The notes beneath the pieces were generated by a model. It had not been told where the DNA came from. It saw only the letters and a list, made by a program, of their open reading frames with translations, and did not search any database. A DNA stretch of 32,960 bases, from the IMG/VR virus record IMGVR_UViG_3300043539_001124, positions 1 through 32,960 of that record. The stretch is one strand, 5' to 3'. Made by a program: the position numbers and the translations under genes. Source of the DNA: a virus. Shown in pieces: positions 1 to 32,960 of the stretch. The first letter of the stretch is position 1. Each line of letters begins with the position of its first letter.

Positions 1-180
1 TAAAGCATGAATTAATTTTCCTTCAATTAAAAAACTCTCTGGTTTTTCTTCTCTTTGTTTTAAGATGTAATGAGCATAAAATGCTCTGGGTGAAAAACTT
101 AACTTATTCAGACTTGAATAACTGAAGAAAAAAGGAGTCTTTACAAACTCCTGTTCTTCTATGCTTCTAGGTTCAAACAT
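1..180 (-). CDS. PD-(D/E)XK-type nuclease, N-terminal part (cut by window edge)
   Basis: An open frame of 60 codons starts at an ATG at 178-180 and runs off the left edge, so only the N-terminus is visible. It overlaps the end of the upstream gene by 22 nt. Residues about 18-60 contain FFFSYSSLNKLSFSPRAFY followed by a charged stretch and then FLIEGKLIHAL. This 'S-S-L..SP..FY......P....EG...H' layout is how many phage RecB/Cas4/RecE-like PD-(D/E)XK nucleases begin. The catalytic D..ExK residues would lie beyond the window, so nuclease activity is inferred from the N-terminal pattern and from its place in the replication operon. Homology is likely but not proven by the visible part. Confidence 0.6.
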   Translation of the reverse strand, partial: MFEPRSIEEQEFVKTPFFFSYSSLNKLSFSPRAFYAHYILKQREEKPESFLIEGKLIHAL

Positions 181-1298
181 TCCTCTTCTATTTGATTAAT
201 TGGTTCATCTAATTCTGCATCAATTTCGGTATTTATTTTGAAATCAAAAACATTAAAATCAATATTTTTAAATCTCCAGTCACCTAAATATGATTTAATT
301 TCTTTAACATACATTTCATTAATTAAATCATAAGCATACTGATTAAATACTCCTTTTAATTTTAGAAAATCAATAATTACATCTAATGTAATATTAGAAT
401 ATTTATTAACTCCATAATATTCAAGCATGGATTTAAAATTAACATGATTTCTTGATTTAGCATATGCCATTCTAGAACCATAATAATGTTTAAATAATAA
501 AAAGTTATATAAAGCAGAATTATCTAAATCAGAATTAGCCATAATTTCCATAGCTACAGTCCAATCAGATTCTTGATTACTTTGGAATAATTTTTCAATA
601 CTCTCATACATTTCTTTATTAATCACATTGTCACTATTAATTTTAGATAAAATTAATTCCTGATTAATAACTTTAGTATTAGGATCAAATAATAATTCAA
701 AAGATTTTCTATCATCAACTCTAATGATCTTTTTAGATCTATCAAATTCATTTTTATACTCTGTATCCATAGGAATAAATCCTATATTTTTGAGTAATAA
801 AATACATTTTTCTAAAATATTCTTTGTTTGATAACTAATAAGAACTTTATCTCTATACTCTGCTTTATCTAATGTATTAATGATTAGATTAGTAGTAGAT
901 TGATTAAATAAATTACTATTAGTTATAAGATTTATCATTAGTTCAGAACTGATAGTATATTCCCAAGTTTGAGAAAATAAACCAATTACAGACTTCTCAG
1001 AATATACAATATAATTAGCTTTACTAGAATCTCTAGTCACTCTAATATTTTTATCTTCACAATATGTTTTGAATTTACCTCTTGGTACAGAACATCCTGG
1101 AGTAAAATAAATTTTATCTTTTTCTACAAAATCAATATTTGATTTTCTTTTTTCTATAAGATCATAAAAATGAGATAGATAACCAATATGATCAGGTAAC
1201 TTAGTTACATTTTGTAATTCAATTTGTCTTACAACAGGATCAACTAAATCACGTGAACCATTATTGTATAAATCTAAATATAAAACACTTCTTACCAT
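159..1298 (-). CDS. Conserved phage protein of unknown function, operon partner of AAA+ ATPase
   Basis: A 379-residue soluble protein with no signal peptide or membrane segment. I do not recognise a catalytic motif. It contains a short Cys/Gly/Pro segment (FTPGCSVPRGKF, about residues 65-76) followed by a segment rich in basic residues, an asparagine/isoleucine-rich middle, and an acidic tail. It sits 40 nt downstream of the AAA+ gene, separated by a small GC-rich hairpin, and its stop lies inside the start of the PD-(D/E)XK-type gene. Its position next to an AAA+/VWA pair makes it a candidate third component or client of that pair, but this is context only. Confidence 0.75.
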   Translation of the reverse strand: MVRSVLYLDLYNNGSRDLVDPVVRQIELQNVTKLPDHIGYLSHFYDLIEKRKSNIDFVEKDKIYFTPGCSVPRGKFKTYCEDKNIRVTRDSSKANYIVYSEKSVIGLFSQTWEYTISSELMINLITNSNLFNQSTTNLIINTLDKAEYRDKVLISYQTKNILEKCILLLKNIGFIPMDTEYKNEFDRSKKIIRVDDRKSFELLFDPNTKVINQELILSKINSDNVINKEMYESIEKLFQSNQESDWTVAMEIMANSDLDNSALYNFLLFKHYYGSRMAYAKSRNHVNFKSMLEYYGVNKYSNITLDVIIDFLKLKGVFNQYAYDLINEMYVKEIKSYLGDWRFKNIDFNVFDFKINTEIDAELDEPINQIEEECLNLEA

Positions 1299-1313
1299 TT
1301 TCTTAAGTATTAT

Positions 1314-1329
1314 GGGGGATAAATCCCCC
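1314..1329 (-). terminator. Intercistronic GC hairpin, weak terminator or processing site
   Basis: Perfect 6-bp stem GGGGGA/TCCCCC with a 4-nt loop in the 40-nt gap after the AAA+ gene. On the minus strand it is followed by ATAATAC rather than a clean U-run, so it may attenuate or protect the transcript rather than end it. Similar hairpins stand at 5061-5082 and 15818-15842. Confidence 0.4.
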
Positions 1330-1338
1330 CTGTTTAAA

Positions 1339-2508
1339 TTATTTTACTGCCATTTGAATCACTTTTGGATTCATCATAAGTTTGCTAAACTTAGATTTAT
1401 TACCATTTAGTATTGTTCTAATTACATAGTAATTAAGATCAGTACCAAAGATATCCTCAGTAACTAACAAAGAAATTCTATTGATCATTGGATCAGGAAT
1501 ACTATGTGTAGTTGCGTAATTCAAACTAAAATTTACAAGTCTTGTTGCTAGAGTACTAGCAATGTCTGCTCTATAAGAAGCATTCTCTCCAATTGTACCA
1601 TTAAGAACACCTTTTACATACTTCTCATCTTTTGTAAGCATATCTTCAGGTGTTATCAACTTATCTAGTTTGTTATTAATAAACAAAGTAAACAAGCTTG
1701 CAAACTCACTACCAACACTACCCTCACCAATATTCTGAATAAGATTTAACTTATCTTCAAATACTGGAATAGAACTAATAGCATTAAAGAATGTAGTAAT
1801 ACTTCTTGCATTTGTCTGTGTTGTAACCAGTTCAGGATGCATCAATAAGAAGTTAATACATCTAGTATCTAGTTTGTTTGCTTCTGCCCAACGTGCCCAT
1901 ACTTTGATATCAAACTTAAGATTAGCTGTGATATATCTGGTTCTCTGTGCATTATCTGTTGAGTTTACCAAGTAATCACCATTATCTGGATTACTAGTTA
2001 AGATGATATGCCAATCCTGTGGTAATTTCCAAGAGATATACTGTTGTCTATCAATTAGTTCCATAACTGCTTGAATGAATCTTACATCTGCACGATTCCA
2101 GTCATCAAGAATTAATATACCACCTGCTGTTTTATCTGCAATCCATTCTGGTGGACAATAAGACATTCTCTTTAATCCTGTAAACTGATAACCTCTGCGA
2201 GTATAATCTTCTACTGCATGCTCATCAGCCCACATACATTCTCCATCTTTACAAACTTCAAATTGTCTAATAGGAAAACCTACTAAGTCACCCAATTCTT
2301 CTATCTGTGCAAGATTAATCTTTACACAATTAAAATTTAGTTCATCTGCAATTTGTAGGATAGCTGATGTTTTACCAATACCAGAATCACCCATTACTTC
2401 TACAGCAACTGAAGGTTTACCTTGTGCTTGTAAGTATCTATTATTTTCTACAATATGCTTTACAAAATCTTTGACTTCGTCAATATTCAAATTTACTTCT
2501 TTTGCCAT
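1339..2508 (-). CDS. MoxR/AAA_5-type AAA+ ATPase
   Basis: AAA+ ATPase of 389 residues, of the MoxR/CbbQ/GvpN-like (AAA_5) kind. Walker A GDSGIGKTS is at about 40-48, Walker B ILILDDWNRA at about 131-140, sensor 1 TSNPD at about 171-175, and an RTR finger-like pair follows. Family members use ATP to remodel proteins together with a VWA-domain partner. Here the partner gene lies immediately upstream (1-nt gap), so the two are almost certainly co-expressed. The substrate in the phage is unknown. A second, diverged AAA+/VWA pair occurs at 15849-18372. The family call is secure and the biological role is open. Confidence 0.9.
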   Translation of the reverse strand: MAKEVNLNIDEVKDFVKHIVENNRYLQAQGKPSVAVEVMGDSGIGKTSAILQIADELNFNCVKINLAQIEELGDLVGFPIRQFEVCKDGECMWADEHAVEDYTRRGYQFTGLKRMSYCPPEWIADKTAGGILILDDWNRADVRFIQAVMELIDRQQYISWKLPQDWHIILTSNPDNGDYLVNSTDNAQRTRYITANLKFDIKVWARWAEANKLDTRCINFLLMHPELVTTQTNARSITTFFNAISSIPVFEDKLNLIQNIGEGSVGSEFASLFTLFINNKLDKLITPEDMLTKDEKYVKGVLNGTIGENASYRADIASTLATRLVNFSLNYATTHSIPDPMINRISLLVTEDIFGTDLNYYVIRTILNGNKSKFSKLMMNPKVIQMAVK

Positions 2509-2509
2509 C

Positions 2510-3673
2510 TTAATTTAATTTTATAACATTTCCTGGTAACTCATTATTATCATGCGATTGTGCAGATAATACCCATAAACATCTACCTCTTGGTACTAAT
2601 TGAGTACTGCATTCACCATCTGTAAAATAGATAAGTGAACAATATTTCTTATTATTATTATACATTTCAATTACTGGTTCAAATGAGGTACCACCTCTAC
2701 CATGTAATTTTATTTCTTTTCTAGGATTATATTCTTCAATTGAACTGATAGCAGAATCACATTGTACTACTGTTATTTCGGTACCAGTTTTATGAATATG
2801 ATTTATTTCCTGAAAGAATTCTACAAGTTCTTTTTGTGAAACAGAACCAGATGTATCTACAGCAACAAGAATATGTTTTTTAGGTTTAATCTTTAAACCA
2901 GGACTATCCTCGTATCTTTTATTAAATTTTCTTCTTAACTTCTTAGTAAATATCTTGCTAGAACCTCCAGCAAATCTTCTAAGATAACCTTTCCAGTCAA
3001 ACTTGGGTTCTTCCTTTAAATTTATTTTATCTAATAAATTAGCAATAAGTCCAGGAATTTGACCTTTAGCTTTTTTAATTTGATCAGCAACTTCATTCAT
3101 TAAATGATTAGCTTGCTTTTCAATTAGTTTTTTAGTTGATTCATCTAACTCATCAAACTCATTCCATGTAGAATGATTAGTAGGATGATCTGGATTATTA
3201 GCTAATTGTTCTAATAAATCATTTAAAGCTTTTGATTTATTATTCTGTGCAGCATCAAGAAGGATTGTATAATAAGTCTTAGTACCTTCCTTTATTCCTA
3301 AACTTAATTCAGGAAAACTTTTTGGTAGTAATGCTCCTTCAGGTAATTGATGTCCATCTATATATTGATTAATTTCAATATCTGCAGCAATATTAAATAT
3401 TCTATGATCATTCAGAATATCTCTAAGAGATAAATGATGAAAACAGATATGTAATAGCTCATGTTTTAATAAGCCTATTTTATGATCTTCAGATAAACTA
3501 TTCCAGAACTCTGGATTTATAGCCAACTGAAAATTGATATTATTTCTTGATACACCTGCAGTAGGTACATCTTGTCTCCATACTTTATTAAGCATAATGA
3601 GAAAGAGCCCATAGAAGGGCTCTTTTAACATTAATGACTTACTAATTTTCTCTAATGATTCATTATCTGTCAT
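2510..3673 (-). CDS. Metallopeptidase-like and VWA-domain protein (DUF2201-like)
   Basis: A 387-residue protein with two recognisable parts. Residues about 60-80 carry a zinc metallopeptidase motif, HELLH (71-75) followed by ICFHH, as in the N-terminal domain of DUF2201/VWA-like proteins. Residues about 266-387 form a VWA fold starting with the MIDAS motif DTSGS (273-277) and later GRGGTSFEP and YFTDGE. A basic linker (about 240-265) separates them. Family members work with MoxR-type AAA+ ATPases, and one is encoded 1 nt downstream. The gene overlaps the GIY-YIG gene upstream by 11 nt. Whether the HExxH site is active cannot be told from sequence alone. Confidence 0.87.
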   Translation of the reverse strand: MTDNESLEKISKSLMLKEPFYGLFLIMLNKVWRQDVPTAGVSRNNINFQLAINPEFWNSLSEDHKIGLLKHELLHICFHHLSLRDILNDHRIFNIAADIEINQYIDGHQLPEGALLPKSFPELSLGIKEGTKTYYTILLDAAQNNKSKALNDLLEQLANNPDHPTNHSTWNEFDELDESTKKLIEKQANHLMNEVADQIKKAKGQIPGLIANLLDKINLKEEPKFDWKGYLRRFAGGSSKIFTKKLRRKFNKRYEDSPGLKIKPKKHILVAVDTSGSVSQKELVEFFQEINHIHKTGTEITVVQCDSAISSIEEYNPRKEIKLHGRGGTSFEPVIEMYNNNKKYCSLIYFTDGECSTQLVPRGRCLWVLSAQSHDNNELPGNVIKLN

Positions 3674-4094
3674 GTTTCTTTTGTTTATAAAATCTTCCTA
3701 AGATATTACCATTTAACCATTCATCTGATTCAAGCACTTCATGTACAAATTGATACTTAGTTTCATAGTAAGATAGTTCTGTTTTAGAATGACATATCCT
3801 AAGTATTTCCCTACGTATAGGACAACCTTCTTTATGTAAATTCTTCAGTACTAAGTTACTACTATAGTAATTTTGATATGTCATCTTCCTTACTCTAGTA
3901 TATGTCTTCTTACGTTTATCTTTAGGTAGATTCTTCTTAAGAATTTTTGCTTTTGCATCAGTAAAGAAATTCTTTCTACCAATGTAACTAACTATTCTAC
4001 CTTCATATGTTGTATCCATTTTATATATGAATCCAATTGCATCATCTGGTATCATTTCATCAGTAAATACCATTCCTTTATATATCCAGCTCAT
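3663..4094 (-). CDS. SegE-like GIY-YIG endonuclease
   Basis: A 143-residue protein resembling T4 SegE-type GIY-YIG endonucleases. The N-terminus has GFIYKMDTTYEGRIVSYIGR, equivalent to the GIY..YIG strands. A Y-S-S-N segment follows (about residues 78-81), then REILRICHSKTELSYYETKY, matching the helix with the catalytic Arg and Glu. The C-terminus ends in a short basic tail. Such enzymes nick or cut DNA and can be homing endonucleases. This one sits inside the replication operon, overlapping the primase gene by 4 nt, with no visible intron or disrupted target gene nearby. A homing or exclusion role is inferred from the family. Confidence 0.8.
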   Translation of the reverse strand: MSWIYKGMVFTDEMIPDDAIGFIYKMDTTYEGRIVSYIGRKNFFTDAKAKILKKNLPKDKRKKTYTRVRKMTYQNYYSSNLVLKNLHKEGCPIRREILRICHSKTELSYYETKYQFVHEVLESDEWLNGNILGRFYKQKKHDR

Positions 4095-5044
4095 TTTATA
4101 ATACTTTTAAGTAAAGAGTATAAATTTAATTTAACTTCTTGGGAACCATGATCTTTAACAGAATCTGATATATCTTTAGACATATCAAGATTAGCATATG
4201 GTAGATTATACAAACTGTTGTATTTAAGCATTGCTCTTAATCCAGCATCATCATTGTCAAGGATAGTAATAATCTTTTGATATTTTGATTTTAGAATATC
4301 AATTACAACTGGTTCAATAATAGTATTCTCACTTGCTGGTGCTATAAATTCTACAGGTAAACCTAAACTATTAAGAGATAGACCATCTTTTAAAGATGAT
4401 ACTATAACCAAATATTTATGTTTATACTCCAACTGATCAAGACCTTGTATGTGAGATTTAAAAGTTAGAAACTTATTGTCTTGATTATATGGTTGATATA
4501 TTTTATATATCTCACCATTGCTATCAAAATAACCATAGATCATTCTACCTCTTAAGTCTATTATCTTATCACCTTTCTTTAAGATAATATCACAAGGTTT
4601 AACATTATATAGTTCTAATAACTTAGAACCAATGTTAAACTTAGACCAGAATTTAGCATCACGTTGTGTCCAGGGTTTGATTTCAAAACTATCAACTACT
4701 GTTTTATCTTTAGGTTTAAAACTTTGCTTAATATATATTTTTCCATTACCATGATAAGACTTGTAATCATTAATGATCTTGCTTATCGTTTCTCCATATG
4801 TTAATCCGTATACCTTTTCAACTAAATTAATAGCTGTACCTCCATTACCAGAGGAAAAATCTTTATAGAAATATCTTCCATCTTTATAGAAGATCTTCAT
4901 TGATGGTGTTTTCTCGTTAGGTTTAAATAATGATTTTAAGGTTATATCCTCTCCCAACAAACTACCTGATAAACCTGCATAATATTCAAATATCCAACTT
5001 TCTGGAACATCACTAATTGAAAATAAATCTTTGGTTGAGAGCAT
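4091..5044 (-). CDS. DnaG-type TOPRIM primase, without zinc finger cysteines
   Basis: A 317-residue primase-like protein expected to make RNA primers with the DnaB-type helicase encoded upstream. Residues about 1-95 keep the shape of the CHC2 zinc-binding domain (FKPNEKTPSMKIFYKDG, then FYKDFSSGNGGTAINLV) but contain no cysteines, so zinc binding is lost. The TOPRIM core spans about 208-300: strand IVSSLKD (214-220), where the usual EG is replaced by SS as in several phage primases; DNDDAG (263-268); and KDISD (290-294). It follows a strong terminator, so it probably has its own promoter or relies on read-through. Function is well supported by the fold pattern. Confidence 0.85.
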   Translation of the reverse strand: MLSTKDLFSISDVPESWIFEYYAGLSGSLLGEDITLKSLFKPNEKTPSMKIFYKDGRYFYKDFSSGNGGTAINLVEKVYGLTYGETISKIINDYKSYHGNGKIYIKQSFKPKDKTVVDSFEIKPWTQRDAKFWSKFNIGSKLLELYNVKPCDIILKKGDKIIDLRGRMIYGYFDSNGEIYKIYQPYNQDNKFLTFKSHIQGLDQLEYKHKYLVIVSSLKDGLSLNSLGLPVEFIAPASENTIIEPVVIDILKSKYQKIITILDNDDAGLRAMLKYNSLYNLPYANLDMSKDISDSVKDHGSQEVKLNLYSLLKSIIK

Positions 5045-5055
5045 AATATTGAAAT

Positions 5056-5082
5056 AAAAAGGGCGGGTGTTAGTGCCCGCCC
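5056..5082 (-). terminator. Strong Rho-independent terminator
   Basis: Perfect 7-bp GC stem GGGCGGG/CCCGCCC with an 8-nt loop (5061-5082). On the minus strand it is followed immediately by TTTTTATTTC. It lies between the SSB-like gene stop and the primase start, splitting the replication operon into two transcription units or lowering expression of the primase half. Confidence 0.85.
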
Positions 5083-5103
5083 AAATTTATAAAATTCTAA
5101 TGA

Positions 5104-5799
5104 TTATAATTCAAAATCATTACCAACAGAATTACTCACAGGAAGAGATCCTTCAAATAAATCTACTGGTGCTGATGTTGGTGCCTTACTCAATTTCTTG
5201 ATATGAAGTTCATTGTCAAACACAATAAGAGCACCTTGATTAGCAGTATCTACTGATTTAATTGCTTCCATTGGCTTAGATGTCTTATCAAATTTTGGAA
5301 AGAATAAGTCATAATTAATATAACCATTTTTTTCATATTCCTTACCAGATACTACTGCATTAAAGTAGATATTCTTGAACGGTTTAGATGCATCAAGATG
5401 AGAAATAAAATCCTCTATAGTACTAAACTTATTATCTTGAGCTTCAAACCAGTCATAAAAACCTAACTCTGTAGCTACATTCTTTACAAACTGTAAAATT
5501 GTTCTATCTCTTTCAATTTTAATTCCTGATTTAGTCATACCATCAGAAAATGGATAAGATCCTGCTTTAATTCTACCAATTTGACCTAGGTGTTTACCTT
5601 TTGATGTATCATCTTTATCAATGAAGAAACCATCTAAACCTTCTACAGGTTCTGTTTCACAATGTAAAGTTAAATGATATGCATCTTCTTTATAAGATAC
5701 TTTGTCTAAAGTAACAGAATTAATCTTTAACACTTTAGCTCCAGGTAATATACTCTTTGACATACCTGATCCCGATGGGATGTTTTTTGTACTTAGCAT
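5104..5799 (-). CDS. Probable single-stranded DNA-binding protein
   Basis: A 231-residue soluble protein. The first about 180 residues are rich in beta-strand-like alternating segments with aromatic and basic residues (KINSVTLDKVSYKEDAYHLT, then GQIGRIKAGSYPF). The protein ends in a flexible Ser/Pro/Ala stretch and an acidic-hydrophobic tip, GNDFEL, as in many SSB proteins. It lies directly before a Sak4-like ATPase gene (10-nt gap), a frequent recombination pairing in phages, and downstream of DnaB. I infer an SSB role from tail, size and context and have not identified a defined OB-fold motif. It is conserved-looking but could be another DNA replication factor. Confidence 0.5.
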   Translation of the reverse strand: MLSTKNIPSGSGMSKSILPGAKVLKINSVTLDKVSYKEDAYHLTLHCETEPVEGLDGFFIDKDDTSKGKHLGQIGRIKAGSYPFSDGMTKSGIKIERDRTILQFVKNVATELGFYDWFEAQDNKFSTIEDFISHLDASKPFKNIYFNAVVSGKEYEKNGYINYDLFFPKFDKTSKPMEAIKSVDTANQGALIVFDNELHIKKLSKAPTSAPVDLFEGSLPVSNSVGNDFEL

Positions 5800-5809
5800 A
5801 GTTATTTAT

Positions 5810-6496
5810 TTAGTTGTTCTCGTAATTTAAAATTGTTGTTCTTACAAATTCTAGGTCATTGGGTATTTCAAATTCATTGAACATACCTTTTGGTGATTTA
5901 CATGTGTTTTCTCCATTAGTTTGAGTCTCATAGATATATCTAATACCTTTGTCTTTGTCTTTTCTTGCTTTTGCAAATAGGACAATTGAGAATAAACCTT
6001 CTAGAGTTACCGTGTTGTCAATCATTTTACCAATGGTCTTTGCTTTAATTCTTCTATTACCATCAATATCCACAGATTCTTCTGAGTGATTAAGAATAAA
6101 GATAACTAAGTCATCTCTTAACTCATTCTGAATTCTTGCTACTTTGGTTAAGTTGACAGCCATTTTGGTGAACTTGTCAAAACCTTTCTCCATTGCTTTA
6201 TCCATATAGTCAAAAGCACTCATATACTGAAAATCATCTATTACAATAGTTTTGATTTCAGGTCTTGACTTAGATACATATTGCAGACAAGATATGATAT
6301 TATCAGATTCTGGTCTTACATACATATTTCCTGCTGGTTCAGCTTTACTCCATGAGATATACTTACTTTTCCAGCCTTTAAAAGGAAGAGGTTTGTTTGC
6401 AACATTAATCAAAAATGTAGATGCTGGATCTAAATTTTCAATACCTGTTGATTTACCAGAACCTGAGTCCCCTACAATTAATACACTTGATGCCAT
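5810..6496 (-). CDS. Sak4-like RecA-fold ATPase (AAA_24)
   Basis: A 228-residue P-loop ATPase. Walker A GDSGSGKST is at residues 9-17, Walker B IVIDDFQ at about 84-90, and a later segment ILNHSEES matches the strand that carries the sensor polar residue. Size and layout match AAA_24/Sak4 proteins, which are short RecA-like single-strand annealing or recombinase proteins of phages that work with an SSB. The SSB-like gene lies 10 nt downstream and an unknown gene overlaps by 1 nt upstream. Recombination function is inferred from family and neighbours; the ATPase fold is visible in the sequence. Confidence 0.75.
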   Translation of the reverse strand: MASSVLIVGDSGSGKSTGIENLDPASTFLINVANKPLPFKGWKSKYISWSKAEPAGNMYVRPESDNIISCLQYVSKSRPEIKTIVIDDFQYMSAFDYMDKAMEKGFDKFTKMAVNLTKVARIQNELRDDLVIFILNHSEESVDIDGNRRIKAKTIGKMIDNTVTLEGLFSIVLFAKARKDKDKGIRYIYETQTNGENTCKSPKGMFNEFEIPNDLEFVRTTILNYENN

Positions 6497-7047
6497 TAGC
6501 TTAAAATTAATTTATTTAAAAAAGGTTTGTCACTACAAGGTTTGTTTAATAAGATAGCAGCTAAGTCTTTGATTGTTAACTCACTTATAGGAGCATCACC
6601 ATCAATTGATGTTACTGCTTTACCTATAAGTTCAAATTCATTAGTATTAACCTTAGTAACATAATCTTTTAAGTCAACTACATATAGTTCAGATACTGGA
6701 ACCATTGCCCATACATAAGTACCATTGTCAACTTGTTCATATTCAGTTTCCCAAAACTGATTATACTTCCATAAGTATAACTTTCTTTCAGGGTCTTCTG
6801 GTTGTAGATTCTTATCTACAAATTCTGTAAAGAAGTCTACACCTCTCTTCATCTCAGAAGGAAAAAATCCTATACACAACTCTTCTTTCCCTTTAGGGAT
6901 ATAAGCCATCTTAGGTATAAAGTCTGCATCTGGTCTACCATAAGCATCTAATGTTGCTTGATGGTACTTTCTCAGTTCTTGTACTTTTACATATCTACTC
7001 TCAACTTGAGTAGGTTCCGCTTTTTTATCATTTGTTTTTAGTTTCAT
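6496..7047 (-). CDS. Unknown replication-operon protein
   Basis: A 183-residue soluble protein without a motif I recognise. The N-terminus is basic. The middle holds many aromatic and acidic residues (YLWKYNQFWETEYEQ), and the C-terminal part is helical in pattern. It lies 1 nt after the DnaB-type helicase gene and touches the Sak4-like gene (1-nt overlap), so it is translated with them and is likely a replication or recombination accessory factor. No function can be assigned from sequence. Confidence 0.75.
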   Translation of the reverse strand: MKLKTNDKKAEPTQVESRYVKVQELRKYHQATLDAYGRPDADFIPKMAYIPKGKEELCIGFFPSEMKRGVDFFTEFVDKNLQPEDPERKLYLWKYNQFWETEYEQVDNGTYVWAMVPVSELYVVDLKDYVTKVNTNEFELIGKAVTSIDGDAPISELTIKDLAAILLNKPCSDKPFLNKLILS

Positions 7048-7048
7048 A

Positions 7049-8008
7049 TTAGTTCATTTTAATTTTTGCTTGGGGAGGAGTTTCACTTTCTATGATTCTC
7101 ATCCTATTAAATTCAGCTTTGAAAAAACTCATACGAGTATCACCATTTCTACATTTAAGGAAATGCATAACTAGAACAGTTTCATCATTAATGATATATC
7201 TGTCTGGTCCATAAAACTTGATCTTTTGTCTTGCAGGTCTATTAATACCAACAACCGTATCTGCATGTTGTAATAATGCATCACCCCCAAATATGTCTGA
7301 TTCTAATATGTAATTTGAATACTTACCATCTTCAGTTCTTTCTGGGTTATCAACATTCCTATTGAGCTGACTCAATATAATAAACAGAATAGGATATTTT
7401 CTTTTTAGTTCTGTAAGCACCTCACCAAGTTCTGATAGTGCATCCATTCTTTGTTGTCCACTCTTTTTTCTTAGTAGGATTGAGTGATCTAAGGTAATGA
7501 TAGTTTTAACATAACTACCAAGAACTCTTTTCTCAAACATATACCTTTCAATAATCTCCTTGAACTCATCAACGGTAACGGGTTCCTCTACAATATCAAT
7601 TGGTAATCCTACTTTCTTCTTTGCATACTCAAAACATCTTTGTAAATCATCTTCTGATAATACTCCATCAGCACTACATAAGTATTTGTATGACTTACCT
7701 AGTATTGCAGAGTACTCTCTAACTGCAGAAGTTCTTGCAAGCATCTCTAACTGAAACTCAAGTACATTAAAATCTTCTTTTGGATTGAGCACAAAAGCTT
7801 CTCTTATGATTTGATCTTTAATTAGAGTTTTACCAGAACCTGGTCTACCACCAATAACAGTAAGAGTATTCCACTCTAAACCATCAGTAGTAGCATCATT
7901 AAATTTAATCCAAGGGGTCTTAATAGATGTAATTAAACCATCTCGTCTACCTCTTAGGTAATCTAAGGACTCTTTCAATCCTTCCTTTTGTGTTTTCCAT
8001 GTAACCAT
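7049..8008 (-). CDS. Replicative DNA helicase, DnaB type (SF4)
   Basis: A 319-residue RecA-fold helicase equivalent to the C-terminal domain of DnaB, without the usual N-terminal primase-interaction domain. Walker A GGRPGSGKT is at 53-61. Motif 2 and the Walker B strand TIITLDHS are at about 169-176, motif 3 ILSQLNR at 211-217, and the DnaB motif-4 segment SDIFGGDALLQHAD at about 237-250, followed by the arginine-finger region. It would unwind the phage replication fork as a hexamer and act with the TOPRIM primase encoded downstream. It lies 9 nt after a winged-helix-like gene that could encode a loader. The helicase call is secure. Confidence 0.93.
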   Translation of the reverse strand: MVTWKTQKEGLKESLDYLRGRRDGLITSIKTPWIKFNDATTDGLEWNTLTVIGGRPGSGKTLIKDQIIREAFVLNPKEDFNVLEFQLEMLARTSAVREYSAILGKSYKYLCSADGVLSEDDLQRCFEYAKKKVGLPIDIVEEPVTVDEFKEIIERYMFEKRVLGSYVKTIITLDHSILLRKKSGQQRMDALSELGEVLTELKRKYPILFIILSQLNRNVDNPERTEDGKYSNYILESDIFGGDALLQHADTVVGINRPARQKIKFYGPDRYIINDETVLVMHFLKCRNGDTRMSFFKAEFNRMRIIESETPPQAKIKMN

Positions 8009-8017
8009 ATAACTGAA

Positions 8018-8596
8018 TTAAACCACTTTATCTGAAAAGTGGGTAGGTTGTTGAGCTAAAGTACCGTCTTCATACATTTCACAATAATTTGCTAATTCTG
8101 ATTCTTTAGTTCTATCAATTTTGGTTTTACATATAAAATACTGGGAAGTCATCATATATAAATAATTCTTTGATTCAAAGTCTTGTACGTAAAAACTAGT
8201 TGCTTTAAGAATAGTGTTCCATGAATATGAATAGTTCTTAAAAAACCATTGAAAACATGCTTTAATATTAGTCTTATGAGATCTAGCATATTTACCACTA
8301 GGTAGTTTGAGCTTTGGAAATATATTTATATATGCATCAATATTATCTACAGTTTTATCTTTGTCTTCAATCTTTGGTAGTAAGTGCTTTAGTTTGTTTA
8401 CTTTGTCTGTGATTATAAAATCTTTGTCTATGTAATCTTTGCTTTGTAATTTTCTTAATTCTAAATGTGCATTTACAACTTTAGGTCTCTCTTGTTTAAT
8501 TAAGCATTGTAAAACATAAAATTCATTAGGAGACAGATTCATCTGAAATATCTCCTCCAAGAATGTTTCTTCCATAGTATTTAAATATTTCATCAT
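8018..8596 (-). CDS. Winged-helix-like protein, possible helicase loader
   Basis: A protein of up to 192 residues with a helix-rich N-terminus of winged-helix type (NLSPNEFYVLQCLIKQ) and a basic, aromatic C-terminal half. The longest reading starts at 8596 and overlaps the upstream gene by 71 nt. An internal ATG at 8540-8542 has GGAGGAGA eight bases upstream and would cut the overlap to 17 nt, giving 174 residues, although Shine-Dalgarno signals are rare among its neighbours. Its place between a DnaA-like protein and DnaB suggests a role in origin binding or helicase loading. This is inference from position; no family motif is decisive. Confidence 0.7.
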   Translation of the reverse strand: MMKYLNTMEETFLEEIFQMNLSPNEFYVLQCLIKQERPKVVNAHLELRKLQSKDYIDKDFIITDKVNKLKHLLPKIEDKDKTVDNIDAYINIFPKLKLPSGKYARSHKTNIKACFQWFFKNYSYSWNTILKATSFYVQDFESKNYLYMMTSQYFICKTKIDRTKESELANYCEMYEDGTLAQQPTHFSDKVV

Positions 8597-8954
8597 TAAT
8601 CAATTTGCAATACACCATTGTTGGTTTATCTTTTACTTCAAGATACCCATCAATTTTATGTCTTGCTAATGTTACACTTGTTCTATTTTGCTTTAGAACT
8701 CTAGCAACATCTGCATCCGTAAATCCTATAGCATTTGCGAATTTACAAAATATTTGTCTCATAAACACTATATCAGACTTTCTATTCTCAAACATAAAAC
8801 TGTGAGTATCAAACACTTTGGTGCAAATCCCTCGTAATGAGTTCAATGAAATTTCTGGTTGATTTGTGATTATAAATTCTGCGTGGTAGTATGAATCCTC
8901 ATTCATTGCATCCACAAACTCTCTTAATTTGCGTTCAAATTCTACTCTATTCAT
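8526..8954 (-). CDS. DnaA domain IV-like DNA-binding protein
   Basis: A 142-residue protein whose residues about 58-105 match the DnaA C-terminal domain (domain IV): RKSDIVFMRQIFCKFA corresponds to the RxxxIVxxRQxAMYLA helix, and VLKQNRTSVTLARHKI to the signature helix that reads DnaA boxes (GRDHTTVLHACRKI in bacteria). The AAA+ domain of DnaA is absent. It is the first gene of the leftward replication operon, just upstream of a winged-helix-like gene and DnaB. A role in origin recognition, or as a decoy or regulator at host DnaA boxes, is likely. The C-terminal tail is acidic. Confidence 0.82.
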   Translation of the reverse strand: MNRVEFERKLREFVDAMNEDSYYHAEFIITNQPEISLNSLRGICTKVFDTHSFMFENRKSDIVFMRQIFCKFANAIGFTDADVARVLKQNRTSVTLARHKIDGYLEVKDKPTMVYCKLINDEIFKYYGRNILGGDISDESVS

Positions 8955-9023
8955 ATATCTGTTTTTTAAGTTATTGTTTTTTTGTATATTGTATAGTATC
9001 CTAACTATAATGTCTAAATTGAA
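8955..9023. promoter_or_regulatory. Divergent promoter region between replication and lysis operons
   Basis: This 69-nt AT-rich gap separates the leftward replication operon from the rightward lysis-type operon, so both must be promoted here or from within the opposite genes. It contains T-runs and the string TTTGTATATTGTATAGTAT (around 8991-9009). A similar string, TTTGTATATACTATAATAT, stands upstream of the secreted cassette at about 25934-25952. The shared pattern may be a phage promoter element. Exact -35 and -10 boxes cannot be fixed by eye. Confidence 0.4.
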
Positions 9024-9293
9024 ATGCCTACAGATAATACATCAAAGCATAACGATGGTATTACAAACGTGAAAGCTTGGCTTACTCCTATTTTAATGAG
9101 TATTCTTGGTATCATGATTTGGCAAGACATTATGGAAATGAGGGATGATGTTAAAGAGTTGATAAAAAGAGATAGTGCTACACAAATAAGAATATTTGAA
9201 TTAGAAAAAGATATACAGCTTATTCAAAAACAATTATACATAGGTAACTCTAGAGTTACTTTACCTAAATCTGATAAAGATGAAAATGACTAG
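9024..9293 (+). CDS. Small membrane protein with TM segment and coiled coil
   Basis: An 89-residue protein with a single membrane segment (about residues 18-34, AWLTPILMSILGIMIW) followed by a charged amphipathic coiled coil to residue about 75. This is typical of phage holin-associated or spanin-like lysis proteins. It opens a four-gene rightward cassette that includes a holin-like gene and an overlapping spanin pair, and overlaps the next gene by 14 nt. A lysis role comes from context; the topology is visible in the sequence. Confidence 0.7.
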   Translation: MPTDNTSKHNDGITNVKAWLTPILMSILGIMIWQDIMEMRDDVKELIKRDSATQIRIFELEKDIQLIQKQLYIGNSRVTLPKSDKDEND

Positions 9294-9504
9294 AAGAATT
9301 TGTTCTAATATTTTTAAAGGTGTTAAAACAACTTTAATAGGTTTAGCAATAATTGTTTTATCTATCTATAGTCTTTTCTTAAAAGATTCTTTAACTTGGT
9401 CTGACATAGTTATACCTATACTAATTGGTATAGTATTATTATTATCACCAGACTCAATAGTTCAATTAATTAAACAATATTTAAAGAAAGATGAAAGTAT
9501 CTGA
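9280..9504 (+). CDS. Holin-like two-TM protein
   Basis: A 74-residue protein with a basic N-terminus and two hydrophobic segments (TLIGLAIIVLSIYSLFL, about 17-33, and IVIPILIGIVLLLS, about 43-56), ending in a charged tail KKDES. This is the size and shape of a small class II holin, which would permeabilise the inner membrane at lysis time. It overlaps both neighbours by 14 nt. No endolysin gene lies in the window, so the holin call rests on topology and on the adjacent spanin-like genes. Confidence 0.6.
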   Translation: MKMTRRICSNIFKGVKTTLIGLAIIVLSIYSLFLKDSLTWSDIVIPILIGIVLLLSPDSIVQLIKQYLKKDESI

Positions 9505-9808
9505 AGATATCCAACTAAAAATTAGCCTAGTAGCAAATATTATTTGCATGTTCCTTTTATTTCTTTTGTCTATTAAAAAGTATGAGGAAAGAGTACGTAT
9601 AGTTATTGATCCAAATCTTGAAAAGAAAATTGAGACTATTGAGAATATAAACAAACAACTTAATGATGAACTTGACGAATTATATATTAAACTAGATACT
9701 TTACAAAATGTCAAACCTAAAATCAAATACGTCTACCGTGAAAAAATTAAATTTGTTAATACTGCTAATTCTATGCAGTTGGACTCTATCATACGCTCAA
9801 ACTGGTAA
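9491..9808 (+). CDS. Inner-membrane spanin (Rz-like) candidate
   Basis: A 105-residue protein with one N-terminal membrane segment (about 10-27, KISLVANIICMFLLFLLS) followed by a long charged periplasmic part with heptad-like spacing (about 42-72) and a short basic/hydroxyl C-terminus. This is the layout of i-spanins, which link to an outer-membrane partner and help fuse the envelope at lysis. The next gene starts inside this one in another frame, as in Rz/Rz1 pairs. The sequence itself is not conserved with classical Rz, so the call depends on topology and arrangement. Confidence 0.6.
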   Translation: MKVSEDIQLKISLVANIICMFLLFLLSIKKYEERVRIVIDPNLEKKIETIENINKQLNDELDELYIKLDTLQNVKPKIKYVYREKIKFVNTANSMQLDSIIRSNW

Positions 9809-10136
9809 GGATACTATTAGATGCTATAATTCTGTTGAATTAAGAAAGATTGCAACAGGATTAATAAATGGTAAAGAATGCAAAGAACAATTAAATCTTT
9901 GTGAAGACCAAGTAGATATTCTTAGAGAAATTACTGATAAACAATACGCTTTAATCTTAAACAAAGATTCAATTATTTCTATACAGGAAGATCAAATCAT
10001 TATGATTGATAGTTATAATAAAGAACTACAAAAACAATTAGCAGAAGAGTCTAAGAAACATAGAAGAACTAAGACAAAATATAATATCATTACATTTATT
10101 CTCTTAGCTGCAACTGGTTACTTTATAATCAACTAA
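9708..10136 (+). CDS. Spanin partner candidate with signal peptide, coiled coil and C-terminal TM
   Basis: A 142-residue protein starting 101 nt inside the preceding gene, in a different frame. A cleavable signal peptide (NLLILLILCSWTLSYA, followed by QTG) is clear. A Cys is present in the hydrophobic core, but its context (LILC) is a poor lipobox. The middle forms a coiled coil (about 60-115) with two Cys near residues 58 and 65. The C-terminus has a second hydrophobic segment (ITFILLAATGYFIIN). The nested start and topology suggest an outer or unimolecular spanin. It converges on the uracil-DNA glycosylase gene with no gap. Confidence 0.6.
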   Translation: MSNLKSNTSTVKKLNLLILLILCSWTLSYAQTGKDTIRCYNSVELRKIATGLINGKECKEQLNLCEDQVDILREITDKQYALILNKDSIISIQEDQIIMIDSYNKELQKQLAEESKKHRRTKTKYNIITFILLAATGYFIIN

Positions 10137-10847
10137 TTACCAAATAATTTGTTGTTTACCTTGGCGTATTAAACAAGCATTAATCTTGTTGAATAGATCA
10201 TCACTGTGCCAATACTCTTGTTTATTATGTGCAGCACTAGCAGGATGGGTTCTCAAAAACTTGTGATTAGTTTCTGGTATACTAATAGACCATTCTTGAG
10301 CTTTCTTACCTAAGAAAGCATACACAAGATCTGGTTTATCATATTGAATTACATCAAGCAAAAAAGACATGAATGGTTCCCATATTTTATAGTGAGAACC
10401 AATCTTATTTACAGTTGTAGTAAAAGCTGCATTAATCAATAATACACCTTGATTACTCCAGGCTTTTAAATCCGTTATTCTATTATATTCTTGATTTGGA
10501 TAAACTGTATTCTCTATCTCACCATGAATATATTTTAACGATTGTTGTATATAGTTATCATTTGAACATGAAAAAGCTATACCATCTGCAACATTTGGTT
10601 GTGGATATGGATCTTGTCCAATAATTATTACCTTTGTTTCATTATAAGGACATTCTTCAAATGCTCTAAATAAATATTTAACCATAGGTGTAAATCGCTT
10701 ACCATCTTGGGATTGTCTAAGTAATTCTTGAAGTATCTTATCAAAATCATTACTTAAAATAAATGTTTTTAACACATCTGCCCAACCAGATGGTTTTAAT
10801 TTCTGATAAAGTTTTATCTTTATCTCTTCTAAATCAATTGTAATCAT
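10137..10847 (-). CDS. ung: Uracil-DNA glycosylase, family 1
   Basis: Removes uracil from DNA, starting base-excision repair and keeping misincorporated or deaminated uracil out of the phage genome. The water-activating motif GQDPYPQPNVADGIAFS, the middle strand LLINAAFTT and the leucine-loop motif HPASAAHN are all present in order. I start it at ATG 10845-10847, giving 236 residues (MITIDLEEIKIK..). The longer reading from a GTG at 10949 adds a 34-residue hydrophobic stretch that is antisense to the plus-strand neighbour and absent from the family. It fits with the nearby thymidylate synthase, which supplies dTMP. Confidence 0.93.
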   Translation of the reverse strand: MITIDLEEIKIKLYQKLKPSGWADVLKTFILSNDFDKILQELLRQSQDGKRFTPMVKYLFRAFEECPYNETKVIIIGQDPYPQPNVADGIAFSCSNDNYIQQSLKYIHGEIENTVYPNQEYNRITDLKAWSNQGVLLINAAFTTTVNKIGSHYKIWEPFMSFLLDVIQYDKPDLVYAFLGKKAQEWSISIPETNHKFLRTHPASAAHNKQEYWHSDDLFNKINACLIRQGKQQIIW

Positions 10848-11166
10848 GGATAATAATAAAGTTAAAGCAATTAAAAATACAGCTATTTTCAATGTTCCTT
10901 TCTCAGGAACAATGTATTCTAGAGTAATAGACCTATTTGTTTTTGTCACTTCTATTGAAAATCAAGAAGAGTTAGACAAGGGTCTAAAGAGAATTATGGA
11001 TAATGATCCAACATTAACTCCAGAGGATCATGCTTATCATTTACAAACACTTATGGTGTTTCTAAAAATAATAGAAAAGGCTGCAACTGATGCAAATCAT
11101 GTTGAGGAAATGACTCAAGAAGAATTACAAAAACAACAACAAGAAAGAAAAGCTCCTAACCTATAG
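10846..11166 (+). CDS. Small helical protein of unknown function
   Basis: A 106-residue soluble protein with predicted helices and a glutamine/glutamate/lysine-rich tail (about 88-102). It is on the plus strand between two minus-strand genes. Its ATG (10846-10848) overlaps the ATG of the uracil-DNA glycosylase gene on the other strand within a single CATG, and its end overlaps the convergent neighbour by 11 nt. No motif is recognised. The reading is supported by length, composition and the lack of a better frame opposite. Confidence 0.65.
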   Translation: MDNNKVKAIKNTAIFNVPFSGTMYSRVIDLFVFVTSIENQEELDKGLKRIMDNDPTLTPEDHAYHLQTLMVFLKIIEKAATDANHVEEMTQEELQKQQQERKAPNL

Positions 11167-11545
11167 GATTATTAATCTTGTTGGAGAAATCTATACACAT
11201 TTGTATAGCAAATCCTAATTCATCTTTAGAGCAATCAGCAAATGATTTAACTCTTGAGATCTTTTTACCTTCAATAACTCTTTCAGTTACAAAACCTGAG
11301 AGATGTTTGATGTACATTTTCATGTCCTCAAAGTCGTATCCAAGGTGTAGAGCTAGTTCTCTGATTGAAGCATGTAACTTAGCAAGTTGACCCATAGAGC
11401 CATCTTGAGAAGATATTTCAAACATAGCACAAATTCTACTACCTTCTGGTACTTGTTTTACCATTAAGTTATACTGATTCTCATCAGTAACATTAACATA
11501 TGAAACTTTACCATCTTTTTTGATTAAACGTACTTCTACAAACAT
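11156..11545 (-). CDS. Conserved phage protein, weakly NinB-like
   Basis: A 129-residue soluble protein. The N-terminal half has alternating strands (VEVRLIKKDGKVSYVNV). The second half reads LAKLHASIRELALHLGYDF, then a loop, then KSFADCSKDELGFAIQMCID, a layout seen in small phage recombination-region proteins sometimes labelled NinB-like. The assignment is weak and no catalytic residues are known here. It follows a 48-residue membrane protein gene by 2 nt and ends against the convergent plus-strand gene. Confidence 0.7.
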   Translation of the reverse strand: MFVEVRLIKKDGKVSYVNVTDENQYNLMVKQVPEGSRICAMFEISSQDGSMGQLAKLHASIRELALHLGYDFEDMKMYIKHLSGFVTERVIEGKKISRVKSFADCSKDELGFAIQMCIDFSNKINNPIG

Positions 11546-11547
11546 AA

Positions 11548-11694
11548 CTATACTGAATCTTGATCTTCTTCATCAAAGAGATCATGTCCTTTATAATCAG
11601 GATGATTATCTCTCATATAGTCTATTCCTTTTACATATACATATACAACTGCAACTAGCAGAAGTATTAGAATCACGATTCCTAAAACTTTCAT
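11548..11694 (-). CDS. 48-residue single-TM membrane protein
   Basis: This short ORF runs from ATG 11692-11694 to TAG 11548-11550. The first 21 residues are a strong membrane segment (MKVLGIVILILLLVAVVYVY), followed by a charged tail with DHP..KGHDLF and an acidic end. It lies 5 nt from the gene upstream and 2 nt from the gene downstream, which supports real expression. A small membrane-anchored protein of unknown role, possibly affecting the host envelope. Confidence 0.6.
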   Translation of the reverse strand: MKVLGIVILILLLVAVVYVYVKGIDYMRDNHPDYKGHDLFDEEDQDSV

Positions 11695-11699
11695 AGGGT

Positions 11700-11840
11700 T
11701 TATTTTATAGTTATTACAGCTTCATATTTTAACCAACCAAAAAACAACTCATAATGTCCATTAAGAGTTTTGTCATAAGTAACACCAATATACGGTAATA
11801 CAAATAATTGATAGCTGGTTTCGTAAACTTTAAATTTCAT
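11700..11840 (-). CDS. 46-residue small protein
   Basis: An ORF of 46 codons plus TAA directly after the thymidylate synthase stop (3-nt gap). The sequence is aromatic-rich with alternating strand pattern (FFGWLKYEAVITIK at the end), suggesting a compact beta fold. Nothing in it names a function. Tight packing between two genes on the same strand is the main support. Confidence 0.55.
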   Translation of the reverse strand: MKFKVYETSYQLFVLPYIGVTYDKTLNGHYELFFGWLKYEAVITIK

Positions 11841-11843
11841 AAG

Positions 11844-12962
11844 TTAGTTACTTAAAGGTGCTTTAATTACTGAATGAGACTGATACTTAGGTAGTTGAAA
11901 GTCTTCAATTTGCATACTTTGAATCCAACCATCTATAGTTTGAGCTTCTTTGTTCCAAAACTCTGTATTAATTACCAAATTTGGTAACTCATATGGCTCT
12001 CTTACTCTTTTAGGAGTATATACATAATATCCATTATCAAAATCTGGAATAGATAGTGGATTATACTCCATACCTGTTTCATAATTACTATTAAACCAGA
12101 TACGATATCTTTCTTCATAAGTTAGATCTCTACCTATTTGTTCTTTAGCTTGTTCAATATGATTACTATAGAGATGTACATCACCTAAGTTGCCAATCAA
12201 TTCATCAGGTATCATGTTTACTTCACCTGCAATAATCTCAAGTAACAATGCATAAGATGCAATATTAAATGGTAAACCCAAGAATGTATCTACACTTCGT
12301 TGATTCCACATTAAAGAAATTCCTCTACTAGGTACAGGATATAATCTATCAATTTCTTCATGAGTTGCCTCAATAAAATCACTTGGTTCAAATACTGAGT
12401 ATGTTTTATAGGCTAAATCCAAACGTTCCTTAATACTTAATTCTCTAGTATAAACTTGGAAACCATAATGGCAAGGTGGTAAAACCATTTGATCTAACTC
12501 ACCTACATTCCAAGCTGAAACCATAAGTCTTCTACTATCTGGATTTGTTTTAAGAGTATCAATTAAATTTGCAATTTGATCTATCATTCTTTCATCATAG
12601 ACACCATTTACTTTAGTATTTTGTTCATATGTTGTCCATTTTCTCCACTGTGCACCATATATTGGGCCTAATTCACCATCTGTTCTACCAGATTTATCAT
12701 AATCTCCATTCCAGATGAAACAACCATTCTCTTGTAAGAACTTAATGTTAGTTTCACCTCTAAGAAACCATAGTAACTCAGTTACAATAGTTTTCCAAGC
12801 CATCTTTTTTGTAGTAAGTAAAGGGAATCCCTCAGACATCTTGTGTCTAATTTGTCTACCAAATACTGATAATGTACCAGTTCCTGTTCTATCTTTCTTT
12901 TCTACTCCGTTATCTAAGATATCTTGGAGTAAATCTAAGTATTGTTTATCTATATTATTCAT
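11844..12962 (-). CDS. thyA: Thymidylate synthase (ThyA), with internal insertion
   Basis: Methylates dUMP to dTMP with methylene-tetrahydrofolate. Family signatures run in order: DRTGTGTLSVFGRQIRH near the N-terminus, WFLRGETNIKFLQ, the catalytic Cys in LPPCHYGFQVY, NQRSVDTFLGLPFNIASYA, and the C-terminal GDVHLYSNH. At 372 residues it is about 100 longer than E. coli ThyA. About 40 residues are inserted after FQVYT, before ISLMWNQRS, and more lie after the HLYSNH motif. Insertions of this kind occur in some Bacteroidetes and phage ThyA proteins. It pairs with the uracil-DNA glycosylase in controlling the thymine/uracil balance. Confidence 0.95.
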   Translation of the reverse strand: MNNIDKQYLDLLQDILDNGVEKKDRTGTGTLSVFGRQIRHKMSEGFPLLTTKKMAWKTIVTELLWFLRGETNIKFLQENGCFIWNGDYDKSGRTDGELGPIYGAQWRKWTTYEQNTKVNGVYDERMIDQIANLIDTLKTNPDSRRLMVSAWNVGELDQMVLPPCHYGFQVYTRELSIKERLDLAYKTYSVFEPSDFIEATHEEIDRLYPVPSRGISLMWNQRSVDTFLGLPFNIASYALLLEIIAGEVNMIPDELIGNLGDVHLYSNHIEQAKEQIGRDLTYEERYRIWFNSNYETGMEYNPLSIPDFDNGYYVYTPKRVREPYELPNLVINTEFWNKEAQTIDGWIQSMQIEDFQLPKYQSHSVIKAPLSN

Positions 12963-13095
12963 CTAACATGTCATCTGTTGTACAATCTGCAAAAGCATAT
13001 TCAATTTCAGTAATGATATCTTGCTTCATTTCTTCAGTAAATGTTTGAACAGGAAGATTTTCTACCCATTCAATTAGTCTTTCAACTCTTGTCAT
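12955..13095 (-). CDS. 46-residue acidic protein
   Basis: A short ORF starting at ATG 13093-13095, overlapping the upstream stop in an ATGA junction and running 8 nt into the ThyA start. The product is acidic and helical (RLIEWVENLP at the start, DDMLDE at the end). The coupled junctions on both sides argue that it is a real gene. Function unknown. Confidence 0.55.
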   Translation of the reverse strand: MTRVERLIEWVENLPVQTFTEEMKQDIITEIEYAFADCTTDDMLDE

Positions 13096-13331
13096 AATAT
13101 ATGATTTGTAAGTTTAGCGTATCTAGATACACCACTTAATTTTTGGTTTTCTACTATTATAAATTCTACAATTGGGTTATTAGCTATTCTTGCTTCTATA
13201 TTATCAAATGTAAACCTAAGTTCATTAATAGCATCTACATCATCATAATGTAATGAAAGACCTTTAGGTAATCCATCTTCAGTATAAGAAACCATCCAAC
13301 CATGATCAGTATTCAATAATTCTCCTGTCAT
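13092..13331 (-). CDS. Unknown 79-residue protein
   Basis: Soluble, mixed alpha/beta composition, no recognised motif. The middle is acidic (HYDDVDAINELRF) and the end basic. It is coupled to both neighbours by 4-nt overlaps, within a run of small minus-strand genes upstream of ThyA that would share one transcript. Confidence 0.65.
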   Translation of the reverse strand: MTGELLNTDHGWMVSYTEDGLPKGLSLHYDDVDAINELRFTFDNIEARIANNPIVEFIIVENQKLSGVSRYAKLTNHIL

Positions 13332-13588
13332 CTTATAAATATTTTTAAAGTTGTACCATTATCTTGATATGATAATTCAATATTGTTAAAATCTCCAAGT
13401 TCTTTGTATAGAGTAAGTAGTCTACCAACAGGACGTTCATTTTCACCATGATTAATAATTTCTAATCTGGTAACTCTACTATCCTTGTTTCCATTCATAT
13501 CATCAATTTGATCAGCTAAACGAGCTTTTGCCATTTCTACTAGCATATCCCATTCTTCTTTTGTCTTATTTGATTTTAGATTACCCAT
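13328..13588 (-). CDS. Unknown 86-residue protein
   Basis: Soluble protein with a basic N-terminus (GNLKSNKTKEEW), one helix, and a C-terminal strand-rich part ending in TTLKIFIR. It starts at the nucleotide where the upstream gene ends and overlaps the downstream gene by 4 nt. No family recognised. Confidence 0.65.
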   Translation of the reverse strand: MGNLKSNKTKEEWDMLVEMAKARLADQIDDMNGNKDSRVTRLEIINHGENERPVGRLLTLYKELGDFNNIELSYQDNGTTLKIFIR

Positions 13589-14094
13589 TATTTCTTTTTA
13601 AATTGTTCAAACCATTGTTGAAATGATAATTTAATTTCAACGTCTTCGTCTATTTGATAACAGAACCATTCATGAAAAATACCTAATACTTCTTCCTCAC
13701 TATACATTTTTTCATCAGGAACAAATGTCATTGGTGTTTTTCTAAATTTAATCAATGCTTGTTTAATTTTTTCATAATCAGACTCTTCCTCACTATACAT
13801 TCTATCTTGTTGCCATTCAGCACCTTTAATAAATGCTGCTCTTAGAAACTCACCATCAAGTTTCTTTAATGGATTAAACCTCCAAGATGCTTGTTCAAGT
13901 GTTTCTTGTTTAGGTTCTTCTAATGGACTACAATCACAATATGTAGTATGACCACAGTAACATTTAATTTGTTTAGGTTCTTCATATAACCCTAATTCTT
14001 CATCTGCTCTCATTATGTCAATAAGATGTTGCTTTTGTTCTTCAAGTGCTTCTTGTTTAGCTTTAATAGTTGTCATTGTAGTATTGTTCTGCAT
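13588..14094 (-). CDS. Unknown protein with Cys-rich knuckle and repeated MYSEEE motif
   Basis: A 168-residue protein. Residues about 44-55 hold a metal-binding-like cluster, KCYCGHTTYCDC. Around it are two copies of a short EEPKQ segment, and farther on two copies of MYSEEE (about residues 99 and 130), a phrase common in Bacteroidetes phage proteins of unknown role. A second ATG six codons in would reduce the overlap with the upstream gene from 32 to 14 nt. Zinc binding is plausible, but function is not known. Confidence 0.7.
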   Translation of the reverse strand: MQNNTTMTTIKAKQEALEEQKQHLIDIMRADEELGLYEEPKQIKCYCGHTTYCDCSPLEEPKQETLEQASWRFNPLKKLDGEFLRAAFIKGAEWQQDRMYSEEESDYEKIKQALIKFRKTPMTFVPDEKMYSEEEVLGIFHEWFCYQIDEDVEIKLSFQQWFEQFKKK

Positions 14095-14284
14095 TATTTA
14101 AAGTAATATCTTCAGGAAGTTTAGAACCTTCTTCAAATCCATCATCAACAGCTTTCATTATCTGTTTTTTCTCCATGTCTTTTGCTTCTTCACAAAGTTC
14201 ATAAATCTTAGATGGAATAGCATATGTATCTTCTAGCTTTACTATTTCCATTTCAAGCCATTCAATTGCTGTTTTACTTCTCAT
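14063..14284 (-). CDS. Unknown 73-residue phage protein
   Basis: A helical, acidic protein with AIEWLEMEIVKLED near the start, AKDMEKKQIMKAVDDG in the middle and NAEQYYNDNY at the end. This recurring Bacteroidetes-phage small-protein layout has no known function. It overlaps the upstream metalloprotease-like gene by 11 nt and the downstream gene by 14-32 nt. Confidence 0.65.
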   Translation of the reverse strand: MRSKTAIEWLEMEIVKLEDTYAIPSKIYELCEEAKDMEKKQIMKAVDDGFEEGSKLPEDITLNNAEQYYNDNY

Positions 14285-14663
14285 AGTTTTTAGCTTTTTT
14301 TACTACTTCAAATACTTTATATGACTCAAGTTCAGCCCAGGTGATTAGTTCTTCTTCATCGGTGTGCAAATCAAAGCTCATGTGCATAAGCTCATGCATG
14401 ATGAGTCCAAATGTTTCAATGTCTGTATTACATCTACTTAGGTTTATGAATACAAATTTAGGATCTCCATCTTTATAATCTTTATCTACTTTAGGTACAT
14501 AATTACATAATCCTGCAATGTATGCAGAATCATTAGTGTTATTATGTTTTTCACAATCTGCAAGGTTAAGACCATGCATTTCTACAACATTATAATGTTT
14601 GAATATATCACAAGGATTGTAACTCAGTATTAGAGTATACAATGTAAAGTTAATTACTATCAT
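14274..14663 (-). CDS. Zincin-like protein with HELMH motif
   Basis: A 129-residue protein carrying a zinc-peptidase motif, HELMH (about 91-95), followed by MSFDLH and an acidic helix EEELITWAELE that could supply a third ligand. The N-terminus (about 1-14) is moderately hydrophobic but not a clear signal peptide. Small HExxH proteins are frequent in phages and usually uncharacterised. If active it would be a compact metalloprotease, but the sequence gives no substrate. Confidence 0.6.
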   Translation of the reverse strand: MIVINFTLYTLILSYNPCDIFKHYNVVEMHGLNLADCEKHNNTNDSAYIAGLCNYVPKVDKDYKDGDPKFVFINLSRCNTDIETFGLIMHELMHMSFDLHTDEEELITWAELESYKVFEVVKKAKNYEK

Positions 14664-14673
14664 ACTATATGTG

Positions 14674-14958
14674 CTATTCGTTAAATCCTACACAGTAAAT
14701 TCTAAATTTATCTGTATATGTATTATCCCAATTGTTACCATTTGTACAACATTCATATTCAAAATATCCTTCATAATCACTAGGATATTTAGGATTGTAA
14801 GGATAAAATGCTATAAATTTACCTGAGTTTCTTTCATCAGCACCGCAATAATTATCTAATGCTTTTCTCATATTGTCAAATGAGTCTGATGATAATATTG
14901 GAAACATGTTTTCAAAATCACATGCTACATAAATTGCTTTAATCCCACCAGTATTCAC
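14674..14958 (-). CDS. Unknown 94-residue protein
   Basis: Soluble and aromatic-rich, with three cysteines in its second half (ECCTNG and YCVGF). The only in-frame start near the junction is a GTG at 14956-14958, which overlaps the upstream gene by 20 nt, so the start is uncertain. No function assigned. Confidence 0.6.
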   Translation of the reverse strand: MNTGGIKAIYVACDFENMFPILSSDSFDNMRKALDNYCGADERNSGKFIAFYPYNPKYPSDYEGYFEYECCTNGNNWDNTYTDKFRIYCVGFNE

Positions 14959-15400
14959 TGTATTCTAAAATTAGTTTGTGGTAGAGTTTATAATCTCTTT
15001 TTTCAATAGCCCAAGAATCATTTTTAACTCTATTGTATTTCTCCATATTAGAAGATATCTGATAGTCTGGAGATAATCTATAGCCATTACCAACTTCTAT
15101 AAAAGCCATATCTTGATCTACAAGATCTTTAATCAAATCAAAATAAAAATCATTTTTTCTTCTTTCTAGAATTTTAATACAGATTCTTAGAGCTTTTAAT
15201 GAATGGTTTTTTTCAAAATCACAATCACAAGGCCAGCGTTTCTTATTCAAACACTTATACATTCTCTTTAATTTAAAGAGCATAAGTTTCTCATAAAAAC
15301 TAAAATCCCAATCTCTATCCTTATAGATTATGGGAAAGTACTCATATACATTTTTAAGACCTATAAAAAACAATTTGATTGAGTGTAGTAAATTTCTCAT
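14939..15400 (-). CDS. Unknown 153-residue basic protein
   Basis: A basic, aromatic protein with an N-terminal hydrophobic stretch too charged for a membrane segment (HSIKLFFIGLKNVYEYF), a lysine-rich middle (KLKRMYKCLNKKRWPCDCDF) and a C-terminus ending in YWWD. A Cys-x-Cys near residue 60 is the only notable motif. It overlaps the upstream gene by 4 nt. Function unknown. Confidence 0.65.
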   Translation of the reverse strand: MRNLLHSIKLFFIGLKNVYEYFPIIYKDRDWDFSFYEKLMLFKLKRMYKCLNKKRWPCDCDFEKNHSLKALRICIKILERRKNDFYFDLIKDLVDQDMAFIEVGNGYRLSPDYQISSNMEKYNRVKNDSWAIEKRDYKLYHKLILEYSEYWWD

Positions 15401-15804
15401 ATTTCTATTTTAAAAATTGTTGAATTCTCTTTTACTTCAATGGATTTGATTATCATTTTATCTTTAGTTTCAAAGTAGTTAGCTAAATTCATTCCTACAG
15501 TCATATAAGGCCCACCTGATGGGTCTACCATATCAATTGTAGATGTATCTGAATAAACTAAATTTTCATATAGTGCAAGTGGATTTTTTTCTCCTTCTTT
15601 CCATTCATGAACTTTTGATTTGAAATCTATCAAACTTATAGGTTTTTCATTATCCTTACAATATTCAGAATATGCATTATCATATACATTAGGATAACCA
15701 TATCTCATCCATTCATAATTATAACCAGTCATTTCAACTGTGTCATCATCAATCTTTTCAAAATTTATATTATCTCCGTATCTGTTGTAGTAGCTTGTTT
15801 TCAT
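15397..15804 (-). CDS. Unknown 135-residue protein
   Basis: A soluble protein rich in Tyr and Asp in its first third (YNRYGDNINFEKIDDDTVEM) with a strand-rich end. It follows the VWA gene after a 7-bp GC hairpin, so its expression may be reduced relative to the VWA/AAA+ pair. No family recognised. Confidence 0.65.
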   Translation of the reverse strand: MKTSYYNRYGDNINFEKIDDDTVEMTGYNYEWMRYGYPNVYDNAYSEYCKDNEKPISLIDFKSKVHEWKEGEKNPLALYENLVYSDTSTIDMVDPSGGPYMTVGMNLANYFETKDKMIIKSIEVKENSTIFKIEI

Positions 15805-15817
15805 GTGGTTTAAATAG

Positions 15818-15842
15818 GGGGTTGCCCATTATAGACAACCCC
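15818..15842 (-). terminator. Intercistronic hairpin after VWA gene
   Basis: A 7-bp perfect stem GGGGTTG/CAACCCC with an 11-nt loop lies between the VWA stop and the next gene. On the minus strand the hairpin is followed by CTATTTAAACC, only a partial U-run, so termination may be incomplete. Confidence 0.5.
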
Positions 15843-15848
15843 GTAAAT

Positions 15849-17306
15849 TTAAGAATTATTTGAGAACATTTCCAAATCTCCTCCACTATGTACATAAACA
15901 TATTTACCATCATTCTGTAAACAAAGTTCTTTAAGTTCTTCATTTAGACCATCTATGAGGGAAATAGCATTTGTTTTATAGGGAAAATCTTTAGTTTTTA
16001 CACTGTCTTGACCATCATTAATAGCAAGAATTTCTGGTTTCTCTTTTGACAAATCAATATTAAGATTACATAATTTATTATAATCATTAATCTCACTATT
16101 AATATGATTTACCATTTCACCAAGATGTGTATCACCACCATTAGGTTCAGTAGAAAAGGTAGCCCAAAAATCTAAAGCAGATTTTCTATCATGAATATGA
16201 GTAAAGTGTAACTCATGCTTATCATGTACAAAATAGCTAAAGAATATTTCTGCTTCACCTTTCATTGCATATCTCAAACGATCTACAAGCATTGCTACAA
16301 CTATTTGTTGTTTATCAGTTTCACACATACTACCAGAATAATCTAATAGAATAATGATCTTCTGCTTATGTTCTGTTTTATCAATTGGTGTATTAATAAC
16401 CAATGATTTAGTTAGAAGTTTAGCATCAAATGTTGGCATTAATCTCTGATACAAATCTGCTTGATATACTTGAGAATAATCACGCATGATTTTCTTAGTA
16501 TTGATTCTAGAATTTGGTACTATTCTTTCCTCTATTTCTTTTTCAATTTTGAATTCAGAACCTAAGTTCTTAATCATAGAAATAAATTTAATAATCTCAA
16601 ATTTATAATCTTTACTAAATTCATGCATATCAAGTAACTCATTAATTTCAGGGTCTTTATAAATTTCTTCATGAAATTCAACACCTTCTTTATTGAGTTT
16701 ATCAAGTGCCTCAGAAACAGTTAGTTCTTCAGGATTTGGAGAATTACCAATTAATTCATTAAATACATTTACAGCTTGTTCTAATGGAGTAAAACCAGGA
16801 ATATACTTATCCCAAAGTTCATCATAAATCTGCTTCTTTTGAGATAGTTGCTCTACCTCATGCTCCGATAGCTTAGATTCATCATTAAACTTTTCATCAA
16901 AGTACTCCTTGTCATCAATCATTTTGTGAAAAAAGAATCTAGCATACTCTTTAATAACTTTACGATTTGCAGCAGTATTGTTATGATACTTTAACTTCTT
17001 AGAGATATCAGTATCTTTTGGAGTAAAGTAACTCTCATGATTCTTAATAAATAAATCATCATCAGAATCTTCTACAATACTTGTGTAACCAAAATTACCC
17101 CAGTTCCAAGTTGAACCATTTCCATAACTAGTTTTGTAACTAGATTTGCCAGAACCATAAGATGAACCATATCTACCACCATAAGATGTAGTAGAAGGTA
17201 CATCATCATCCCAGCCATAACCATAACTACCATAACCATAGTTGTCATTGGTATAGGATTTACTGGAGGACTTGCCTCCAGTATACCCACTAAAATACTT
17301 ACCCAT
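15849..17306 (-). CDS. VWA-domain protein with G/Y/S-rich low-complexity head
   Basis: A 485-residue protein. Residues 1-75 are a low-complexity segment made of Gly, Tyr and Ser with repeated GYG and SYG triplets, followed by an acidic patch (EDSDDD). A helical middle follows. A C-terminal VWA domain from about 315 carries the MIDAS motif DYSGS (322-326), the threonine segment GGDTHLGE and INDGQD. It overlaps its AAA+ partner gene upstream by 8 nt, so the two are co-translated. This resembles MoxR/VWA chaperone pairs. The glycine/tyrosine head is unusual and could drive self-association. Target unknown. Confidence 0.85.
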   Translation of the reverse strand: MGKYFSGYTGGKSSSKSYTNDNYGYGSYGYGWDDDVPSTTSYGGRYGSSYGSGKSSYKTSYGNGSTWNWGNFGYTSIVEDSDDDLFIKNHESYFTPKDTDISKKLKYHNNTAANRKVIKEYARFFFHKMIDDKEYFDEKFNDESKLSEHEVEQLSQKKQIYDELWDKYIPGFTPLEQAVNVFNELIGNSPNPEELTVSEALDKLNKEGVEFHEEIYKDPEINELLDMHEFSKDYKFEIIKFISMIKNLGSEFKIEKEIEERIVPNSRINTKKIMRDYSQVYQADLYQRLMPTFDAKLLTKSLVINTPIDKTEHKQKIIILLDYSGSMCETDKQQIVVAMLVDRLRYAMKGEAEIFFSYFVHDKHELHFTHIHDRKSALDFWATFSTEPNGGDTHLGEMVNHINSEINDYNKLCNLNIDLSKEKPEILAINDGQDSVKTKDFPYKTNAISLIDGLNEELKELCLQNDGKYVYVHSGGDLEMFSNNS

Positions 17307-18372
17307 TGAGTTCGTCTATTGAAATTAATAAATCAAGCTTCTTCTTGTTTGTTTCATATACAGTTGTGAATGCTTTAACAGCTTCACTTGTTGTTTGTAC
17401 CAAAGTATCATCAGCTTTAATTGCTTTAAGCTTAGTGATAGCAGAATGCATTGATTTATTAATTGCCATTGCAGTCTTAACATCTTGAAGAGTTGTTAAT
17501 TCTGCAGTATCAAAGTTATTCTTGATATCTGTAAGCTTTGTAATAAGCTCATTAATCTCAAAAATACTCTTAAACTTAGCAATTGATGTCTTAAGAATAT
17601 CTGGTTTACCAGAAAAATCTGCAACAAAATTCAATGAATCAGGACCACATTGTGCAATAATCTTTGCTGCTTTAATTGCAATTCTTGGAGAGATCACACT
17701 GTTGGCAACAGCATATTGCTCTAGAATATACGTAAGCAAAGGATCTGCAAAACCTAGTTTAGTTTGCAACAAATTCTCATAAGTAATACGGTTATGATTA
17801 TCCCACTTTACTTCTAGTTCTAATGGAAAACGTTCCATCAAAGCTTTCAATGAGTTATTCTTAGCAAACTCTTCACGAGTCTTGTTAGTACAACAAACAA
17901 TTACTTTAGTTTTAATATCAACTATCTGTGTTCCATTACGGAATGTACCAGATGATAAGATATCTTTCAATTGCTCAAGAATAAAATCAGGAGCATCAAA
18001 CAATTCCTCAAAGATCACATACTCGTGATTCATGAAGCTATTATCTACAAGGTATTCTATCTTACCAGACTGGTTAAACTTAGGTAAATCCAGACCACCA
18101 AATAATCTATCTGTGGTCATACCTGTACCCATAGTAATTACATATGGATCAATACCCATTTCACGTAGGTATTCAATAGTAAATTCTGATTTACCATATC
18201 CACCCTTACCATAGAGTATTACATTCTCATCAGTATTCAATGCAATGTTTAGAACCTTCCCAACATTATCCATATATACAAATCCTGATGTTGCATTATT
18301 TACATGTAGTTCAGTGCTTTGAGATTCAACTTTGTTTTCTACAATTTCTGGTGTTGCTGTTAATGTTGCCAT
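17299..18372 (-). CDS. MoxR-type AAA+ ATPase, second copy
   Basis: A 357-residue AAA+ ATPase. Walker A GKGGYGKSE is at about 55-63, Walker B YVIFEELFDAP follows (with EE in place of the usual DE), then sensor 1 VIVCCTNKT and an arginine in LMERFPLE. The C-terminal helical part is long and lysine-rich. It is only distantly like the AAA+ protein at 1339-2508, so the two pairs probably serve different targets. It overlaps the VWA gene by 8 nt and is preceded by a 68-nt gap that likely holds its promoter. The ATPase call is secure; the role is unknown. Confidence 0.88.
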   Translation of the reverse strand: MATLTATPEIVENKVESQSTELHVNNATSGFVYMDNVGKVLNIALNTDENVILYGKGGYGKSEFTIEYLREMGIDPYVITMGTGMTTDRLFGGLDLPKFNQSGKIEYLVDNSFMNHEYVIFEELFDAPDFILEQLKDILSSGTFRNGTQIVDIKTKVIVCCTNKTREEFAKNNSLKALMERFPLELEVKWDNHNRITYENLLQTKLGFADPLLTYILEQYAVANSVISPRIAIKAAKIIAQCGPDSLNFVADFSGKPDILKTSIAKFKSIFEINELITKLTDIKNNFDTAELTTLQDVKTAMAINKSMHSAITKLKAIKADDTLVQTTSEAVKAFTTVYETNKKKLDLLISIDELNG

Positions 18373-18440
18373 TATTTTGTTTTTTAAGTTTAAGAATTAA
18401 ATTACTTTGAGATATACAAGTCATTCCAATAAAATTTTAT

Positions 18441-18644
18441 TTATACAGTCTTTGTGTTTACAATATTCTCTGCAACACTTAATATAATATCTACATTAAT
18501 GTCCTCATGTCCATTTTTTTGGATTAATGTGAACGCTTGAGGATTTTGTTTGTGTAGATCTTGATTAAGTAGTATTGCAAGTTTAATAGGATTCCCTTGA
18601 GAAGCCATTAATAAATACTTTTCGTATGTGCTTAATTCAACCAT
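18441..18644 (-). CDS. Unknown 67-residue protein
   Basis: A small helical, soluble protein (YEKYLLMASQGNPIKLAILL at the start) with no recognised motif. It overlaps the upstream gene by 13 nt and is followed by the gap in front of the second AAA+ gene. Supported mainly by gene packing. Confidence 0.55.
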   Translation of the reverse strand: MVELSTYEKYLLMASQGNPIKLAILLNQDLHKQNPQAFTLIQKNGHEDINVDIILSVAENIVNTKTV

Positions 18645-18838
18645 TTTTTAAATACAGTTTTTGAATATACTCTTTGAGTGTCTACAACAGCTCCTTCATT
18701 CATATACTCAATAGCTTTCTTTTCTGATATTTCTGTAATAATATTTACATACTCATCTCTTTCAATACTATAGTAACGTTCTTCACATCTACCCTCAAAC
18801 ATTAATATTGAATAAATAATTGTTACAACTTTTAACAT
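18632..18838 (-). CDS. Unknown 68-residue protein
   Basis: A small protein with a short hydrophobic N-terminus (VVTIIYSILMFEG) that may be a signal or anchor, followed by a charged helical part. It overlaps the helicase gene upstream by 7 nt. Function unknown. Confidence 0.55.
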   Translation of the reverse strand: MLKVVTIIYSILMFEGRCEERYYSIERDEYVNIITEISEKKAIEYMNEGAVVDTQRVYSKTVFKKWLN

Positions 18839-19917
18839 AATATTTGAATTTTAGTTTGATCAAAATCTGATAAGGCATCATTAGTCCATTTTTCATCAAC
18901 TGTACCCCTATAACATAGTATATGGATTTCTGATGTTTCATTTGGATTTAATCTTAATAATCTACCAATTCTTTGAGAAGATTTTCTGTTGTTACCATAT
19001 GCATGTAAGATAATACCACGTTTAAGATTAGGTATAGTAATACCTTCACTCAATTGTAGTACACAAGACAGTTGCATTATTTTACCTAGTTTAAAATCAT
19101 CTAGGTTTTTTTCTGCAGTTGTTTTTCCAGAGTAATAGCTAGTTTTGCAGATTGCATCAGCTTGTTTTTTGGTATTAGCGAATACAATAGTTTTATCAGA
19201 ACTCTTATTAAGAAATTTTTTAGCATAATTAGTTTTAGATGCAAATGATTGTAAAGCCCTCATTCTCATGATACTAAGATTCTGTATCATAAGTTTATTT
19301 GGTCTTGGATTATTGATTGCTTCTGCTAACTTATTAGACCAAAACTTATAAATGATTTCTTCTGATGCAAAGCCTTTACCAAACTTAGTATTCTTTGTCT
19401 TGTCTAAGTCTAGATGATGTATATAAATTTTATAATCATTTAGAATCTTATTATCTACAGCAAAAGATACACTCTTAGTATATACTACAGGACAGAAACT
19501 AGATAGTAAATCATGTTTAACTTTATCTCTACTTGTTGGTGGTGTACCTGTTAATCCAAGTATAGAACCTGAATAACTATTTAACCATGCTTTATGTGTA
19601 GGTAGTAAGTTATGACACTCATCAAGATATATTTTCTGATAACCTAAAGATTTCTTAGATAGAGATCTATAAGTAGTAAATGTAATATGATCAAGTAGAT
19701 ACCCTAAATTAAAACTATGTGCATCATCAATCCAAGATTTATAAATAGAGACTTTAGGTGCAACAACTAAGAATGAGCTATATTCAGTAAAGTTTTGAGC
19801 CATATCAAGGAGTCCGAGTAATGTTTTACCCAGACCCATTGACATAACTATAGTTCCTCTATTATGTTTCTTTATTACTGCTAAAGCCTCTTTCTGAATT
19901 TCATCTTTTTGATTCAT
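18832..19917 (-). CDS. SF2 helicase (SNF2/DEAD-like)
   Basis: A 361-residue helicase of superfamily 2. Motif I MSMGLGKT is at about 25-32, Ia VVAPKVS at about 51-57, motif II DECH at 99-102, and motif III LTGTPP at 122-127. The second RecA domain has IVFANTKKQAD, a segment with SEGITIP, and motif VI SSQRIGRLLR. This is the compact SNF2-like helicase typical of phage replication modules, used for branch migration or recombination. An HNH nuclease gene overlaps upstream by 4 nt, which suggests joint action on DNA junctions. The call is secure; the precise substrate is not known. Confidence 0.92.
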   Translation of the reverse strand: MNQKDEIQKEALAVIKKHNRGTIVMSMGLGKTLLGLLDMAQNFTEYSSFLVVAPKVSIYKSWIDDAHSFNLGYLLDHITFTTYRSLSKKSLGYQKIYLDECHNLLPTHKAWLNSYSGSILGLTGTPPTSRDKVKHDLLSSFCPVVYTKSVSFAVDNKILNDYKIYIHHLDLDKTKNTKFGKGFASEEIIYKFWSNKLAEAINNPRPNKLMIQNLSIMRMRALQSFASKTNYAKKFLNKSSDKTIVFANTKKQADAICKTSYYSGKTTAEKNLDDFKLGKIMQLSCVLQLSEGITIPNLKRGIILHAYGNNRKSSQRIGRLLRLNPNETSEIHILCYRGTVDEKWTNDALSDFDQTKIQILC

Positions 19918-20351
19918 AACCTATTCTCTGATAATCCTAATTCCTTAGCTTCTAATGGATGCAATTCAATCCATGTGTGACAAACTCTACAAACAGCAAT
20001 CCAACTTGGTACATCAAGTAGAAAGGGACCACGCCCTTTCTTATGATGAATATCAGTTGCTTGAAAAGTACAGATTGGTAGTTTAGCCTCACAAGTAGAA
20101 TGTTTAGTTAGATAATCAATTCTTAACTTTGAATACAAGGATTCAAGAGCTGCTAATTTAGTAGATTTTGACTTAAGTTTTACTGGTTTTTTTGCTGGTG
20201 CTAAAATTGGTTTATTTTCTTTAGACCAGCATTTCTTACAGTATTTCTTTCCATCAAAATTCTTCCAAATTAGCTTCTCTTGCTCGCAACCATCACAGTG
20301 CTTCTTTTTAGGAGTTATCATCTGAATCCTTTGATTCTTCTTCATCATCAT
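19914..20351 (-). CDS. HNH-type nuclease with N-terminal zinc ribbon (NinG-like)
   Basis: A protein of up to 145 residues. The N-terminal zinc ribbon is HCDGCEQ followed by KYCKKCW. A lysine-rich linker comes next, then an HNH-like core: CEAKLPICTFQATDIHHKKG, then AVCRVCHTWIELHPLEA. The layout resembles phage NinG/HNH proteins, which cut branched DNA. An internal ATG at 20319-20321, with AAAGGA upstream, would shorten the overlap with the preceding gene from 44 to 14 nt and is a plausible start. It overlaps the helicase gene downstream by 4 nt. Confidence 0.8.
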   Translation of the reverse strand: MMMKKNQRIQMITPKKKHCDGCEQEKLIWKNFDGKKYCKKCWSKENKPILAPAKKPVKLKSKSTKLAALESLYSKLRIDYLTKHSTCEAKLPICTFQATDIHHKKGRGPFLLDVPSWIAVCRVCHTWIELHPLEAKELGLSENRL

Positions 20352-20652
20352 GCATCCCTGCTAATGAGTAAGCTTTTTCATAAATATCAGGAGTTGCATC
20401 CTTGATAAAATCTGCAATAGGTTTTAATTTATCTTGAACTGATTTTGCACAAATATACCGTTTGTTAACTGTAATTTCTGCAATTTCCTCTTCTGATACA
20501 GAATGAAAACTCTTAACACTACCAATCATTGGTATTTCAATACTTCTAGTAATACCTTTATCACGAATAACTCGCTCATAAGTTTCTACTAGTGTATCAT
20601 TGATTGTGCTTAAGAACACAATTTGCTCGGCTGATAATTCATTTAGATTCAT
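20308..20652 (-). CDS. Unknown acidic protein
   Basis: A 114-residue helical protein with a strongly acidic, serine-rich tail (DDEEESKDSDDNS). Acidic tails are common in phage DNA-metabolism partners, and the gene is translated ahead of the HNH nuclease. No motif gives a function. Confidence 0.65.
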   Translation of the reverse strand: MNLNELSAEQIVFLSTINDTLVETYERVIRDKGITRSIEIPMIGSVKSFHSVSEEEIAEITVNKRYICAKSVQDKLKPIADFIKDATPDIYEKAYSLAGMHDDEEESKDSDDNS

Positions 20653-21097
20653 TTAATTCAAAGAAATTTTTAGGTAAAACATTATGAGTAATTAATTTAT
20701 TAACTATTTGTTTCTTAGATATTCCAAGATCTTTAAAGTTAACAAAATTTTTGAAAGTTGGATCAATTAGATTACCATATTCTTCATTCAACTCTTTGGT
20801 TATTGACGATTTTGGGAACAATGCCTTAAATAAGTCATTAACTATGTTGTTACACAGTTCTTGTTTCCAAATGTTCAATATGCTTTGAGCATGTCTATGA
20901 GTTTTATTAATTCTATTTTGTTCCTTGTAAGGAATAGCTTTAATCTCACTCTCTGAGAAATTTGATAATCCAAATAAAACCTCTTTATACAGTTTATTCT
21001 GTACACTGTTAAACTCATCTCTTTCATACTTCATTCTGAAATTAGAGTTTGTAATTTGTTTTTCAACCTTTGCTTGGGTAACTTTGATTTTGTTCAT
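20639..21097 (-). CDS. Unknown basic helical protein
   Basis: A 152-residue protein that is largely helical and basic in its first two thirds (TQAKVEKQITNSNFRMKYER). It overlaps the next gene by 14 nt and follows the upstream gene by 11 nt. No family recognised. Its composition would suit a DNA- or protein-binding adaptor of the recombination cluster. Confidence 0.65.
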   Translation of the reverse strand: MNKIKVTQAKVEKQITNSNFRMKYERDEFNSVQNKLYKEVLFGLSNFSESEIKAIPYKEQNRINKTHRHAQSILNIWKQELCNNIVNDLFKALFPKSSITKELNEEYGNLIDPTFKNFVNFKDLGISKKQIVNKLITHNVLPKNFFELNESK

Positions 21098-21108
21098 TTG
21101 ATTTAGTT

Positions 21109-21564
21109 TTAAAGTGAGAAATCTTCTGTTGGTTTTAAAGTGATTGTTCTTTTGTACTGTGATTTAATTTCATCTGAGTTAGTATGTTGAACAAACTCAT
21201 CAGACTGTGTCAAATCTTCTGTATACATGCATTTTCTGTAAATTGGTTCATCACCAACTTTACATTGAATACCAGTAATACCTGCAAGTTTGATATCCTT
21301 CTCAGGATTTTTAACATTGAATGGTTTTACTGATTCTTTAATAATAATTTTACCGTTTAAGACTTGACCAGATACATAACCTGCATCTTCTAAATCTTCT
21401 ACTTTACCAGGAATAAAAGCAATTAACTTTTTACGAGTTAACCAACCTTTTTCATCAATAATTGATCTTGTTTGTTCAACTCTAATGTGACCAAATCCTG
21501 AATTTGATTCAGATTGGTGCACAACATTTCCATCTTCGTTTGCTACAACTGTTACTTTTGACAT
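21109..21564 (-). CDS. Conserved phage protein, possibly nucleic-acid binding
   Basis: A 151-residue strand-rich protein. The segments LIAFIPGKVEDLEDAGYVSG and IIIKESVKPFNVKNPEKDI, and a later GDEPIYRK, make a recurring Bacteroidetes-phage pattern of unknown function. The strand-rich composition and its site at the head of the helicase/nuclease cluster would suit a single-strand-binding role, but I cannot show an OB fold. It starts a transcription unit after the terminator at 21584-21607. Confidence 0.65.
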   Translation of the reverse strand: MSKVTVVANEDGNVVHQSESNSGFGHIRVEQTRSIIDEKGWLTRKKLIAFIPGKVEDLEDAGYVSGQVLNGKIIIKESVKPFNVKNPEKDIKLAGITGIQCKVGDEPIYRKCMYTEDLTQSDEFVQHTNSDEIKSQYKRTITLKPTEDFSL

Positions 21565-21583
21565 AATAAATAAAATTTAATTT

Positions 21584-21607
21584 AAAAAAAAAGAGGAACT
21601 AGTCCTC
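21584..21607 (-). terminator. Rho-independent terminator overlapping a stop codon
   Basis: A 5-bp stem GAGGA/TCCTC with a 5-nt loop (21593-21607), whose loop contains the TAG stop of the gene at 21599-21856. On the minus strand it runs straight into nine Ts. A compact, clear terminator. Confidence 0.8.
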
Positions 21608-21856
21608 CTCATCTGTGTAATCTTGATCTAGTAGTTTTTCTAGATCTGAAACATCATCTAATTCTTTGATTAATGTTTCTTCTTCTTCATCTTCATCTAT
21701 AATTTGCTCATCACCTAGAGCAGAGTGTAACCAAGGATTATTAGTAAATTCTCCTTGATTATAACCAACTAAATTTTGAAAATCTGCATCAGACATATTT
21801 AAATAGTCTTCAACAGATATCTCAACTACTTTACCATTTGAAAGTTGGTATAACAT
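21599..21856 (-). CDS. Unknown acidic 85-residue protein
   Basis: A small protein with a strongly acidic second half (DEDEEEETLIKELDDVSDLE), preceded by a compact aromatic segment (NQGEFTNNPWLHSALG). It is flanked by an 8-bp inverted repeat just upstream of its ATG and by a terminator on its stop, so it looks monocistronic. It could be an acidic protein-interaction or DNA-mimic-like factor, but nothing shows this. Confidence 0.65.
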   Translation of the reverse strand: MLYQLSNGKVVEISVEDYLNMSDADFQNLVGYNQGEFTNNPWLHSALGDEQIIDEDEEEETLIKELDDVSDLEKLLDQDYTDEED

Positions 21857-21859
21857 CTT

Positions 21860-21883
21860 TACTTTTATATAATAGTAAAAGTA
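21860..21883. promoter_or_regulatory. 8-bp inverted repeat in a leader
   Basis: TACTTTTA and TAAAAGTA, 8 nt apart, stand 3 nt upstream of the ATG of the acidic protein gene. In RNA they would form a weak hairpin covering the initiation region; in DNA they could be an operator for a dimeric repressor. The helix-turn-helix gene next door (21928-22251) is an obvious candidate binder. Inference only. Confidence 0.4.
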
Positions 21884-21927
21884 GTTGAAATATCTAGTAA
21901 TATTAAAGCTTTTTAATTATAGTCTAA

Positions 21928-22251
21928 TTAAATCGCTAAGTTAATAGTAACAGTAATATTATTACCTGTACGAATAACATTTACATTTTCTTTTGTTAAT
22001 ACAACAGCATTAGAAACTCTAGGTTTCTTATTTACCATTGGTTTGTTATAATTAACAACTGGTTTTACATTTACATCTTTTGATGTAGATGATTTAGATT
22101 TGTTATTAACTAAAGTACGTAAATACGTTGCATGATTAAAAGGAATACTCATCAAATTAGATATTTGAGTAGTTGACATTCCCATGTTCATTAACGATTG
22201 TACCTTGTTAATGTTTCTTGTTGTTACATAGCTTGCTCTTTTGTTTGCCAT
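21928..22251 (-). CDS. Helix-turn-helix DNA-binding protein
   Basis: A 107-residue protein. Residues about 12-45 form a helix-turn-helix pattern (INKVQSLMNMGMSTTQISNL, then a turn and SIPFNHATYLRTLV). A basic, serine/lysine-rich middle follows, then a strand-like end. Likely a small transcription regulator. It begins 1 nt after the secreted cassette ends and precedes a gene whose leader holds an 8-bp inverted repeat, so local regulation is plausible but untested. Confidence 0.65.
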   Translation of the reverse strand: MANKRASYVTTRNINKVQSLMNMGMSTTQISNLMSIPFNHATYLRTLVNNKSKSSTSKDVNVKPVVNYNKPMVNKKPRVSNAVVLTKENVNVIRTGNNITVTINLAI

Positions 22252-22252
22252 T

Positions 22253-23647
22253 TTAATTGTGATTAATTTGTGATAATAAAATTGAATTGATTGTTGTTAC
22301 ATTTATCGTTACTTGATCATTTACACAACCAGTACCTATGCTAAAAGTTACAGTATAAGTTCCTGGTATTAAATAATCATGTATAGGATTTATTTCAGTA
22401 CTCGTTGTACCATCTCCAAAATTCCATAAAATATTATAATTTGCAGTATTACAAGTTTGTTGCAATATAGGCGCAGTAAATTGAAAAGATGTGCAGGTTA
22501 AAGTTTGAGGTTGATTTAATATTAACGGTTGATAATTATAATAAGATGCATGATTTGGTAAACTAAATCTACTACTTCTTCCTAATAAGCTGATATTTAA
22601 GTTTGTATAGTTACAACCTATACCTACAATATTAGGATTGTTTATAACTGATAAACTAGTAGCATTTCTAGTTACATAGATCTTGCTATCAGGAGCTATT
22701 TGTAATGCTCCCATAAAAGGACCAGTATTATATACAAGATATCTAGAAATAGGATTTGCACATAAATCAAACTGAATTAGTGCTCCACCATTTGTACTAG
22801 CATACAATACTTTGTTATTAGGTGAAAATTCACAACCATATAAACCTTGATCTGATGCTAATGTTTGAGCATTACTCAACCAACCTGTTGCATTGTCAAA
22901 ATCATATAACTGTAATTTATTTCCACCTGATCCTGTTAATCCATAATAACAAGCAGCTATTTTTTTACCATCAGAACTTGCTTTTAATTGTCCATATGAT
23001 GTTTGAGTAATACCAGATGGAACAATACCTGTAGCTGACCAAGCTTGTACATTACCTACCATTAAATTAGTTACAGACCATGTTCTAAAAACATTACTGT
23101 TCCAATCATGAGATATAACCCAAAAATCTACATTATTACAATGTCTTACAACACATAGCTTTTCACAAGAAGGTGTATGTAAAGAAATATTTTTACTTGT
23201 TACTGCTCCTAAACCTAAACTTAAGGTCATATCTACTATTGAATAACAAATACCATTTGGTCCAGCATCATTATCTGATGTGAATATATAGTATATGTTT
23301 GCAGCACCTGGTTTTTCAACAATAACAGCAGATTGGGTTGAACTAGCATCACCAAATAATCCAGTACCATTAGTCATAACTAAGTGGTTTCTATTATAAA
23401 CGGTAACACCGTCTGTATAGAATAAGAGATTACCAGAGTTATCTGATATTGTAGCTACACCTTCAGTAGTTACTACAGCTCCATTTATTAGAGCAACAGG
23501 AACACCTGTATTAAAACTTACTCCTGCATTTGTTCCAAAATACCAATTAGAATTTTTTCCAGGTTGGGAGTATAAGCTAAATGAAACTAGTATAAAACAG
23601 TAACAGTACCAGTTTTGAAACCCCATTTTGATTTTACGTCTTGCCAT
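22253..23647 (-). CDS. Secreted beta-propeller protein with PKD domain
   Basis: A 464-residue exported protein. The N-terminus has a basic stretch (ARRKIK) then a hydrophobic signal (CFILVSFSLYSQ); a second ATG at codon 8 is an alternative start. Residues about 35-370 are beta-propeller-like (WYFGTNAGVSFNTG, ATISDNSGNLLFYTDG, YYIFTSDND), as in Bacteroidetes surface proteins that usually end in a gliding-motility domain. A PKD domain follows (about 405-450, ILWNFGDGTTSTE, HDYLIPGTYTVTF). The end lacks a CHU_C sorting domain and closes with LLSQINHN. A complete CHU_C domain lies in the gene just upstream. Confidence 0.8.
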   Translation of the reverse strand: MARRKIKMGFQNWYCYCFILVSFSLYSQPGKNSNWYFGTNAGVSFNTGVPVALINGAVVTTEGVATISDNSGNLLFYTDGVTVYNRNHLVMTNGTGLFGDASSTQSAVIVEKPGAANIYYIFTSDNDAGPNGICYSIVDMTLSLGLGAVTSKNISLHTPSCEKLCVVRHCNNVDFWVISHDWNSNVFRTWSVTNLMVGNVQAWSATGIVPSGITQTSYGQLKASSDGKKIAACYYGLTGSGGNKLQLYDFDNATGWLSNAQTLASDQGLYGCEFSPNNKVLYASTNGGALIQFDLCANPISRYLVYNTGPFMGALQIAPDSKIYVTRNATSLSVINNPNIVGIGCNYTNLNISLLGRSSRFSLPNHASYYNYQPLILNQPQTLTCTSFQFTAPILQQTCNTANYNILWNFGDGTTSTEINPIHDYLIPGTYTVTFSIGTGCVNDQVTINVTTINSILLSQINHN

Positions 23648-24144
23648 AATGCCTTGTAAACATATACGTCTTCTTGTACCATATATTTTTTATAGTATCC
23701 ATCCCACATATCATCAAGTGAATTACTTTCATAGATAAGTTCACCCCATCTATTATAGATTAGCAATTGATATTTCTTTATGTTATATCCTTTTACCTCA
23801 AAAACATCATTAAAATAATCTCCATTAGGTGTAAAGCTATTTGGAAAGAATATTGTTGATTTATCACATTCTGATACCTTAACTACAAAGAATCTTTTTT
23901 GATAATTACAAGTGTATTGATCAATATATTCAGCAGTTATTGTATAAGTACCAGGAGTACTCCATTCAACTGTAACTGATTTATCATAAGCAATACCATA
24001 AGGCGTAACCCATTTTAAATCAGCTTCTTGGTTAAAAATAAAATATGTATATTCTTTCTTTATAAAATCACATAAAGATATTTCTTGGATACTTTGTCCA
24101 AAAGATACATTTACTAGAAATAGTAAAGCAAGAAGTAATTTCAT
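23587..24144 (-). CDS. Secreted protein with CHU_C (gliding motility-associated, T9SS type B) domain
   Basis: A 185-residue exported protein. The signal peptide is LLLALLFLVNVSFG followed by QS. A short Ig/PKD-like part (VEWSTPGTYTITAEY) occupies about 57-75. A complete CHU_C domain follows: FFPNSFTPNGDYFNDVF (about 99-115), IYNRWGELIYESN (about 129-141), WDGYY, VYVYKALW and GTVTVLY. In Bacteroidetes this domain directs export and surface attachment through the type IX secretion system. In a phage genome it would place the product on the infected host surface. It overlaps the next gene by up to 61 nt. Confidence 0.85.
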   Translation of the reverse strand: MKLLLALLFLVNVSFGQSIQEISLCDFIKKEYTYFIFNQEADLKWVTPYGIAYDKSVTVEWSTPGTYTITAEYIDQYTCNYQKRFFVVKVSECDKSTIFFPNSFTPNGDYFNDVFEVKGYNIKKYQLLIYNRWGELIYESNSLDDMWDGYYKKYMVQEDVYVYKALWQDVKSKWGFKTGTVTVLY

Positions 24145-24701
24145 TAGTTGTGTTCTATTAAACCTAAGTTAACAGAGTCGTTTACTGTAACATTTATTAC
24201 AGTAGTTGCTGTACATCCTGCACTATTAACCGAATAGCTAATAGGAAAGGTACCATTCCCAGAAATATTGGGACAAAATTGATTGTTTAATACACCTGTG
24301 CCTGTAAATTGACCATTAGGTATTGATGCTGTTAAAGATACACAAGCATCACCACTGCAAAAGGGTCCAATAGCACCTATTGTTACGATTGGTTGATATA
24401 TGAATACATTTAAATTAACTGGTATTACAGGGCATGTTTGCCCTATTGCAGTCACAGTTATACCGTTAAGTATTAATCCTGGTGATGCATTACTCCAATC
24501 AACTTGAATAGTGTTTGTTCCTTGACCTGATACTAATATACCTGGTGCTAATACAGTCCATTGAAAGTTAATTCCTAAAATAGGATCAATTTCATAAATA
24601 GAACCTGCTGTTTGATAGCAAACTGTATCTGGATTAACAAAAGACTGTGCATGTACAAAACCAGATAATAATATCATTACGGAAAACAATAACTTTTTCA
24701 T
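24144..24701 (-). CDS. Secreted protein with PKD-like repeats
   Basis: A 185-residue exported protein. The signal peptide LLFSVMILLSGFVHA is followed by QS. The mature part has PKD/Ig-like strands: FQWTVLAPGILVSGQGTNTI then VDWSNASPG, and later GPFCSGDACVSLTASIPNG and YSVNSAGCTATTVINVTV, as in repeats of Bacteroidetes adhesins. Cysteines occur in pairs typical of such repeats. It ends in VNLGLIEHN, close to the LLSQINHN tail of the propeller/PKD protein. It touches the CHU_C gene (1-nt overlap). A surface or adhesion role is inferred. Confidence 0.78.
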   Translation of the reverse strand: MKKLLFSVMILLSGFVHAQSFVNPDTVCYQTAGSIYEIDPILGINFQWTVLAPGILVSGQGTNTIQVDWSNASPGLILNGITVTAIGQTCPVIPVNLNVFIYQPIVTIGAIGPFCSGDACVSLTASIPNGQFTGTGVLNNQFCPNISGNGTFPISYSVNSAGCTATTVINVTVNDSVNLGLIEHN

Positions 24702-24706
24702 ATGTA

Positions 24707-25192
24707 TTAAGGTATTAAGTTCTTTTGAAAGTAATCTGTATGGATTTCATACTTATATGAATTCCCAGTAACTAAATTAGAGATAATAATCTCTTTAGTT
24801 TTAGTTTCTTTGAGTTTTTTAACCTGATTAGTAGTAAGATTAATAACTGCAAGTATCTTACAACTCATTCTTTTTTGTGAAATAGCAGTAACTGTATCAT
24901 TCTTAAAAGTAATAATAGTTAACTCTGTTTGATCAGAACAATAAGACTCTAATGTAGAACCATCACTAAGATATATTTTAGTTGTAGTTGGATCTGTATA
25001 ATAGACTTTTAATGTTCTGGTATATCTATACTCAGCTTCCTGATCTTCATTCTCAATTATAGGAACTATATAGTTCTTTACATCAAGAAATAATGGAGCT
25101 GGTTGTATATTACTATTTACTTCTGGTGATTTATTAAAATCAACAAGGAAAAGTAATAACAAAAAAGTACAGGATAATAGAGTATTTCTCAT
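24707..25192 (-). CDS. Exported protein of unknown function
   Basis: A 161-residue protein with an N-terminal hydrophobic signal or anchor (LLSCTFLLLLFLVDF). The rest is strand-rich and threonine-rich (TRTLKVYYTDPTTTKIYLSD, VINLTTNQVKKLKETKTKEI). No sorting domain is visible. It lies in the secreted cassette, overlapping the first gene by 4 nt and 5 nt before the PKD-like gene, so it probably works with them at the envelope. Confidence 0.7.
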   Translation of the reverse strand: MRNTLLSCTFLLLLFLVDFNKSPEVNSNIQPAPLFLDVKNYIVPIIENEDQEAEYRYTRTLKVYYTDPTTTKIYLSDGSTLESYCSDQTELTIITFKNDTVTAISQKRMSCKILAVINLTTNQVKKLKETKTKEIIISNLVTGNSYKYEIHTDYFQKNLIP

Positions 25193-25926
25193 TTTATTTT
25201 AATTAGTCTACCTGATAAATCATAATAACGTTTAGTTCCTTCTACAATCTCTGGAGCAATTGCATAATCTATAAATACTAATTCTAGATTACCATTCAAA
25301 TCTTCTTCTGTTACTTTGTAATAGCTTATACCAGCATAATATTTATCATCATTAAACTCATAAGTTCTTGCTGTTGATGAGTAAGATTCTGCTGAAATTT
25401 CACATACTCTAGACCAGTTGAGTAAATCCGTTGATTTATCTACTAAAAATCTTCTTGTAGCAGTAGCGGAGCATATGATAAACTGACAATGTACTTGTGT
25501 ATTAAAACCTATTGTATATCCACATAACTCAACAGCTAATGGATTTATAACTATATAGTATGGACATAGATTATCTATTCCTGCACAAGCACCAGTGGTT
25601 GTAACTGAGACGCTTACCTCATATGTCTGTCCTGCAACTAATCCATCATATATATAGCCTGTGTATATTATGTCCCCATTAGGACTTCTCAATACAATAT
25701 TGCTAATTTGGATCCCACCAATACAGTTTGAACTAGAGTATCCAAAGTACAATGCAACTGTGGGATCACTTGGTATTAGTGTATAGGTAATAACAGTATC
25801 TAATGTGGGTTCTACAAATTCAGTGCAATAATCTCTAGTATATAATTGAATTATATTAAGATTATTTTCAGCTGATTTTATAGTATCACCTAGTAATGCT
25901 AAAGAAAGTAGTATTGAAGCAAACAT
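25189..25926 (-). CDS. Exported protein with FN3-like domain and short T9SS type A-like end
   Basis: A 245-residue protein with a short signal peptide (MFASILLSLALLG). A beta-rich middle follows (SVSVTTTGACAG). Residues about 150-220 match the fibronectin-like domain that commonly precedes T9SS sorting domains: FLVDKSTDLLNWSRVCEI, then YEFNDDKYYAGISYYKV and EEDLNGN. The protein ends in KRYYDLSGRLIKIK, which matches the central YDLxGRxI motif of type A sorting domains but stops before the usual GxYxL strand, so the domain looks truncated. It is the first gene of the cassette, behind a terminator and an AT-rich promoter-like region. Confidence 0.78.
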   Translation of the reverse strand: MFASILLSLALLGDTIKSAENNLNIIQLYTRDYCTEFVEPTLDTVITYTLIPSDPTVALYFGYSSSNCIGGIQISNIVLRSPNGDIIYTGYIYDGLVAGQTYEVSVSVTTTGACAGIDNLCPYYIVINPLAVELCGYTIGFNTQVHCQFIICSATATRRFLVDKSTDLLNWSRVCEISAESYSSTARTYEFNDDKYYAGISYYKVTEEDLNGNLELVFIDYAIAPEIVEGTKRYYDLSGRLIKIK

Positions 25927-25972
25927 GAACTGGTTTGTATATACTATAATATACAGTATTTCAGCTTAAAAT

Positions 25973-26006
25973 AAAAACCTGCTACCTAAATGAATAGATA
26001 GCAGGT
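25973..26006 (-). terminator. Rho-independent terminator upstream of the secreted cassette
   Basis: An 8-bp perfect stem ACCTGCTA/TAGCAGGT with a 14-nt loop; on the minus strand it is followed by TTTTTATTTT. It ends the transcript of the IMPDH-like gene and insulates the secreted cassette. The rest of the 207-nt gap (25927-26133) shows no ORF. It holds AT-rich promoter-like sequence near 25934-25955 and a TTGACA on the minus strand near 26042-26047. Confidence 0.82.
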
Positions 26007-26133
26007 CTCCAAAAAAATCTCACAAACACATACGTTTTCCCTGTCAAACTTAGCAAAAACACAAGCACTGATATGGTTAATAAAAGTTTTTGTTTTTAAA
26101 AGTTAGTTGTGTAATAAAGAACGAATGAGATTT

Positions 26134-27162
26134 TTATTTATTAAAACGGTTAAAAGAGTTGTAAGAAATCTCTATAATTTTAGGTTGACCAATAAATTGC
26201 TCTAGATTATATGCTCCCGTATACGACATAGCTGAAGCTAGGTAGTCTATAAAATTATTGACCCAAGAATCATAAGTATATTCTACTTCTCTGACTGTTT
26301 CAATTCCTTCTGATGTTTTAGTTTCATCTTTACCCCAGAGTTTTTGTACTGTTTTAGTACTCATGCCTCTGAACTCTTTATAAAACTTTTCATTATTATT
26401 AATAAATCTATCGTGCATTAATAGAGGATTCACTAAGTTTCCATTTTCATCTAATGTTGGAGCACAGCTTTCAAGCATTTTATTGAGCATTGAGCCAAGC
26501 ATAACATAATCTGCACCTAATGCTAAAGCTTTGATGATATCAGCATACTTTTTAAAGCCACCATCAGCAACAATTTGAGTTCTGGTACATCTAACCCAAT
26601 TATAGCAATTCTGATCTCTAATCTCTTTGCATTCTTGAATAAGTGAAGCCATAGGATATCCAACTCCTGTTTGCACAGTAGTTAGACATCCATTACCATT
26701 ACCTATACCAACACGGATATAATCTGCACCAGCTTCCTGCAAATGACCAAAAGTCTCAGGGGTAGCAACGTTACCAACCATAAGTACAAGTTGTTTACCA
26801 AATTTATCTTTGAATTTATGTACATAGTCATACAATTTAAGCATGTGACCATTTGCAACATCAATGAGAGCATAAACAGTTTCATCAGGTTTCAATTCTA
26901 ATTTATTAAAAACTTGATAGAAATCATCATAACCATAGGAGTAAAAATGCTCGTTACTAACAGCAAGATTGTTTAACCTTGGTAAACAGATGTTAAAATT
27001 CCTTTGAAAAATGTGAAGATTACTACTATTTACTACAGTATCCATAGGAGCTGTAAATAAAGGTAACTTCAAGGCATTTAGATAAGGATTAATCATCTTT
27101 CTTGAGTCAATTGTGCTACACATAGTAGGTTTAATAACTATGTCATCAAAGTCAAATTTCAT
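26134..27162 (-). CDS. IMP dehydrogenase / GMP reductase family enzyme
   Basis: A 342-residue (beta/alpha)8-barrel enzyme of the IMPDH/GMPR family, lacking CBS domains. The N-terminal PLFTAPMDTVV is the conserved substrate-side start. VGNVATPETFGHLQEAGADY and VRVGIGNGNGCLTTVQTGVGYP hold the nucleotide loop and catalytic Cys. IVADGGFKKYADIIKALALG and the flap GMSTKTVQ then SEGIE follow. The GVGYP after the Cys and the lack of CBS lean to GMP reductase, but the flap is divergent, so IMPDH activity remains possible. It would adjust guanine nucleotide pools for phage DNA synthesis. It overlaps the upstream gene by 4 nt. Confidence 0.85.
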   Translation of the reverse strand: MKFDFDDIVIKPTMCSTIDSRKMINPYLNALKLPLFTAPMDTVVNSSNLHIFQRNFNICLPRLNNLAVSNEHFYSYGYDDFYQVFNKLELKPDETVYALIDVANGHMLKLYDYVHKFKDKFGKQLVLMVGNVATPETFGHLQEAGADYIRVGIGNGNGCLTTVQTGVGYPMASLIQECKEIRDQNCYNWVRCTRTQIVADGGFKKYADIIKALALGADYVMLGSMLNKMLESCAPTLDENGNLVNPLLMHDRFINNNEKFYKEFRGMSTKTVQKLWGKDETKTSEGIETVREVEYTYDSWVNNFIDYLASAMSYTGAYNLEQFIGQPKIIEISYNSFNRFNK

Positions 27163-27401
27163 ATCCTGTTTTTAATTTTATACATCATTGTATTGAACTG
27201 AGTTTCTTCCATTTCATTAAAGTAATGTTCATAGTTTTCAGTAAGATAATCTTCTATCCGTTGTTTAACTTCATCACTAAGAATCATATGGATATCTTCA
27301 TCACTTCCTTGTAAATAAACAAACATCTCGTCTGCATTGAATTTCAATTCAAAGATAATATCAAATTTATTATCTGCGTATATAACTTCGTAGTAATCCA
27401 T
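27159..27401 (-). CDS. Unknown acidic 80-residue protein
   Basis: A small acidic, strand-then-helix protein (DIIFELKFNADEMFVYL, then a helix ending YKIKNRI). It is coupled by a 4-nt ATGA overlap to the IMPDH/GMPR-like gene. No motif recognised. Confidence 0.65.
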   Translation of the reverse strand: MDYYEVIYADNKFDIIFELKFNADEMFVYLQGSDEDIHMILSDEVKQRIEDYLTENYEHYFNEMEETQFNTMMYKIKNRI

Positions 27402-27407
27402 GATATA

Positions 27408-27701
27408 TTATTTAAAAACTATGTATTTAGGGTCTGTGCCAACTGATAATAATCTGTCTTTAATAGCAGTACTACACTCTTCTGATAATTTCTCAGCAAG
27501 TATTTCTTGATTACCAATATCAAACATGGCAAACATATCTACAAAATTTCCACTAATGTTATGAAGACCTTTAAGTTGATCTATTTTATTAGTAGCATAA
27601 TTATAGGTATCGTCATAGGTTTGCCATATTTCTATACATTTCTCTTTAAGCTCATCAAATAGAGCTTGTTCTGGTGGTGTATAATACAGTCTATTCTCCA
27701 T
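27408..27701 (-). CDS. Unknown 97-residue helical protein
   Basis: A soluble helical protein with a tyrosine-rich segment (YDDTYNYATNKIDQL) and a helical C-terminus with one Cys. It sits between two coupled small genes on one transcript. Function unknown. Confidence 0.65.
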   Translation of the reverse strand: MENRLYYTPPEQALFDELKEKCIEIWQTYDDTYNYATNKIDQLKGLHNISGNFVDMFAMFDIGNQEILAEKLSEECSTAIKDRLLSVGTDPKYIVFK

Positions 27702-27999
27702 TTTGTAAGTTATTAACTAAATCTAAAGCTTGTTGGTGACCTTTCAATGCATCTTCATAAGAAGAGTACCTATCTTGATATTGGTCATGTTCACCACCAA
27801 ATATCATAGTTTCCCATAACAATGGTAGTCTACTACCAAAACCATGATCTAAACCTAAAAATACAGTTGATACAAGAGTTTCACCAATAGTATCTTTCTT
27901 AGTAATTTTTTGATTCATATTCTCTTCTTCCCATTTGATATAATCTTGGAAATCATTACAAATCATTGGATTGTTTTCTTTGTCTAATTTATACCACAT
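27691..27999 (-). CDS. Conserved phage protein of unknown function
   Basis: A 102-residue protein. The segment TLVSTVFLGLDHGFGSRLPL followed by LWETMIFGGEHDQ and RYSSYEDALKGHQQAL is a pattern repeated in many phage and prophage proteins whose role is unknown. It overlaps both neighbours by 11 nt. I have reasonable confidence that the gene is real and conserved, and none about its function. Confidence 0.75.
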   Translation of the reverse strand: MWYKLDKENNPMICNDFQDYIKWEEENMNQKITKKDTIGETLVSTVFLGLDHGFGSRLPLLWETMIFGGEHDQYQDRYSSYEDALKGHQQALDLVNNLQNGE

Positions 28000-28240
28000 T
28001 GTAAATTTGTTTTAGTTTTTGTTCAATTTCTAATGTTTTTTCATCAGATACTCCAGTATTATAGAATCTAAAAGAGTTAAACTTACTCTTTATTTGAGAA
28101 TAACTAAAATCAGGTATTTTAATAAACTCCTGAAATTCATTATCTAGATATTCTACAGCTTCTGGATTATGCAAATCTAACCCGTAATGACCATCTTCTA
28201 AATAGTCTGCGTATTTAATATTGAATTCTTCTGCTGTCAT
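27989..28240 (-). CDS. Unknown 83-residue protein
   Basis: I start it at ATG 28238-28240, which forms an ATGA overlap with the upstream stop; a longer reading would need a TTG two codons earlier. The protein is acidic in its first half (YADYLEDGHYGLDLHN) and helical. No family recognised. Confidence 0.65.
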   Translation of the reverse strand: MTAEEFNIKYADYLEDGHYGLDLHNPEAVEYLDNEFQEFIKIPDFSYSQIKSKFNSFRFYNTGVSDEKTLEIEQKLKQIYNVV

Positions 28241-28710
28241 CACCAAGAGGATTGATAATAATAATCACCATTAAATACACCATCTGAATCCATTTCACCT
28301 TCTAAGAACTGAATAGTATCTTTGATATCATTATAATACCATTCATCATATTCAGTACTACCAAAAAAGAATCCAGGAGTAGTTGGTAATATATCCTGTG
28401 GATGTTTATCAGGATTAAATTCCATTACTTCTTTACACATCTGATAGAGCTTCTTTAAATCATCAGCTCCTACATAGTATTCTCCACAGTCATCTACATT
28501 ATTTTGGCAGTTTTTAACAAACCAATCATGTATCTGGTTAGCTTTTCTCCAATACATTACTTCTTCAGTAATATAGGATACTCTCTCAGGTTTAATCTTA
28601 GAAAATACTTCTCCACCTCTTTTAACAGTTACTTCAAACTGTTTTTCATCAGGAATATGTTCCCATTTTTTTACATATGTCTTCTTAGACATGTACATAT
28701 CTAGTCCCAT
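28240..28710 (-). CDS. Conserved phage protein (MGLDMY family)
   Basis: A 156-residue protein starting MGLDMYMSKK and containing YWRKANQIHDWFVKN, CGEYYVGADDLKKLY and TPGFFFGSTEYDEWYYNDI. This arrangement recurs in phages of many hosts, and I know of no assigned function. The conserved Trp/Arg/His and Tyr residues suggest a small enzyme or ligand-binding fold. It follows a 31-codon ORF by 2 nt. Confidence 0.78.
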   Translation of the reverse strand: MGLDMYMSKKTYVKKWEHIPDEKQFEVTVKRGGEVFSKIKPERVSYITEEVMYWRKANQIHDWFVKNCQNNVDDCGEYYVGADDLKKLYQMCKEVMEFNPDKHPQDILPTTPGFFFGSTEYDEWYYNDIKDTIQFLEGEMDSDGVFNGDYYYQSSW

Positions 28711-28712
28711 AA

Positions 28713-28808
28713 TTAAAATTTTAAGATTTGTAAATAGTTTTGATAGGCTTCTTCATAAGTTACAGCCCAAATTCTGTATCCATCAATAATGAATAGTTGT
28801 TTTTCCAT
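28713..28808 (-). CDS. 31-residue mini-protein
   Basis: A short ORF from ATG 28806-28808 to TAA 28713-28715, tucked between the radical SAM gene and the MGLDMY-family gene with 2-nt gaps on both sides. The product is aromatic (FIIDGYRIWAVTYEEAYQNY). It reads like a small strand-helix peptide. Existence rests on tight packing alone. Confidence 0.5.
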   Translation of the reverse strand: MEKQLFIIDGYRIWAVTYEEAYQNYLQILKF

Positions 28809-28810
28809 AA

Positions 28811-29665
28811 TTAAAAAATATATCTGATTTTGTTCCAAGGAATAATCTGATCATGTAACTCTACAAACTCTTGAATAAAACCAGATTTTAAATTATGTTG
28901 GTATCTAATATTCTTACCACCAAATTCTGATATCTTATTCTCTTGTATTTCAGGTTTCCATAGCAAATGTTCACCTGGTAAATCATACATCAGATTGTGT
29001 TTATGCTTTTGCTCATTATGAGTTAAGAATATAACCTCTGCTTTCACTTTATCCTTATTAATAACATGCTTATCTATGTATTCAAATAACATTTTATAGT
29101 TATCTAACCAACGTTCAGCAACAATAACAGGTGAAAAGTTTATATGTACATCATATCCTGCTGAGATAAACTCATCAATAGCTTTGATTCTATTTTCAAT
29201 ACTACTGGTATTAGGCTCAAGATAGTCTGAGTAAAACTGTGGCATCAAACTGAATCTAATTCTAATTTTCTCTTCAGGATTAAAATTTAAAAGTTTTTTA
29301 TTTACATACTTTGTGGCAAAAGAACCCATTGCAATATCATGATCTCTAAAGAAACTAAATATCTGTTCCCATTTATGATACCCTGCATGTAAAGCAAAGT
29401 CTTCGTTGCAAGAGATATCATAAGTAATTAGTGTATCATGTGTTTGATTAGGTTTTTCTACATCTGCAAACCAAGAATGGTTATTAATTTCAGTAAGAAT
29501 TTGATCTGTGTTAGTAGCTATACTTAAACCACTTGCTTTGTGTCTTTTCATATAACAGTAAGAACAGTTATATAAACAACCATGACCAAAACTAGGTGAG
29601 ATAAAGTCAGTACTTCTACCACTAGGTCTAATAAGCAAAGCTTTCCTAGTAACTTCTTCAATCAT
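28811..29665 (-). CDS. Radical SAM enzyme of the spore photoproduct lyase (SplB-like) family
   Basis: A 284-residue radical SAM enzyme from ATG 29663-29665; a longer TTG reading would run into the tRNA. The 4Fe-4S motif CLYNCSYC (residues 30-37, CxxxCxxC) is followed by family segments: TYDISCNEDFALHAGYHKW, FFRDHDIAMGSFATKYVN, RIRFSLMPQFYS, EPNTSSIENRI and GYDVHINFSPVIV. These match the spore photoproduct lyase/COG1533 group, some of which repair UV-made thymine dimers with S-adenosylmethionine. A repair role for phage DNA is plausible, but many relatives have unknown substrates. Confidence 0.85.
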   Translation of the reverse strand: MIEEVTRKALLIRPSGRSTDFISPSFGHGCLYNCSYCYMKRHKASGLSIATNTDQILTEINNHSWFADVEKPNQTHDTLITYDISCNEDFALHAGYHKWEQIFSFFRDHDIAMGSFATKYVNKKLLNFNPEEKIRIRFSLMPQFYSDYLEPNTSSIENRIKAIDEFISAGYDVHINFSPVIVAERWLDNYKMLFEYIDKHVINKDKVKAEVIFLTHNEQKHKHNLMYDLPGEHLLWKPEIQENKISEFGGKNIRYQHNLKSGFIQEFVELHDQIIPWNKIRYIF

Positions 29666-29680
29666 AATTTGTAATATTTG

Positions 29681-29782
29681 CAATCAGGACAGGACTCGAA
29701 CCTGTAGTTGTATTACTGTTTTCAATGTTATTGTAATACACCCGTTTATAGAGTTGCGTTTAACCAATTCCGCCACCTGACT
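29681..29782 (-). tRNA. tRNA-Leu-like (probable anticodon UAA), long variable arm
   Basis: Cloverleaf on the minus strand: acceptor AGTCAGG/CCTGATT, D-arm GCGGAATTGGTTAAACGC, T-arm ACAGGTTCGAGTCCTGT with a canonical TTCGA loop. The variable arm is long, with an 8-bp stem TGTATTAC/GTAATACA and a 16-nt loop, which points to a class II tRNA; with the D-arm this suggests Leu. The anticodon loop TATAAAC puts TAA at the anticodon position but A instead of the normal T at position 33, and the top pair of that stem is mismatched. Functional status is therefore uncertain. Confidence 0.75.
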
Positions 29783-29800
29783 ATTTGCTCTTTATTCTAT

Positions 29801-29875
29801 TACCCCTTTATATCAGAGCTAACCTGTTGAACTTATCCGAGTTTCTACAATTAAATGTATTCAGGGGTACAGGTT
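29801..29875. other. Structured element between the tRNA genes (degenerate tRNA or pseudoknot)
   Basis: TACCCCT (29801-29807) pairs with AGGGGTA (29863-29869), and AACCTGT (29821-29827) pairs with ACAGGTT (29869-29875). The two helices cross, as in a pseudoknot. Inside are two small hairpins, AACT/AGTT (29830-29843) and TACA/TGTA (29846-29859). The 7-bp outer stem, an A one base beyond it and the 70-nt length resemble a tRNA acceptor on the minus strand, but there is no TTCGA loop and no workable anticodon arm. Either a decayed tRNA or a separate structured RNA. Confidence 0.45.
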
Positions 29876-29879
29876 ATAG

Positions 29880-29951
29880 TGTTCCCACTAGGAATCGAAC
29901 CTAGATTAAAAGATTAGAAATCTTTTGTTCTATCCGTTGAACTATGGAAAC
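29880..29951 (-). tRNA. tRNA-Arg (anticodon UCU)
   Basis: Complete cloverleaf: acceptor GTTTCCA/TGGGAAC with one G-U pair and discriminator A; D-arm with GTTC/GAAC; anticodon arm AAAGA-TTTCTAA-TCTTT, giving anticodon UCU; short variable loop; T-arm CTAGG-TTCGATT-CCTAG. It reads AGA, the arginine codon used most in these AT-rich genes, so it would support phage translation. CCA is not encoded. Confidence 0.93.
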
Positions 29952-29961
29952 TGGGTAACTA

Positions 29962-30189
29962 CTAAGGTTTAATTAAAAATTGGTTTAGATATTCGTACAC
30001 AAGTTTTTTAACTTCTGCTTTTTTACTTTTCGGTACTCTTAAAGTTACATTGCAGGTTGGTTCACCATACTTAAATGGAGGACCTGCACCTTCACGTTTA
30101 CCACCTCTGTTTTCTTTCTTTTGTTCAACAACAGGTTCTGGTATAAACATTTTCTTAATCTCGCTGAATTTGATCATTTTGATTTTCAT
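29962..30189 (-). CDS. Small basic protein with GGKREGAGPP motif
   Basis: A 75-residue basic protein. Residues 28-37 read RGGKREGAGP, a Gly/Arg/Pro motif common in small phage and transposon-associated DNA-binding proteins. A strand-helix follows (NVTLRVPKSKKAEVKKLVYE) like a ribbon-helix-helix or AP2-type fold. It overlaps the upstream exported-protein gene by 4 nt and ends just before the tRNAs. DNA binding is likely, target unknown. Confidence 0.7.
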   Translation of the reverse strand: MKIKMIKFSEIKKMFIPEPVVEQKKENRGGKREGAGPPFKYGEPTCNVTLRVPKSKKAEVKKLVYEYLNQFLIKP

Positions 30190-30569
30190 TTGAATACTAT
30201 AAAGTTACGTTCTTGGAAATATACTAATGTAATATCTGCATAAGCACCATTTAAATACATTCTCCATGATGTTGGAGACATAATAACATAGTGTTTATTA
30301 AAGCTTTCTACATAGAAATTAACAGCATCATCATCTTTTGGAAAAATGACAGTTTCTGTACATATCTTATCTGAATCAAAATAATACAATGCTGTACCTG
30401 TTATTACTTCAATAGACAAATATAACTGTCCTTCATCAGTAAAATATACACTTGGATTTTTAGTTTCAAATTCTGAGTATATATCAGAATAAGCAGACCC
30501 AATACGGCATTGGGCATTTGTGAATACTACAGTTAGTAGCAGAAATAAACTTAAGATTAGTTTTTTCAT
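30186..30569 (-). CDS. Small exported protein
   Basis: A 127-residue protein with a clear signal peptide, LILSLFLLLTVVFTNA, followed by QC. The mature 105 residues are strand-rich (YFTDEGQLYLSIEVITG, NGAYADITLVYFQERNF) with two cysteines. No lipobox is visible. It is another phage-encoded protein sent to the envelope, separate from the larger secreted cassette. Function unknown. Confidence 0.72.
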   Translation of the reverse strand: MKKLILSLFLLLTVVFTNAQCRIGSAYSDIYSEFETKNPSVYFTDEGQLYLSIEVITGTALYYFDSDKICTETVIFPKDDDAVNFYVESFNKHYVIMSPTSWRMYLNGAYADITLVYFQERNFIVFK

Positions 30570-30602
30570 TTTGTTTAATTGGATTTGGTTGTAAAAATAG
30601 TA

Positions 30603-30905
30603 TTAAAATAGTTCAGGAAAACGTTCCTTGTAATATTGTAAATCAGCTTTTGCTTTTTCTACATCTCTTTTAACCATCTCTTTATGATATTCAGGGAATG
30701 AAATATAGCCAAGCTCCATAAGGATGCCTGGCTCTAAATCATTTGTTTCCATCATGTCAATAATAAAATGGTGATTCTCAGACCAAGCAGATGGTTCACA
30801 AGCATGTACAACATAAATACCTTTATCAGTACTAATGATGAACTTGTTTTCCCAAAATGCTGTTCTAAGAATCTTCTTACCAACAAGTTTGTCTTCCATG
30901 TTCAT
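30603..30905 (-). CDS. Unknown protein, paralogue of 31550-31861
   Basis: I start it at ATG 30903-30905, in an ATGA overlap with the upstream stop; the longer reading begins at TTG. The product is 100 residues. Its C-terminal half (ELGYISFPEYHKEM, then YYKERFPELF) is matched by the protein at 31550-31861 (ELGFITWEEWRDLE, then WLKREHPDLF), so the two are diverged duplicates. Function unknown. Confidence 0.7.
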   Translation of the reverse strand: MNMEDKLVGKKILRTAFWENKFIISTDKGIYVVHACEPSAWSENHHFIIDMMETNDLEPGILMELGYISFPEYHKEMVKRDVEKAKADLQYYKERFPELF

Positions 30906-31195
30906 AATGAAAACTCCTTCCAATTAATGAACTTAATCCAATCAGAATCTACTTCTTCAAATCCCAATCCTTTAACAAGATAATACCTGTTATCCTCATC
31001 TTTGATGATATCACCAACAGATGTTGATCTTACATCAAGATAAGCATAGTCAGGATTAAAATCATTTTGGGCATTAGTAAAAGCACCATCTAATGAATTG
31101 GCTTCAACATCACCTATATACTCATACTCATGTGTATTAGGTGTACATTCAGAGTTCAGTGCTCCAAATACGGGGTGAAAGATTTCAAATGTCAT
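30902..31195 (-). CDS. Conserved phage protein of unknown function
   Basis: A 97-residue protein. The segment YEYIGDVEANSLDGAFTNAQ followed by NDFNPDYAYLDVRSTSVGDI is a pattern I recognise as common in Bacteroidetes phage proteins without known function. It overlaps neighbours by 4 and 11 nt. Confidence 0.72.
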   Translation of the reverse strand: MTFEIFHPVFGALNSECTPNTHEYEYIGDVEANSLDGAFTNAQNDFNPDYAYLDVRSTSVGDIIKDEDNRYYLVKGLGFEEVDSDWIKFINWKEFSL

Positions 31196-31532
31196 TTCTC
31201 TTGAATAAATTAATGAATTGAATTGATGATGGATTTCCTAGTATGGCTTCGTCTATACCTATCCAATATCCATCAGATATGTTAGGTGCATCAAGACCGA
31301 ATGCTCTTGGTTGTACAATTGGATAGTTGTTTAAATAAAACATACAATCACTTTTGTCTAGGTCTCTCCAAATAGTTTTAGAGTAATGGTTGTAGGCAAC
31401 TTCTTGCCAAGTTAATCCGTCTTTTGGTTTAAAATCTGTACCACTAATGATAGCAAGAATTTGTCCCAATGGTTTTTTAGCAAGGATTGAATCCCTGATA
31501 CAAAATGATAATGATAGTCCGATGAGTCTCAT
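31185..31532 (-). CDS. Unknown 115-residue protein
   Basis: I choose ATG 31530-31532. The longer reading to 31676 lies antiparallel in codon sense to, and out of frame with, the real upstream gene, and its extra 48 residues are Arg/Cys-rich noise. The trimmed protein begins RLIGLSLSFCIRDSILAKK and contains tryptophan-rich segments (LTWQEVAYNHYSKTIWRDL). No family recognised. It leaves a normal 17-nt gap to the upstream stop. Confidence 0.6.
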   Translation of the reverse strand: MRLIGLSLSFCIRDSILAKKPLGQILAIISGTDFKPKDGLTWQEVAYNHYSKTIWRDLDKSDCMFYLNNYPIVQPRAFGLDAPNISDGYWIGIDEAILGNPSSIQFINLFKRNDI

Positions 31533-31549
31533 TGTTTTAAAAAATTGGT

Positions 31550-31861
31550 TTAAAATAAATCTGGATGTTCTCTCTTTAACCATGCAAGTTGAGCAATAGC
31601 ATCTTCTTTTCTGGAAGCTTGTTCTAAATCTCTCCATTCTTCCCATGTAATGAAACCTAATTCTCTTTTTTGCCAATTAGATAAACAATCACTTACATAG
31701 AAATTTGAATGTTGATGAGAATCCATATCAGCATAAGAAGATAGAATAGCAAATGTATCATCTTCAAAAAAGATAACTAAGTCTTCACTATTTTCTGGGT
31801 AACCTGGAAACTCTTTGATAGTCTTTCCTATCAGTTCTTGGTAATTAAATAACTGTCTCAT
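31550..31861 (-). CDS. Unknown protein, paralogue of 30603-30905
   Basis: A 103-residue protein with an N-terminal strand region (IFFEDDTFAILSSYADMDSH) and a C-terminal helix pair matching the protein at 30603-30905. It is the first gene downstream of the structured noncoding region at 31912-32337. No function known; duplication within 1 kb suggests an accessory role. Confidence 0.72.
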   Translation of the reverse strand: MRQLFNYQELIGKTIKEFPGYPENSEDLVIFFEDDTFAILSSYADMDSHQHSNFYVSDCLSNWQKRELGFITWEEWRDLEQASRKEDAIAQLAWLKREHPDLF

Positions 31862-31911
31862 TTGTGTTTTAGAAATTTGGTTTATAAATATTTGAATTGT
31901 TCAGTTTGATA

Positions 31912-32337
31912 TTTTTGCACGGTTGCAACATTATAGTCTAGTTTTAGCGGAGATCTATCTCCATTTAACCGTGTTGAAGGGTTTTTCCTCAGCATTTCAA
32001 GACAACAACTATTGTTCAATGTTGCAACCATACAAAAAATTAACAAGTGGCACCCGTTTGCAGGTAGGTGCTATCCAATGGTTACATAGCATAACATACG
32101 TTCTATACTAATCCCTGCTTGTTCTTGTTACAGTAAAACAATTGTAAGGTAGGTAGTCATTAAACCCTTATCTCAATTGTTTACATTTTAAGTTGTTATT
32201 GGGTTTCTCAATTACCAATATTAATCAGGTCATTACCTATTAGGACATCCTGAGCCCGAAGCTCTTTACAACCTACTTTTTATGCAGCACCCAAATCCTA
32301 TGGGTAGTGAGGAGACGCTCTTACTGATTACAACTTA
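31912..32337 (-). ncRNA. Candidate large structured noncoding RNA
   Basis: A gene-free stretch of 466 nt (31862-32327) folds by eye into four adjacent domains. D1: 31912-31932 with 32018-32038, 21 positions, of which 19 are Watson-Crick and two are G-U only if the RNA is the minus strand. D2: TAACAAG/CTTGTTA (32041-32047, 32124-32130) enclosing GCACC/GGTGC, whose loop GCAGG (32060-32064) can pair with CCTGC (32114-32118). D3: hairpin 32133-32184 with 11 bp plus one bulge, then 5 bp. D4: TAAGTTGT/ACAACTTA (32189-32196, 32330-32337) enclosing TATTGG/CCAATA, TAATCAG/CTGATTA and GAGC/GCTC. No coding pattern is seen. Its 5' edge overlaps the stop of the upstream gene. Two tRNAs lie 2 kb away, a setting known for the GOLLD and ROOL large phage RNAs. 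Confidence 0.65.
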
Positions 32338-32522
32338 TCTTTTATTATTCTTACTATATTTTCCAGTTCTTCAATTTTGGCCTCCATTTCTGTGGCCCAT
32401 AGATCATACTCAACATGTTCTTGATAGTATTGCTCTATTGTACCATTCTCTCTAAGTTCAGGAAGAGGACAGTTTGCATAACTGTCCTTTAAATCCTGAA
32501 GTTTCTTAAATACATCTTCCAT
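32328..32522 (-). CDS. Unknown 64-residue helical protein
   Basis: A small, acidic, helical protein (FKKLQDLKDSYANC, then WATEMEAKIEELENIVRII) with coiled-coil-like spacing at the end. It follows the upstream gene by 1 nt. Its last codons and stop form one strand of the closing helix of the structured RNA element. Confidence 0.62.
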   Translation of the reverse strand: MEDVFKKLQDLKDSYANCPLPELRENGTIEQYYQEHVEYDLWATEMEAKIEELENIVRIIKDKL

Positions 32523-32523
32523 A

Positions 32524-32922
32524 TCAAATACATTGTTTGGTTACAGAAACTAATTTGTTAATTCTGTCATCAATTCTAATAGATCTGAATGGGCTCTCTC
32601 TTAACCAATGTGGACCAAACCACGTTGATTGCTTAATGGCTGTAATCATAGGTAACGGGCAGAATACAATATCTACTTGCTTTGTTACCCATAAATCCAT
32701 GTAATGCTGCATAGCATTCTTAACATCTGTACTTAAAGAAAAGTCAAGTATAATGTCACCATTAGTACCAAGTTCTGTTTCTATAAAGTCAACCTTTAAT
32801 TTCTCTGCTACAGCATTTGATTGGGATTCTAACATAGAACCATCTGTAAACATAAACGGGTGTGGTGAAGAAAAGTTAGCAACCTTCTTACCATTACTGA
32901 GTGTAATAATGTTTGTTGTCAT
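32524..32922 (-). CDS. Conserved phage protein of unknown function
   Basis: A 132-residue soluble protein. The segment NFSSPHPFMFTDGSMLESQS, then VDFIETELGTNGDIILDF and QVDIVFCPLPMITAIKQSTW, gives a strand-rich fold. This gene type recurs in Bacteroidetes phages without assigned function. It lies near the window edge with a 38-nt upstream stretch that shows nothing definite. Confidence 0.68.
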   Translation of the reverse strand: MTTNIITLSNGKKVANFSSPHPFMFTDGSMLESQSNAVAEKLKVDFIETELGTNGDIILDFSLSTDVKNAMQHYMDLWVTKQVDIVFCPLPMITAIKQSTWFGPHWLRESPFRSIRIDDRINKLVSVTKQCI

Positions 32923-32960
32923 TTGACCAATTGGATTTTAAAATGAAATAAGATTTAGTT

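Follow-up and report, generated by a model that had tools for sequence, protein, structure and literature searches.

Among the structured RNAs described from phages, GOLLD and ROOL are the closest to the locus presented here. GOLLD is a structured phage RNA whose function is not known and that often lies near tRNA islands; some members carry a tRNA in a linker, and many exceed 800 nt and have a conserved 3' region (PMC12286853). ROOL is a structured RNA of phages and prophages, without known function, that occurs near tRNAs (PMC12286853). Further points of reference are the tRNA arrays of phages and the hatchet ribozyme (RF02678). The window analysed in this study, i.e., the whole 32,960-nt stretch of IMG/VR record IMGVR_UViG_3300043539_001124, probably derives from a phage, and it contains a 466-nt gap (31862-32327) in which four units, named here modules A and B and units C and D, follow one another on the minus strand (Table 1). 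The original prediction had left open whether this region is GOLLD, ROOL, or a new class. In the Rfam 15 search neither GOLLD nor ROOL reached the gathering score in the window, nor did they appear in 31500-32700 when E values as high as 10 were admitted; no other Rfam family matched the gap or the modules.

The setting is common to GOLLD, ROOL, and modules A and B, whereas models, size, and the single-RNA layout differ. A tRNA-like insert found at positions 2027-2122 of contig L068, within a recurrent frame described below, recalls the tRNA in the linker of GOLLD; however, no Rfam match is present here, and the conserved units measure ~150 and ~92 nt, compared to more than 800 nt for many GOLLD members. 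ROOL as determined by cryo-EM has 659 nt and several pseudoknots, and no unit of the array comes near that; with a gap of 466 nt and units of ~150 and ~92 nt, a single RNA of ~600 nt or more was not found. The array resembles phage tRNA arrays in that its small structured RNAs stand in tandem, lie on the coding strand, and have small accessory genes around them, but modules A and B are not tRNAs. The hatchet ribozyme is likewise a small structured RNA of the same virus group (L086 2975-3112), but it occupies a separate locus, and neither A nor B matches its model. No description of these RNAs was found in open-licence papers. Modules A and B are new families of the same broad kind, namely, orphan structured phage RNAs, with an unusual architecture of frames, inserts, and swapped domains.

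The gap lies between two minus-strand ORFs (31550-31861 and 32328-32522) and, as originally described, lacks a credible ORF: it holds only two short ones with TTG starts, of 54 aa (31882-32046, minus) and 62 aa (31923-32111, plus), and no conserved ORF. The first ~10 nt of module A overlap the last codons of the upstream ORF. Its placement near phage tRNAs is correct only loosely, since a tRNA is present but the nearest, tRNA-Arg at 29879-29951, is ~2 kb distant; within the gap, neither ARAGORN nor RF00005 matched a tRNA or tmRNA. On the far side of this tRNA, a spore-photoproduct-lyase-like (SPL-like) protein is encoded at 28811-29683 (Pfam SPL). The window also contains a second tRNA-like gene at 29681-29782 (minus), which scores 36.8 bits with Rfam but is not called by ARAGORN; its variable arm is long. 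The 96 nt between both tRNAs (29783-29878, minus) carry complementary words in pseudoknot order (AACCTGT/ACAGGTT, ACCCCT/AGGGGT, and GCTCT/AGAGC); this stretch has an ordinary fold energy and no Rfam match.

Table 1. Features of the array, its flanking genes, and the recurrent frame. Positions refer to the window unless a contig is named.
Feature	Position	Strand	Basis or remark
132-aa conserved protein	32524..32922	-	relatives in 2 other IMG/VR contigs (L003, L005)
64-aa ORF upstream of array	32328..32522	-	overlaps P1 of module A with its stop codon
Module A, ~150-nt structured RNA family	32188..32340	-	covariance model (CM) match 150.1 bits and alignment
Unit C, stem-loop of 11+5 pairs between A and B	32133..32184	-	sequence; fold z -1.8
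Module B, ~92-nt RNA	32041..32132	-	87% identity to G014 35590-35681, E 2.5e-27
Unit D, 21-22-pair helix around inner branched domain	31911..32039	-	fold z -7.0
103-aa ORF downstream of array	31550..31861	-	no Pfam match
Recurrent frame with variable inserts	L142 584-1597; L064, L068, L086, L099, L101, L107, L108		

All four closed domains of the original prediction are present on the minus strand. In module A, TAAGTTGT (32330-32337) pairs with ACAACTTA (32189-32196) over 8 pairs; in unit C, GTAAACAATTG (32174-32184) pairs with CAATTGTTTTAC (32133-32144) and is continued by 5 inner pairs, giving an 11+5 helix with one bulge; in module B, TAACAAG (32124-32130) pairs with CTTGTTA (32041-32047) over 7 pairs, and the words GCAGG (32114-32118) and CCTGC (32060-32064) are both in place. 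In unit D, 32018-32039 pairs with 31911-31932 over 21 pairs, or 22 if a further pair at the end is counted, and two of them are G-U. That this long helix is strand-specific by virtue of its two G-U pairs had also been claimed, and the longest uninterrupted helix of the gap (G-U allowed) indeed reaches 22 pairs on the minus strand but 12 on the plus. Among 300 dinucleotide shuffles, the longest helix averaged 11.6 pairs and never exceeded 17, and the maximum among 135 tiles of the same genome was 19; the underlying inverted repeat is the longest in the window at distances up to 400. The minimum free energy (MFE) of the whole gap is lower than that of shuffles (z -2.9 on the minus and -2.0 on the plus strand). 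Total folding energy alone is unconvincing as evidence for a structured RNA and was set aside, because in a composition regression the gap ranks only 42nd of 306 genome tiles. Taken singly, units C and D have the z scores given in Table 1, and those of modules A and B are near 0.

Relatives were sought by several routes. The 103-aa protein led only to contig L002, which is identical across the region and therefore uninformative on covariation, and the 132-aa protein led to two distant contigs, L003 and L005, whose gaps hold no recognisable copy. Both of the latter have long, apparently structured noncoding gaps of their own (L005 6406-6955; L003 4480-4830 and 6375-6600) that are not recognisably related to A or B. 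The SPL-like protein has 472 relatives; 80 of these loci were searched by single-sequence nhmmer, which yielded one homologue, L044 3601-3749 (E 1.9e-7); it opens a 560-nt noncoding gap that directly follows an SPL-like gene of the same type. A shared-word pattern run over viral contigs added 15 contigs with the complete element and L096 with its core only. Counting the core-only L096, 17 other IMG/VR contigs thereby carry module A, and its CM matched 17 of the 33 records searched, with one copy each. A second viral pattern scan gave no new member, and the collections of deposited phages and plasmids yielded no copy of module A. The 13 stretches from a GTDB pattern scan were not convincing as members, L117 was rejected (nhmmer E 2.3e-4, but picked by the same words and in a different context), and weak CM hits in L036, L030, and the window at 23510-23599 (E 0.3-2) were not accepted.

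In module A, P1 (32330-32337/32189-32196) is followed by P2, a hairpin with a CGTCTC loop, a CCCA hairpin, and further hairpins designated CTGC-ATAAAAA, a variable one, and TATTGG. In an alignment of 13 distinct sequences, 97.1% of cells are paired under a 37-pair model, and two-sided changes occur in 18 of the 37 pairs (28 such cells). These counts overstate independence, since the sequences were in view when the model was drawn and some of the relatives lie close together. On all five measures the alignment surpassed each of 500 shuffles, and sliding the structure by 1-3 columns left at most 4 pairs with two-sided changes, so that the compensatory changes exceed both controls. Separate double changes come from L044, L086, L099, L108, and the window. 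RNAalifold recovers most of the helices unaided, and it adds the hairpin GAG(CGTCTC)CTC, which is AGG(CGTCTC)CCT in L044. P1 is specific to its context yet paired, e.g., AAGTTGT/ACAACTT, AAAATTGT/ACAATTTT, TCTAAT/ATTAGA, and CAGTTGT/ACAACTG, with double changes in six pairs. The minus strand is fixed by the one-sided changes, since 12 cells are G-U in the sense strand as opposed to 2 that are A-C; together with the compensatory changes, this upholds the view that the element is a structured noncoding RNA of the minus strand. Module A is not coding, because stops occur in all three frames and its lengths (152, 153, 154, and 172 nt) are off by 1, 2, or ~20 nt. Its most conserved stretches, GTGCTGCATAAAAAG, CGTCTC, GTAGTAAAG, and CAGGATGTCC, are largely hairpin loops and junctions, and ATAAAAA likewise belongs to the conserved sequence there.

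The surroundings of module A differ among contigs. An ORF starts soon after it in L087, L090, L094, L099, and L101 (at 13-40 nt in several contigs), while hundreds of noncoding nt follow in L044 and L086, and downstream genes and spacings vary. Three side observations concern these contigs. L096 5375-5448 is a core-only variant with a different closing helix (TCTTATGA/TCATAAGA), directly after a frame; L104 1425-1500, which immediately follows a frame-borne module A, is a tRNA whose predicted anticodon, UUA, is of ochre suppressor type; and L086 bears, besides its module A, the above-mentioned hatchet ribozyme at 77.7 bits.

A search of 25 related records with the remaining gap sequence (31862-32187) gave one strong match, module B, carried over 92 nt by the 80.8-kb phage contig IMGVR_UViG_3300016471_000437 (G014); the evidence for module B therefore consists of two sequences, the window and G014. 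Its parts are P1 (TAACAAG/CTTGTTA), an 8-pair hairpin with loop AACGTATG, and a GCACC/GGTGC hairpin. As compared by eye, the 8-pair hairpin reads TAGTATAG(AACGTATG)TTATGCTA in the window and TATTACAG(AACGTATG)CTGTAATA in G014, so that two pairs are changed on both sides and two on one side via G-U, with the loop the same. The loop of the GCACC/GGTGC hairpin contains CCTGC, complementary to the upstream GCAGG; both words are unchanged between window and G014, and they may form a possible pseudoknot. Units C and D had no homologue in the same comparison of the gap remainder with the 25 records. Unit D closes with GGTTGCAACATT/AATGTTGCAACC and then GTGCA, which is reminiscent of the recurrent frame and a weak lead that the two may be related.

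This frame consists of three helices with the consensus TGCAC / CTCAC hairpin / CAGTTGTAATA ... TATTACAACTG / A / GTGCA / GAGGG. In seven contigs its insert is module A, and elsewhere it holds many other inserts. Around module B of G014 it reads AGCAC-TAA-CTCAC(TACC)GTGAG-CAGTTGTAACAAG ... CTTGTTACAACT-AA-GTGCT; module B lies within the frame in L142, and in G014 A and B are both frame inserts, kilobases apart. Matched changes, noted by eye and without a statistic, occur in the helices of the frame (CTCAC/GTGAG, TCTAC/GTAGA, CAGC/GCTG, and CTTGT/ACAAG; TGCAC/GTGCA, TGCAT/ATGCA, and AGCAC/GTGCT). The 3' motif of the frame has seven matches within 5.6 kb of G014 (32610-38179), six on one strand and one on the other, compared to zero in G014 for a reversed control pattern. 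Five frame loci were tested against Rfam without a match at E up to 1. The insert of L068 has a T-arm-like end, as in tRNA. In the window the frame motif was sought and not found, and the modules there are free-standing. Directly before the frame with module A in L087 stands a good promoter (TTG, ~20 bases, TATCTTTG), which is taken here to be of Bacteroidota (Bacteroidetes) type; from its form, one might guess at a Bacteroidota host.

Comparison among the contigs shows that A and B are conserved as predicted RNA folds, that they occur apart, and that each is found both free and inserted in a frame. They are separable, because G014 has them 2.4 kb apart (module B at 35590-35681, module A at 38018-38170) and module A stands alone before ORFs elsewhere. 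The gap is therefore best read, with reasonable though not high confidence, as a tandem array in the order A-C-B-D, in which no fewer than two and probably all four units are separate small structured RNAs. These run in the direction of the surrounding genes, are probably co-transcribed with them, and would be released to act in trans. A single multi-domain noncoding RNA of ~430 nt that works like GOLLD or ROOL, with A-D as its domains and with shorter or rearranged forms in other phages, is considered unlikely. The four domains do lie close together on one strand, module A does begin a 560-nt noncoding gap in L044, and the MFE structure of the whole region joins AGUUGU/UCAGU near 32330 with ACUGA/ACAAUU near 31905; this long closing helix was nevertheless rejected, as it would need the very bases that form the covarying P1 of module A with its six double-changed pairs. 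The conservation of module A on its own in 17 contigs, with an ORF only 13-40 nt after it in several, and the distance of kilobases between B and A in G014 likewise speak against one large four-domain RNA, and this part of the original prediction is not supported. Larger transcripts may exist in some phages, since module A precedes hundreds of noncoding nt in L044 and L086.

A cis element of a polycistronic mRNA, e.g., a riboswitch-like leader or a processing or stability element for the downstream gene, would agree with the ORFs close behind module A in the five contigs named above and with compact folds and conserved loops that look aptamer-like. It too is judged unlikely, as the downstream ORFs vary among contigs and are often far off, no constant class of gene follows module A (judged from ORF sequences and spacing), and no terminator was recognised beside the array. 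Self-cleaving ribozymes of an unlisted class are very improbable: the small size, the strongly conserved unpaired core, and the hatchet ribozyme in the related contig L086 would suit them, but no Rfam ribozyme matched and no cleavage motif was recognised. A feature acting at the DNA level, such as a replication or packaging signal, could account for the longest inverted repeat of the window, but the retention of G-U pairs is confined to one strand (12 G-U to 2 A-C cells; 22 to 12 pairs), which leaves it scarcely credible.

In the window, the array of separate small RNAs is probably part of an operon transcript, because its units lie on the coding strand in rows of genes and module A overlaps the upstream ORF; no promoter of its own was recognised there. 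The RNAs may be cut from or released from this transcript, as tRNAs are, and could then work in trans, with their conserved unpaired cores offered to a protein, an RNA, or a small molecule of the infected cell. Since the genes adjoining module A differ, trans action is favoured over a riboswitch, the variable gene context being the one observation from which it is drawn. As a first guess, the modules would act on a host factor, either as its decoy or by modulating it. Recombination may shift domains between phages and between scaffolds. It is tentatively proposed that, in an uncultured phage group, a shared three-helix frame, repeated up to seven times in an RNA island, displays exchangeable domains (A, B, tRNA-like, and others), that these domains are free-standing in arrays such as that of the window, and that these phages assort RNA parts as proteins assort domains, possibly against varied host factors or defences.

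GOLLD and ROOL, as orphan structured RNAs of phages, remain unexplained, and this is the context in which the new families stand. These families, of which there are at least two, have no entry in Rfam 15, are backed by covariation, and are small enough for in vitro probing, and a reassortment of RNA domains between phages is suggested. The occurrence of the same domain free and mounted in a common frame beside other inserts is a natural experiment, and such pairs allow one to ask whether function resides in the domain or in the frame.
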